This document shows, piece by piece, positions 1-64,000 of a DNA stretch of 64,000 nucleotides (position 1 is the stretch's first letter; every line of letters begins with the position of its first letter). The notes beneath the pieces are model-generated. The model had not been told where the DNA came from. It ran no database searches and was given only the letters and a program-made list of their open reading frames with translations. Made by a program: the position numbers and the translations under genes. Origin of the DNA: Yersinia kristensenii (GTDB lineage: Bacteria; Pseudomonadota; Gammaproteobacteria; Enterobacterales; Enterobacteriaceae); the NCBI RefSeq assembly GCF_900460525.1, contig NZ_UHIY01000001.1, positions 3,968,001 to 4,032,000 of the forward strand, given 5' to 3'.

Positions 1-734
1 CTGCTATGACCATATTCCGCCCCAAATAGGGAGATTTCATTCTTCTTGCGATCATCAATAGGCGCATTATGCGTCAAATCACGATCCAGAGAATGGTAGC
101 TTTTCTTCCTATCAACATTACGTTCAATACAGCGATATTGCTTCGGCAGATAGCGCGGTGTGGTGCCATGGTCTTTATGGAACTTCACAAACCGGTAATC
201 TTCCGAACCGTAATGACCAGCGAACTCTTCGTCATAACCATAAAGTCTGAAGAATCGAGCTCTGGACATGAAGAACAGATTGGGATGACCGCGGTAGGCT
301 TTACCGGTTTTTTCATCTGTACGGTAGATGCGATACAGTGAGCGCCCAGGGTTACGCGCATTAACCAGATAACGCAAGGTATCTTCAGGTAACAAACAGT
401 CTAAATCAGTAATGATGATTTTATCGGATTTAGCGTAAGTTACACCCAGATTACGGGAGCCCGCTTGGTTCCACTGGATATCAGTGGTTATTCTTAACCA
501 CGTGAAATTCAAATCATAATCTTTTACTTCATACTCTAAGGGGGAGCAATCATCGACAATGACAAACTCCACCGCATCCTTAATGTCATCAGGGTAGGAT
601 TCATATTCCTTCAACAAAGACTCAACGGAATCCATATTTCCCTGATTACAGTAAAAATGAGTTACATAAGTCAGTTTGATGTGCTGCTTATCTAACGGAT
701 GCCGTGCTTTAACGATTTCTACATCCTTCGTCAC
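1..734 (-). CDS. Family 2-type glycosyltransferase, 5' part (runs off left edge)
   Basis: The N-terminal 244 codons of a GT-A fold glycosyltransferase are present; the reading frame is still open at the window edge. The start is a GTG at 732-734 preceded by an AGAGG ribosome binding site 8 bases upstream. Early residues read LTYVTHFYCNQG, then FVIVDDCSP, the usual nucleotide-sugar binding strand, then ITDLDCLLP, a DxD metal-binding motif typical of GT-A enzymes. The expected role is sugar transfer from a nucleotide sugar onto a polysaccharide or lipid acceptor. The acceptor is unknown. It neighbours a broken acyltransferase and insertion sequences, so it belongs to accessory DNA rather than the backbone. 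Confidence 0.8.
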   Translation of the reverse strand, partial: MTKDVEIVKARHPLDKQHIKLTYVTHFYCNQGNMDSVESLLKEYESYPDDIKDAVEFVIVDDCSPLEYEVKDYDLNFTWLRITTDIQWNQAGSRNLGVTYAKSDKIIITDLDCLLPEDTLRYLVNARNPGRSLYRIYRTDEKTGKAYRGHPNLFFMSRARFFRLYGYDEEFAGHYGSEDYRFVKFHKDHGTTPRYLPKQYRCIERNVDRKKSYHSLDRDLTHNAPIDDRKKNEISLFGAEYGHS

Positions 735-1918
735 AATATAAACCTCTGTTTTAAGAGAGAAAATAAAAAATTTTTATAGTTTCTTAAGTTCTGGTGATGA
801 AATGAAATACATATGCAAAATAACTTTGCCGTAAAGGATAAAGAGTTAACCTGACCAGTCAAATATTTTCTTCATATTATTATGGCGGGTCACAGCTCAT
901 TCATTGATTTATCCATAACGGGGCAGAATTAGCTGAATGTACTGCGGCAGGGTTTGCGAGGTAAAACAGCCTTTTTATTATGTAATTTGAGGGGGCAGAC
1001 CTCAAAAAAACACGCTTTTCGCAAAGCATGTCGTAAACCCTTGCCCAATACGATACGGGTGGGGATACGAGACGTTCAACATTAAGAGAAGGGCATAATG
1101 GAATTATGTACGGTGGTTGCGGCCTGTGGAGGCGGAAATCTCACCCAATAGGGTGGCTAACAGTCCAGTAACACACACAATAATGGTCAAGAACTCATCA
1201 CTCATCTGATAAGGTAATCCAGACCAGCTAGTGATGATCCGGCTGGCGACGGCCAACGAACTGATTAGATAATTACAAAGGCCGTTTTGTTTACAGTTTC
1301 AAACACAACCTCTATTCATTATTTGGATAATTTGCTGGAGTGAGACGACGTTTATCTGGCCGATCTCGTACAGGAAAAACCGTCTTGGCCGCTAGCGCCA
1401 CCTCGACAGTTTATTCTCCCACGCTCTCATCCAGCATCATCATCACGACAGCCACTTCCATAACCATTTTCATTCCCCTCTCTTCCCCCATTATTTCCCC
1501 CTGAATCACCCTACCCACCGTTTCCTCCATTTTTACTATTTGAGTCAGGTAATCCATCCAGACCCTTTTCTTGGTTTTTTTCTTAGCCCCTACAGTGAAA
1601 AAACGGAAAAAAAACCAAGTTTAAAATTGGTGGTTTGGGATGGTCAAAACCTCAATTTTGAATTCTTTCGTATGCTAGCCACTCTTACTCGCTTTTGCTG
1701 GATACATCTTTTGCGTCACGTGGTACCCGCAAAGTTTTCGGTTCTGCCAAATTTCCATAAGGTATCAAATTGCCATCAATTATTCGCGGTTACTCAATTC
1801 ATAAGCTAAAGCCTGGGATACGATTGAAATAGACCGGGCGATTAAGCTGGGAGTGATAGGCCAACACAGTATTTCCCTGTTCCGTATCAAAAAATCAATG
1901 CCGGTATAGCTTGAAAGA
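735..1918. other. Gene-poor accessory stretch
   Basis: No convincing gene was found in about 1.2 kb. The only longer open frame (1540-1809, +) starts at TTG, lacks a ribosome binding site and resembles no family I recognise. A 12-bp perfect inverted repeat is described separately. The stretch looks like decayed accessory DNA between the glycosyltransferase and the acyltransferase remnant. Confidence 0.5.
1570..1619. repeat. 12-bp inverted repeat
   Basis: CTTGGTTTTTTT at 1570-1581 is matched by its exact reverse complement at 1608-1619, with a 26-base spacer. The T-run on one arm and A-run on the other would let it act as a weak terminator in either direction, or it could be the end of a lost mobile element. 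No function can be assigned. Confidence 0.4.
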
Positions 1919-2979
1919 TTGACAGTAAAAAAAAGTATGGGAAACTATGAACTATTCATTTTTATCAATGGTTTAATCGTGATTATTACAAAGAATGAGA
2001 GTAATTATATTAAAGGCATCGCTATAATTTTGATGCTCACACATCATCTATTCGCGTTCCCTGAGCGCATACCTACGAATGTGAATGTTATTAATTCACT
2101 CCCTTTTATTGGATGGGATATTGATAATTTCATAGCCTCATTTGGTAAAGTATGCGTGGCTATGTTTTTATTTATATCAGGCTACGGATATTCCTTTAAA
2201 AATAAAATAAATTTCAAATATTCACTTACTAAATTAAAGAAATTATATTTCAGTTATTGGTTGGTTTTTATTATTTTCATCCCGATAGGATTTTTATTTG
2301 TAAACAATAACTAGAATGATAGTTCACCGATAAAGCTAGCTAAAAATATAATGGGGATATCATCTGATTACAACGGAGAATGGTGGTTTATACAGTTGTA
2401 TGTAGTCTATGTTCTTGCTTTACCCATAATATCAAGATTGAATAGCATTACATTGATTTTCATCGCCCTGATATCATTACCTTTAGGGTATCTTTCCCAG
2501 CGCATGGGGTACTACGGTATATCTATGTGCCTTATATGGCTATATCCGTTTATTTCTGGCTATGTTTTCGGGAAAGAAAATAAATTAATAACGGAAATAA
2601 TGAAACATATAAATAAATTATTTTTTTATGCATTTTCAGTTCTATGCATAATGTTTTTTTTCGTAACATTCAAAATGTATGGGCTAATTGTCACATCCCC
2701 TTTATTCGTGATGCTAATAATATATATATATATAATAAAACCATGCATCACAACATTATAAATAATCTTGGGAAACACTCTATGTATATGTGGTTAACAC
2801 ATTCGTTTTTTTGCTATTACTATACTCCAGAAATAATTTATTAAGTCAGGTATGCCCCACTGATACTGTCTCTACTCATATTAGTTTCATATATAACGAG
2901 TGTTATTTTAGATAAAATTGATTTTTTCATAAAAAAATTATATATGAAATCAAGGAATTATCTGCAATCGCAGAATTAA
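1919..2979 (+). pseudogene. Membrane acyltransferase (acyltransferase-3/OafA-like) pseudogene
   Basis: Hydrophobic segments and an early NYIKGIAIILMLTHHLFAF motif identify a multi-pass acyltransferase of the kind that O-acetylates surface polysaccharides; the His pair in that first helix is the family hallmark. The frame is broken three times. There is an in-frame TAG at 2312-2314, a frameshift at a (TA)7 run at 2721-2734 after which the protein continues as NNLGKHSMYMWLTHSFF, and a TAA at 2842-2844, followed by a further membrane segment to the natural stop at 2977-2979. The true start is uncertain: an ATG at 1937 is possible, but the N-terminus may also have been lost. Confidence 0.75.
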
Positions 2980-2997
2980 CGAATCCACAATAAACAA

Positions 2998-3015
2998 CCG
3001 GGCGATTAAGCCCGG
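2998..3015 (+). terminator. Hairpin after the acyltransferase remnant
   Basis: CCGGGC, loop GATTAA, GCCCGG, then CATTTTG. This is a 6-bp GC stem with a weak T-tract just after the acyltransferase stop, consistent with a rho-independent terminator. A related but imperfect string occurs near 1834. Confidence 0.5.
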
Positions 3016-3538
3016 CATTTTGAGCAGTGGTGATAACTTGAACTCGTTTCCCCTATTCCCCTGCTAAACTCGCCAACATAGTGATTTTTGCAAAAGCCTT
3101 ATATAACTCCACCATGAGATACCACTTATCTACGCAGATCCGTCATGGACATGTCGCAATAAAGCCGTAACAGGTAATCGTGGTGTATGACTTAAGTCAC
3201 TCACAATGAGCGACATTGATATTTTCCGCCTGAAGTCACTGTTATTTACATTGAGTCTGAAACTAAAAAGCCGCCACTTGCAACAGGATAACTTGCATTT
3301 GTGGCAGGAAATAATAGTTGAAGACTTAAGGAATACTACGTACCTACTATTTACGTGGAGGATCTGAATAATAGAAAAATCAAGACCATTAAACGTGATA
3401 TAAATTGTATAAATGAGGGAAAATAAAGATTTCAGAAGTAACTACTTACTCAACACATGTTGTTCAAGCAATTCTGGACACTGGAATAACAATAAGGTGA
3501 TAGACGCTATTCACGTGCATAGACCAAATGCTGTGCTG
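3016..3538. other. Gene-poor stretch before the IS3-family element
   Basis: No supported gene. An open frame starting at 3413 would, if the IS were removed at its CTG duplication, run to a TGA at 6052-6054 (about 53 codons). It has no ribosome binding site and no recognisable homology, so it is not called. Confidence 0.4.
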
Positions 3539-3546
3539 TGTAGTGG

Positions 3547-5671
<2,125 letters not shown>

Positions 5672-5672
<1 letters not shown>

Positions 5673-5944
5673 GTAGCCTTTTTTAATATATCCCTTTCCA
5701 TTTCAACGCGTTGAAGTCTTTTCTTCAACTCACGTATCTCAATCTGCTCAGGTGTCATGGGTGAAGCTATGGGTGATTTTCCCGCTCGCTCTTCTTTCAG
5801 TTGTCGAACCCATTTATCCATCGTGGATTTGCCGACATTCATCGCAGTGGCAGCGGCGGCAACGGTGTAATGCTGATCGAGTACAAGCTGGGCAGCCTCG
5901 AGGCGAAACTCGGGGCTAAAATTGCGTCTGTTACGTCCGGTCAT
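5672..5944 (-). pseudogene. IS3-family transposase OrfA, truncated by IS30-type insertion
   Basis: The first 91 codons encode an IS3-type OrfA: a helix-turn-helix region ([14 protein letters not shown], then [13 protein letters not shown]) and a leucine-zipper-like coiled coil ([20 protein letters not shown]). The frame then enters the IS30-type end and reads foreign sequence to 5537. Without the insertion OrfA would continue [12 protein letters not shown] and stop. OrfA supplies DNA binding and oligomerisation to OrfAB and can inhibit transposition when made alone. Confidence 0.88.
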
Positions 5945-6017
5945 AATGTCACCTGTTTTGACTATGAGGTGATGATATCACCTCTATTCAGGTGGCCAAA
6001 TTCACTATGCCACTACA

Positions 6018-6323
6018 CTGATATATACGGAAGTTTATCGGGAGAAGTTTAGATGAGTACAAAAATGTATTCAGGGAGGCTAACTCAACATGCAGCTGAA
6101 GTTCCTTCAGGGTTATAACCCCGCCTCAGCCACTAAAAATCTATATCACTGAATTTCAAGAGAACGTTTAAGCCTTGATAAATTCAACTCCATACTGTCA
6201 GTAATTAATCCTCCTTTCGGCTATATGAAAAACGCAATGCCATTAGCGCTTATCACAGAGCAACGTGAAAGCGATATTTGCAACATGAAGTTTTCAGATC
6301 TTCGGGATGATTTTTACACGTAG
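6018..6323 (+). pseudogene. Remnant of a lambda-type tyrosine integrase beside icd
   Basis: Reading across three frames gives KNVFREA, then QHAAEVPSG, then YNPASATK, then RERLSLDKF and finally AMPLALITEQRESDICNMKF. These line up in order with the middle of lambdoid integrases, the last part matching the segment with the first catalytic Arg (TGQR in the family, here TEQR). There are frameshifts near 6080 and 6113, an in-frame TGA at 6153-6155, and a stop at 6321-6323; the N-terminus and the rest of the catalytic domain are missing. It converges on icd exactly as intE does in E. coli e14. Coordinates of the frameshifts are approximate. Confidence 0.7.
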
Positions 6324-6345
6324 AGCAAAAAAGACAGGATCAAAA

Positions 6346-6376
6346 AGCCAACATAATCACTACAATTATGTTGGCT
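6346..6376 (-). terminator. icd rho-independent terminator
   Basis: On the minus strand a 12-bp perfect stem (AGCCAACATAAT and its complement) closes a 7-base loop and is followed by TTTTT. It lies 20 bp past the icd stop codon. Confidence 0.85.
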
Positions 6377-6395
6377 AAATGTTATGACTTACAAC

Positions 6396-7649
6396 TTACA
6401 TGTGTTGAATAATGGCGTCGCCAAATTCACTACATTTCAACAGTTTAGCGCCGTCCATCAAGCGCTCGAAATCATAAGTCACTGTCTTGGCTTGAATTGC
6501 GCCTTCGGTGCCTTTGATAATCAAATCAGCGGCTTCGAACCAACCCATATGACGCAGCATCATTTCTGCAGACAGAATGATAGAACCAGGGTTCACCTTA
6601 TCCTGACCAGCATACTTAGGTGCAGTGCCGTGAGTAGCTTCAAACAATGCGCATTCATCACCAATGTTAGCGCCAGGGGCAATACCGATACCGCCGACCT
6701 GTGCAGCCAAGGCATCAGAAATGTAATCGCCGTTTAGGTTCATACAGGCAATGACATCATACTCAGCTGGGCGCAGCAAAATTTGTTGCAGGAATGCATC
6801 AGCGATAACATCTTTAATAATGATGTCTGTGCCGTTGTTTGGATTCTTGATTTTAACCCACGGGCCGCCATCGATCAGCTCACCACCAAATTCCTCGCGC
6901 GCTAACTGGTAACCCCAGTCTTTAAATGCGCCTTCGGTGAATTTCATAATGTTGCCTTTATGAACCAGAGTGACTGATTCGCGATCGTTGGTAATGGCGT
7001 ACTCAATGGCTGCACGAACCAAGCGCTTAGTCCCTTCTTCTGAACAAGGTTTCACACCAATACCACATTGTTCAGGGAAACGGATTTTCTTCACACCCAT
7101 CTCTTCACGCAGGAACTTAATTACTTTTTCAGCTTCTGGTGAACCCGCTTTCCATTCAATACCCGCATAAATGTCTTCCGCGTTTTCGCGGAAAATCACC
7201 ATATTGGTCAATTCAGGATGTTTTACCGGGCTTGGCGTTCCCTCGTAATAACGCACTGGGCGCAGGCACACATACAAGTCGAGTTGTTGGCGCAAAGCAA
7301 CGTTCAGAGAACGAATACCACCACCCACTGGCGTGGTTAATGGGCCTTTAATGGCAACGCGATATTCACGAATCAGATCCAATGTTTCTTCTGGTAGCCA
7401 AACATCTTTACCATAAACATGAGTTGATTTCTCACCGGTATAGATTTCCATCCAGGAGATTTTACGCTCACCTTTATAGGCTTTTTTAACCGCAGCATCT
7501 ACCACGTTGATCATGGCTGGGGTCACATCAACACCAATGCCATCACCTTCAATAAATGGAATGATCGGATTATGCGGAACAACCAGTTTACCCTGAGCAT
7601 CGACAGTAATTTTATTACCTTCTGCCGGAACCACTACTTTGCTTTCCAT
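6396..7649 (-). CDS. icd: Isocitrate dehydrogenase [NADP+]
   Basis: TCA-cycle enzyme converting isocitrate to 2-oxoglutarate with NADPH. The 417-residue product starts [11 protein letters not shown] at 7649, behind an AGGAGAGG ribosome binding site; the frame is open further upstream to 7700 but that extension lacks one. The substrate-binding and phosphorylation site appears as [11 protein letters not shown] (the AceK-target Ser) and the metal-binding Asp segment as [14 protein letters not shown]. Divergent from rluE, as in E. coli. Its 3' end is the attachment site used by e14 and phage 21, and an integrase remnant lies just beyond it. Confidence 0.97.
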
Positions 7650-7779
7650 CAACCTCTCCTTCAGCGCAATTTTGTTAATGCCTTGTAAGATTCGTGTCAA
7701 TACTACTTGAATATTCGTTCCACGCCAATCCGAAACAGATTGAGGTATAATGCGCTAATCATTCGGAATCGCAATAATC

Positions 7780-8406
7780 ATGAATAAATTCTCTGTTAAA
7801 AATCACAAAGTTAACCGATTCAGCACCAAGACACAGGCGAAACAAGTCAAGCCGATTGCTCCACGTCGCGTCCTGTTATTCAACAAGCCTTTTGATGTGT
7901 TACCGCAATTTACTGATGAGTCTGGGCGCTCAACTTTGAAGGAATTTATCCCTTTTAGTGATGTTTATGCGGCGGGCCGACTCGATCGTGATAGCGAAGG
8001 TTTGTTGGTCTTAACCAATGATGGCAAATTGCAAGCCAGGCTCACGCAACCCGCCCAGAAAACCGGTAAAGTCTATTTTGTGCAAGTCGAAGGTGTGCCG
8101 GGCGATGATACACTCAGCCAGTTAAGAACTGGGATGACCTTAAAAGATGGCCCCACTTTACCTGCGGGTGCCGAGTTAGTCAGTGAACCTGAGTGGTTAT
8201 GGCCGCGTAATCCGCCAATTCGAGAGCGCAAAACTATCCCTACAAGCTGGCTGAAGATTACACTTTTTGAGGGTCGCAACCGGCAAGTCCGCAGGATGAC
8301 AGCCCATGTTGGCTTCCCTACCCTGCGTCTGATACGTTTTAGTATGGGAAATTTAAGCTTAGGCGACCTACAGCCCGGCGAATGGAAGGAGATAAACCAT
8401 GTTTAA
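7780..8406 (+). CDS. rluE: 23S rRNA pseudouridine synthase RluE
   Basis: RsuA/RluE-family enzyme that makes a pseudouridine in 23S rRNA (position 2457 in E. coli). The catalytic Asp lies in [19 protein letters not shown], and the conserved C-terminal motif GRNRQVRRM is present. The 208-residue product has a basic N-terminal extension and no S4 domain, as expected. The last codons overlap the start of nudJ by 8 bp, so the two are probably co-transcribed and translationally coupled. Confidence 0.95.
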
Positions 8407-8845
8407 GCCCCATGTGACTGTGGCTTGTGTCGTGCATGCTCAAGGGAAATTTTTGGTTGTTGAGGAGACTATCAACGGCAAAAAGTTATGGAATCAACCG
8501 GCAGGTCATTTAGAAGCCGATGAAACCCTACTACAGGCAGCAGAAAGGGAACTGTGGGAAGAAACCGGCATTCGCGCCAGTCCACACTCTTTTCTGCGTA
8601 TGCATCAGTGGATCGCGCCGGATAAAACTCCGTTTCTCCGCTTCGCTTTTGTGATTGAGCTAAAGGAGCCCGTAGCCACAGCGCCTCAAGATGACGACAT
8701 CGACTGCTGCCACTGGCTCACTGCGGATGAAATACTGCAATCAGATAATTTACGTTCGCCACTGGTTGCTGAGAGTATCCGCTGTTACCAACAACCCGAA
8801 CGCTATTCGCTTAGTCTGGTTGGCCCATTTAACTGGCCGCTATAA
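8399..8845 (+). CDS. nudJ: Nudix phosphatase NudJ
   Basis: 148 residues, the E. coli NudJ (YmfB) family, which hydrolyses nucleoside di- and triphosphates and the thiamine precursor HMP-PP. The Nudix box is complete: [16 protein letters not shown] followed by LWEETGI, with the metal-binding REx2EE glutamates. It overlaps rluE and precedes mnmA, the same order as in E. coli. Confidence 0.93.
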
Positions 8846-9032
8846 ACAGCAGATTTGATTTATTCAGCTAATTTTGTTCAGGCTGAGGATCTACCATGCA
8901 GTGAAGCAAACAACGTGATAAAATCCGGCGCTTGTTTTTATAATGCCTCACCCGCGCTGAGAAATAGGTCGGATAATATCATCCACCATCGCCTTCGCAG
9001 GGGCTTTAGGTATTTACGTTAGTGAGACTCCC

Positions 9033-10154
9033 ATGTCAGATAACAGCCAGAAAAAAGTAATCGTCGGTATGTCCGGCGGTGTCGATTCTTCCGTTTCCGC
9101 CTATCTGCTCCAGCAACAGGGCTACCAAGTTGCTGGCTTGTTCATGAAGAACTGGGAAGAGGATGATGGCGAAGAATATTGCTCTGCAGCGACCGATCTG
9201 GCCGATGCTCAAGCAGTATGCGACAAATTGGGCATGGAGTTGCACACCGTCAATTTTGCCGCAGAATACTGGGATAATGTATTCGAATTGTTCCTTGAAG
9301 AATACAAAGCCGGGCGTACCCCTAACCCCGATATTCTGTGTAATAAAGAAATCAAATTTAAAGCATTCCTGGAGTTCGCCGCCGAAGACTTAGGCGCGGA
9401 CTATATTGCTACTGGTCACTATGTGCGTCGTCAGGATGTCGAGGGTAAAAGTCGTTTGCTACGTGGCCTTGATGGCAATAAAGACCAAAGTTATTTCCTT
9501 TATACGTTAAGTCACGAACAGCTTGCTCAGAGCCTGTTCCCGGTTGGGGAATTAGAAAAACCCGAAGTTCGTCGCATTGCTGAACAGCTTGACCTGGTCA
9601 CCGCCAAGAAAAAAGACTCTACCGGCATCTGCTTTATCGGTGAGCGCAAATTCCGAGATTTCCTCGGCCGCTATCTGCCCGCTCAGCCCGGCCCAATCAT
9701 GACCGTAGACGGCCAACATGTGGGCGAACATCAGGGTTTGATGTATCACACGCTGGGCCAACGCAAAGGTTTAGGTATTGGCGGGACCAAAGAGGGGGGC
9801 GATGACCCATGGTATGTCGTGGATAAAGATGTTGCCAATAACATCCTGCTGGTAGCGCAGGGGCACGAACATCCGCGTTTAATGTCTGTGGGCCTGATTG
9901 CCCAACAACTGCATTGGGTGGATAGAGAACCCGTGACAGCTGCTTTCCGCTGTGTGGTGAAAACCCGTTATCGCCAACAGGACATTCCTTGCACCGTGAC
10001 ACCTTTGGATGACGAGCGTGTTGAGGTTCGGTTTGATGAACTCGTGGCGGCTGTAACCCCCGGTCAGTCAGCGGTTTTCTATCAAGGTGAAGTCTGCCTC
10101 GGTGGCGGGATTATTGAAGAGCGTTATCCACTGACGGGTTCAGCCGCAAACTAA
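9033..10154 (+). CDS. mnmA: tRNA-specific 2-thiouridylase MnmA
   Basis: Adds sulfur at C2 of the wobble uridine (U34) of Lys, Glu and Gln tRNAs, taking sulfur from the IscS-Tus relay. 373 residues. The PP-loop [15 protein letters not shown] binds ATP; the two catalytic cysteines are in [12 protein letters not shown] and [13 protein letters not shown] 188-bp gap separates it from nudJ, leaving room for its own promoter; hflD follows after 40 bp, so mnmA-hflD-purB is probably one transcript. Confidence 0.97.
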
Positions 10155-10194
10155 TTCAACCCATACGTGAACCAGAACGTTTACAGGAGTAACC

Positions 10195-12217
<2,023 letters not shown>

Positions 12218-12237
12218 TGCTTTAATCTCAAAAATAC

Positions 12238-12267
12238 AGGTGGCGAATCAACGCCACCTATTTTGTT
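12238..12267 (+). terminator. purB terminator
   Basis: AGGTGGCG, loop AATCAA, CGCCACCT followed by ATTTTGTT, 20 bp after the purB stop. An 8-bp GC-rich perfect stem with a U-rich tail. Confidence 0.85.
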
Positions 12268-12319
12268 CTTCCTCCTTATTGTTATTACCTACTTGCTGTT
12301 ATTCCCCGCTAACTGCCCC

Positions 12320-12354
12320 TGTTTAACCCCGGTTTAGCCGTTGTCATTGATAAT
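12320..12354 (+). promoter_or_regulatory. PhoP box and -10 of the outer-membrane gene/phoPQ promoter
   Basis: TGTTTA at 12320-12325 and GGTTTA at 12331-12336 are separated by 5 bases, an exact match to the PhoP direct repeat (T/G)GTTTA-N5-(T/G)GTTTA. A GATAAT -10 hexamer (12349-12354) follows 12 bp downstream, the spacing typical of directly PhoP-activated promoters in which the box replaces the -35. It lies 46 bp before the ATG at 12400. It predicts positive autoregulation of phoPQ by read-through. Confidence 0.85.
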
Positions 12355-12399
12355 ACTGATGATGTCAAAAAGGACGTTACACACGCTGGAGCTATTATT

Positions 12400-13023
12400 A
12401 TGTTGAAGAAAACACTACTTTCTTTCGCCCTGATGGGTACCTGTGCTACCGCAATGGCGGCTGACTACACTTATGTCGCTGGTGGCCTGCAGTATGGTTC
12501 AATCAGTAGCAATGAACGTTTTGATAAGCAATTTAATCAAAATCATTACAGCCAGATCGGCGACCGTGACATGGGTGGCATTTATCTTAATGGCGGCTAT
12601 GGTTTTGATAACGACTTGTTTATTGATGGCCGCATAAACAGCATTGCCAATAGTGATCGAGGTCTGGCAGAGGCCGTATTGGGCCTGGGCTACCATTGGA
12701 CATTCTCACCCAATATTGATTTTTATACTTTAGTCGGCGGCAGCCGTCGCGCCATGGTATTTGACGCTAGCAAAAACGGCGAAAAAACCAACACTTACAA
12801 TAGCGCTACCGGTGAGATTGGTATCAAAAGTCAATTATCACAAGACATTGGTCTGGACGTTGCCTACCGTATGGCTAGATATGACGACCGCGCTTTCCAT
12901 GAAGCGCGGATAACCGCAGACTATGCTCTAACAAAAAGCCTCGCGGCTGAAGTGGGTTATACCTACCATAACTGGAAAGTCAGTGATCAGGCGATGCAAG
13001 TTGGTTTGCGTTACGCTTTCTAA
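12400..13023 (+). CDS. Outer-membrane beta-barrel-like protein upstream of phoPQ
   Basis: 207 residues with a Sec signal peptide (MLKKTLLSFALMGTCATAMAA, cleavage expected after AMA). The mature part alternates aromatic and small residues in short beta strands and ends GLRYAF, with the terminal Phe used by the Bam machinery, so an outer-membrane barrel of about eight strands is likely. It matches the position of Yersinia pestis YPO1635, reported to be co-transcribed with phoPQ. Its promoter carries a PhoP box, so it should be induced by low Mg2+ or antimicrobial peptides. The exact function is unknown; I do not recognise it as Ail, OmpX or PagP. Confidence 0.8.
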   Translation: MLKKTLLSFALMGTCATAMAADYTYVAGGLQYGSISSNERFDKQFNQNHYSQIGDRDMGGIYLNGGYGFDNDLFIDGRINSIANSDRGLAEAVLGLGYHWTFSPNIDFYTLVGGSRRAMVFDASKNGEKTNTYNSATGEIGIKSQLSQDIGLDVAYRMARYDDRAFHEARITADYALTKSLAAEVGYTYHNWKVSDQAMQVGLRYAF

Positions 13024-13046
13024 CTCACTGTTTTAATTTTTACTTG

Positions 13047-13069
13047 TCGGGTAATATTAGATTACCCGA
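13047..13069 (+). promoter_or_regulatory. Hairpin between the barrel gene and phoP
   Basis: TCGGGTAAT, loop ATTAG, ATTACCCGA forms a perfect 9-bp stem in the 71-bp gap ahead of phoP. It is followed by TTAATG, not a T-run, so it could act as a partial terminator, an RNA-processing stop, or a stabiliser that sets the ratio of barrel protein to PhoPQ. Confidence 0.5.
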
Positions 13070-13094
13070 TTAATGTCTTATCGAGGAATGTAGT

Positions 13095-13766
13095 ATGCGG
13101 GTTTTAGTTGTCGAAGATAATGCTTTGTTACGCCACCATCTTACGGTGCAAATGCGTGAAATGGGCCATCAGGTAGACGCCGCAGAAGACGCCAAAGAAG
13201 CAGACTATTTCTTGCAGGAACATGCCCCAGATATCGCCATTATTGACCTCGGTTTACCGGGTGAAGATGGCTTGAGCCTTATCCGTCGCTGGCGTAGCCA
13301 TCAAACAAACTTGCCCATTCTAGTGCTCACTGCACGGGAAAGTTGGCAAGATAAAGTTGCAGTGCTGGAAGCCGGTGCCGATGATTACGTGACTAAACCT
13401 TTTCATCTGGAGGAAGTCATCGCGCGGATGCAGGCATTAATGCGGCGCAATATTGGTTTAGCCTCTCAGGTAATTGAATTCCCCCCGTTCCAGATTGACC
13501 TCTCACGGCGAGAGTTGTGCGTCAATCAGCAACAGATTAAACTGACTGCTTTCGAATACACTATCATTGAGACACTTATTCGTAATGCTGGAAAAGTCGT
13601 CAGCAAAGATACATTAATGCTGCAACTCTATCCTGATGCAGAGCTACGTGAAAGCCATACTATTGACGTATTAATGGGGCGTTTGCGTAAAAAAATGCAG
13701 GCAAAACATGAAGGTGAAGTGATTACGACCATCCGTGGTCAGGGATACCGTTTTGACGCCAACTAG
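13095..13766 (+). CDS. phoP: Response regulator PhoP
   Basis: OmpR-family regulator, 223 residues. The receiver domain has the acidic pair VVEDN, the phosphoacceptor Asp51 in [11 protein letters not shown], Thr in VLTARES and Lys in VTKPF. The C-terminal winged helix (about 125-223) ends with [10 protein letters not shown]. It controls Mg2+ transport, lipid A modification and virulence genes. phoQ starts 5 bp after its stop, so the two are coupled. Confidence 0.98.
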
Positions 13767-13771
13767 ACATC

Positions 13772-15226
13772 ATGCTCAGGAAAAATAACAAACCCTTCTC
13801 TCTCCGAGCACGGTTTCTTATGGCGACAGCAGGCGTCATTCTGGCGCTGTCATTATCTTATGGTATGGTCGCCGTCGTCGGCTATATTGTCAGTTTTGAT
13901 AAGAATACGTTCAGCGCACATCGCGGCGAAAGTAACTTATTTTTCAGTCTGGCCCAATGGCAAAATAACAAGCTTAGCATTTCGGTGCCGCCAGAGCTTG
14001 AGCTGAACATCCCAACTCTGGTTCTGATTTATGATAAGGATGGTAATATCCTGTGGCGTCAGCGGCATGTGCCTGAACTTGAGTCTCATATCGAAAAAAG
14101 CTGGTTACAAAAGCCGGGATTTTATGAGTTGGATACCGGAACACATATCAGTAGCATGATGCTAGGCGATAATCCGAAAGCACAAGACCAGCTCAAAAAA
14201 TATGACGATACCGACAGCAGCGCGTTAACTCACTCTGTATCCGTTAATACTTATCCCGCGACCTCCCGCTTACCACAGCTCACCATTGTAGTTGTCGATA
14301 CCATCCCGCAGGAATTGCAGCGCTCAGACTTGGTTTGGAACTGGTTTAGCTATGTCTTACTGGCGAATTTACTGTTAGTTGTCCCCTTGCTTTGGCTAGC
14401 CGCCTATTGGAGTTTAAGGCCGATTAAAGCGCTGGTCAGCCAGATAAGTCAGTTAGAAAAAGGCGAGCGCGAACAATTGGATGAGAACCCGCCTCGTGAA
14501 CTACAAAGCTTGGTGCGAAATCTTAATATCTTGCTGACTAATGAACGCCAGCGCTATACCAAATACCGCACGACACTCTCAGACCTGACTCATAGTCTCA
14601 AAACGCCACTGGCAGTATTGCAAACAACCTTGCGCTCTTTACGCACCGGTAAGCAGACAACTATTGAGGAGGTTGAACCTATTATGCTCGAGCAGATAAG
14701 TCGCATCTCTCAGCAAATTGGTTATTACCTGCATCGAGCCAGTATGCGTTCTGAACATAACGTATTGATTCGTGAAATTCATTCTGTTCCCGCCCTACTC
14801 GATAGCTTGTGCAGTGCGCTGAATAAAGTGTATCAACGCAAAGGCGTGGTATTGACGTTGGATATTTCGCCTGAAGTCACTTTCTTGGGTGAACGGAATG
14901 ATTTTATGGAAGTAATGGGTAATGTTTTGGAGAACGCATGCAAATATTGCCTGGAGTTTGTCGAAATAACCGCCCTACACTCAGAAAAACAGCTCACAAT
15001 TGTCATTGACGACGATGGGCCGGGCATTCCTGAAAGTAAACGACAATTGATTTTCCAACGCGGCCAACGTGTAGATACTTTACGACCAGGACAAGGGCTT
15101 GGATTATCCGTTGCCGCTGAAATTATTGAGCAGTATCAAGGTAAGATAACCATCACTGAAAGCCATTTAGGTGGAGCAAGGATGATGGTGACCTTTGGCC
15201 AGCAAAATGATTATCACGCTGATTAA
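13772..15226 (+). CDS. phoQ: Sensor histidine kinase PhoQ
   Basis: Inner-membrane sensor of Mg2+, acid and cationic peptides; 484 residues. Transmembrane helices lie at about 17-40 and 192-213 and flank a periplasmic PAS-like sensor. The HAMP segment follows, then HisKA with the phosphorylated His at about 274 ([13 protein letters not shown]) and the HATPase motifs NACKYC, DDGPGIP and GQGLGLSVA. The periplasmic acidic patch that holds divalent cations in E. coli and Salmonella is reduced here to YDDTDSS. See the finding. Confidence 0.97.
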
Positions 15227-15309
15227 TAAAATTTGCCCACCCCCCCTGATACTAATGGCAGGCATCCGTTATAATCACAGGCAAGTTCACCCCCTATCCT
15301 GGAATAAAC

Positions 15310-16431
15310 ATGGATTACCAACTCAATCTCGATTGGCCCGATTTTCTGCAACGCTATTGGCAGAAACGCCCCGTCATTCTCAAACGTGGCTTTACAAACT
15401 TTATTGATCCTCTTTCGCCCGATGAGCTTGCTGGCTTAGCAATGGAGAATGAAGTCGACAGCCGCTTGGTGAGCCATGAGGCGGGTCGCTGGCAAGTGAG
15501 CCATGGCCCATTTGAGAGTTTTGATCATTTAGGTGAAACTAATTGGTCACTGTTGGTTCAGGCGGTTGATCATTGGCATGAACCCGCAGCGGCCTTAATG
15601 CGCCCATTCCGCAAGCTCTCTGACTGGCGGATGGATGATTTAATGATTTCTTTCTCTGTGCCTGGTGGGGGTGTTGGCCCGCATTTTGACCAATATGACG
15701 TTTTCATCATTCAAGGCACGGGCCGTCGTCGCTGGCGAGTCGGTGAGAAAACGGAAATGAAGCAGCATTGCCCTCACCCTGACTTGCTGCAAGTTGGCCC
15801 ATTCGACGCCATTATTGATGAAGAAATGGAGCCAGGTGATATTCTCTATATTCCACCGGGCTTCCCTCATGAAGGCTATGCACTTGAAAATGCGTTGAAT
15901 TACTCAGTCGGTTTCCGTGCGCCTAATGGCCGTGAACTGGTCAGCGGCTTTGCTGACTATGTGCTTTCTCGCGAGTTAGGCAGTTACCGTTACAGTGATC
16001 CGGACTTACAATTACGGGAACATCCCGCCGAAGTGCTGCCACAAGAAGTCGATAAACTTCGCAAGATGATGCTCGATTTAGTCCAGCAACCGGAGGAGTT
16101 CCAAAACTGGTTTGGCGAATTCATTTCTCAATCACGCCATGAACTGGATGTCGCCCCACCAGAACCCCCTTATCAGGCGGGGGATGTCTATGAATTACTC
16201 CAACAAGGCGAAGAGTTACAACGCCTTACTGGTCTGCGTGTTCTGCGTGTTGGTAATCAGTGCTTTGTTAATGGTGAATTGATTAATACACCGTACTTAT
16301 CAGCCGCCGATGCATTATGCCAACACTTCAGTGTTGATGCGCAGAAGTTGGGTGATGCGCTGGAAGATCCATCTTTCCTGGCCATGCTGACCGCACTGGT
16401 GAACAACGGTTATTGGTATTTTAACGACTAA
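15310..16431 (+). CDS. roxA: Ribosomal protein uL16 arginine hydroxylase RoxA (YcfD)
   Basis: JmjC/cupin 2-oxoglutarate oxygenase of 373 residues that hydroxylates Arg81 of ribosomal protein L16 in E. coli. The Fe(II) facial triad is visible as HxD in GPHFDQYDVF and the distal His in PPGFPHEGYAL; between them RRRWRVGE fits the substrate-binding strand. It lies 83 bp behind phoQ. The Y. pestis equivalent (YPO1632) was reported as the last gene of the phoPQ transcript, so PhoP control is plausible. Confidence 0.93.
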   Translation: MDYQLNLDWPDFLQRYWQKRPVILKRGFTNFIDPLSPDELAGLAMENEVDSRLVSHEAGRWQVSHGPFESFDHLGETNWSLLVQAVDHWHEPAAALMRPFRKLSDWRMDDLMISFSVPGGGVGPHFDQYDVFIIQGTGRRRWRVGEKTEMKQHCPHPDLLQVGPFDAIIDEEMEPGDILYIPPGFPHEGYALENALNYSVGFRAPNGRELVSGFADYVLSRELGSYRYSDPDLQLREHPAEVLPQEVDKLRKMMLDLVQQPEEFQNWFGEFISQSRHELDVAPPEPPYQAGDVYELLQQGEELQRLTGLRVLRVGNQCFVNGELINTPYLSAADALCQHFSVDAQKLGDALEDPSFLAMLTALVNNGYWYFND

Positions 16432-16454
16432 CTTTTGGCTTATTATGCACAAAT

Positions 16455-16476
16455 GCCCCATAAATGGGGCGTTTTT
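16455..16476 (+). terminator. Terminator after roxA
   Basis: GCCCCAT-AA-ATGGGGC followed by GTTTTT, 23 bp after the roxA stop. It also separates roxA from the convergent pepT. Confidence 0.85.
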
Positions 16477-16486
16477 AATCGGGCGG

Positions 16487-17728
16487 TCAGACTGACGACT
16501 CTTTAGCCCGTTTGGCCGTTAATTCAGCAATTCTCATGATAACCGCCACCGCTTTCTCCATTCCTTCCAGTGTTATAAACTCATGTTTACCATGATAATT
16601 ATAACCGCCGGTAAAAATATTGGGGCAAGGTAAACCCAAGAAAGATAACTGGGCGCCGTCAGTGCCACCACGGATAGGCTTCATAATAGGCGTGATATCG
16701 CAATCGTGCATCGCCTGTTGCGCTATCTCAATGATATGTGGATGCTTAATAATATGCTCACGCATATTGTAATAGCTATCATCCATAACAATTTCGATAT
16801 AACAGTCACGGTGTAAACCTTTACCGACCCGCTTGGCGATATCCACCATATTTTTCTTACGCGCTTCAAATCCATCGCGGTTAAAATCGCGCACGATATA
16901 GTGCATTTCTGCCCGTTCAACCGTGCCTTTAATGCTTTGCAGATGATAAAAACCCTCATAACCTTCAGTACATTCAGGGGTTTCATTCGCCGGTAATTCC
17001 TGATGGAAACGGGTTGCCAGCGACAGTGCATTCACCATCACTCCTTTAGCACTCCCCGGATGAACATTATTACCAACAATTTTTATTGTCACCGAGGCCG
17101 CATTAAAATTTTCGAACTCGAGTTCACCCACACCGCCGCCATCCACGGTATAAGCCCATTGGGCATCAAATTCATCCACATTGAAGAAACGCGCACCTTT
17201 CCCCACTTCTTCATCTGGCGTGAATGCGATACGGATATCTCCATGCGGAACATTATTGTGCTTTAAGCGCACCATCGCGGTGATAATTTCCGCAATGCCC
17301 GCTTTATCGTCGGCACCTAATAGGGTTTTACCGTCAGTGGTAATCAATGTATGCCCAAGTAATTGATGCAAGACGGGGAACATTACCGGGGACAAAATTT
17401 CATCGCCTATCCCTAAAGCAATATCACCACCACGGTAGTTTTCTACAATCTGTGGATTAATATTTTTCCCCGGGAAATCGGGTGAAGTGTCAAGATGAGC
17501 AATAAAGCCAACCGTAGGGACCGGCCAGGTAACATTTGCAGGTAATGTTGCCATCACACAGCCGTGGTCACTCAAACTAACGTGAGAAAACCCCAGCGAC
17601 TGCAACTCCTGTTGCAACGCCAGAGCCAGCTTGCGCTGCCCTTCAGTGCTCGGCACGGATTTTACATTGGCTTTTGCTTGGGTATCAAAAGAAACATAGT
17701 TGAAAAAGCGGTCGAGTAATTTGTCCAT
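16487..17728 (-). CDS. pepT: Peptidase T (aminotripeptidase)
   Basis: M20-family zinc exopeptidase that removes the N-terminal residue from tripeptides in the cytoplasm. The start chosen is [12 protein letters not shown] at 17728 (413 residues), behind AAGGTGGGAA; the frame stays open to 17758 but adds no conserved sequence. Metal ligands are seen in [28 protein letters not shown] and YHGKHEF. In E. coli pepT is FNR-dependent; I saw no clear FNR box here. Confidence 0.96.
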
Positions 17729-17840
17729 GGTTCCCACCTTCATAATAGTGAATATCATTATGGGGAAGTGATCACCATCAAATATTGCGTCAGGTCAGCT
17801 TTAGACAAACTTAAGTCAGAATAAAAAAGCAATATAGGAA

Positions 17841-17998
17841 CAACGCTGCGGCTCTCAATTAAGCAGGGTATTACCCAAGTAATTGGAGTTGCAGCTAGGC
17901 AGCCAACGAGCAAATCCCGATGAGCTGACTCAAGTCAGTGATTCGGGTGAGTGAGAGCCGCTAACAACGCTGCGGCTCTCAATTAAACAGGGTAATTA
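17841..17998. repeat. Intergenic repeat element with flanking direct repeats (copy A)
   Basis: A core (17871-17962: TTACCCAAGTAATTGGAG, GATGAGCTGACTCAAGTC, AGTGATTCGGGTGAGTGAG) is flanked by nearly identical direct repeats starting CAACGCTGCGGCTCTCAATT at 17841 and 17966. Two related copies lie at 27905-28015 and, in part and inverted, at 32897-32941. The core is partly self-complementary. It resembles the miniature palindromic repeats common between Yersinia genes (YPAL-type), though I cannot confirm the family name. The right end abuts the cobB stop codon. Confidence 0.75.
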
Positions 17999-18832
17999 GT
18001 CGCCTTCGCGATTCTCGCCACGGGTTGTTAAAAATTCACGCACATATTCCGGAACCACTTTACTGGCTAAACCGTAGTGTTTTTCATCAAATTGGCTCTC
18101 GACTTGGCTAGGCTCCAGATTCAACTCGACAGTATGAGCACCGTGCAAGCTTGATTCATGAACAAACCCGGCCGCCGGATAGACATGCCCGGAAGTGCCA
18201 ATCGAAATAAAGAAATCAGCCTCAGCCAGCGCCTGATAGATTTCATCCATTTCCATCGGCATTTCACCAAACCACACAATATGTGGGCGCAAGGGGGATG
18301 GGAATTGGCAACAATGGCAGCGCTCGTCCGCACTGAGGTCACCTGGCCAGTCCAGCACTTGACCAGATTGCGTACAGCGGACTTTCAGTAGCTCGCCGTG
18401 CATATGAATCACGCGCTTGCTACCCGCCCTCTCATGCAAATTATCTATATTCTGAGTGACCAGCACAAAATTATCACCCAGCACCGCTTCCAAATCAGCG
18501 AGTGCAAGATGGGCAGCATTCGGCGCAATGTCGGGCTGCTGTAACTGGCGACGGCGTGCATTATAAAAAGCTTGAACCAATTCAGGGTCACGGCGATACC
18601 CTTCCGGCGTCGCAACATCTTCCACCTGATGCTCTTCCCACAAACCATCCGCCGCACGGAAAGTCCGAATGCCTGACTCAGCCGAGATACCTGCCCCTGT
18701 CAGAACCACCACAAACGGCTTCTTCATTTCTGATGTTGCAGCACTGTCTCGATGAAAAATACGGGAGCGAAAACGTTGATGCCGCAAGTGCTTATTCTTA
18801 CGAAACCGACACAGCCGATGGCGAATGCGCAT
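17996..18832 (-). CDS. cobB: NAD-dependent protein deacylase CobB (sirtuin)
   Basis: Removes acetyl and succinyl groups from lysines of metabolic enzymes using NAD+. 278 residues. The sirtuin motifs [26 protein letters not shown] and HMHGEL (catalytic His) are intact, and zinc cysteines are seen in VRCTQS and RCHCCQF. The basic N-terminal extension ([17 protein letters not shown]) matches the long form of enterobacterial CobB; a shorter form could start at the Met at about 18727. It lies 24 bp after nagK. Confidence 0.95.
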
Positions 18833-18856
18833 AACTTTTACCTTTTATGGATATTG

Positions 18857-19789
18857 TTATTTATTATTTGTTGGCTGACGCTCAGACAAATGCAGAAACG
18901 CAGCGCCGCGAACGCCGCCCGCATCACCATAACGCGCTTTTTCAATGCGCGGCAAGCGGGCTACTCGCAGTAAATGCTGCGGTAAACGTTTGGGAAGTTC
19001 TTGATAAATATGCTCGAAATTAGATAATCCTCCGCCAATCACCACCAGATGGGGATCTAGCATGGTCAATAAATTGCCCAGACATACCGCCAGCACATCC
19101 ATAAATCGCTCAACATGAGCCACGGCTTTGGATTCACCGACTTTATAGTTAGCAATAATTTCAGTGGCGGGCAAAGATTGCTGATTGAAGTGTTTATACA
19201 TCCATTCAAAACCACGCCCTGAAATGTAATTTTCAATACAGCCGTGATGGCCACAACCACAAGGCACCCGTGGAATATCAGCGCCCAGAATATCCAGCGC
19301 ATCGACTGGCAAGCGGAAATGGCCAAATTCACCGGTGATATGATTGCGCCCACTGACAATACTGCCATTCACAATCAGACCGCCGCCGACCCCCGTGCCG
19401 AGAATCAAGCCCAAGACAGTAGGATAGCGGCGGAATTCAGGATCCCAGGCTTCAGACAGTGCAAAGCAGTTGGCATCATTATCAATTCGAACTTCACGCC
19501 CAATTAACGTGGAAAGGTCACTTTGTAAGGATTGCCCCATTGCTGCTGGCACATTCGCCGTGAACACCGTGCCATCATCAGCATTTGGCAAGCCGGGAAT
19601 GCCAATACCCACACTGCCTTTAACCCCACAAAACTCATCAGCTTCCAACGTTAACTCCTGCAATGTTTGCAGGAGTTGCCGATAATCTTCACGCGGCGTA
19701 GGAACCCGCTTATGCCAGATTCGTTGCAGGTTAGCATCAAAAACGCCTAACTCAATTTTGGTGCCACCCATATCAAAACCGTAATACAT
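18857..19789 (-). CDS. nagK: N-acetyl-D-glucosamine kinase
   Basis: ROK-family sugar kinase that recycles GlcNAc from peptidoglycan turnover to GlcNAc-6-P. 310 residues. The ATP-binding [13 protein letters not shown], catalytic Asp region [26 protein letters not shown] and the zinc-binding ROK motif HHGCIENY with PCGCGHHGC are present. Order nagK-cobB, downstream of lolCDE, is the same as in E. coli. NagZ, which releases GlcNAc in the same pathway, is encoded at 30296-31324. Confidence 0.95.
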
Positions 19790-19855
19790 AAGCTTGCCCC
19801 TTACCCATTATTGTCCAGAAGAATTATTGTTAGTTTGACTTATTTTTAGATTTTT

Positions 19856-21115
19856 TTATTGCCCGCTCAACACCCGCGCCGGATCAATACGGCTGGCACG
19901 ACGAGCCGGATACCAACTGGCAATTAAGCTCAACACCAACGCGGTTGCCAGCACACAGGCCACATCAAACCAGTGTAATTCTGACGGTAAAAAGTCGATG
20001 AAGTATATATCGCCCGACAAAAATTGATGCCCGACCAGCTTTTCTAGCCCCCGGATAATGTTGGTTAATTGCAAAGAAACAATCACCCCGACCACCGCCC
20101 CGCTAACACTGCCGATAAGCCCCGCCAGCAAGCCATACCACATAAAAATGGCACGAATGAGGCCATCTTTAGCCCCTAATGTGCGCAAAACTGCAATATC
20201 GCTGCTTTTATCTTTAACGGCCATGACCAATGTCGAGACAATGTTGAAACTGGCTACCCCAATCACCAGCACCATAGCTAAGTACATGATAGTGCGGATC
20301 ATTTGGATGTCACGATACATATAACCATAGGTGCCAATCCAACTACTGATATACACATAAGCATTGGAAGCTTCACCGGCGCTACGCACCAGTTGGTTGG
20401 CGTTGTAGACATCATCCACCTTGATGGCTATACCAGTGACACTGTCACCCATATCCAGATATTGCTGTGCATCAGTCAAAGGTACCAATGCCAGGCTATG
20501 ATCCAGTTGTCCGCTCAATTGAAAAACGCCCGCCACCTGCAAGCGAATGCGCTTAGGTTGCAGCAATTTCATCTCAGGGTCGCTATTGGGGATCATCACC
20601 GTCAGCCATGACCCCTGCTTCACGCCCAGCGCATCGGCCAGACCTTTACCTAAAATAATCTGCTGTTGACCGGCCTTGAAATTATCCCAAGCATGGTCAA
20701 GGACAAAGCTGGGGAGCGCGCTGAGATGCTGTTCGCTCTCAGGATCAACCCCTTTGACCTCTACCGCGCGCAATTGGGTGGCGTTTTCAATCAAACCGGT
20801 GAATTTGATATAAGGTGCCGCCGCCACAATGCCGGGTACTTTTTCAATCCGCTGTAAAGTTTGTGCCCAGCCGCTAAATGGCTGATTGACGACCGCAATT
20901 TCACCATGAGGTACCACCGCCAAAATACGGTTTTTTAGCTCACGTTCGAAGCCGTTCATGGCACTTAAGCCGACGATCAGCACCGCAACGCCTAGAGCAA
21001 TCCCCAAGGTAGAGATGACTGAAATCAGTGACACCATGCCGCCGCGACGGCGACCACGGCTAAAACGCAAACCGATTAACAGTGAAAGTGGCGAAACGCC
21101 CATTCCCATCGCCAC
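19856..21115 (-). CDS. lolE: Lipoprotein-releasing system permease LolE
   Basis: Membrane subunit of LolCDE, which extracts mature lipoproteins from the inner membrane and hands them to LolA. About 419 residues with one N-terminal membrane helix, a large periplasmic domain and three C-terminal helices. The GTG start overlaps the lolD stop by one base (TAGTG); an ATG two codons later is an alternative. The N-terminus carries a short MGMGV insertion before [15 protein letters not shown]. Confidence 0.95.
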
Positions 21116-21819
21116 TATTGCGCCCCCACCAACGTCAAGTGCTGCTGTAATTGGCCGTCACGCATTTCTAACTGACGACTCATACGTTTGGCCAATTGCA
21201 AATCGTGGGTGACGACTAAAAATGCCGTCCCTTGACGAACATTCAATTCACCTAACAAATTAAAGATGCTATCGGCATTCCGCTGGTCAAGGTTACCGGT
21301 CGGCTCATCGGCCAGCACCAGCGACGGGTTATTGACCAGTGAACGGGCAATCGCCACCCGCTGGCGTTCACCACCAGATAACTCCGACGGGCGATGTTTG
21401 CTACGTTTTTCCAGCCCAACCGCCGCCAACATGGCGCGGGCTTTATCCTGCGCTTCACTCGGTTTCGCACCGCCAATCAATAAGGGCATCGCCACATTTT
21501 CCAATGCGGTGAAATCAGGGAGCAAATGGTGGAATTGATAGATAAAACCTAACTCACGGTTGCGTAATTCCGCTTTCGCCGTGGAAGACAGTTGATTCAG
21601 TGAACGCCCTTGATAAATCACTTCGCCGGAAGTGGGGGAATCCAGCCCGCCCAACAAATGCAATAAAGTACTTTTACCCGAACCAGAACTGCCAACAATT
21701 GCCATCAGCTCACCGGCTTCAATGGTAAACGATACATTACGCAAGACATCGGTATGCAGTTGGCCTTCCTGATAGCGTTTACACAGATTTAAACACTGTA
21801 ATAAAGGATGATTACTCAT
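21115..21819 (-). CDS. lolD: Lipoprotein-releasing ABC ATPase LolD
   Basis: ATPase of LolCDE, 234 residues starting MSNHPLLQC. Walker A is GSSGSGKST, the signature is [15 protein letters not shown], Walker B is [12 protein letters not shown], and the switch His is VVTHD. Its start overlaps the end of lolC by 8 bp and its stop touches lolE, giving one tightly coupled operon lolC-lolD-lolE. The longer frame to 21909 lies inside lolC and is ignored. Confidence 0.97.
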
Positions 21820-23014
21820 AGCGTAAAGCCTCGGCAGGTTGTGCGGCGGCAGCGCGCCAGGAAGGGTAAAGCGTGGAGAGCAAAGCAATCGCCATCGCCA
21901 ACAAAGCAATCACGGTTACCTGAACCGGGTTAATCTCGACCGGCAAGCTGGCACCATCAATCAATAAACCCAGCACCGGTATAATAGTGTTCAATTGACT
22001 GGCAAGTAAAATACCCAGCCCGGCACCGAGTAAAGCACCAATCACCCCGGCGGTAGCCCCCTGCACCATAAATACCAGCATAATTTGCCGGCGGCTTAAT
22101 CCTTGGGTTTGTAAAATAGCCACTTCGCCCTGTTTTTCCATCACTAACAGGCCGAGCGAGGTAATGATATTAAAGGCCGCGACAGCAATAATCAGGCTAA
22201 GTAATAACCCCATCATGTTTTTTTCCATCCGAACAGCTTGGAAAAGCTCGCCTTTACGCTCACGCCAATCTTTCCAAACCATTCCTTCCGGTAAGGTTTG
22301 TTGGCTCAAGCTATCGACGGCCAGCGGCTGTGAAAGGAATAAACGCCAACCGGTAATGTTACCCGCGGGATAGCGCATCAGCCGTGATGCATCCTGCTGA
22401 TTAACCAACATTTGGTAGCCATCCACCTCACTGTCAGCGGCGAAGGTTCCAATAATGTTAAACAGGCGCTGGCTAGGAATACGCCCCATCGGGGTAAATT
22501 GGCTGGCACTCGGCACCATCAAACGCAGTGTTTCACCGCGTTTAACCCCTAATTGACCGGCCAATTTTTCACCGAGGATGATATTGTAACTCCCCGGCTG
22601 TAAATCCTTCAGGTGCACATTAACCAGGTAATCACTCAGAGGCTCATGCTGATTGGGGTCAACCCCCAGCATCACTCCGGCGGCTAAATTGCGCGCACTT
22701 TGCAACACCACATCAGCAGTGGTCAATGGCACGACATCGGTGACGCCAGTCAATGATTTCAGTGATGAAGCAGGCATTTTACTCGGGTCGAGAGAACCTT
22801 GTGGCGTGCTAATGAGCGCCTGTGGCATCAGCCCCAAAATATTATTCTGCAAATCGCGCTCAAAACCATTCATCACAGATAGCACTGTGATCAATGCCAT
22901 CACTCCCAGAGTGATGCCAATGGTCGAAAGCCATGAAACAAACCGACCAAAACGGTCAGATGCACGCCCGCGCATATAACGCAGGCCAATAAATAATGCG
23001 ACAGGTTGATACAT
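21812..23014 (-). CDS. lolC: Lipoprotein-releasing system permease LolC
   Basis: First gene of lolCDE, 400 residues. Shares the FtsX-like layout with LolE: a helix near the N-terminus ([25 protein letters not shown]), a periplasmic domain that contacts LolA, and three C-terminal helices. The gene is divergent from mfd across a 244-bp gap that must hold both promoters. Confidence 0.96.
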
Positions 23015-23258
23015 GAAATCTGTTTAGATCCTGTTGCTAAAACAAAGTGATCGAGGATAATAAAGGGTACTACCGCTTTATGGAACCATTAACCGCCTAT
23101 ATCTCCGGCTTTTATTCCAAATCAGAGCGCCAATCTGTGGCTATGCCTTCTCACGTGCTAGGATAGCCTCCGAGATAATTTGTCGTCTGTTGTGCTGAAA
23201 CTGTCCTGTTGAAATAAAACACGGGCCAACCCTATACCAAGAGACTGTTTAACTGCTT

Positions 23259-26200
23259 ATGTCCCAACAACATCGTTATTCATTGCCGACGCGCCGTGGC
23301 GACACCCGCCAGTTGGGTCAGTTGACTGGTTCCGCTTGCGCCGTCGAGTGCGCAGAAATCATTGAGCGCCATGATGGCCCGGTAATGCTAATTACCCCGG
23401 ATATGCAAACAGCGCTGCGACTGCGTGATGAGATTCAGCAATTTTCCCCCCGTCCGGTGAACACCCTTTCTGACTGGGAAACACTGCCTTACGACAGTTT
23501 TTCGCCTCATCAGGATATTATTTCGGCGCGCCTTTCGAGTTTGTATCACCTTCCAACCATGGAACGCGGCGTTATTATTCTCCCGATTAATACGTTGATG
23601 CAACGAGTTTGCCCGCACGAATTCCTGCATGGTCATGCGTTGGTGATGAAAAAAGGCCAGCATCTGTCACGGGATAAGTTGCGCGCTCAGCTTGAGCAAG
23701 CAGGATATCGCAGTGTCGATCAAGTCATGGAACACGGTGAGTTTGCTACCCGTGGGGCCTTGCTTGATTTGTATCCGATGGGCAGTGAAGAACCCTATCG
23801 CATTGATTTTTTTGATGATGATATTGACAGTTTGCGTGTATTTGATGTGGATTCACAGCGCACATTGTCAGAAGTTGAGCAAATAAATTTACTACCCGCT
23901 CATGAATTCCCGATAGATAAAAACGCCATTGAATTATTCCGCAGCCAATGGCGGGAACAGTTTGAAGTGCGCCGCGATGCAGAACATATTTACCAGCAAG
24001 TGAGCAAAGGTATCTGGCCTGCCGGTATTGAATACTGGCAACCGCTGTTCTTCAGCCAACCATTGCCCACACTCTTTAGTTACTTGCCTGAAAATACCTT
24101 ATTGATCAATACCGGTGATTTGGAAAACTCGGCGGAGCGCTTTTGGCTGGATGTTAACCAACGCTATGAAAGCCGCCGTGTTGACCCAATGCGCCCCTTG
24201 CTGGCCCCAGAAACTTTATGGTTGCGGGTCGATTCACTCTTCAGTGCGCTAAAAGAGTGGCCGCGGGTTCAGTTTAAAACGGAAGCATTACCGGCAAAAA
24301 CGGCCAATACCAATTTACATTACCAAGCGCTGCCAGATTTAGCGGTGCAGGCGCAGCAAAAAGCCCCGTTGGATAATCTGCGGCGCTTTATTGAGTCTTT
24401 CAGCGGTAGTGTCGTGTTCTCGGTGGAAAGTGAGGGCCGACGTGAAACCCTACAAGACTTGCTGGCGCGGATAAAAATCAGCCCGACGCTGATAACCGAG
24501 CTATCTCAGGTTACGGCACCCGGCCATTATCTGATGATTGGTGCCGCTGAGCGCGGCTTTCTCGACAGCGATAAGCAATTAGCGCTGATTTGTGAAAGCG
24601 ACTTACTGGGCGAACGCGTGAGCCGTCGTCGTCAAGATAATCGCCGCACCATCAACACCGATACCTTGATCCGCAATCTGGCAGAGTTGCGCCCCGGTCA
24701 GCCGGTGGTGCATCTGGAACACGGTGTTGGCCGCTATCTGGGCCTGACCACGTTAGAAGCGGGCGGTATTAAAGCTGAATACTTGATATTGACCTATGCC
24801 GGTGAAGATAAACTGTATGTGCCGGTCTCATCATTGCATCTGATCAGCCGCTATTCCGGTGGGGCAGATGATAATGCGCCGCTGCATAAATTAGGTGGCG
24901 AGGCCTGGAGCCGCGCACGGCAGAAAGCAGCCGAGAAAGTGCGTGATGTGGCGGCCGAGCTGCTGGATATCTATGCACAGCGCGCCGCTAAATCTGGTTT
25001 TAAATTCAAGTTGGATAAAGAACAGTATCAGCTGTTTTGTCAAAGCTTCCCGTTCGAAACCACTCCGGATCAGGAACAGGCCATCAATGCGGTGCTCAGT
25101 GATATGTGCCGACCGCTGGCCATGGACCGCCTGGTGTGTGGGGATGTCGGCTTCGGTAAAACCGAAGTGGCCATGCGAGCGGCTTTCCTGGCGGTGGCGA
25201 ATAATAAGCAAGTGGCGGTATTGGTGCCGACCACCCTGCTAGCCCAACAGCATTTTGACAACTTCCGCGACCGCTTTGCGACCTGGCCGGTGCGGATTGA
25301 AATGATGTCCCGCTTCCGCAGCGCCAAAGAGCAGCAAGTGATTTTGGATCAAGCGGCTGAAGGGAAAGTCGATATTGTTATCGGTACCCACAAATTGCTG
25401 CAAAGTGACCTGCGCTGGCAAGACCTCGGCCTATTGGTGGTCGATGAAGAACACCGCTTCGGTGTGCGTCATAAAGAGCGCATCAAAGCTATGCGCGCCG
25501 ATGTCGACATTTTGACCCTCACCGCCACGCCAATTCCGCGCACACTGAATATGGCAATGAGCGGCATGCGCGATTTATCCATTATTGCCACCCCGCCCGC
25601 GCGCCGTCTGGCGGTAAAAACCTTTGTGCGTGAGTATGATAGCTTGGTGGTGCGCGAGGCGATTCTGCGCGAAATTCTCCGTGGTGGGCAGGTTTATTAC
25701 CTGTATAACGACGTAGAAAATATTGAAAAAGCCACCCAGCGACTCGCTGAATTAGTCCCGGAGGCACGCATTGCCATCGGCCACGGCCAGATGCGTGAGC
25801 GGGATCTGGAGCGGGTGATGAATGATTTCCATCATCAGCGTTTTAACGTGTTGGTCTGTACCACCATTATTGAAACCGGTATAGATATTCCGAGCGCCAA
25901 TACCATTATCATCGAACGCGCTGATCACTTTGGCCTGGCACAATTGCACCAATTGCGCGGCCGTGTTGGGCGCTCTCACCATCAGGCCTATGCTTACTTG
26001 CTCACGCCGAATCCGAAAGCCATGACCGTCGATGCCAAAAAACGGCTGGAGGCGATTGCGTCACTGGAAGATCTCGGTGCTGGTTTTGCCCTGGCAACTC
26101 ATGACCTTGAGATTCGTGGTGCCGGTGAGCTATTAGGCGAAGATCAAAGTGGCCAGATGACCACCATCGGTTTCTCTTTGTATATGGAGTTACTGGAAAG

Positions 26201-26705
26201 CGCGGTTGATGCGCTGAAAGAAGGCAGAGAACCGTCGCTGGAAGATTTGACCAGTAATCAGACCGAAATTGAAATGCGTATGCCGGTGCTGTTGCCGGAA
26301 GACTTTATTCCTGATGTGAATATCCGGCTTTCGTTTTATAAGCGTATCGCCAGTGCTCGCAATGAAACTGAACTCGATGAATTGAAAGTCGAGCTGATTG
26401 ACCGCTTTGGCAAACTGCCCGATGCCGCCCGCTATCTGTTACATACAGCAGAATTGCGCCAACAGGCCCAGAAGTTGGGTATCAAGCGCATTGAAGGTAA
26501 TGAGCGCGGTGGTTTTATCGAATTTGGTGATAAGAACAAAGTGGATCCGGTTTATCTGATTGGTTTGCTGCAACGCCAACCGCAAATATACCGCCTGGAA
26601 GGGCCAACTAAACTGAAATTTATGCAGGATTTAAGTGATCGGACACAGAGATTGAAGTTTATCAGTGAACTGCTGGCAGCATTTTCTCAGCATAGAGTGG
26701 CTTAA
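23259..26705 (+). CDS. mfd: Transcription-repair coupling factor Mfd
   Basis: DNA translocase that removes stalled RNA polymerase from lesions and recruits UvrA. 1148 residues, the E. coli length. An N-terminal UvrB-like region, the RNA polymerase interaction domain (around LRPGQPVVHLEHGVGRYLG), RecG-like motor domains with Walker A GDVGFGKTEVA, box DEEHRF, and TATPIPRT, and a C-terminal regulatory domain can be followed without interruption. It stands alone. Confidence 0.98.
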   Translation: MSQQHRYSLPTRRGDTRQLGQLTGSACAVECAEIIERHDGPVMLITPDMQTALRLRDEIQQFSPRPVNTLSDWETLPYDSFSPHQDIISARLSSLYHLPTMERGVIILPINTLMQRVCPHEFLHGHALVMKKGQHLSRDKLRAQLEQAGYRSVDQVMEHGEFATRGALLDLYPMGSEEPYRIDFFDDDIDSLRVFDVDSQRTLSEVEQINLLPAHEFPIDKNAIELFRSQWREQFEVRRDAEHIYQQVSKGIWPAGIEYWQPLFFSQPLPTLFSYLPENTLLINTGDLENSAERFWLDVNQRYESRRVDPMRPLLAPETLWLRVDSLFSALKEWPRVQFKTEALPAKTANTNLHYQALPDLAVQAQQKAPLDNLRRFIESFSGSVVFSVESEGRRETLQDLLARIKISPTLITELSQVTAPGHYLMIGAAERGFLDSDKQLALICESDLLGERVSRRRQDNRRTINTDTLIRNLAELRPGQPVVHLEHGVGRYLGLTTLEAGGIKAEYLILTYAGEDKLYVPVSSLHLISRYSGGADDNAPLHKLGGEAWSRARQKAAEKVRDVAAELLDIYAQRAAKSGFKFKLDKEQYQLFCQSFPFETTPDQEQAINAVLSDMCRPLAMDRLVCGDVGFGKTEVAMRAAFLAVANNKQVAVLVPTTLLAQQHFDNFRDRFATWPVRIEMMSRFRSAKEQQVILDQAAEGKVDIVIGTHKLLQSDLRWQDLGLLVVDEEHRFGVRHKERIKAMRADVDILTLTATPIPRTLNMAMSGMRDLSIIATPPARRLAVKTFVREYDSLVVREAILREILRGGQVYYLYNDVENIEKATQRLAELVPEARIAIGHGQMRERDLERVMNDFHHQRFNVLVCTTIIETGIDIPSANTIIIERADHFGLAQLHQLRGRVGRSHHQAYAYLLTPNPKAMTVDAKKRLEAIASLEDLGAGFALATHDLEIRGAGELLGEDQSGQMTTIGFSLYMELLESAVDALKEGREPSLEDLTSNQTEIEMRMPVLLPEDFIPDVNIRLSFYKRIASARNETELDELKVELIDRFGKLPDAARYLLHTAELRQQAQKLGIKRIEGNERGGFIEFGDKNKVDPVYLIGLLQRQPQIYRLEGPTKLKFMQDLSDRTQRLKFISELLAAFSQHRVA

Positions 26706-26715
26706 TATCAATGTA

Positions 26716-26751
26716 TTAGCGCGGGTTTCAACGATGAGAAACCCGCGCTAA
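26716..26751. terminator. Strong hairpin after mfd
   Basis: TTAGCGCGGGTTTC, 8-base loop, GAAACCCGCGCTAA: a perfect 14-bp stem 11 bp past the mfd stop. There is no T-run on either side, so it may be a bidirectional RNA 3'-end stabiliser or an inefficient terminator between convergent mfd and ycfJ. Confidence 0.6.
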
Positions 26752-26846
26752 TGTTAATGCCACTCGCTTAAAAATCACGTTAAGCGATCAGAATTAACAC
26801 TATACCGCGGGTTCTTGATACAAGGTCTTGGACAACAGATTTTGTA

Positions 26847-27386
26847 TTATGCTCGTTCGTTCAGTATCAGTTGACCATTTTTATCGATTGGAATCTGCGT
26901 GCCTGGATCACGATCCATGCGAATTTTTCCCTGCTGATTACCAATTTTGTAGGTTACGTCATATCCCAACATTTTCTGTGACTTATCGTAAACAGTTTGG
27001 CAACGTTGTTGGGTGGTGGTGTAAGTATCACTATCCTGCATATTACTTTGGACGCGATTACCGGCATATCCGCCTGCCAGCGCCCCCGCAACCGTCGCAA
27101 TATCTTTACCCCGACCGCCACCTACCTGATGGCCCAGAACCCCACCAGCAACTGCACCCAAGACTGAACCGGCAATTTGATTCTCATCCTGCACCGGCTT
27201 ACGGTGTGTCACTGTCACATTACGGCATTCCTGACGAGGCGTTTTAATCGTCTCTTTAATCGGTGTCGCAGCAAGAACTTGTGCATATTGCGGCGCGCCG
27301 GAGAAGACATTCATACTCGCGACAGCGGCAATTCCCAGAGCAGCCGCAATACCGATACCCACACCTGCTAACATTGATTTGTTCAC
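26847..27386 (-). CDS. ycfJ: Glycine-zipper 2TM-domain protein YcfJ
   Basis: 179 residues. An N-terminal membrane anchor or signal (MLAGVGIGIAAALGIAAVASM) is followed by a glycine-zipper hairpin (AGSVLGAVAGGVLGHQVGGG and ATVAGALAGGYAGNRVQ), the Rickettsia 17-kDa antigen-like module, then a C-terminal domain with two cysteines (RQECRNV, QQRCQTV). It probably resides in the cell envelope; the E. coli homologue is of unclear function and has been linked to biofilm and stress. Preceded by an AGGAGG-like site. Confidence 0.88.
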   Translation of the reverse strand: MNKSMLAGVGIGIAAALGIAAVASMNVFSGAPQYAQVLAATPIKETIKTPRQECRNVTVTHRKPVQDENQIAGSVLGAVAGGVLGHQVGGGRGKDIATVAGALAGGYAGNRVQSNMQDSDTYTTTQQRCQTVYDKSQKMLGYDVTYKIGNQQGKIRMDRDPGTQIPIDKNGQLILNERA

Positions 27387-27904
27387 AGGAAATCCTCCTG
27401 AAGGTCAATAACGAATTAAAAGTGTTCCCACGCAGCTTTTGCCTCAGAGATCCACATTAGTAGAGAAAACCTGATGCCGTCCAGCATTGAGGGTTCCCCC
27501 TTATACGCAGACGACGGCGTGCGTGACTCGCCGTCTGTAAACATCGAGAAGTCTGCACAATGTCCGTTGGACGAGCAATAAGATAAATGGACGAAACATC
27601 CAGATAATAGGTGTGAATGAATGTGTTTAGGATAAATCCGACTACATAGATTTATTACTACAGCGTTTTATGCTGTTAATTTAGCATTACGTGCGAATGG
27701 TGTTAGGAAAACGTGCACAATGGTGAAGTGGACGACGACTCCACTTATCACTCAGTGAGGAAGGGTTTACCGCACCTAGGGGCGCTCCGGCGACTTACGT
27801 CGCAACGACCCCAACGACACGATTCCCCTTCATTCGACTTTATCAGCAACCAGAAACCGCCACCATAATTAACTGGCGGCGGTAAATGTAAAGCTCTAAA
27901 CATT
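27387..27904. other. Gene-poor region upstream of ycfJ
   Basis: About 520 bp with no supported gene. It must hold the ycfJ promoter. A small AGGGGCGCT-type GC-rich patch near 27778 and a CCGCCA/TGGCGG inverted repeat at 27860-27880 are visible, but I could not assign either. Confidence 0.4.
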
Positions 27905-28015
27905 CTCCAAAGCCATTGGCGTTACAGGTAGGCTGCCAGAAAAAGCCCCCCGATAAGCTGACCCTTGTCAGTGATTCGGGTACGTGCGCGCAGCTAACAA
28001 CCCTGTAGCGTCAAG
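27905..28015. repeat. Intergenic repeat element (copy B)
   Basis: Shares with copy A the order CCAAAGCCATTGGCGTTAC (CCAAGTAATTGGAGTTGC in A), then GATAAGCTGACCCTTGTC, AGTGATTCGGGT and GCTAACAAC. It lies directly before the 3' end of ndh, just as copy A lies at the 3' end of cobB. Confidence 0.65.
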
Positions 28016-28027
28016 GACGAAGGAGAA

Positions 28028-29332
28028 TTAGTGGAGTTTAAGGCGCGGGCGTATCACCCGGTTAATCCCGCCCACCAGCATCATCAGGCCAGTTTTGGTA
28101 TAGCCATGCAATGCCACTTGATGCATCCGATACAGCGAGATGTAAACAATACGGGCAACACGCCCTTCCACCATCATAGAACCGCGCATCAGGTTACCCA
28201 TCAGACTACCGACAGTACTAAACTTGGACAGTGATACCAGTGAACCATGGTCTTTATAAATGTATGGTTTCAAGGGTTGCTCATTAAGCAATGCCAAAAT
28301 GTTGCTATAGCAACGGGTGGCCATCTGATGTGCTGACTGCGCGCGCGGCGGTACAAAACCACCACTGGGCTGTGGACAAGAAGCACAGTCACCAATCGCA
28401 AAGATGTTGGGATCACGGGTAGTTTGCAGTGTCGGCTCCACCACTAACTGATTAATACGGTTAGTTTCCAACCCGGCGATATCTTTCATAAAGTCCGGTG
28501 CTTTGATACCTGCCGCCCAGACCATCAGATCAGCATTAATAAACTCGCCATCTTTAGTATTCAGGCCCTTTTTATCCGCACTGGTAACCATAGTTTTGGT
28601 CAATACCCGAACGCCAAGTTTAATCAGTTCCTGATGTGCAGCAGCCGAAATACGCGGAGGCAATGCCGGCAAAATACGTTCACCCGCTTCCACCAATGTG
28701 ACATTCAGTGCTTGATTATCCAGGCCCTCAAAACCGTAGCTATGCAGCTGTTTGACCGCATTGTGCAGCTCAGCAGACAGTTCCACACCGGTGGCCCCGC
28801 CGCCAACAATCGCGATGTTCACTTTGCCTTTTTCACCCGGTTGCGCGGAATACTTCAGGAACAGGTTGAGCATTTCATTATGGAAACGATGCGCCTGATG
28901 CGGGTTATCAAGGAAGATACAGTTATCTTTCACACCTGGAGTCCCGAAATCATTCGAGGTGCTGCCCAGCGCGACCACTAAAATGTCATAGGTTAATTCG
29001 CGTTGGGTCACCAGCACATCGCCGTGTTCATCGCAAATTTCAGCCAGACTAAGGGTTTTAGTTTCACGATTGATGTCAGTTAACGAACCCAACTGGAAAT
29101 TAAAGTAATGGTTACGCGCATGAGCCAGGTAGCTCAATGCATCAACACCATCATCCAGAGAACCGGTCGCGACTTCATGCAGCAGTGGTTTCCACAGATG
29201 GCTGTGGTTGCGGTCAACCAGCACAATCTCGGCTTTTTTGCTGCGGCCCAGTTTATGGCCCAGACTGGTTGCTAGCTCAAGACCGCCAGCACCACCACCA
29301 ATAATAACGATTTTTTTCTTCGGCGTTGTCAA
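28028..29332 (-). CDS. ndh: NADH dehydrogenase II (NADH:quinone oxidoreductase)
   Basis: Single-subunit, non-proton-pumping entry point of electrons from NADH into the aerobic respiratory chain. 434 residues. The N-terminal FAD dinucleotide motif is [13 protein letters not shown], the NADH motif is [14 protein letters not shown], and a second FAD contact is FAIGDCAS. The C-terminal part holds an amphipathic membrane-binding segment ending [10 protein letters not shown]. An FNR box lies upstream. Confidence 0.97.
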
Positions 29333-29467
29333 AATGACCCCCTAAATGTGAACCAATTGTTAGCTAAGGGTAAATGAATAATATCCTTAGATAACATAGG
29401 GTTCACTGATGCTAATTCAATAAACTAACGTCAGAATATCATGCAGGGTTATTTGGTCATACCAAAA

Positions 29468-29481
29468 TTGATATATATCAA
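29468..29481. promoter_or_regulatory. FNR box upstream of ndh
   Basis: TTGATATATATCAA is a perfect match to the FNR consensus TTGAT-N4-ATCAA. It lies 136 bp before the ndh start codon. In E. coli ndh is repressed by FNR under anaerobiosis, so the same control is expected here. The rest of the 29333-29721 gap is AT-rich with no gene. Confidence 0.85.
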
Positions 29482-29721
29482 TTTTTTTTGATTAAAGTGT
29501 CAGCATAGGGATTTTTTCTGGAATAAAATTCAAATAGTTAGCGCTTAGTCACAGTTTATAAATTTTCTCTTGGAGGGGAGATAAAGCGCTATTTTGCGAT
29601 TTTTAGCCATAAAAATGGCCTAAAAAAAGTGAGCGAAGCACTTTTTTCAAGCCAAATTGCACAAAATAATGGTTTTTACAATTAACTAATCTTTAACAAA
29701 AGCCGGGTTATACCACTATCC

Positions 29722-30264
29722 TTAACCTAGTGTTTTAAATGCTTTGATCCGCTGAAGATGGGGAGAGAGATCTTTAAACTTGTGACTTTGTTTATCATCC
29801 CAGACAATTTCATAATAAGGATGTAAATCACCGGCGGTCACTTGGCTATCGAGTATTTCATCATTGCGCGACAGCACCACCAGGCATCGGTCGCGGTTTT
29901 TCTCGCGAAAATCACTGATACACTTAGTGGCAATATCCACATACTCTTCCGGGCGATCAATTTTTCCGTTCATATTGTTTTGCGGATAAAGATTGGGATT
30001 AAACGCAACCTGGCGGATCCCACACAAGAAACCAATACGTTCGGCCCAAAAGCCCCCTAACCCCACACCACAAATCAATGACTTGGCATCTCCGCCCTGC
30101 TGAATAGCTTTATCCACTTCTTTCAGTAAATGCTGCATATCATGGCGAGGATGCAAAGTGCTGTAACTGATAAACCGCACATCCGGATCAATGAATTGTA
30201 ATTGCAGGACTTTTTCGTGATTGCCGGGACTGTTGGAATCAAAACCATGTAAATAAATTATCAT
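29722..30264 (-). CDS. ycfP: YcfP family alpha/beta-fold esterase-like protein
   Basis: 180 residues of the UPF0227/YcfP family. It has an alpha/beta hydrolase layout: [13 protein letters not shown] near the N-terminus and [15 protein letters not shown] at the nucleophile elbow, where the usual catalytic Ser of GxSxG is Leu (GVGLGG). That substitution argues against classical esterase chemistry. It follows nagZ by 31 bp, as in E. coli. Confidence 0.9.
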
Positions 30265-30295
30265 ATTTATCCTCGCGGCTTATTGAGCATATCAC

Positions 30296-31324
30296 CTAGC
30301 CCAATAGACTCTTATGTGCATCCCAACGTTCGCTGAGTGCTGTTAATGCCTTATTCGCCTGCTGCCAACGCGATGATGCGATCAACGCCTGACGGTCAAA
30401 CTGCCCAGAATGATACAAGCGAGTGAGTTGGTCTGCTTTGACTGGAGACAGGTTATCTAACACACTCACTGCGCCCTGACGGTTATTGCACACCAAAATC
30501 ATATCGCAGCCAGCATCCAGAGAGGCTTGTCCGCGCTCGGCATAGCTGCCCATAATAGCCGCGCCTTCCATCGACAAGTCATCAGAGAAAATGATGCCAT
30601 CGAACCCTAGCTCTTGGCGCAATATATTTTGGAGCCAATAGGCCGATCCACTGGCAGGACGCGCATCAGCTTCAGTATAAATCACATGAGCAGGCATGAT
30701 GGCGTCCAGTAATCCCCGCGCGATAAGTTCGCGAAATATAACCATATCATGTGTGCGGATTTCTGCCAGTGGGCGATTATCCCGTGGTGTTTCTTTATGT
30801 GAATCAGCCGCCACCGCCCCATGTCCGGGGAAGTGCTTACCGGTCGTTTTCATACCTGCGCTGTGCATTCCACGAATAAAGCACTCGGCCATATTCTGCG
30901 CTTGCTGCGGGTCACTGTGGAATGAGCGCTCACCGATGGCGGCGCTGACATGGCCAATATCCAGCACCGGGGCAAAGCTGATATCAATATCCATTGATAT
31001 CATTTCGGCTGCCATCAGCCAACCCGCCTCTTGTGCCAACTGCGCCGCCGTGGCTGCATCATTCATTGCTGCAAAAGACTGGGCTGCCGGCAGGCGGGTA
31101 AAACCATCACGAAAACGCTGTACCCGGCCCCCTTCCTGATCAACCGCCACCACTAAACGTTCGTGGGATGCCGCCCTTATCTGGCGGACTAATTCACGTA
31201 ATTGCTCGGCATCATGAAAATTGCGGCTGAATAAAATCAAACCGCCCACCAGCGGGTGCTTTAAAATCTCACGTTCTTCTGCATCCAGCTCATAGCTGGC
31301 AACGTCTAACATTACTGGACCCAC
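30296..31324 (-). CDS. nagZ: Beta-N-acetylhexosaminidase NagZ
   Basis: Cytoplasmic GH3 enzyme that cleaves GlcNAc from 1,6-anhydroMurNAc peptides during peptidoglycan recycling; it also produces the signal that induces AmpC in many enterics. 342 residues. The family motif [16 protein letters not shown] contains the general acid/base His-Asp pair, and the nucleophile Asp is in [12 protein letters not shown]. It supplies GlcNAc to NagK encoded in the same window. Confidence 0.96.
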
Positions 31325-31360
31325 GACAACCTCATCAACTGTAAAGAGTTGGAAATAAAA

Positions 31361-32308
31361 TCAAAATGACAAATTAAAACGCTGACGCAACGGCACGGCC
31401 CATTGCAAAAACTCGCTGTTCCCCGTCTGCTGCCAACGCACCTCAAACCACATCAGCATCAGGTAATCAACCCATGGCAACCAGCGCCGTACCTGGCGAG
31501 ATAGGCGGTCGATATCATGGTAGCCCAGTTTATTGCTGCAATAGTGCTGTAAAAAAGCCTGTTGCTGCGGCGCGGACCAATCATTGCCGCAAAATAAGGC
31601 AGCAATATCAAGGGCTATATCGCCATCAGCAGCATATTCCCAATCAATTAGTTTGAGGCCGGTTGATGTTGCTAATAGATTGCCTGGGTGAATATCCATA
31701 TGCAGAGGAGCCAATTTCACAGGTTGGGGCTGTGCCCGGTGTAAAAAATCCTGATGCAGCCGCAACCAACTGGGCGAGAGACGTTTGGCATCAATCTGTC
31801 GGGCATAACGGATAAGCTGAGCACGTAAATCCAGACGATAGCCACTGGGAGGTAAATGATGCAAACAGGTTAATAGCTGTGCCAACTGACCATTAGCTGA
31901 TAATTCAATGAATTGCTCGCTAGTGACAACGTCACCCTCAAGCCAATTGACCACTAACCAATGTTGATTTGCTGCAATAATCACCGGTGCTAAATGGCCA
32001 CCCGCGACATGTCGCAATAGTTTACGCTCGCGCCGTCGATCTACACCTAACTGAGTTTTCTGGACTGATTGCTCACGCGCCAGCCAATCAATATTTGGGC
32101 CAATATTTGATGACTGAGTATTGGATGACTGAGTGTTTGACGGATGAACAATCCGCCAACTTTCACCGGTCAGGCCAGATACTGGGCTAATGTGCCAATC
32201 TGCCTTAATAAAATCGGTTGCATTAATCAGACCATCGGCGGTACCCGCCGCCGATTTTATGCTGTCGATTAGCGCATACAGAGAAGAATCAACGATTAAC
32301 TGGGCCAT
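31361..32308 (-). CDS. thiK: Thiamine kinase ThiK
   Basis: APH-fold kinase that phosphorylates thiamine to thiamine phosphate in salvage. The catalytic loop is LHMDIHPGN and the metal-binding loop LIDWEYAADGDIA. At 315 residues it is longer than E. coli ThiK (274). Part of the extra length is a repeated SNTQS unit near residue 60, produced by a 15-bp tandem duplication at 32106-32135. The start overlaps lpoB by 20 bp. Confidence 0.88.
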   Translation of the reverse strand: MAQLIVDSSLYALIDSIKSAAGTADGLINATDFIKADWHISPVSGLTGESWRIVHPSNTQSSNTQSSNIGPNIDWLAREQSVQKTQLGVDRRRERKLLRHVAGGHLAPVIIAANQHWLVVNWLEGDVVTSEQFIELSANGQLAQLLTCLHHLPPSGYRLDLRAQLIRYARQIDAKRLSPSWLRLHQDFLHRAQPQPVKLAPLHMDIHPGNLLATSTGLKLIDWEYAADGDIALDIAALFCGNDWSAPQQQAFLQHYCSNKLGYHDIDRLSRQVRRWLPWVDYLMLMWFEVRWQQTGNSEFLQWAVPLRQRFNLSF

Positions 32309-32870
32309 TACCTGACCAGATGATTTCGCCGGTTTGTGCCTGCATCAGCTGCATTTCAATGGTCGGTGACTTCACATCGCCACTGATGTCACTGTACAGC
32401 ACATATTGAGCACTGACATAACGCGCCAGGCCAATAGCTTTACTGCGCGAACCGAGACTATCTTCTTCTGATAACCCTAAAGTTTGCTTAGCAACCGCTA
32501 ATTGCTGCGGCGAGATCAATACAAACTTTTTATTTGATGACAGCACTTGATGCAAAGCCGAGGTCGCTTTCGCCGTTTGTAACGCGCCATTGGTGTTATT
32601 TTTGACGCTATCGAGTAACAATATGCTGCCGTTTGCTACATCGTTGCTGTTGACCATTTGGGCAACCAAGGGTTCTACACTGGCAGCCCAGTTGATCGAC
32701 TGCTGCATTTTGGGCGGTGGCGGCACAGTGTCTACCGGCGGCGGCGTTTCAGTCACCGGGGGCGTAACGGGTTCGATGGTCACGGGGGGCGTGGTTGGCT
32801 CAACCGGCGGCTGAGTGATACACCCCGTCAGCACCAGTGCCGCCAGAGCCACAGATAAATACCTTTTCAT
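32289..32870 (-). CDS. lpoB: Outer-membrane lipoprotein LpoB, activator of PBP1b
   Basis: Lipoprotein that crosses the periplasm to stimulate penicillin-binding protein 1b. The start chosen is MKRYLSVALAALVLTGC at 32870 (193 residues), giving a lipobox LTGC; the frame upstream to 33089 runs through a repeat element and is not coding. A proline/threonine-rich linker follows (about 20-52), shorter than in E. coli, then the globular domain. Neighbours ycfL and thiK are the conserved ones. Confidence 0.94.
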   Translation of the reverse strand: MKRYLSVALAALVLTGCITQPPVEPTTPPVTIEPVTPPVTETPPPVDTVPPPPKMQQSINWAASVEPLVAQMVNSNDVANGSILLLDSVKNNTNGALQTAKATSALHQVLSSNKKFVLISPQQLAVAKQTLGLSEEDSLGSRSKAIGLARYVSAQYVLYSDISGDVKSPTIEMQLMQAQTGEIIWSGNGPVNR

Positions 32871-32896
32871 TGTCCCACTCCAATATCCCTTTCTCC

Positions 32897-32941
32897 TTGC
32901 AGCCGCAGGATACCTGCAACTCCAATGACTTTGGGTATAAA
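32897..32941. repeat. Intergenic repeat element (partial copy C, inverted)
   Basis: On the minus strand this reads TACCCAAAGTCATTGGAGTT followed by a GCAGGTATCCTGC palindrome, matching the left part of copies A and B. The central AGTGATTCGGGT part is absent. It sits between lpoB and ycfL. Confidence 0.6.
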
Positions 32942-32952
32942 AAATAACACGG

Positions 32953-33342
32953 CTATAAGAAGAGATAAACACGCGCACTGCGCGCATTAAAATTATTATT
33001 AACTGATTGAATATCCACAGAATTATCTGGCGTGATAATAATAGACCGTGGGGCTTCCAGTGGCGGCACATCCAAGCCCTGAGCATCATACCAGTAAAAG
33101 CGGTAATTTATTTTTATCGGTTTATTCTGGCTATTGGTGATCACCGAGCGCGCCACATTATAATTATCAGATGTTGAAATGGCTGGTTGAGAAGCCAAAA
33201 TACCCGCCGTCAGCACTGACGAATCCATTACCACGGTTTGCTGCTTATTCACCGCAATCCCTTTCGGGCTGCTGCACCCCAGCAATGTCGCTATACACGC
33301 GCACACTATCAGCGGTAATAAAAACGCCTTTACAGGGCGCAT
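32953..33342 (-). CDS. ycfL: YcfL family lipoprotein
   Basis: 129 residues with a lipoprotein signal (ending IATLLGCSS). The remainder is a single small beta-rich domain (NYRFYWYDAQGLDV, ending VYLFL). No function is known for the family; its constant position next to lpoB suggests an envelope role. The residue after the Cys is Ser, so sorting to the outer membrane is expected. Confidence 0.88.
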   Translation of the reverse strand: MRPVKAFLLPLIVCACIATLLGCSSPKGIAVNKQQTVVMDSSVLTAGILASQPAISTSDNYNVARSVITNSQNKPIKINYRFYWYDAQGLDVPPLEAPRSIIITPDNSVDIQSVNNNFNARSARVYLFL

Positions 33343-33376
33343 AGGCTTACCTCAATTAAACTCAAAAATCATACTG

Positions 33377-33730
33377 TTACTTATGTGACAGCAACGACCC
33401 CAAATCACGGCCACCGACCAAATGCATGTGGATATGGTAAACCACCTGCCCAGCATGCTTGTTGCAGTTGATAATCAGACGATATCCATCTTCAGCAATA
33501 CCTTCCTGCTCTGCAAGTTTAGCAGCCACAGTGATCATTCGACCCAATGTTGCTTCGTGTTCTGCCGTGACATCATTCACAGTTGGGATAAGAATATTAG
33601 GAATGATTAAGATATGGGTGGGAGCCTGTGGGGCGATATCACGAAACGCGGTCACCAGTTCATCCTGGTAAACCACGTCGGCAGGGATTTCGCGGCGAAT
33701 AATTTTGCTGAAAATCGTTTCTTCGGCCAT
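33377..33730 (-). CDS. hinT: HIT-family purine nucleoside phosphoramidase HinT
   Basis: 117 residues from [15 protein letters not shown] at 33730; the longer frame to 33805 is not conserved. The histidine triad is [11 protein letters not shown]. HinT hydrolyses adenosine phosphoramidates and acyl-adenylates such as those formed by lysyl-tRNA synthetase. Gene order hinT-ycfL-lpoB-thiK-nagZ is conserved. Confidence 0.95.
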
Positions 33731-33805
33731 AACGCATTTCCTTGAAAGTGATAAAAACGGGGAATGCGTAGTATGAGCGACAATTTCTATTGATTTCAAC
33801 CTCAA

Positions 33806-34627
33806 TCATTGAGCGCGGGCATAAGCCGCTGCTTTTTCAAACAAAGCTTGATCCGGGCGAATACCTGTATACAACACAAATTGCTCAACCGCCTGAATAG
33901 CAAAGACTTCAGCACCAGTAATAATAGTTTTTTCTTGTGCTTTAGCATAACTAATTAGTGGGGTAATTGTTGGCATCGCCACCACATCAAAAATCAGTTT
34001 CGCCCTCTCCACCTCGGCTTCAGTAAACGCCATGCTATCGGCATCTTTACCCCCCAGCATCCCCACTGGCGTGGCATTGATCAACATATCCGCTTGTATA
34101 GCCTGCATATCGGGCTGATAGGGGTAACCGGATTGTTCAGCTAGTTGCTGGCCAGTTTTTTCATTAGTCGCAATAATAAACCCTTGTTTAAAACCCGCAT
34201 TTTTTAGCGCAAAAGCCACTGCTTTCGCCATTCCGCCACTGCCCCGCAGTGCAAAAACGGTTTTTGCCGGGACTTGATAGCGCTGTAACAATTGCGCGAT
34301 GGCAATATAGTCGGTGTTATATGCTTTCAGATAACCATTTGTATTTACCAAGGTATTCACTGAATTAATTGCTAACGCAGAAGTATCCATCTCGTCAACC
34401 ATCGGGATAACCGCCTCTTTAAAAGGCATTGAAATGGCACAACCCCGGAAGCCCAATGCCCGCACACCGCCAATCGCCGCGGCCAGATCAGTGGTGGTAA
34501 AAGCCTTATACAGATAATCGAGGTCTAAAGCATCATACAAAAAGTTATGAAAACGGGTGCCAAAGTTGCTGGGTCTGGCGGCCAGAGAAATACACACCTG
34601 GGTGTCTTTGTTTAAGTAGCGGGTCAT
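33806..34627 (-). CDS. Shikimate dehydrogenase-like protein (SDH-L/HI0607 type)
   Basis: 273 residues of the AroE superfamily. The N-terminal substrate domain has CAISMPFKEAVIP with the catalytic Lys and NTDYIA with the catalytic Asp; the nucleotide-binding loop is ALRGSGGMAKAVAFAL. The shikimate-binding Ser pair of AroE (SxS near the N-terminus) is replaced (CISLAARPSNFG), as in the SDH-like branch typified by Haemophilus HI0607, whose physiological substrate is unclear. It is divergent from the SgrR-family gene and stands immediately upstream of hinT. Confidence 0.85.
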   Translation of the reverse strand: MTRYLNKDTQVCISLAARPSNFGTRFHNFLYDALDLDYLYKAFTTTDLAAAIGGVRALGFRGCAISMPFKEAVIPMVDEMDTSALAINSVNTLVNTNGYLKAYNTDYIAIAQLLQRYQVPAKTVFALRGSGGMAKAVAFALKNAGFKQGFIIATNEKTGQQLAEQSGYPYQPDMQAIQADMLINATPVGMLGGKDADSMAFTEAEVERAKLIFDVVAMPTITPLISYAKAQEKTIITGAEVFAIQAVEQFVLYTGIRPDQALFEKAAAYARAQ

Positions 34628-34775
34628 TTTCTTACCTCAAATAATCATGGTGCTTTGTCTGTGGCCCTGCCTGATAAAAAGTGCCGAGGACACAAACAGT
34701 TGCTGTCATGAAAATTATCGGCTAAAAAGATGAGATATAAAACTGCTGAGTTTGACTCAATTAGGTTCCTCTTTT

Positions 34776-36566
34776 ATGACCAGCCGCCGCCTTGAACAGC
34801 AATATTTGCGCTTACTGAACCAGGTTGGAGTACAACCGGTGGAGATTACACTGCAAGAACTCGCGGACAAACTGAGCTGCACCAAGCGCCACATGCGAAC
34901 ATTACTGGTTCAGATGCAACACGCGGGCTGGCTAATATGGCAGGCAGAGGCTGGCCGTGGCCGCCGGTCACATTTGCAACTATTGCGGAACACTCATCAG
35001 CTTTTAATTGAAAAAGCGGAACAGTTATTAGATTCCGGTGGTTTTAATGAAGCGATTGCCTTGTTGAGAGAAGATAAACAGCTGATTATCCCCCTGCTGC
35101 AGGCCAAGTTAGGATATCGAATACGCGATGACTATCAAGCCCTGCGCATCCCCTACTACCGCACTATGTCAAATCTTTATCCCGGCACCCCCTTACGCCG
35201 CTCCGAGTTGCACTTAGTGCGACAAATTTTTAACGGACTAACACGGATAAATGAGGCGGACGGCGAAGTCACAACCGATTTAGCCCACAAATGGCGAATG
35301 CTCGATCCATTACGCTGGCGTTTTTATTTACGTCCAGCGGTGCAATTCCATGATGGTCGAGAGCTTTCCAGCCGTGACGTGGTCAGTTCGTTAACCCGCT
35401 GTGCAACTTTGCCGCTGTTTTCGCATATTCAAACAGTCAGTCAGCACGGATCACTCAGTGTGGTAATTGAACTTAATCAACCAGACCCTCGCCTTCCTCA
35501 GCTACTGGCCCATCATAGCGCCCTAATTTTGCCAGAGAACCATGCCGCGCAGCCGGATTTTGCTTCTCACCCCATAGGAACCGGGCCTTACCGAGTAGCT
35601 GAAAATGATGACTGGCACTTGCAGATGAAATCCTTTGACCACTATTTTGGTTTTCGTGGCCTACTGGATGAAGTTGAAGTGCTTATCTTCCCAGATTTAG
35701 CCCGCTCTCCCTCTGACACACCAGCAGTGCTATCTGAGCAACTGAGTATAGCGAATATCCAAAGTGCCACTTGGCTGAGCTCCAGCATCAGTGATATTGA
35801 TTATGTGTCTGGGTCTGCCGCCAGCCTGACCGGTAAACCATCAGACTCAACGCAAGAGATGTTTCTGGAACGCGGTGGGTATTTTTTACTGTGTGATAGC
35901 CGCTCAGCGCACTGGCACAGCATTAAACAGCGCCGCTGGTTGCGAAAAACGCTCAATCCTTATCATCTTATCCAACGTCTGATTGAACCCATTCGGCCGT
36001 TCTGGGTGCCCGCCAGCAGTGTCTTACCCACTTGGTTTCACGGTATCGACTCAGGAGAAGAGTGCCCTCCTTTCCCCATTGACAGCGCGGTGCAATCAGA
36101 CGATGCCCCGGTGTTAACTCTGGCTTATCATGCTCAGCACCCAGAATACTCAATGTTGGTGACTGAAATGACTCATATTCTGGCCGCTCAGGGGATTAAA
36201 TTGGCTGCAATCGAGCTGGATTACATCACCTGGGCCAAGGGCGAGGCCAATGTCGATTTATGGCTCGGCACCGTGAACTTTGCAGTTCCTGAAGAATGGA
36301 ATGTTGGCGCATGGTTATTGGGCTCCCCGCTATTGCGTCAATGCATGACTGGCGGTGATGATGCTAAGTTGCAAACTTCACTACACAATTGGCGCAATCA
36401 ATCCCTCGGTAGCGAACAATTGATCAGAGAGGTTATCGGCAGTGGGTGGTTGCAACCTTTGTTTCACCATTGGATGCGCCTAAAAGCCCCGCAACAAGCC
36501 CAAGGCGCGCACTTGAATAATTTAGGTTGGTTTGATTTCCAGACCACCTGGCTGGAGCCGGAATAG
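34776..36566 (+). CDS. SgrR-family transcriptional regulator
   Basis: About 596 residues from MTSRRLEQQYLRLLNQ; a TTG start at 34752 is possible but less conserved. An N-terminal winged helix (LQELADKLSCTKRHMRTLL) is followed by a periplasmic-binding-protein-like domain (from about 160; LRPAVQFHDGRELSSRDVV, PIGTGPYRV). SgrR itself senses sugar-phosphate stress and activates the sRNA SgrS. I find no SgrS in the divergent gap, so this is either a relocated SgrR or a paralogue with another ligand. Confidence 0.88.
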   Translation: MTSRRLEQQYLRLLNQVGVQPVEITLQELADKLSCTKRHMRTLLVQMQHAGWLIWQAEAGRGRRSHLQLLRNTHQLLIEKAEQLLDSGGFNEAIALLREDKQLIIPLLQAKLGYRIRDDYQALRIPYYRTMSNLYPGTPLRRSELHLVRQIFNGLTRINEADGEVTTDLAHKWRMLDPLRWRFYLRPAVQFHDGRELSSRDVVSSLTRCATLPLFSHIQTVSQHGSLSVVIELNQPDPRLPQLLAHHSALILPENHAAQPDFASHPIGTGPYRVAENDDWHLQMKSFDHYFGFRGLLDEVEVLIFPDLARSPSDTPAVLSEQLSIANIQSATWLSSSISDIDYVSGSAASLTGKPSDSTQEMFLERGGYFLLCDSRSAHWHSIKQRRWLRKTLNPYHLIQRLIEPIRPFWVPASSVLPTWFHGIDSGEECPPFPIDSAVQSDDAPVLTLAYHAQHPEYSMLVTEMTHILAAQGIKLAAIELDYITWAKGEANVDLWLGTVNFAVPEEWNVGAWLLGSPLLRQCMTGGDDAKLQTSLHNWRNQSLGSEQLIREVIGSGWLQPLFHHWMRLKAPQQAQGAHLNNLGWFDFQTTWLEPE

Positions 36567-36957
36567 ATATAATTAATATAAAAAAATTCAAAATAAACAT
36601 TAATCACATAGAGGATAAAGTTTAATTTTCATATGAATATTTAATTTGTATTTCCATGCAACAGTACAGAGAAACTCTAATGAATAGAATTAACTCCATC
36701 ATTTAATGATGTTACCTACCTATAACCATTAATCCAATATAAAATTAAAAGTTATTTCTTGACGACAAGTTTCATTAAGTGATACTTCTATTTCAAGGGA
36801 AGTGAAAGGACAAAAATTACATTCAGTCATAATATTAAATTTGTATGGTTAATTTATTTTCATAATTTAAAAATAAAGCCGAGTGTAAAAATACTTTCCT
36901 TAATGAACATGCCAAGAGGAGTTTTCTTGGCATTCATAATCAATGGAGGAATAAACT
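36567..36957. other. AT-rich leader region of the broken peptide locus
   Basis: No gene. A candidate sigma-70 promoter reads TTGACG (36759-36764), 16 bp, GATACT (36781-36786). A perfect 9-bp inverted repeat (ATGCCAAGA, 7-base loop, TCTTGGCAT) lies at 36909-36933. The AATGGAGGAATAAACT string before the ATG at 36958 is a strong ribosome binding site. Confidence 0.5.
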
Positions 36958-37119
36958 ATGTCTCGCTTGAAAAAAGAAATCATTGAAACTAAAACCGTCA
37001 TTGATGTCAGTGACACTAAAAAAAACCAACCTTAGCATTTGGCTGAGGATGTTCTTGAACAGACCGCTGGCGGTGCTGGCTGGATAAAAGCGTTTGGGAA
37101 CTGGTCAAGAAGTTTTTAA
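36958..37119 (+). pseudogene. Double-glycine-leader peptide (microcin-like) gene with one amber codon
   Basis: The ATG sits behind GGAGG. The frame reads MSRLKKEIIETKTVIDV, continues for eight codons to an in-frame TAG at 37033-37035, and resumes in the same frame as LAEDVLEQTAGG followed by AGWIKAFGNWSRSF and TAA. The Leu residues at -12 and -7 and the Gly-Gly at -2/-1 fit leaders cut by C39-type ABC exporters. A single C-to-T change (CAG to TAG) would explain the lesion. Downstream are fragments of exactly such an exporter. The mature part is short, with two Trp, two Phe and three basic residues. Calling it a microcin or signal peptide is inference. Confidence 0.65.
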
Positions 37120-37128
37120 TCATCCAGT

Positions 37129-37151
37129 GGGCTGCCATTGGTGGCCCTTTT
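37129..37151 (+). terminator. Terminator after the peptide gene
   Basis: GGGCTGCC, loop ATT, GGTGGCCC then TTTT: an 8-bp stem with two G-U pairs and a T-tract, 9 bp after the peptide stop. It would let the abundant peptide message end before the export genes, as in many bacteriocin loci. Confidence 0.7.
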
Positions 37152-37206
37152 GTATACTCATCCACTGTCCAGTATGAAAATAATCGCTGGAAGCGAGGGT
37201 AGAGTT

Positions 37207-37540
37207 ATGCTTAATTTATTAATTGAAAAGAAGATTAACGAGAATTGTATATCACGTCTCCGATTGATGGCACATTAACTGGCATTACAGGATTAGCTGG
37301 CAACACAATTCCGATGAAATATGAAACCAAGGTCGGTGATATGGGCAGCGCCAACGAGTTTCTCTGGCCCGCGCTTTATATAAACGCCCGCGAATATTAT
37401 TTCTCGACGAAGCAACCAGTGACCTGGATATCGACAACGAAGCCCGAATTAATGACGCGATACGCGCATTGAAGATTACCCGAAATTTTGTTGCCCACCG
37501 CCCAACAATGATTGCCATGGCGGATCGAGTATTTGATCTC
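37207..37540 (+). pseudogene. Fused remnants of CvaA/HlyD-type adaptor and CvaB-type peptide exporter
   Basis: First fragment: LLIEKKINEN, frameshift, then YITSPIDGTLTGITGLAGNT, the lipoyl/barrel segment of HlyD-family adaptors. It runs straight into YETKVGDMGSA and, after a deletion and frame change that removed the LSGGQ signature, RVSLARALYKRPRILFLDEA, TSDLD and IVAHRPTMIAMADRVFDL-like sequence (here NFVAHRPTM). That is the C-terminal part of a CvaB-like ABC ATPase, with Walker B, D-loop and switch His. The N-terminal C39 peptidase, membrane domain and Walker A are missing. Two deletions therefore collapsed two export genes into about 330 bp. Confidence 0.72.
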
Positions 37541-38175
37541 AGCAAAAATGCTGAATTTCTTAACGAGAAGTTCTCCATCCCAAAACTTTTGATCAATGGC
37601 ATGGAATTTAAGAATGTAAAAGGCATATCAGTGAACACACCTCAGGGCATTGTGTTCAGCCCTGATAGCATTCCCCCTCATTCAATGATGATCGGGCTAG
37701 ATTTATTCAAAGGTAAGGCGGTGCTGATTGATTACCAAAAACAACGTCTGTCTGTCGCGGATAATACTCAAACACTGGGTATTAATATGACTGATGGGTG
37801 GATATCACTGCCGCTGCAGTTGACACCAGAAGGTGTCGAAATCAAAGTCGTAAAAATTATAAAGAATACAATATGCTTTTGGATACCGGTGCAACAGTGT
37901 CCGTATTTTTTAAAGAACGGCTTAAATCTCCTTTTGTTAGCCTGTCCTGCCAGAGAGTCATGAAAGAGATGGATCATGAAGGCTGCGAAGCATCAGATTT
38001 TCAACTTAACGAAATCGGTGCAACAGAGATTGGTTTTAATGCCGTACTGCTAGACGGGGCCTTCAACCAGATGGATACCGATGGATTAATTGGCAATAAC
38101 TTCCTCAACGAATTTGCCTTAGTAATTGATTTTCCAGGACAAAAACTCCACATCAAAAAATTCAAAACCGCATAA
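37541..38175 (+). pseudogene. Frameshifted protein with two retropepsin-like aspartic protease domains
   Basis: Joined in frame behind the ATPase fragment. Domain 1 lacks its DTG half but keeps IPKLLINGMEFKNVKG and MIGLDLFKGKAVLIDYQKQR. A frameshift near 37850 separates domain 2, which has NMLLDTGATVSVFF (the DTGA catalytic loop) and TDGLIGNNFLNEFALVIDF, ending KKFKTA. The two halves share the pattern G-(L/N)-(D/N)-(L/F)-(F/L)-x5-(V/L)-(L/V)-ID(Y/F), indicating a tandem duplication. The combination with a double-glycine peptide and CvaAB parts suggests a protease serving peptide maturation or immunity; that is inference. Confidence 0.65.
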
Positions 38176-38230
38176 GTAACCCTTTCGAAACAATAAGCTA
38201 TGCGCTCTGCAAAGCCTTTCTGAACACAAA

Positions 38231-38256
38231 AAAAGGGAGGCTTTCGCCTCCCTTTT
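38231..38256. terminator. Bidirectional terminator between the remnant and ptsG
   Basis: AAAAGGGAGGC, TTTC, GCCTCCCTTTT. A GC-rich 7-bp stem flanked by A-run and T-run, positioned to end both the leftward ptsG transcript and any rightward one. Confidence 0.88.
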
Positions 38257-38274
38257 ATACTCCCCATACCTGAA

Positions 38275-39708
38275 TTAATGGTTACGAATATATTCGTCCA
38301 TATCAGTTTTCAGGTTATCAGATTTTGTCCCGAAGATAGCCTGAACACCTGAGCCTGCGACCACTACACCCGCAGCACCCAATTTCTTCAGACCCGCTTG
38401 GTCAACCTTGGAAACATCCGCCACACTGACACGCAAACGTGTGATACATGCATCCAGGTTAGTGATATTTTCTTTACCACCAAAGGCTGCTACCAGTGCT
38501 GCTGACATTTCAGTGCCACCCTGTACAGTTTGCTCTGTGGTTGTGTCTTCACGACCCGGAGTTTTCAAATTCAGTTTAGCGATCAACACTCGGAAAATGG
38601 TGTAGTACACCAGACCGTAGCAGATACCTACCAGCGGGAACAACCAGATACGGCTGCTGTTGCCACTCAGTACAATGAAGTCAATCAGACCGTGGGAGAA
38701 GCTGGTACCGTCACGCATCCCAAGCAGGATACAGATTGGGAAAGCCAGACCTGCCAGAATTGCATGGATAACATACAAGATTGGCGCCACGAACATGAAG
38801 GAGAATTCGATTGGCTCGGTGATACCCGTCAGGAACGAGGTCAGTGCTGCGGAGATCATAATCCCGCCCACTTTCGCCCGGTTTTCCGGCTTAGCTGAAT
38901 GCCAAATAGCAATGGCTGCAGCGGGTAGACCGTACATTTTGAACAGGAAGCCACCAGACAGTTTACCCGCAGTTGGGTCACCCGCCATGTAACGTGGAAT
39001 ATCACCATGGAATACCTGACCCGCTGCGTTGGTGTATTCACCAATTTGCATTTGGAATGGTACGTTCCAGATATGGTGTAGACCGAATGGAACCAATGCA
39101 CGTTCAACGACGCCGTAGATACCAAAAGCAACTACGGAGTTCTGATATGCTGCCCACTGAGAGAAAGTCTGGATAGCAGTACCGATTGGCGGCCATACGA
39201 AGGACAAAATCACCCCCACAAAAATCGCTGTGAAACCAGAGATAATCGGAACGAAGCGTTTGCCCGCAAAGAAGCCCAGATATTCAGGCAATTGAATACG
39301 ATAGAAACGGTTAAACATGTAGGCCGCTATCGCACCTGCAATGATCCCGCCCAGTACCCCAGTATCCGCTAAATGCTTAGCAGCAATTTCTTCTGCCGGC
39401 AGATGCAAGACCAGCGGTGCTACCACCGCCATGGTTTTCACCATGATGCCGTATGCAACAACTGCCGCCAACGCGGATACACCGTCGTTGTTGGTAAAGC
39501 CGAGCGCAACGCCAATAGCAAAAATCAATGCCATGTTAGCAAAAACGGAACCGCCCGCTTCTGCCATTACGTGAGAGACTACCGATGGTAGCCAGCTAAA
39601 ATTCGCGGAACCGACACCCAGCAGAATACCTGCAATGGGTAATACGGATACCGGTAGCATTAGCGATTTACCGACCTTTTGCAGGTTTGCAAATGCGTTC
39701 TTAAACAT
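38275..39708 (-). CDS. ptsG: PTS glucose-specific enzyme IICB
   Basis: Glucose transporter and phosphotransferase receiving phosphate from EIIA-Glc. 477 residues. The IIC membrane domain includes [17 protein letters not shown]; the IIB domain starts at about 395 and has the phosphorylated Cys in [18 protein letters not shown]. The leader carries an SgrS-type target and an Mlc-like operator. It heads the leftward neighbourhood ahead of ycfH/holB as in E. coli. Confidence 0.97.
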
Positions 39709-39718
39709 AGTTGAGTGA

Positions 39719-39730
39719 GCTCCTGAGTAA
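39719..39730 (-). promoter_or_regulatory. SgrS-type pairing site over the ptsG Shine-Dalgarno
   Basis: On the minus strand TTACTCAGGAGC lies 11 bases before the ptsG ATG and includes AGGAG. The E. coli SgrS target reads ATACTCAGGAGC at the same place. Translation block and mRNA decay under glucose-phosphate stress are expected if an SgrS is encoded elsewhere. Confidence 0.75.
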
Positions 39731-39822
39731 TAGTGCTTTTACTGCTTTTTCTCGCGTTTATTGGCATTACAAAGGGGGGAGTAAGCCTTTGCGAATCAGG
39801 GTGTCTAAAGCACCCCTTTAAT

Positions 39823-39842
39823 TTTTACGAAGAGTAAAATAA
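39823..39842 (-). promoter_or_regulatory. Mlc-like operator of ptsG
   Basis: On the minus strand TTATTTTACTCTTCGTAAAA closely follows the E. coli ptsG Mlc operator (TTATTTTACTCTGTGTAATA from memory). It would mediate glucose induction by Mlc sequestration on dephosphorylated PtsG. Confidence 0.7.
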
Positions 39843-39857
39843 ATAGCCTGCTTAATG

Positions 39858-39873
39858 TTTGATGGCAGTCACG
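39858..39873 (-). promoter_or_regulatory. Candidate CRP site of ptsG
   Basis: CGTGACTGCCATCAAA on the minus strand matches 8 of 10 specific bases of TGTGA-N6-TCACA. It lies 15 bp upstream of the Mlc-like operator, consistent with the known CRP activation of ptsG. Confidence 0.5.
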
Positions 39874-40024
39874 TTTCTTTCAAGAAAGCGCTGAATTTGC
39901 TTCAGATAGCGCATTTTTTGTAAAAAAATGTCAATAGTAGCTGCCCTCACCCAATAAATCGGGTGAGAACATTACTCGTTTCGGGGATTAATTACGAGCT
40001 TAAAAAAAAGTATTATTAAGGAAA

Positions 40025-40825
40025 TTAGCGCGTTTTACTGCGGAGTATTGACGAGTCCAGATGAAATAACCGGCAGAAGTTATCTGTGGTGGCTTGAGCC
40101 AAGGACTCGAGACTGACGCCTTTGAGAACGGCCATATACTCTGCAACATCACGGACATAGGCCGGTTGGTTCTCTTTCCCCCGATGCGGAACCGGTGCCA
40201 AATATGGCGAATCGGTTTCGACTAGCAACCGGTCTAACGGCACATAGCGTGCAACATCACGCAGTTGCTCCGCATTGCGGAAAGTGAGAATACCCGAGAA
40301 AGAGATATAAAAACCGAGGTCCAATAACGTGGCTGCGGTCGCTTTATCTTCGGTAAAGCAGTGTAAAACCCCGCCGCACTCTTGCGCCTGTTCTTCACGC
40401 AAGATGGCGAGTGTGTCTTCGCACGCATCGCGGGTATGTACAATCACGGGTTTATTTAATTTGCGCCCAATCCGAATGTGTTCACGAAACGAAGCTTGTT
40501 GCAGCGGGATATTGTCTTGCTGATAGAAGTAATCCAGCCCAGTCTCCCCCATAGCTACCACATTATCGGCCGCGGCCAAACTCTCAAGCTGCTGAAAATC
40601 ATAGCCGCCATCGAGATTCAGTGGATGGACGCCACATGAAAACGCCACATTTTCTCTCTCGCCGATAAGTGCGGTCATGGCTGAGAAGCCCGGTAATGTA
40701 GTGGCTACGGCAAGCACAAAACCGACATCTCGCGCCTTCGCTTTGGCTAATACATCATCGACACTGCTGTGCAACGTCTGGTAATCAAGGCTATCAAGAT
40801 GGCAATGAGAATCTATTAACAACAT
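40025..40825 (-). CDS. ycfH: TatD-family metal-dependent hydrolase YcfH
   Basis: 266-residue TIM-barrel hydrolase. Metal ligands are seen in DSHCHLDSL, GETGLDYFY, VIVHTRDA, LHCFTEDK and VETDSPYLAP. E. coli TatD relatives act as 3'-5' exonucleases; YcfH's own substrate is not settled. It follows holB after 7 bp in the mltG-tmk-holB-ycfH order. Confidence 0.93.
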   Translation of the reverse strand: MLLIDSHCHLDSLDYQTLHSSVDDVLAKAKARDVGFVLAVATTLPGFSAMTALIGERENVAFSCGVHPLNLDGGYDFQQLESLAAADNVVAMGETGLDYFYQQDNIPLQQASFREHIRIGRKLNKPVIVHTRDACEDTLAILREEQAQECGGVLHCFTEDKATAATLLDLGFYISFSGILTFRNAEQLRDVARYVPLDRLLVETDSPYLAPVPHRGKENQPAYVRDVAEYMAVLKGVSLESLAQATTDNFCRLFHLDSSILRSKTR

Positions 40826-40832
40826 ATTAAAC

Positions 40833-41837
40833 TCAATTAAAGTGATGTGGAATAAACCCCGTGGTCAGGGCGGTTTCCCAGTTAAGCAACAGCTCGGTGA
40901 GTAATAATTCACGATTAACACCGACCACGGATAATAATTGATGGCGGCAATGGCCCAGTATCTTAGCCGAATGGAGCAATATAGGTGTCGTGGCCATCTG
41001 TGCCAATTGCTGTACTAACGGCAATTGGTCCTGATTAACCGCAAATTCACCCGCACCTTGCTGCCACTTCAAAGCATCCAGCACCAATGAGGAGAGCCAC
41101 TGCAAGCGCTCTGGGGCATCTTCATGATTAAGCTGCGGTAATAGCGACAGTAAATCCGAACTGTTCGATGCGCTACTCAGCGCGCCACACAAGGCAGCTC
41201 TGATGCCCCAGTGTTCGGGTTGGAGCAAGCGCTCAGCCGCCAACGGCGCACCCTCGCTTAGTTTAAGTGCCGCCAGCATCGAAACCGGCTCGGCTTGAAC
41301 CTGCCGTTGCAGCCATTGTAAGCTGAGTGCGGTATCCGGGCAGGGCAGGTGCCAGTAAAAGCAACGGCTACGCAATGTGGCTAACAAACTGGCGGGTTGA
41401 TGACAATCGAGCAGAAAATAGGTTTTCTCTGGCGGCTCTTCCAGCGTTTTCAGTAGCGCATTTGCCGCCGCATCCGTCAATTGCTCGGCATGGGGTAGCC
41501 ACACCACTTTTGCCCCGCCTTGTTGTGCATGAGAATAAAGTTTTTCAATCTGTTGACGCACTAACTCAACCCCGATGCTGCTTTTACCTTTCTCCGCCGT
41601 CAGCACATACCAGTCAGGGTGATTACCGGCCAACATCAAGCGGCAGCTATGACATTCGCCGCAGCTTTTCTCACCTTGCCGTTGCTGACACATCAACCAA
41701 CGGCTGATGCCATAAATCAGCGCTTCCTCACCATTTCCGGGCAAAGAATGCAGCAATAATGCATGATGGCCTCGCCCGGCAGTCTGCTGCCCTACCCACT
41801 GACGGTAAGGTGCGGTGAGCCATGGGTACCATTTCAT
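40833..41837 (-). CDS. holB: DNA polymerase III subunit delta'
   Basis: Clamp-loader subunit of 334 residues. The zinc module [17 protein letters not shown] is intact, while the P-loop region ([13 protein letters not shown]) lacks the GKT residues, as expected because delta' does not bind ATP. The sensor motif [12 protein letters not shown] is present. The start [15 protein letters not shown] overlaps the tmk stop by 4 bp (ATGA). Confidence 0.96.
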
Positions 41838-42475
41838 TGCGCTGTTTCTCGGCGGGTCAGCCATTGTTTCAGTACCCGGCTAATTGATTCACTGACTTGC
41901 TCAAGTGGTTGAGATGCATCAATGGTTTTGATGCTGGAATCTGCTGCGGCCAACTCGAGATAGCGTGCGCGAGTGCGTTCAAAAAAGTCCAGTGACTCTT
42001 GTTCAATGCGGTCTAACTCACCACGCGCCCGCGCCCGCGCCAGCCCCACCACCGGCGGCAGATCCAGATATAGTGTCAGGTCAGGGCGAAATGCCCCCAA
42101 TACCGTGTCACGTAATGATGTCATGAGATTGATATCAATTCCGCGCCCACCGCCTTGATAAGCTTGTGATGACAAATCATGGCGATCCCCCACCACCCAA
42201 CTACCGCGCGCCAGTGCAGGTTTAATCACGTTCTCAACTAATTGCACTCGGGCAGCATACAACATCAGCACTTCGGCTTTATCCGTCAGGACTTCGCCGT
42301 CAATACCTTGCTTTATCAAGTCACGCAACTTTTCTGCCAGCGGCGTTCCCCCTGGCTCTCGGGTGAAAACAATATCGTTAATCCCTTGGGCATGCAACGT
42401 GGCAACCACCGTGTCTCTGGCGGTGGTTTTCCCTGCCCCTTCAAGCCCCTCAATAACGATAAATTTACTGTTCAT
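41834..42475 (-). CDS. tmk: Thymidylate kinase
   Basis: Phosphorylates dTMP to dTDP; 213 residues. P-loop [15 protein letters not shown]-type loop [19 protein letters not shown], and LID region [20 protein letters not shown]. It overlaps mltG by 11 bp and holB by 4 bp, so the three are translationally coupled. Confidence 0.97.
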
Positions 42476-43490
42476 TTTTATCCTTTAGCGATTGACGATA
42501 CACCCGCACCGCTTGGTTATGGCTGGCTAAATTGGTAGTAAAAGTATGGCCGCCCTTGCCGTCTGCCACAAAATAGAGATAAGCAGTTTTAGCCGGATGA
42601 GCGGCAGCCGTGAGCGATGCCAGCCCTGGCATCGCAATCGGGGTCGGCGGCAAACCGGATATTACATAGGTATTATAAGGCGTTGGGGTATCTAAGTCTT
42701 TACGACTAATGTTGCCATTATAGTTATTCCCCATGCCGTAAATAACGGTCGGGTCCGTTTGCAGGCGCATACCAATGCGTAAACGGTTGATAAATACCGA
42801 CGCTACTTTGGTCCGCTCCTCATTGACCGCCGTTTCTTTTTCGATGATTGACGCCATAGTGACTAAGTCGCCAGGAGTTTTGTAAGGCAAAGACTTATCG
42901 CGACCTTGCCAGATTTCATCGACTGTTTTTTCCATTTTTACATGGGCACGTTTGAGTAATGCCAAGTCGGTGGTTCCGGCGGTATAGGAATAGGTATCTG
43001 GGTAGAGCCAGCCTTCTGGGTGCTCACTGTCTTTCAACCCCAGCAATAATGCGATTTCAGCATCACTCTTCCCATCCAATACATGCTTTATATATTTTGA
43101 TTGTTGTAATTCATCCATCCAATCACGCAGCCGCTTACCCTCGATAAAGCGCACCGTAAACTGGGCTTCTTTACCACTGGCGAGCAATTCTAACATGTCG
43201 CGCACCGTCATTCCGGGAGTAAAACGATAAGTCCCCGCCTTGAATTTGGCTAACTCAGGTTCACTACGCAACAGCCATGGGAACCAGCGAGTGTTTTTAA
43301 TCAGGCCATCACGTTGCAGCAAATTCTCTAGCGCCACTCGCCCGGTACCCGCAGGAAGTTTAAAGAAGGTTTCTTGTTGGATAGCCAAAGGCTGATCGGC
43401 GAAATGTTGTACTCTTTGGTAACCCAACAGCAACAATCCCAAACAGATAGCGACAAAAAGGATTAATGCTCTGGTGCTTTTTATTTTCAT
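42465..43490 (-). CDS. mltG: Endolytic murein transglycosylase MltG
   Basis: Inner-membrane lytic transglycosylase that ends growing glycan strands. 341 residues with an N-terminal membrane helix ([17 protein letters not shown]), a LysM-like region and the YceG domain. The catalytic Glu is in [14 protein letters not shown]; the conserved [14 protein letters not shown] motif follows. It lies between pabC and tmk. Confidence 0.96.
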
Positions 43491-43550
43491 CAGACGGCCA
43501 TCTTCAAATTAAAGGTATCATTAGTGCAAAAATCAAAATCCCCATAAAGC

Positions 43551-44357
43551 TTATATTTCGCAGCAATGAAGATTTAGGAAATCAAACAACTGACGCGAGT
43601 GATAAACCCACGCTTCGGCGCGGTTTACCGGTAATATCGGCATCAATGCGTTACACACAATAATTTCATCGGCATCTGCCAACACACTCACCGGCTGTGC
43701 CACAATGTCCACTTGCCGGCCATGAGCGGCCAGACAAGTGATTATTTGTTGGCGCATAATGCCATCTACACCCGATTGGCGCAGGTCTGGGGTAAATATA
43801 TCATCCCCTTTGCGCCAGAATAAATTAGCCGCACAGCATTCCACCAGCATGCCTTCAGTGTCAAGCACCAGTGCTTCATCCGCCGTTGTCTGGTCAAGAT
43901 GCGCGCGGATCAAGACTTGTTCCAGGCGATTCAAGTGCTTAACACCCGCCAACAATGGGCTCCGGGCTAACGATATCGGGCTGAGTGCCAAAGAAATACC
44001 CCGCTCACGCCAACTAAGGTAATGAACCGGATAATCACTGAGAGAAATAATTCGTGTGGGATGCTGACATGCCGTGCCACTGTAACCTCGACCACCGCTT
44101 CCCCGGCTGATAATCACCTTCAGCACACCGTCTTCAGTATGATTTGCCGCCTCAACTATTTCCTTGGTCAATGCATTCCAATTTACGGTGGGCATTAATA
44201 GCCGCCCAACCGCTTGTTGCAAACGGAGTATGTGTTTATCGAGCCACACGACCCGACCACCGGAGACTCTGGCAGTAGTAAAACAGCCATCACCAAACTG
44301 CACAGCGCGGTCTGAAGCTGAAATCAAATTTTGTTCAACACCATTAATCCAGAACAT
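43551..44357 (-). CDS. pabC: Aminodeoxychorismate lyase
   Basis: PLP enzyme of folate synthesis that releases pyruvate from 4-amino-4-deoxychorismate to give p-aminobenzoate. 268 residues of the class IV aminotransferase fold; the PLP Lys is in GVKHLNRLEQVL, and RGSGGRGYSG and TPDLRQSGVDGIMR are conserved. A 140-bp gap with a terminator separates it from fabF. Confidence 0.95.
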   Translation of the reverse strand: MFWINGVEQNLISASDRAVQFGDGCFTTARVSGGRVVWLDKHILRLQQAVGRLLMPTVNWNALTKEIVEAANHTEDGVLKVIISRGSGGRGYSGTACQHPTRIISLSDYPVHYLSWRERGISLALSPISLARSPLLAGVKHLNRLEQVLIRAHLDQTTADEALVLDTEGMLVECCAANLFWRKGDDIFTPDLRQSGVDGIMRQQIITCLAAHGRQVDIVAQPVSVLADADEIIVCNALMPILPVNRAEAWVYHSRQLFDFLNLHCCEI

Positions 44358-44446
44358 TCAGATTCTCTTTAAATAGGGGGGCACTTATCTTTTACTGAGA
44401 CAGTTATTATGACGGGATGTTATGAGGAAGGCGCGTTTGAATAAGT

Positions 44447-44472
44447 AAAAAGACCCGAAACCGGGTCTTTTT
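44447..44472 (-). terminator. fabF terminator
   Basis: AAAAAGACCCG, loop, CGGGTCTTTTT: an 11-bp perfect palindrome with flanking A and T runs, just past the fabF stop. Confidence 0.88.
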
Positions 44473-44497
44473 ACTCGCAGAAAGTCAACAACAATAG

Positions 44498-45736
44498 TTA
44501 AACTTTGCGGAACACTAAAGAGCCGTTAGTACCACCGAAACCGAAAGAGTTACACAGAGTGTACTCCAAATCGGTTACCTGGCGAGCTGCGCCCGGAACA
44601 AAGTCTAAATCACAACCTTCATCTGGGTTCTCCAGGTTAATGGTTGCCGGAATAGCCTGATCACGCAACGCTAATACCGTAAAAATAGACTCAACGGCGC
44701 CGGCTGCGCCTAACAAGTGCCCAGTCATGGATTTGGTGGAACTGACCATCACTCTGGTGTCTCCACCAAATACAGACTTAACTGCCTGCGTTTCAGCTTT
44801 ATCGCCAGCAGGAGTTGACGTGCCGTGGGCATTGATATAACCGATTTGAGAGGGGGTCACACCCGCATCACGCAACGCATTCACCATTGCCAGAGCTGCA
44901 CCAGAACCGTCTTCCGGTGGAGAGGTCATATGGTAAGCATCGCTGCTCATCCCAAACCCAACAACTTCAGCATAGATTTTTGCACCACGTTTTTTCGCGT
45001 GTTCGTACTCTTCCAGCACCATCATGCCCGCACCATCGCCCAGAACGAAACCATCACGGTCTTTATCCCAAGGGCGACTGGCAGCTTGTGGATTATCGTT
45101 ACGAGTAGACAATGCACGAGCAGCACCAAAACCACCGACACCCAATGGTGTACTGGCTTTTTCAGCCCCACCCGCCAGCATAACGTCAGCATCATTGTAA
45201 GCAATGATACGGGCCGCTTGACCGATGTTATGCACGCCAGAAGTACATGCCGTCGCAATAGAAATGCTGGGTCCGCGCATACCGAACATGATGGTCAGGT
45301 GGCCCGCAATCATGTTAACAATGGTTGAAGGCACGAAGAATGGGCTGATTTTACGCGGCCCGCCCTTCACCAACGAGGTGTGGTTCTCTTCAATCAGACC
45401 CAACCCACCAATACCGGAACCAATTGCGGCACCGATACGAGGAGCATTGGCTTCTGTCACTTCAAGCCCGGAGTCTCGCATAGCTTGCATACCAGCCGCG
45501 ACACCGTACTGTATAAAAGCATCCATTTTGCGTGCATCTTTACGCGAAATGTAATCTTCACAATTAAACTCTTTTACTAAGCCAGCAAATTTCGTTGCGT
45601 AGTCTGTAGTATCAAAATGGTCGATCAGGCTGATGCCACTCTGCCCGGCAAGAACAGCGTTCCATGTGGATTCTACTGTGTTACCGACAGGAGACAACAT
45701 GCCCAGTCCAGTCACAACAACTCGACGCTTAGACAC
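44498..45736 (-). CDS. fabF: 3-oxoacyl-ACP synthase II
   Basis: Condensing enzyme for elongation and temperature control of unsaturated fatty acids. 412 residues. Active-site Cys in [12 protein letters not shown] and the two His in [11 protein letters not shown] and [13 protein letters not shown]. It follows acpP after 94 bp containing a strong terminator, so its expression partly depends on its own promoter or read-through. Confidence 0.97.
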
Positions 45737-45770
45737 GGTTGTCCTCCAGGGAGGGAAAATTACACTAGGA

Positions 45771-45805
45771 CAAAAAAAAACTTAGGCGGTCGAATGACCG
45801 CCTAA
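45771..45805 (-). terminator. acpP terminator/attenuator
   Basis: On the minus strand TTAGGCGGTC, ATTC, GACCGCCTAA followed by GTTTTTTTTT: a perfect 10-bp stem with a long T-tract between acpP and fabF. It probably sets the high acpP to fabF ratio. Confidence 0.92.
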
Positions 45806-45830
45806 CTATCCAAATTTAAAGCATGTTCGC

Positions 45831-46067
45831 TTACTGCTGGTTAGCGTTGATAAAATCAATGGCTGCCTGAACAGTAGTGATTTTCTCTGCTTCTTCGTCT
45901 GGAATCTCAGTGTCGAATTCTTCTTCCAGAGCCATTACCAGCTCAACGGTGTCCAGAGAATCTGCGCCAAGATCTTCAACGAAAGAAGCACTGTTCTTCA
46001 CTTCGTCTTCTTTAACACCCAGTTGTTCAACGATGATTTTCTTAACGCGTTCTTCGATAGTGCTCAT
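45831..46067 (-). CDS. acpP: Acyl carrier protein
   Basis: 78 residues, strongly acidic. The phosphopantetheine Ser is in [19 protein letters not shown]. It carries acyl chains for the Fab enzymes encoded around it. 153 bp separate it from fabG, leaving room for the strong acpP promoter known in E. coli. Confidence 0.98.
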
Positions 46068-46220
46068 ACTCTTAAATTTCCTATCAAAACTCGCTTTCGC
46101 GATGGTTTTCGTAGTGTATAAAATGTTGAAAAAGATGCAACTAAATCTCGGCTGGTCAAACCACGATTTTACGCTATTTTGCGGTTTTTACCTCAAATAA
46201 CGCAAATACTTTCGTGATTT

Positions 46221-46955
46221 TTAAATCATATACATGCCGCCATTGACATGTAACGTTTCACCAGAGATGTAGCTGGCCTCGTCAGAGGCTAAAAATGCAA
46301 CAGCGCTGGCAATTTCTTTAGCTTGCCCAAGCCGGTTAGCTGGTACTTGGGCTAAAATGCCTGCGCGTTGATCATCTGTCAACGCCGTCGTCATGTCCGT
46401 CTCAATAAAGCCAGGTGCCACAACGTTGACAGTAATGCCACGTGAAGCAACCTCACGCGCCAAAGACTTGCTAAAACCGATCAGACCCGCTTTAGCTGCC
46501 GCGTAGTTAACCTGCCCCGCATTGCCCATTGTCCCAACTACAGAACCGATGGTGATGATACGCCCAAACCGCTTTTTCATCATAGCGCGCATTACCGCTT
46601 TTGATAGGCGGAACACGGAAGTTAGATCGGTGTCAATAATATCTTGCCACTCTTCATCCTTCATACGCATCAGCAGGTTATCACGCGTAATACCTGCATT
46701 ATTCACTAAAATGTCGACTTCGCCAAATTCCGCACGAATCGTTGCCAGTACTGACTCGATTGACGCGGGATCCACGACATTCAGCATTAAACCTTTACCT
46801 TGGTCGCCCAAGTAGGCACTGATGGCTTCAGCGCCCTTCTCACTGGTCGCCGTACCAATAACACGGGCACCACGCTCAGCTAATAATTCTGCAATCGCAC
46901 GGCCAATACCGCGGCTCGCGCCAGTTACTAGCGCAATTTTACCTTCGAAGCTCAT
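46221..46955 (-). CDS. fabG: 3-oxoacyl-ACP reductase
   Basis: NADPH-dependent SDR of 244 residues. Cofactor motif GASRGIGRAIAELL, NNAG at INVLVNNAGIT-like position (DILVNNAGIT), catalytic Ser-Tyr-Lys with YAAAKAG, and C-terminal ISGETLHVNGGMYMI. The start lies 14 bp after the fabD stop. Confidence 0.98.
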   Translation of the reverse strand: MSFEGKIALVTGASRGIGRAIAELLAERGARVIGTATSEKGAEAISAYLGDQGKGLMLNVVDPASIESVLATIRAEFGEVDILVNNAGITRDNLLMRMKDEEWQDIIDTDLTSVFRLSKAVMRAMMKKRFGRIITIGSVVGTMGNAGQVNYAAAKAGLIGFSKSLAREVASRGITVNVVAPGFIETDMTTALTDDQRAGILAQVPANRLGQAKEIASAVAFLASDEASYISGETLHVNGGMYMI

Positions 46956-46969
46956 GTTATCCTCTTTTC

Positions 46970-47899
46970 TTAGTTTTCAAGCGCGCTGGTCAGCGTGGCA
47001 ACATCGTTTACCGGTGCAGCAACTAAAGTATCCACGATGCGCTTAGTCAAACCAGTCAATACTTTACCCGGCCCAACCTCTAACAGTAGCTCAACGCCTT
47101 CTGACGCCATAAATTCCACACTTTCAGTCCAACGTACCGGATTATATAACTGACGCACCAGAGCGCTACGAATGGCTTCTGGCGACACTTCAGTTTTCAC
47201 ATCGACGTTGTTCACCACCGGGAATAACGGTGCCTGGAATTCAATTTCTTCCAGTGCGACGGCCAATTTATCTGCCGCAGGTTTCATCAGTGCGCAATGG
47301 GATGGCACGCTCACTGGCAAAGGCAAGGCGCGTTTCGCACCGGCCGCTTTACAAGCCGCACCTGCGCGTTCTACCGCATCTTTATTACCAGCGATAACCA
47401 CCTGACCCGGTGAGTTAAAGTTAACTGGCGAGACAACCTGCCCTTGCGCCGACTCTTCACAGGCTTTGGCGATGGATTCATTATCCAAACCAATAATCGC
47501 GTACATAGCACCGGTGCCTTCCGGTACCGCTTCCTGCATCAGCTTGCCACGTAATTCAACCAGGCGAACCGCCTGTTTAAACTCCAGCACACCAGCACAC
47601 ACCAGAGCCGAATATTCACCCAAGCTATGGCCTGCCATCATTGTAGGCAGTTTACCGCCTTGATGTTGCCAAACACGCCAGATAGCAACAGATGCCGTCA
47701 GCAATGCTGGCTGCGTCTGCCAAGTTTTATTCAATTCTTCAGCCGGGCCTTGCTGTACTAACTGCCAGAGATCGTAACCCAGAACTGAAGATGCCTCACT
47801 GAAAGTCTCTTCAACTATCGGAAATTGTGCGGCCAAATCGGCCAGCATACCAAGGGATTGAGATCCCTGGCCTGGAAATACCATTGCAAATTTCGACAT
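46970..47899 (-). CDS. fabD: Malonyl-CoA:ACP transacylase
   Basis: Transfers malonyl from CoA to ACP. 309 residues. Nucleophile Ser in MAGHSLGEYSALV, oxyanion segment FPGQGSQSLGM, and catalytic His in SVPSHCALM. In the order fabH-fabD-fabG-acpP-fabF. Confidence 0.97.
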   Translation of the reverse strand: MSKFAMVFPGQGSQSLGMLADLAAQFPIVEETFSEASSVLGYDLWQLVQQGPAEELNKTWQTQPALLTASVAIWRVWQHQGGKLPTMMAGHSLGEYSALVCAGVLEFKQAVRLVELRGKLMQEAVPEGTGAMYAIIGLDNESIAKACEESAQGQVVSPVNFNSPGQVVIAGNKDAVERAGAACKAAGAKRALPLPVSVPSHCALMKPAADKLAVALEEIEFQAPLFPVVNNVDVKTEVSPEAIRSALVRQLYNPVRWTESVEFMASEGVELLLEVGPGKVLTGLTKRIVDTLVAAPVNDVATLTSALEN

Positions 47900-47935
47900 T
47901 TTCTTTCCTGTTGAATCAAAAAAGATACTGTTAAA

Positions 47936-48889
47936 TCAAAAACGAACCAGCGCAGAGCCCCAGGTAAAGCCGCCGCCGAACGCTTCTAGCAGCACTAACT
48001 GCCCACGTTGAATGCGCCCATCTCGCACGGCTTCGTCAAGTGCCGCCGGTACGGATGCTGCCGAGGTGTTGCCATGACGATCGAGTGTGATGACCACTTT
48101 CTCCATCCCCATGCCTAATTTTTTAGCCGTCGCGCTGATAATACGCAGATTAGCCTGATGTGGCACCAGCCAATCCAGCGCTGAGCGATCCAGGTTATTG
48201 GCCTGCAAGGTCTCGTCCACAATGTGGGCCAGTTCAGTGACCGCCACTTTAAACACTTCATTACCGGCCATCGTGACATAAGCGGGCTGGTCTTGCTGTT
48301 GGCGATCCTGATACGGCAGTGCCAATAATTCGCCATACTTGCCATCGGCATGCAGATGGGTAGAAAGAATGCCGGGTTGTTCAGACGCACCTAATACAAC
48401 AGCCCCGGCACCATCACCAAACAGAATAATCGTGCCGCGGTCTTCAGGATTCAGTGCTCGCGAAAGCACATCTGAACCAATGACGATAGCATGTTTGACA
48501 GCACCACTTTTCACGTACTGATCAGCCACACTGAGTGCATAGGTAAAACCAGCACAGGCGGCAGCTAAATCAAAAGAAGCCGCATCTTTGATGCCTAGCA
48601 TTTGCTGCACTTGGCAGGCCGAGCTGGGGAACGCATGGCTTGATGAGGTGGTAGCCACGATAATCAACCCAATATCGTCTTTAGCAATACCGGCCATCTC
48701 CAGCGCTTTTTCAGCCGCCTGGAAACCCATTGTCGCCACAGTTTCATCAAGGTTAGCAATACGCCGTTCACGAATACCTGTCCGGGTGACAATCCACTCG
48801 TCCGAGGTATCCACCATTTTTTCTAAATCAGCATTACTGCGCACTTGTACGGGCAGATAACTCCCCGTACCGAGAATCTTAGTATACAT
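47936..48889 (-). CDS. fabH: 3-oxoacyl-ACP synthase III
   Basis: Starts fatty acid synthesis by condensing acetyl-CoA with malonyl-ACP. 317 residues. Catalytic Cys in [13 protein letters not shown], His in [10 protein letters not shown] and Asn in [11 protein letters not shown]. It is 6 bp downstream of plsX. Confidence 0.97.
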
Positions 48890-48895
48890 GTACGA

Positions 48896-49930
48896 TCAGT
48901 CACTCTTGGGTAAAACCGCTTCAAGGCGCGCGGCAATCCGTTGTGGGACTTGCCGCTGCACCGCCTGCACAGCCTGTTCGATAGCCACTGCGAATGCACG
49001 TTGATTCGCCGCGCCATGGCTCTTGATTACGATGCCCCGTAATCCTAACAGACATGCGCCATTATACTGGTCGGGGTTCAAATGACCGAACCGCTTAGCC
49101 ACACGTTTTTGCAGCCAACGGCCAATAAGTTTAAGCCACCAGGACTGTTTTTTGCCCTCGCCCGATGACTTGAGCAATGACAAGAACATTCTTATCACAC
49201 CTTCCATGGTCTTTAGAGTGACGTTACCCACGAAGCCGTCACAAACCATCACATCAGTCTTGCCTGTCAGCAAATCATTGCCTTCCAGATAACCAATATA
49301 GTTGATCGCCGGTGTATTTTTTAATACTGCGGCGGCTTCGCGGATATTATCTAACCCTTTAGTCTCTTCTTCGCCAATATTGAGCAAAGCAACACGTGGG
49401 TTTTTTATGCCAACAACTTCTTCTGCCATCACCGAACCCATGACGGCAAATTGCACCAGCATCGTACTATCACATTCAACATTGGCCCCTAAATCCAGGA
49501 CCACCGTCTTGCTGCGCTGCTGATTTGGGATAACCGTCATCAATGCCGGGCGCTCTATTCCATCCAGTGGCTTAATCAACATCTTCGCCAACCCCATCAA
49601 CGCTCCGGTATTCCCTGCACTGACACAGGCTGCTGCATCACCGTTTTTGACCAGCTCCAGTGCTATACGCATGGAGGTACCACGACTGGCACGAATAGCT
49701 TGTGAGGGTTTAGCATCGCTGGCAATAACATGCTCAGCGGAGATTACCTGTAACCTCTCCAGCAACAAAGGATCGGCATTAACAAGTAACGGAGTGATGG
49801 CGTCGGGGTTCCCGACCAGCAGGAGTTTTAACTTTGGATTAGAGGCCAGTGCCTGCAATGAAGCAGGCACTGTGACGTGGGGACCGAAATCCCCACCCAT
49901 TGCATCTAACGCTAGGGTTAGACAAGTCAA
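48896..49930 (-). CDS. plsX: Phosphate acyltransferase PlsX
   Basis: Makes acyl-phosphate from acyl-ACP for phospholipid synthesis. 344 residues starting [17 protein letters not shown]. The nucleotide/phosphate-binding [10 protein letters not shown] and DLGANVECD motifs are present. It follows rpmF after 36 bp. Confidence 0.97.
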
Positions 49931-49966
49931 GGTATCGCCTTGCTAAAGAAGATTAGCAAGTACTAC

Positions 49967-50670
<704 letters not shown>

Positions 50671-50811
50671 AGGGCGCGCATATTAACTTTGTAACGACAT
50701 AGAGTCAAAGAAAAAGGCCGTTTTACTGTACCTTTCACCAATATTCGCTTCCGAAGCGGCAGACAGTTTAAAATGTCTGATTCAATTACGCCACGGTTTA
50801 TGGAAAATATT

Positions 50812-51393
50812 ATGCCGCAATTAGTCCTTGCTTCAACCTCGTCATACCGCCGCGCATTACTGGAAAAGCTGCAATTGCCTTTTATTACTGCCGCGCCAGA
50901 AACCGATGAAACCCCGTTGCCAAGCGAAACCGCAAGCGCATTAGTGCAGCGTTTGGCGCGAGCAAAAGCCCAAGCACTGGCTACGCATTACCCACAACAC
51001 TTGATAATCGGTTCTGATCAAGTGTGTGTTATCAATGGAGCGATCATCGGCAAACCACATAATCATGCCAATGCCGTCAAACAATTACACCAAGCCAGTG
51101 GGCAATGTGTCACTTTTTATACCGGATTGGCGCTGCTAAACACCGCTACTAATAGCCATAGCTGTCTTTGTGAAACTTTTGATGTTTATTTCCGCACATT
51201 GAATAGTGCAGAAATTGAAGGTTATTTAGCACGGGAACAACCGTGGAATTGCGCGGGCAGTTTTAAAAGTGAAGGTTTGGGCATCACCTTATTTGAGAAA
51301 CTATCAGGCCGAGATCCAAATACGCTCATCGGCCTGCCGTTAATCGCCCTCACCCAAATGTTAATTGAGCAAGGGATAAATCCATTACTGTAA
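50812..51393 (+). CDS. yceF: Maf-family nucleotide pyrophosphatase YceF
   Basis: House-cleaning pyrophosphatase; the E. coli YceF acts on 7-methyl-GTP. The start chosen is [17 protein letters not shown] at 50812 (193 residues), matching the family N-terminus; an ATG at 50773 in the same frame is possible. Motifs [15 protein letters not shown] and [12 protein letters not shown] are intact. Confidence 0.92.
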
Positions 51394-51433
51394 AACTGAT
51401 GACTGTAAAACTAATGGTTATAAAACTGATCGC
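51389..51433 (+). repeat. Three tandem 15-bp repeats after yceF
   Basis: TGTAAAACTGATGAC, TGTAAAACTAATGGT and TATAAAACTGATCGC follow one another across the yceF stop codon and into the gap before the rluC stop. Copies differ at a few positions, so the array is not recent. Confidence 0.75.
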
Positions 51434-51440
51434 GCCGTTT

Positions 51441-52400
51441 TTAAATAGCGGCCTTCTTGCGTAATACTGCAAGACAATGCCGCAATTGATTATCCAACGG
51501 TGCTTCAATGCGCATGGTTTCACCGGTATTGGGGTGTTCAAAACGCAAGGCGGCGGCATGCAGGAATAAACGATGTAACCCAGTTCCCTGTAATTGGCCA
51601 TCAAATTCACGGTCACCATAACGATCATCAAAAGCGATTGGGTGACCAGCATGCAGCGCGTGGACACGAATCTGGTGTGTTCGGCCAGTAATAGGGCTGG
51701 CTTTAACCAGCGTGGCATGTTCAAAACGCTCTTCTATTTTAAAGCGCGTTTCTGATGGTTTGCCTTCGCTACTAACTTTCACCATGCGCTCGCCACTTTG
51801 CATAATATTTTTCAACAAAGGTGCTTGCACGGCTTTGCAATGTGATTGCCATTGCCCGCGCACCAAAGCCAAATAATCTTTCTGCATCCCTTTCAAGCGC
51901 AGTTGCTCATGTAAGGAACGCAAAGCTGAACGTTTTTTGGCAACTAATAAAACACCGGAAGTATCTCGGTCGAGACGGTGAACCAATTCCAGGAAACGCG
52001 CTTCAGGGCGCAGGGCACGTAATGCTTCAATCACCCCGAAACTTAAGCCGCTACCGCCATGGACAGCAGTACCGGAAGGTTTGTTCAGCACTAATAGATA
52101 GTCATCTTCAAATAGGATGCAATCAGCTAGCGCGGCAACTTTATCAAGTTTAGCTGATACCTGAATTTCTTCACGCTCAGCAACCCGTACCGGCGGCACG
52201 CGCACCACATCACCGTCAGCCAGTTTATATTCTGGCTTAATGCGCCCTTTATTAACACGAACCTCACCTTTGCGTACGATGCGGTAAATCATACTCTTTG
52301 GCACACCTTTCAATTTAGTGAGCAAAAAGTTATCGATCCGCTGACCGGCTTCGTCGGCAGAAATGGTGATTAATTGTACTACTGGATTATTCGTTTTCAT
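51441..52400 (-). CDS. rluC: 23S rRNA pseudouridine synthase RluC
   Basis: Makes pseudouridines 955, 2504 and 2580 of 23S rRNA in E. coli. 319 residues from [13 protein letters not shown]; the longer frame to 52463 is not conserved. The N-terminal S4 domain is [20 protein letters not shown], the catalytic Asp is in [16 protein letters not shown], and the C-terminal [10 protein letters not shown] is present. Divergent from rne, as in E. coli. Confidence 0.96.
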
Positions 52401-52975
52401 GGGACGCGATTCTAAATACACCGAGGAATTAGCGCCACCCCTTTTTCTGTGCTTAACTGTCAATCTGGCTATTTAAAGATAACGTTTGCGTGCATTTATT
52501 GTTTAATAAGACAACGATAGCCGCAAACACTGTGAATACAGTAAAAGAATCTTTACCTAGACAGGTAAAGTCATCTTGCTATATCAGTGTCAGCAATGGA
52601 ATAATGTGTTTAATTCTGCGTTGATTCTCGTTAGACCAAGAGACTTGTGGAATAATAAACTTTGCCTGATCACGCAAAAACGCAGCAATGGCGTAAGACG
52701 TAATGTGAAATCAAGCAATTAGCGGGCTGCGGGTTGCAGCTTGGTCGGCAAGTGGGTCAGGCTCTGTTGTCTTATATTCAGAAGCTACCCTTTATATAAA
52801 AAGCGCTGTTTTTCAGAAAGAAACGCAGGCTTACCGAAATAATGCGCCCCTATGCAGGCGACAACCGTGAGGTTGACGGCTTTGCTAGAAGACTCGGGGT
52901 CATCGGTTTACCCGACCATGAGGTTATTTTGCCCGCAGTTCTAATGACAATGTAAAAATAACGAGTAAGTTAAAG
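52401..52975 (+). promoter_or_regulatory. rluC-rne intergenic region with long rne leader
   Basis: 575 bp without a gene. In E. coli the rne 5' UTR is about 360 nt and lets RNase E cut its own message. Here a CAACC-GTGA-GGTTG hairpin with a GNRA-type tetraloop (52862-52875) is visible about 100 bases before the ATG, flanked by AT-rich runs. No ORF of note; no clean terminator. Confidence 0.6.
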
Positions 52976-55900
52976 ATGAAAAGAATGTTGATTAACGCCA
53001 CTCAGCAAGAAGAGTTGCGTGTTGCCCTCGTAGATGGACAGCGGCTGTATGATTTGGATATTGAAAGCCCAGGTCATGAACAGAAAAAAGCGAATATTTA
53101 CAAAGGTAAAATCACCCGAATCGAACCTAGCCTGGAAGCCGCTTTTGTTGATTACGGCGCTGAACGGCATGGTTTTCTCCCATTAAAAGAAATCTCTCGC
53201 GAATATTTCCCTAGTAATTATTCCTCTCATGGCCGCCCAAACATCAAAGATGTGCTGCGCGAAGGCCAGGAAGTTATTGTTCAGGTTGATAAAGAAGAAC
53301 GCGGTAATAAAGGTGCCGCACTCACGACTTTCATCAGCCTGGCTGGTAGTTATTTAGTTCTGATGCCAAACAACCCACGGGCCGGGGGTATTTCTCGCCG
53401 TATCGAGGGTGATGACCGCACTGAACTGAAAGAAGCCCTATCCTCCCTGCAATTACCTGACGGCATGGGCCTGATTGTTCGCACTGCCGGTGTAGGTAAA
53501 TCTGCTGATGCGCTGCAATGGGACTTATCATTCCGTCTGAAACACTGGGATGCGATTAAAAAAGCCGCTGAAGGTCGCCCTGCGCCGTTCCTGATCCATC
53601 AAGAAAGTAACGTGATTGTCCGTGCTTTCCGTGATTATCTGCGTCCGGACATCGGCGAAATTCTGATCGACAATCCTAAAGTTCTCGAACTGGCTAAAGA
53701 GCATATCGCCGCGCTCGGCCGCCCGGATTTCAGCAGCAAAATTAAATTGTATAGTGGTGAAATCCCATTATTCAGTCACTACCAAATTGAGTCACAGATT
53801 GAATCTGCATTCCAACGTGAAGTGCGTCTGCCTTCTGGTGGCTCTATCGTTATTGATACCACCGAAGCACTGACAGCGATTGATATCAACTCCGCGCGTG
53901 CGACTCGTGGTGGTGATATCGAAGAAACGGCGTTCAATACCAACCTTGAAGCCGCAGATGAAATCGCCCGCCAGTTGCGTTTACGTGACCTGGGTGGCCT
54001 GATTGTCATCGACTTTATCGATATGACACCGGTGCGCCACCAGCGTGAAGTGGAAAACCGCTTACGCGATGCTGTTCGTCAGGACCGTGCGCGTATCCAG
54101 ATTGGCCGCATCTCCCGCTTCGGTTTATTGGAAATGTCCCGCCAGCGCCTCAGCCCGTCACTGGGTGAGTCAAGCCACCATGTGTGCCCACGTTGTAGCG
54201 GCACCGGTACTGTGCGTGACAACGAATCTCTGTCACTTTCTATTCTGCGTTTGATTGAAGAAGAAGCGCTGAAAGAAAATACTTATGAAGTTCACGCGAT
54301 TGTGCCGGTACAAATTGCTTCGTATCTGTTGAACGAAAAACGTGAATCCGTCAATGCAATCGAAAAACGCCAAGGTGGTGTACGCGCAGTGATCGTGCCA
54401 AACGATCAAATGCAAACGCCGCATTATTCGGTGCTTCGTGTACGCAAAGGTGAAGAAGTCCCGACTCTCAGCTATTTGTTGCCACAACTGCATGAAGCAG
54501 AAATGGCGCAACCGCTGGAAGAAGCCACTATTGAGCGTAAACGTCCGGAACAACCTGCGTTGGCCACTTTCTCTCTGCCAACTGAAGTTCCACCAGAATC
54601 AGCCCCTGCTGTTACGACTGTTAAGCCAACAGTTGCACCACAGAAAACGGACGCGGCGGTGGAACAACCTGGTTTCTTCAGCCGTCTACTCAGTGGCCTG
54701 AAAGATATATTCGGCACATCGGCAGAAGAAATTAAACCGGTCGAAGTTGAGAAAACGGAAACCAGCGAAAATCGTCGCAATGATCGCCGTAATCCTCGCC
54801 GCCAGAATAATAACCGTAAAGATCGCGGTGACCGCACACCACGTGAAGGTCGCGATAATTCAAGCCGTGATAATTCAAGCCGTGATAATAGTGGCCGTGA
54901 CAATGCTAACCGCGATAATAGCAATCGCGAGGGCCGTGAAGATCAACGCCGCAATAAGCGCCCAACGCAACAGACAGCCGCGCCACTCGCGCAAACTGAA
55001 GTTGTTGAAGCGGATAAAGCACAGCGTGAAGAGCAGCCACAGCGCCGCGGTGACCGCCAACGTCGTCGTCAGGATGACAAACGTCAGGTACCACAGGACG
55101 TTAAAGCTAAAGTTGATGATATTGATGTCATCGCCGCGGCGGTAGAAGAAGTGCAACCGGAGCAAGAAGAACGTCAACAGGTGATGCAGCGCCGTCAACG
55201 CCGCCAATTGAATCAGAAAGTCCGTATTCAATCCGCGAATGATGAGCTGAATGTTCTGGAAACGCCGGTCACAGCCCCTGTAGCTCACATTGCTGCACCC
55301 GTGGTGCACGAAGAAGTGAAATTACTGACGCAGACTAGCCCTCAGGCTGATGATGATGCAACGAATGACCGCAATGCCACCAACAATGAAAATGGCATGC
55401 CACGTCGCTCTCGCCGCTCGCCTCGCCACCTACGTGTCAGCGGTCAACGTCGTCGTCGCTATCGTGATGAGCGCTATCCAACTCAATCTGCTATGCCGCT
55501 GGCGGGGGCTTTCGCCTCACCAGAAATGGCGTCGGGTAAAGTGTGGGTGCGTTATCCGGTTGCCCAGCAAGTTGAACCCGCCTTTGTGGCAAACCCGATT
55601 GAAGAACAATTGCCAGTTGAGTACGTGCAGGAAGTTACTGCTGTAGTAGAACAAGTCGCTGTTGTTGCTGCACCAGTTGTTGTTGCTGCGCCTGTTGCTG
55701 CTGCCGTAGCTGAAACTGTCGTGCCGACTCCAGCCCCACAACATAAGCCAGGTGGTTCTTCGTCATCCGCTGCTGCCGTACCGGGCCGTGCGCCGGTTGT
55801 TGTAGAATCAGCCGTTGTGGAATCAGTCGTTGTGGAAACAACCGTTGCGGAAACAGCAACAGCAGAAGCCATTGTTGACATCCGTGCGGTTGAAGAACCT

Positions 55901-56398
55901 CTTCAGGTTACTGAAATGGCGGCAGAAGCAGAAACTATCCCGACCGCTGAACCGGTGGTTGAAGAAGTTGCTGCAACAGCGGTTGAAGAAACTATCGAAT
56001 CAGAAGCGACTGTGGTGGAAACTATAGCTGAAGAAGCGGTAGTCGAAGAGGCGGTTGTTGAAAAAATAACCGAGCCAGAAACGATTGCGGCAGAAACTTT
56101 GGTTGAAGAAACTACAGTAGAAGAAACTGTGGTTGAAGAGGTCAAGGTAGCAGAAGAGGCTCCTGTTGCTGCGGCAGCACAACAACCGGTTGTTGCTCAT
56201 CCAGAAGGCGTGCTATTTAAGCACTATGCTTCAGCGCCGATGACCAAAGCACCTGCACCTGATTATGTTCCAGTATCACCAACTCAAGGCCAATGGGAAC
56301 GTCCAGCCTTTGATTTTGCAGGTAAAGGTTCTGCGGGTGGTCATGCGGCAGCAACTAAGGCAACAGCACCGGCAACAAAGCCACAATCGGTTGAATAG
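52976..56398 (+). CDS. rne: Ribonuclease E
   Basis: Endonuclease and scaffold of the RNA degradosome. 1140 residues. The S1 domain starts at about 36 ([18 protein letters not shown]). The DNase I-like catalytic domain has [15 protein letters not shown] and [11 protein letters not shown], holding the two metal-binding Asp. The zinc-link CPRCSGTG is at about 404. The C-terminal half contains Arg-rich RNA-binding regions with a [10 protein letters not shown] repeat (about 625-655) and long Val/Glu/Ala repeats, and ends with a PNPase-binding-like tail ([12 protein letters not shown]). Confidence 0.98.
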
Positions 56399-56426
56399 TA
56401 GCAATATCCTTCAGCCCTAATAGTGT

Positions 56427-56452
56427 AAAACCCGCCATTTGGCGGGTTTTTT
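56427..56452 (+). terminator. rne terminator
   Basis: AAAACCCGCCA, TT, TGGCGGGTTTT then TT, about 30 bp after the rne stop. Strong stem with T-tract. Confidence 0.92.
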
Positions 56453-56467
56453 ATTGAGCAAAGATTA

Positions 56468-56755
56468 TCACGCGATTTGCTTCACTTTCTTGATTTCAAG
56501 GCTTTCCAACTTGCCTTCAATAGCTTTGACAAACGCTTTGAAATGCTCGGTTTTATTATGTTTTTCCAATGCATCATCGGATGCCCAGCGCTCGAAAAAT
56601 ACAAAAGAACCTTCTTGGCCGCTTTCGGCATGGAGATCATATTGCAGATTTCCCTTCTCCTCACGGCTAGGATCGATAACCTGATGAACCGCCGCTTTAA
56701 CTTCAGCAACAAATTCAGGTTTCGCCACTAAACTGGCAACGACACGGACTTCCAT
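56468..56755 (-). CDS. Antibiotic biosynthesis monooxygenase (ABM)-fold protein
   Basis: 95 residues with a dimeric alpha/beta ferredoxin-like ABM fold: MEVRVVASLVAKPEFVAEVK, a central NLQYDLHAESGQEGSFVFFERW, and HNKTEHFKAFV, which contains the typical His. Relatives include the quinol monooxygenase YgiN and small aldehyde- or heme-acting enzymes; the substrate here is unknown. A GGGAG site precedes the ATG. It sits convergently with rne, between rne and pyrC, where E. coli has no such gene as far as I recall. Confidence 0.85.
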   Translation of the reverse strand: MEVRVVASLVAKPEFVAEVKAAVHQVIDPSREEKGNLQYDLHAESGQEGSFVFFERWASDDALEKHNKTEHFKAFVKAIEGKLESLEIKKVKQIA

Positions 56756-57001
56756 GGTTATTCTCCCATCTGATATTTAATTAGCGTACTTGGCGATAAA
56801 ACAATCACTCGCATTGCGGGACATTGTGACTTGACGCCTCCTATAAGAGTCCCTTTTTACATTATTTTCAACTGACCAAAAATATTGTTTTCAACTTAAC
56901 CGTAACAATCAGATGCATCCTAAGCACTTTCCGCTTATCCTTACACCCCGCCGGAAACAGCACAAAAAATCCCGATATCTCATGACTGCGGAGCCCGTTG
57001 A

Positions 57002-58048
57002 ATGACTGCACAACCTCAAACCCTGAAAATTCGCCGCCCAGATGACTGGCATATTCACTTACGTGATGACGAAATGCTCAGCACCGTGCTGCCCTATACT
57101 TCCGAGGTGTTTGCCCGAGCCATCGTCATGCCAAATTTGACCCCACCGATCACCACGGTTGCCAGTGCTATTGCCTATCGGGAACGTATTTTGGCGGCAA
57201 TACCTGCAGGTCATAAATTCACTCCACTGATGACGTGCTATCTGACCAACACCTTGGATGTCAATGAACTGACCCACGGCTTTGAGAACGGCGTATTTAC
57301 CGCAGCCAAGTTATATCCGGCCAATGCCACTACCAACTCAACACATGGTGTCTCTGATATTCCAGCGATTTATCCGCTGTTTGAACAAATGCAGAAGATT
57401 GGCATGCCACTGTTGATCCACGGTGAAGTCACCGATGCCGCTGTGGATATTTTTGATCGTGAAGCGCGTTTTATTGAAACGATTCTGGAACCGGTGCGCC
57501 GTAAATTCCCAGAATTGAAAATTGTCTTTGAGCACATCACCACCAAAGATGCGGCCGACTATGTGCTGGCAGGCAATCGTTTCCTTGGTGCGACCATCAC
57601 TCCTCAACATTTGATGTTCAACCGCAATCACATGTTGGTTGGTGGGATCCGCCCTCACCTGTTCTGCTTGCCAATTCTAAAGCGGAGCACTCATCAAGAT
57701 GCCTTACGGCAAGCCGTGGCCAGTGGTTCAGACCGTTTCTTCCTTGGTACTGACTCTGCTCCTCATACCAAACATCGGAAAGAATCATCTTGCGGCTGTG
57801 CGGGTGTTTTCAACGCCCCATCAGCGCTTCCGGCTTATGCCTCTGTATTTGAAGAAATGAATGCATTGGAACATTTGGAAGCCTTCTGCTCTTTGAATGG
57901 TCCGCGCTTTTATGACTTGCCGGTTAACGAAGATTTTGTTGAGTTGGTTCGGAAACCTTTCCAGCAACCAGAGGACATTACATTGGGCAACGAATCTATC
58001 ATTCCTTTCCTTGCCGGTCAGACCCTCAATTGGTCAGTTAAAGCCTGA
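57002..58048 (+). CDS. pyrC: Dihydroorotase
   Basis: Zinc enzyme closing carbamoyl-aspartate to dihydroorotate in pyrimidine synthesis. 348 residues. Metal ligands are in [10 protein letters not shown], the carboxylated Lys in [29 protein letters not shown] and [13 protein letters not shown]. In E. coli pyrC translation is controlled by a CTP-sensitive start-site switch; I could not establish the same hairpin here. Confidence 0.97.
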
Positions 58049-58112
58049 TAACATCGGCTGTAGAGCGCACTTTTTTCTACAGCTAAAAATTTTTTTCTTA
58101 GTCAGTTGCGGC

Positions 58113-58155
58113 CCGAATATTTATACTGTATAAATAAACAGTATAAATATTCGGA
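58113..58155. promoter_or_regulatory. LexA (SOS) box of dinI inside a 17-bp-arm palindrome
   Basis: TACTGTATAAATAAACAGTA at 58124-58143 contains CTGT-N8-ACAG, the SOS box. The palindrome extends beyond it: CCGAATATTTATACTGT (58113-58129) is the exact reverse complement of 58139-58155. The right arm ends next to the GGAGGG ribosome binding site of dinI, so a transcript starting upstream would fold. Confidence 0.93.
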
Positions 58156-58164
58156 GGGCCAAGT

Positions 58165-58410
58165 ATGCGTGTTGAAGTCTGTATTGATAAAAAAAACCAG
58201 TTACCCGCAGGTGCTATCGAAGCACTCACCAATGAATTGAGTAAACGGCTGAATACTAAATTCCCAGATACTACCACCGCTGTACAAGTCCGTTATGCCG
58301 GAGCGAATAATCTTTCTGTTTTAGGTGGAGCCAAAACAGATAAAGACCTCATATCTGAAATATTACAAGAAATATGGGAAAGCGCGGACGACTGGTTCGA
58401 CGCGGAGTAA
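58165..58410 (+). CDS. dinI: DNA damage-inducible protein DinI
   Basis: 81 residues. DinI binds RecA filaments and modulates LexA and UmuD cleavage. The C-terminal acidic helix (LISEILQEIWESADDWFDAE) that mimics DNA is intact, and the N-terminal strand MRVEVCIDK matches the family. Controlled by the LexA box immediately upstream; downstream of pyrC as in E. coli. Confidence 0.95.
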   Translation: MRVEVCIDKKNQLPAGAIEALTNELSKRLNTKFPDTTTAVQVRYAGANNLSVLGGAKTDKDLISEILQEIWESADDWFDAE

Positions 58411-58465
58411 CCCACTGCAATAGGCTGTCAATGACGGCGATAAATTGTAGATAAATGCTGTTTTT

Positions 58466-58492
58466 GCCGGGGAGTCGCTCCTCGGCTTTTTT
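58466..58492 (+). terminator. dinI terminator
   Basis: GCCGGGGAG, TCG, CTCCTCGGC then TTTTTT, a 9-bp stem with one G-U pair, 55 bp after the dinI stop. Confidence 0.9.
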
Positions 58493-58702
58493 ATATCAAT
58501 GAATATATGCCCTTCCCATCTCACATTTTTTATTTTTAACTTTCGATTCATTAATCATCAGAAAATAAATAATTTGTAAATATCTGTAGATAATCACCAA
58601 ACTCATCAACGGTTGCGTATACTGAAAAAGCTCACTCAGTATTGAGCCGCATTGATCCTCGTTAGTCACTACCGTTCAGTAACTACTATATAAGGGGTCT
58701 TT

Positions 58703-58957
58703 ATGGACAGAAATGATGAAGTTATCCAGACTCACCCGCTCGTAGGTTGGGATATCAGCACTGTAGATGTATATGACGCGATGATGATACGCCTTCATTA
58801 CCTGTCTTCCATGGATCAACCGCCAGAAGATGCGCTAGTTGATAGAACACTCTGGCTGACGACTGATGTTGCGCGACAATTAATAAATATATTAGAAGCA
58901 GGTATTGCTAAAATTGAGTCATCAGATTACCAAGATTTGGACCACCGTAAGCATTAA
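58703..58957 (+). CDS. bssS: Biofilm formation regulator BssS
   Basis: 84 residues beginning MDRNDEVIQTHPLVGWDIST, the BssS (YceP) family. In E. coli it affects biofilm formation, AI-2 signalling and indole uptake; the mechanism is unknown. It is a free-standing gene with a ribosome binding site (AGGGG) and its own terminator. Gene order dinI-bssS-solA is conserved. Confidence 0.93.
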   Translation: MDRNDEVIQTHPLVGWDISTVDVYDAMMIRLHYLSSMDQPPEDALVDRTLWLTTDVARQLINILEAGIAKIESSDYQDLDHRKH

Positions 58958-58989
58958 TTATCACCAGCAATTAATTTCTCAAAGCTCGT

Positions 58990-59025
58990 AAAAGGCACCG
59001 GTGAATATCACTCGGTGCCTTTTTA
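58990..59025 (+). terminator. bssS terminator
   Basis: AAAAGGCACCG, 12-base loop, CGGTGCCTTTTTA, 32 bp after the bssS stop. Confidence 0.9.
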
Positions 59026-59236
59026 TTAACCACTCCCACCCTAATATGGCGGACATTTCTTTTACTCTCTTGGGTGCCGTGCTATTACTATCGTTTTAAT
59101 TTTTATCGCAACTTGCAGCCTTTAATTTAAATCGCTCTGGTCATTATCAGGATAAAACTGCGTTACAAATCAAACAATATTAAATAAGATCGGGCGTTAA
59201 ATAAGGTTCGCGGTGATATTCAGCAGGGTGAATAAT

Positions 59237-60358
59237 ATGGATTATGATTTGATTGTCATTGGTAGTGGCTCGGTCGGTTCAGCCGCAGGTTACTACGCCT
59301 CGCAAGCCGGTTTAAATGTGCTGATGATTGATAGCGCAATGCCCCCTCACCAAACCGGTAGCCACCATGGTGATACCAGAATCATTCGCCATGCGTATGG
59401 TGAAGGCGAGAAATATGTTCCATTAGTATTACGTGCTCAAGCACTTTGGGATCAACTTTCTGACCAAACCGGTGAGAAATTGTTTCAGGCCTGTGGAGTC
59501 CTTAATCTGGGGCCAGAGGATTCCGTCTTTCTGAAAAACTCACAACACAGTGCTCAACAATTTAATTTGCCGGTTGAGATCCTAAATGCGGCGCAAATTC
59601 GTGAGAAATGGCCGGTGTTTACCGTACCGGATAATTATATTGGTGTGTTCGAACCACACTCAGGTTTTCTCCGTTCAGAATTGGCGATCAAAACACTGAT
59701 CAAAACCGTCACTGCCGCGGGTTGTGGCATTCTATTTAACTGCCCAGTGACCGCGATTCAAGCTTTGGACGAAGGCGTAGATATTGTGACCATCGACGGC
59801 ACCTACAGTGCCAAAAAAGTGGTTGTTACTGCGGGAACTTGGGTAAAAGAGTTGCTACCGCAATTGCCGGTGGCCGCAATACGCAAAGTCTTTTCCTGGC
59901 ACCATGCCGATGGCCGCTACAGTGAAGGGAATCATTTCCCAGCATTCACGGTAGAAACACCGGACAATATTCATTACTACGGATTCCCTTCACAGAATGA
60001 TGAGCTGAAACTCGGTAAACATAATGGTGGGCAGCCCATAGAATCAGCGGCACAGCGCAAGCCCTTTGGCAGTTATGCTGAAGATGGAACAGAAGTCTTT
60101 GGCTTTTTGCGTAACTTCTTACCCGGTGTGGGCGTTTGTTTACATGGGGCAGCATGCAGCTATGATATGAGTCCTGATGAAGATTTCATCATCGATACTT
60201 TACCGGATAACTCCAATATTATGGTCGTAACGGGGTTAAGTGGTCATGGGTTTAAATTTGCCACTGCGCTGGGTGAGGTCGCTGCACTCTTTGCACAAGA
60301 CAAACCATCACCTATTGATATTACTGCATTTTCTCTGGCCCGATTCACGGATTCATAG
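59237..60358 (+). CDS. solA: N-methyl-L-tryptophan oxidase SolA
   Basis: Flavoenzyme of the monomeric sarcosine oxidase family. 373 residues starting [20 protein letters not shown]; the in-frame Met at 59213 lacks a good site. The FAD-binding [34 protein letters not shown] and the Cys for covalent FAD attachment in [18 protein letters not shown] are present. It demethylates N-methyl amino acids with release of formaldehyde and peroxide. Confidence 0.95.
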
Positions 60359-60607
60359 ACTTATATCCGTAATTGACTCACTAAATTCTTGCCAATGACT
60401 ATTGAGACTTAAAATAAGTCATTGGCAATTAATTCATATTTAATCGTTAGCATAAAAACTACATTAGCCTGGTAATTAGTAGTCATCAACTCATAAAACC
60501 CTTCCCAAAGCATCGTAAATGCCGAATTGACGCCTTAGTCGTCAGAGGATTACCTTATCCTAGTATGCAGTCAGGTATGGTTGCAGTTAGACAAGGATGT
60601 ATGTCAC

Positions 60608-61192
60608 ATGAAAATATTAATTATTGACGAGTGCTTTTATACCCGTTCTGGGGTAAATACCTATTTGAATAGTTCCGCATCACTTAATTTAATGGATGTT
60701 CCTACAGTTGAAGAAGCCACACTCGCTATTCATGATTTTAACCCTGAAACAATAATTGTTAATCTTACACAATATTGTCGATTTGGTGGTCATTGTCCAT
60801 TACTAGCACAATTTCTTAGTTGTTGTGAACAGGCAAAAGTGTATATTTATCTGGATGCATCATATCCCTTTAGCGAAACGCCTATTCCTCTAACGGATTC
60901 CGTTTCTATTCTGGCTAAAAAGCATTTGCCTGAACTATTACAAAGCTTATCAAGTATTTCACATGATGGAGGTAAGCCACTGCTACCATGTCCTGCATCA
61001 TTGTTCAGCCCACAAGAACATAAAGTCATGTGCTATTGGATGACAGAAATGCCTAATTATCGTATAGCCAGAAAATTAAACATCAGCGATAGTACGGTTT
61101 ACTCACATAAGCGCCATATTACTGAGAAAATAAAAGTCAGAAACCGTTTGGAACTGTGTTTTATCTATAATGTGTTTAAATATTTATACTAG
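60608..61192 (+). CDS. RcsA/BglJ-like LuxR-type regulator with degenerate receiver
   Basis: 194 residues from MKILIIDECFYTRSGVN (an upstream in-frame start at 60581 is less likely). The N-terminal half resembles a receiver but has IIVNLTQY where the phosphoacceptor Asp should be, so it cannot be phosphorylated normally. The C-terminal LuxR HTH is FSPQEHKVMCYWM, then IARKLNISDSTVYSHKRHI. This layout is that of RcsA, BglJ and relatives, which act as partners of RcsB. Targets are unknown. AT-rich compared with neighbours, suggesting transfer. Confidence 0.8.
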   Translation: MKILIIDECFYTRSGVNTYLNSSASLNLMDVPTVEEATLAIHDFNPETIIVNLTQYCRFGGHCPLLAQFLSCCEQAKVYIYLDASYPFSETPIPLTDSVSILAKKHLPELLQSLSSISHDGGKPLLPCPASLFSPQEHKVMCYWMTEMPNYRIARKLNISDSTVYSHKRHITEKIKVRNRLELCFIYNVFKYLY

Positions 61193-61511
61193 AACTTGGC
61201 CTATATTTAGAGACGACATCAGCCAATGGCACTCGACATATAGCCAAATATAATACACATATATATTTAAATTATGAATAATGTAACCGAGAAAATAACG
61301 TGACATAGTTTTCTGTTAAAAAATATCGGTTACACTCTACTAAATGTAATTTAATATAAACTCCTTTTCTATTCCCTCCATTTTATACACATTTCTTAAA
61401 ATAAGTTATTTATCCTTTTATTTCCTTAGGCAAGGATTTAACCCCTAACTGATTGTTTACCCAATTAAAATCACCTATAATAGCTAATAACTTTAACCTC
61501 AGGCCGTCAGT
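61193..61511. other. AT-rich gap between the LuxR-type gene and yceO
   Basis: Nothing supported in about 320 bp. Base composition is strongly AT-rich. It presumably carries the yceO promoter, but no clear -35/-10 pair stands out. Confidence 0.4.
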
Positions 61512-61625
61512 ATGTTAAGTAAAATAATCTCAATGGTTATCAACAATGTACGAGAACATTTAATACTCTATATCTGCTTGTGGTTAATATTGTTGGCGCT
61601 GGATATTTATTTCTTTTTCTATTAA
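61512..61625 (+). CDS. yceO: Small membrane protein YceO
   Basis: 37 codons beginning MLSKIISMVINNVREHL, with one hydrophobic helix (LILYICLWLILLALDIYFFF) to the end. E. coli YceO shares INNIREHLMLYLFLW and the aromatic C-terminus, and lies in the same solA-bssS neighbourhood. Its function is uncertain; E. coli work links it to biofilm and acid response. Too short for most gene finders. Confidence 0.78.
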   Translation: MLSKIISMVINNVREHLILYICLWLILLALDIYFFFY

Positions 61626-61690
61626 CTCGTCTCTCCCTTTTTTCGCTGGGCCAACAGGCATCAAATCACCTGCGGCCCTCAGATGTTCAG

Positions 61691-62752
61691 TTACGATACG
61701 GGTGTATCCGACTCAATTTTAGCTGGCTTACCATCACTCAATAACACCGCAAACTTATAACCGGCAGGTGTTAACTCCAGCGCAATCTTGGCAATAATGG
61801 TTAATGGAACTGACAGCAACATACCTATCGGCCCCAATAACCATCCCCAGAAAATTAATGATAAGAATACCACCAGCGTAGATAACCCCAAACCACGGCC
61901 CATCATGCGCGGATCAATAATATTACCGCCAATCAGATTAATGAGAATATAACCGCCGGTTACAGCAAAAGCGTCAGCAAAACCGTTAAAGAGTAAAGCC
62001 TGAACAATGGGTGGAATAGCGGCCAATACAGACCCGATATTGGGAATATAATTGAGAACAAAAGCCAATAAGCCCCACAGGAAAGCAAACCTAACACCCA
62101 TCGCGGCCAAAAATAGCCAGATGACAATCCCCGTCGCAATACTAATAATGGTCTTAATCACCAAATAATGGGTTACACCATTCAGTGCACGGCGGAGGAT
62201 AGCATTCCCTTGTTCTGGATTATCAAACATCAACTGCATTTTATAAGGCAGGCGCTCGACCTCAAATAACATGAAAACGACCGTCATTAACAACAAGAAC
62301 GTGCTGGCCATCGCGCCGGAAAGGTGGCTAAGCAGGCGGGTAACAAAGTTCATGGCCATGCTGGGATCGACATGTTTCATAATGTCATCCACCGAAAACT
62401 CGATATTAAAGCGCATGGCGAACTCTTGCAGTTCACGCATCTTTTCCAGCATCATCCCACGATATTGCGGCAATGAGCGGGCAAATTCATTTAAAGAAGA
62501 ACCTAAGCGGCTAAAGAGTAATGCCATCAGTAAAACAATAATGGTGACCAGTAAGATGATAGCCAATGTCCGAGGGATCTTTATTTTCTCGAGCAATTTC
62601 ACCAAAGGGTTTAAAACAATAGCGAGAAATATCGCCAGTAAAAAGGGAACCACAATAGGCGATGCCGCCTTGATACCGGCCATAATCACGACCAGCATTG
62701 CCAACATCGCAACTAACCGTAACCCTTGGCCACTTACCACAGGTTTTGTCAT
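61691..62752 (-). CDS. tqsA: AI-2E family transporter TqsA
   Basis: 353-residue inner-membrane protein with about seven helices, starting [14 protein letters not shown] behind AAGGA. It follows E. coli TqsA (YdgG) throughout, including [20 protein letters not shown] and [20 protein letters not shown]. TqsA controls autoinducer-2 export in E. coli, though the superfamily includes Na+/H+ antiporters. Confidence 0.9.
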
Positions 62753-62851
62753 TATCAATCCTTGTATGGAAATCGCCACGATACAAATGGCAAAAAAAAG
62801 ACGCTACCGGATAAAATAACCGACAACGCCTTATTTTAATAGCACCGAATA

Positions 62852-63916
62852 TTACTTATCAGCACTCTTTTCTGGCATAGGAATATGCATGGTTGTTTGC
62901 AGTAATCCTTTAGACTTATTAAAAATCTTAATGCCGTTTTCACGCCCAGCCCGGCGAGCGCGTTGCTCTTCCTGTGGTAACTTCAGTTCTTCCTGGCAAA
63001 TCTGACTGCAACAACCTTCAAATTTTGCTGCACAAACGGGGCATTGAATAAACAGTAAGTGGCAACCATCATTCTTGCAGTTAGTATGTGTATCACTTGG
63101 CGTACCGCACTGATGGCAATGTGCAATGACATCTTCAGATATTCGCTCGCCCATCCGCTCATCGAAAACAAAGTTTTTACCGATAAATTTAAGCGGCAAT
63201 CCTTGTTCTTTTGCTTTGCGGGCATATTCGATAATCCCGCCTTCGACGTGATAAACATTTTTAAAGCCATTATGCAGCATATAGGCGCTGGCTTTCTCGC
63301 AACGAATCCCACCGGTGCAATACATCACAATATTCTTATCTTTATTATGTTGCAGCATATCAACCGCCATCGGCAGTTGTTCACGGAAAGTATCTGAAGG
63401 AACCTCTATTGCGTTTTCGAAATGGCCTACTTCGTATTCATAATGATTACGCATATCGACAAACAAGGTATCAGGATCATCAATCATCTGATTAACCTGG
63501 TCGGCCTTCAGATAATGTCCAACATTGCTGGGATCAAAACTGTCATCGTCGATACCGTCAGCTACAATGCGCTCGCGAACTTTCATGCGCAGCACCCAAA
63601 ATGACTTGCCGTCATCTTCATGCGCGACATTCAACCGCACTTGGTTCAGCGCGGGATGAGCGGCAAATAGCGCGACTTTAAACTCATCATAACGATTTGC
63701 AGGCACGCTAATTTGGGCATTAATCCCCTCTTTTGCCACATAAACCCGGCCAAACACCCCGAGTTTAACAAATTGGCTATAGAGGTTATCGCGGAAAGCT
63801 TTTGCATCTTCTAGCATGAAATATTTATAAAAAGAAACTGTGGTGCGCGGTTCGGTTTCAGCCAACATGCGCGCTTTAAGTTCCTCATTAGAAATTCGGT
63901 TATGTAACACTGGCAT
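62852..63916 (-). CDS. trhO: tRNA uridine(34) hydroxylase TrhO (YceA)
   Basis: 354 residues. An N-terminal acylphosphatase-like domain, a rhodanese domain with catalytic Cys in [17 protein letters not shown], and a C-terminal Cys-rich segment ([18 protein letters not shown]). In E. coli TrhO hydroxylates U34 of certain tRNAs in an oxygen-dependent step toward 5-methoxyuridine. It lies 99 bp upstream of tqsA on the same strand. Confidence 0.95.
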
Positions 63917-64000
63917 GGTGTACGTTCCTGTCTTTCAGAGAGGTTACTGATAAATATTTAATTATTGCTCAATGGGTTAGGTTAATCATTAGACGGCTAA

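What the first reader, a model, noticed from the sequence alone, without database searches (positions are those of the whole stretch)
36958..38175. Wreck of a possible undescribed secreted-peptide system that includes an aspartic protease
In 1.2 kb, in order: GG-leader peptide, HlyD/CvaA adaptor fragment, CvaB-type ATPase C-terminus, and a tandem retropepsin-like protein. Adaptor plus C39 ABC exporter plus GG peptide is the class II microcin plan. A retropepsin-like protein as a cassette member is not a standard microcin component known to me. It might trim the peptide, protect the host, or be the immunity factor (inference).
Basis: inference. Interest (0 to 1): 0.82.

Follow-up and report, generated by a model that had tools for sequence, protein, structure and literature searches.

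The report
Dead triceptide cassette with aspartic protease
The four fragments are the remains of a known bacterial peptide-antibiotic cassette in Yersinia, and its extra aspartic protease gene, which some relatives keep alone after the cassette is gone, looks like a shield against that antibiotic.

Summary
Window 36958-38175, in a Yersinia genome, is a wreck of one cassette. The GG peptide is a XyeA-family triceptide precursor: both halves exceed the curated cut-off, and an in-frame stop splits them. It is not a class II microcin. Relatives carry a radical SAM maturase (XyeB) that is almost wholly deleted here, then HlyD, a C39 ABC exporter and the retropepsin-like gene.

The protease is a genuine member. 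It lies within 5 kb of XyeB at 13 of 14 above-cut-off loci, against 0 of 60 other scanned loci. A relative is predicted to be a single-chain, pepsin-like two-lobed enzyme.

The new point is asymmetry. In Xenorhabdus, 12 of 30 genomes have the protease without XyeB at E <= 1e-60; none has XyeB without it. The 15 intact stand-alone copies compared keep both catalytic motifs and lie in several tree branches; two clades show dN/dS 0.17-0.34. The protease therefore looks like self-immunity that outlives its antibiotic (inference, about 0.55). Maturation is the main rival. No experiment was done.

The parts
36958..37119 (+). XyeA-family triceptide precursor pseudogene (GG leader; the core reads GGAGWIKAFGNWSRSF); in-frame stop at 37033-37035
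   Evidence: TIGR04495 on both halves, 40.5 and 49.3 bits, cut-off 33; DNA match to G007 and G019
37129..37147 (+). terminator-like hairpin between precursor and maturase genes
   Evidence: scan; a stem after the precursor gene in 16 of 19 relatives folded
37207..37237 (+). remnant of the start of the radical SAM maturase gene xyeB; the rest is deleted
   Evidence: DNA match ends at 37236-37238 in three relatives; the intact gene of L037 is TIGR04496, 747.6 bits
37230..37311 (+). HlyD-type adaptor fragment
   Evidence: 94% identity to G007, 88% to G019; the intact gene of L037 hits HlyD models
37308..37555 (+). C-terminal part of the ATPase of the C39 peptidase ABC exporter
   Evidence: ABC_tran above cut-off; 91% and 87% identity; the intact relative L037 has Peptidase_C39
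37555..38175 (+). tandem pepsin/retropepsin-like protein, remnant: first catalytic motif deleted, second DTG at 37882-37890, frame broken near 37850
34752..36566 (+). upstream flank, SgrR-like regulator; the name is recalled, not searched (not part of the cassette)
   Evidence: ORF; the same ORF lies upstream in 6 of 8 fetched congener loci
38275..39708 (-). downstream flank, PtsG-like transporter; the name is recalled, not searched (not part of the cassette)
   Evidence: ORF; the same ORF lies downstream in 5 of 8 fetched congener loci

Best explanation
The window holds a dead Xye (triceptide) cassette. Three deletions, a stop codon and a frame break wrecked it.

In living relatives the order is XyeA precursor, XyeB radical SAM maturase, then HlyD adaptor, C39 ABC exporter and the aspartic protease. 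The protease may instead stand between XyeB and HlyD.

Likely working: XyeB forms three-residue cyclophanes on the core. The C39 domain cuts after GG, and HlyD plus the exporter pass the peptide out. It blocks BamA in competitors (reported for xenorceptide; inferred here).

The fifth protein carries an N-terminal hydrophobic segment typical of a signal peptide and is predicted to fold as a two-lobed, pepsin-like aspartic protease. My best reading is that it sits in the periplasm and protects the cell's own BamA by cutting, or at least capturing, the strand-shaped peptide. It is therefore kept as a stand-alone resistance gene after the cassette is lost.

Shown by computation: cassette membership, predicted two-lobed fold, conserved Asp pair, orphan copies under purifying selection. 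Inferred: location, substrate and protection.
For: 1. Identity: TIGR04495 on both peptide halves; TIGR04496 at 747.6 bits, C39, HlyD and two aspartyl-protease stretches in the relative L037; matching pieces in 8 other genomes of the genus.

2. Membership: protease within 5 kb at 13 of 14 XyeB loci over cut-off; none in 60 other loci of the XyeB scan, 13 of them under 12 kb, by two profiles. XyeB and protease distances correlate, Spearman 0.77 over 21 loci, 0 of 2000 permutations as high.

3. Immunity-like asymmetry in 30 Xenorhabdus-genus genomes: both genes 8, protease only 12, XyeB only 0, neither 10, with XyeB counted at E <= 1e-60. Of the 12, ten have no XyeB match even at 1e-5, one has a remote broken match and one a 30-residue scrap. 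Intact protease between scraps of XyeA or XyeB and of HlyD in three wrecks. A stand-alone copy is syntenic in five species. dN/dS is 0.21-0.34 and 0.17-0.25 in two largely stand-alone clades (the second includes one wreck copy). The tree forces at least 6 label changes.

5. Product: 17 of 21 precursors end W-x-K/R-x-F, like the BamA-binding darobactin core.
Against: No activity was tested. Cyclophane peptides may resist proteolysis. In the genus of the window the protease occurs only in the 9 genomes with cassette pieces, and in three wrecks there it decays too: broken in the window, first motif changed to DTE in G007, cut short in G001. Orphan copies could serve another peptide or another task. 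Four of 42 rows carry DTA or DSA as second motif, and a distant copy, L191, lacks the first motif although it stands beside an intact radical SAM gene. Some stand-alone copies are themselves broken (L163, L169). One counted as stand-alone, L083, has an 18-residue HlyD-like scrap just after it (E 0.001). Foldseek TM-scores are only about 0.5-0.6. The paper that described xenorceptide biosynthesis could not be read here and may already assign a role.
Confidence: 0.55

Rival explanations
1. Maturation protease: after C39 cleavage the aspartic protease trims the exported peptide to its final form.
For: It is a cassette member in both gene orders, sometimes overlapping the maturase gene (xyeB 5814-6992, next gene 6989-7852). 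Some precursors keep extra residues between GG and the first Trp (L081, L082, L084).
Against: Many precursors need no such trimming because GG is followed directly by W, and those cassettes have the protease too. The exporter already has a C39 domain. Seven Xenorhabdus-genus genomes keep an intact stand-alone copy; six of these seven have no XyeB match at E <= 1e-5 and the seventh only a remote broken one.
Confidence: 0.22
2. Recruited housekeeping protease: the family has a general envelope role and was drawn into the cassette; orphans are the ancestral form.
For: Stand-alone copies exist in distant hosts: a Paracoccus plasmid and a Vibrio record. Orphans are under purifying selection.
Against: Distribution is patchy: absent from 10 of 30 Xenorhabdus-genus genomes, found in 15 of 392 family genomes and 3 of 369 in a class sample, the window's own genome counted in both. 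Of the other two class genomes, one has both its copies beside XyeB-like genes. Orphans nest among cassette copies rather than outside them (unrooted, long branches).
Confidence: 0.13
3. Non-catalytic binder: the pepsin-like cleft holds the strand-shaped peptide as a chaperone for export or as a sponge, without cutting it.
For: [quoted passage not shown] aspartic protease clefts bind extended peptides (established knowledge). Second motif DTA or DSA in 4 of 42 rows, first motif lost in L191.
Against: Both catalytic Asp are kept in 42 of 42 rows and are invariant in the 74-row alignment.
Confidence: 0.1

Closest known systems
Xye triceptide (xenorceptide) gene clusters: XyeA TIGR04495, XyeB TIGR04496
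   Same: Same precursor family, same maturase family, HlyD plus C39 exporter; xyeA and xyeB are so annotated in an X. bovienii plasmid.
   Different: The window copy is dead: the maturase is almost wholly deleted. The protease is 'hypothetical protein' in that record and reached no NCBIfam cut-off in the 2 intact proteins scanned.
Darobactin / daropeptide clusters
   Same: Radical SAM peptides ending WNWx(K/R)xF; darobactin binds BamA as a strand (PMC9055067, passages).
   Different: Other maturase family (XyeB of L037 scores 77 with the DarE model, cut-off 650). I recall no aspartic protease in the dar cluster; not searched.
Class II microcins (microcin V plan)
   Same: GG leader, HlyD-type adaptor, C39 ABC exporter (plan recalled).
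   Different: Relatives have a radical SAM maturase and a XyeA precursor.
Peptidase immunity to microcin C: MccF and MccG
   Same: A peptidase gene in the antibiotic cluster; most MccG homologues are stand-alone genes (PMC9239234, abstract and passages).
   Different: Those are other peptidase families and act on peptide-nucleotides; here a pepsin-like aspartic enzyme with an N-terminal signal-like segment.
Bacteroides fragilis putative endopeptidase, PDB 9iy9
   Different: 15% identity; a shared fold shows no function.

Membership tests
Xye triceptide cassette | XyeA-family precursor | tested here: met
   Both halves above the TIGR04495 cut-off, though split by a stop
Xye triceptide cassette | XyeB radical SAM maturase | tested here: not met
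   No match in the window genome at E <= 1e-100; only the start of the gene remains. Present in relatives. So it is a remnant, not a working member
Xye triceptide cassette | HlyD adaptor and C39 ABC exporter | tested here: met
   Fragments of both in the window; whole in the relative L037
Xye triceptide cassette | cyclophane cross-links in the product | not testable with these tools
   Needs mass spectrometry
Class II microcin | GG-leader peptide made without a radical SAM maturase | tested here: not met
   XyeA precursor and, in relatives, XyeB next to it
Clan AA aspartic protease, pepsin-like single chain | two D-T/S-G motifs, one per lobe | tested here: met
   For the family: both Asp in 42 of 42 intact rows; second motif DTA or DSA in 4. 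Not met in the window remnant, which keeps one motif, nor in L191
Clan AA aspartic protease, pepsin-like single chain | two-lobed pepsin fold | tested here: met
Clan AA aspartic protease, pepsin-like single chain | proteolytic activity | not testable with these tools
   Needs an assay
Bacteriocin self-immunity gene | encoded with the peptide | tested here: met
   13 of 14 XyeB loci
Bacteriocin self-immunity gene | kept alone when the peptide genes are lost | tested here: met
   12 protease-only against 0 XyeB-only genomes of 30 in the Xenorhabdus genus; not so in the window's own genus
Bacteriocin self-immunity gene | protects a sensitive cell | not testable with these tools
   Needs an inhibition test

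The most novel reading that the evidence does not exclude
A family of exported, single-chain, pepsin-like aspartic proteases is the immunity and stand-alone resistance factor against BamA-blocking triceptides: a bacterial pepsin that recognises the strand-shaped antibiotic aimed at the outer-membrane insertase, and that has spread as orphan resistance genes through Xenorhabdus and relatives.
Probability: 0.4. Interest if true: 0.8.

Novelty: new variant of a known kind. Interest (0 to 1): 0.58.

Why it matters
BamA inhibitors (darobactin, dynobactin, xenorceptide) are studied as leads against Gram-negative bacteria. If producers carry a dedicated protease that disarms such peptides, and non-producers keep it alone, this would be a natural resistance route to watch for. 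It would also give bacterial pepsin-like enzymes a role, and it would explain a gene that a public annotation calls 'hypothetical protein'. The question can be settled with one gene deletion and one digest.

Tried and rejected
Class II microcin reading: rejected, because the peptide is XyeA and relatives carry XyeB.

Pieces from unrelated loci: rejected, because the same order recurs in the genus, with a shared flank in 7 of 8 loci.

Enrichment by chance: rejected; 13 of 14 XyeB loci with the protease against 0 of 60 other loci of the XyeB scan. Those 60 are 59 loci with other radical SAM genes and L091; flanks up to 10 kb, but 13 of the 60 loci are under 12 kb.

Protease needed for trimming between GG and Trp: weak, since cassettes with GGW precursors have it too.

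Literature: 10 answered searches (not all aimed at this point, and one search listed nothing). In the listings, and in the passages I opened of six papers besides the MccG paper, I saw no function given to an aspartic protease in Xye clusters. No paper was read whole. The primary xenorceptide paper is not held. I recall that a five-gene cluster was described for X. nematophila, so membership of the protease may be in print.

Exceptions and dropped rows: G135 (L086) has XyeB but a broken XyeA, and neither exporter nor protease was found. L091 has XyeA and XyeB, and no protease on a 5.9 kb contig. In the genus of the window no stand-alone protease was found. G435 counts as protease-only although a C39 exporter lies beside it towards its contig end. 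G421 is a 61-residue partial match. The G419 copy is interrupted. Left out of the tree of 42: broken or partial copies, the window, G007, G001, the plasmid records and G756/G500. Left out of the 21 precursors: the window itself, L091 (ends W-C-L-R-F), L086 (core lost), the candidates in G756, L092 (same genome as L036), and those of L172 and L187, which I did not read.

Full report
WHAT IS THERE. The stretch 36958-38175 lies between two ORFs that I recognise as sgrR (34752-36566, +) and ptsG (38275-39708, -); those two names are recalled. The genus is Yersinia: contigs of genomes G001, G002, G023 and G024, handled as 'same genus', have the same lengths as contigs of Y. aldovae, Y. aleksiciae, Y. 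thracica and Y. vastinensis. The peptide ORF is broken by an in-frame stop at 37033-37035. Both halves hit TIGR04495, the XyeA family of cyclophane-containing triceptides, with 40.5 and 49.3 bits against a cut-off of 33. Downstream come about 31 bases of a radical SAM gene start, an HlyD scrap, the C-terminus of an ABC exporter and the tail of a tandem aspartic protease.

RELATIVES. A DNA search of the 25 held genomes of the genus found the pieces in 9, the window included. Eight loci were fetched. The order is xyeA, radical SAM gene, HlyD, C39 ABC exporter, aspartic protease, with the sgrR-like ORF upstream in 6 of 8 and the ptsG-like ORF downstream in 5 of 8; 7 of 8 share at least one flanking gene with the window (G001 differs upstream and its contig ends downstream). 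In L037 the radical SAM protein scores 747.6 bits with TIGR04496 (XyeB, cut-off 450). The exporter has Peptidase_C39, and the last protein has two Asp_protease_2 stretches. Against G019 the window lacks about 1.97, 2.25 and 0.33 kb in three places (coordinates). G007 and G001 are also decayed.

IS THE PROTEASE A MEMBER? In a sample of 392 genomes of the family, XyeB over its cut-off occurs at 8 loci in 7 genomes. In the 30 held genomes of the Xenorhabdus genus it occurs at 9 loci in 8 genomes. (The genus name rests on equal contig lengths between these genomes and Xenorhabdus records, for example G422, G418 and G427.) The union is 14 loci. Comparing places with the protease searches, 13 of 14 have the protease within 5 kb; the exception is G135. 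Below the cut-off, G252, G258 and G185 also have it beside whole or broken XyeB genes. Two Photorhabdus loci have it, and so does an X. bovienii plasmid, where the record names xyeA and xyeB but calls the protease 'hypothetical protein'. As a control, the same scan gave 66 loci. Six have the protease; the other 60, 59 with other radical SAM genes and one short Xye-like contig (L091), show none with a four-row or a 23-row profile; 13 of the 60 loci are under 12 kb. Two gene orders exist: protease last, or between XyeB and HlyD. XyeB and protease distances correlate over 21 loci, Spearman 0.77, 0 of 2000 permutations as high; genes that are inherited together would also do this. XyeB is the slower of the two: mean identity in six loci of the window's genus is 0.78 against 0.66.

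ORPHANS. This is the new evidence. In the 30 Xenorhabdus-genus genomes the protease occurs in 20 (E <= 1e-8) and XyeB in 8 (E <= 1e-60). Both occur in 8, protease only in 12, XyeB only in 0 (discordant 12 against 0, sign test p 0.0005; genomes are related, so this is not a strict probability). A looser search of the 12 (E <= 1e-5) finds nothing in 10, a remote match with two stops in G425 and a 30-residue scrap in G433. Of the 12, seven hold an intact stand-alone copy (G393, G412, G413, G414, G422, G425, G427); the one in G393 has an 18-residue HlyD-like scrap just after it. Two hold an intact copy between scraps of XyeB and HlyD (G426, G433). G435 has it beside a C39 exporter near a contig end, G419 has an interrupted copy and G421 a partial one. 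Five XyeB-bearing genomes have further unlinked copies, some broken; in G036 one such copy lies between a XyeA leader scrap and an HlyD scrap. Outside this genus, stand-alone copies lie in G294, G202, G094 and G136. G294, G094 and G136 have no XyeB match at 1e-15, and G202 has only two remote radical SAM matches. One stand-alone copy is syntenic in five species, between a SulP-like and a KdsA-like gene (gene names recalled). Pairwise dN/dS is 0.21-0.34 in that clade (10 pairs) and 0.17-0.25 in a second clade of stand-alone copies that includes one wreck copy (10 pairs). The cassette groups, two wreck copies among them, give 0.10-0.28. A tree of 42 intact copies (24 cassette, 3 wreck, 15 stand-alone) needs 9 label changes for stand-alone, at least 6 forced by well-supported branches (unrooted, with long-branch warnings). 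So stand-alone copies probably arose several times and are kept.

MECHANISM. A maturation enzyme would be idle without its precursor, whereas an immunity enzyme would still pay. The closest precedent is peptidase immunity to microcin C: MccG homologues are mostly stand-alone genes (PMC9239234, abstract and passages). The likely target of the Xye peptide is BamA: xenorceptide A2 inserts as an extra strand in BamA (PMC12971899, passages). Of 21 precursors read here, 17 end W-x-K/R-x-F (rows left out are named under Tried and rejected), the ending of the darobactin family core WNWx(K/R)xF (PMC9055067, passages). A strand-shaped ligand suits an aspartic protease cleft (established knowledge of that fold). 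Steps shown by computation: operon, fold prediction, conserved Asp, orphan pattern. Steps inferred: export to the periplasm, BamA as target of these particular peptides, cutting or capture, protection.

AGAINST. In the window's own genus no stand-alone protease was found, and in three wrecks it decays with the rest. A distant genome, G756, has two copies beside XyeB-like genes, with no C39 exporter found within the fetched 18 kb, and one copy has lost the first motif. Some stand-alone copies are broken. No listing or passage that I saw gave a function (calls named under Tried and rejected); the primary paper could not be opened.

VERDICT. The locus itself is a dead member of a known kind of operon and of modest interest. 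The unnamed fifth gene, with its orphan copies, is the part worth pursuing: probably a pepsin-like immunity factor against a BamA-directed peptide.

Noticed in passing
window 37129-37147; loci listed: A terminator-like hairpin follows xyeA directly in 16 of 19 relatives folded, with varying sequence; it may let the precursor be made in excess over the maturase.
   Followed up: partly
L190 and L191 (G756): A distant gammaproteobacterial genome has two loci with a XyeB-like radical SAM gene (broken in L190) directly before the protease gene, GG-type short ORFs upstream, and no C39 exporter found in the fetched 18 kb; in L191 the first catalytic motif is lost.
   Followed up: partly
L032 (G007) protease ORF: The protease frame is open but its first motif reads DTE instead of DTG, in a locus whose maturase and adaptor are broken.
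   Followed up: no
protein P0081: A 316-residue database protein matches the protease at 54% over 78% and carries only an ABC ATPase domain in Pfam, as if the exporter tail and the protease were fused, like the open frame 37340-37960 here.
   Followed up: no
L086 (G135): An intact XyeB stands beside a XyeA whose core is lost; neither exporter nor protease was found nearby.
   Followed up: partly
L187 (X. bovienii megaplasmid NZ_FO818638.1): The whole five-gene cassette lies on a plasmid near transposase and recombinase genes, a possible route of spread.
   Followed up: no
window 52612-52950: RNase E 5' UTR element (Rfam RF00040), the only Rfam match in the window at gathering scores; ordinary.
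   Followed up: no
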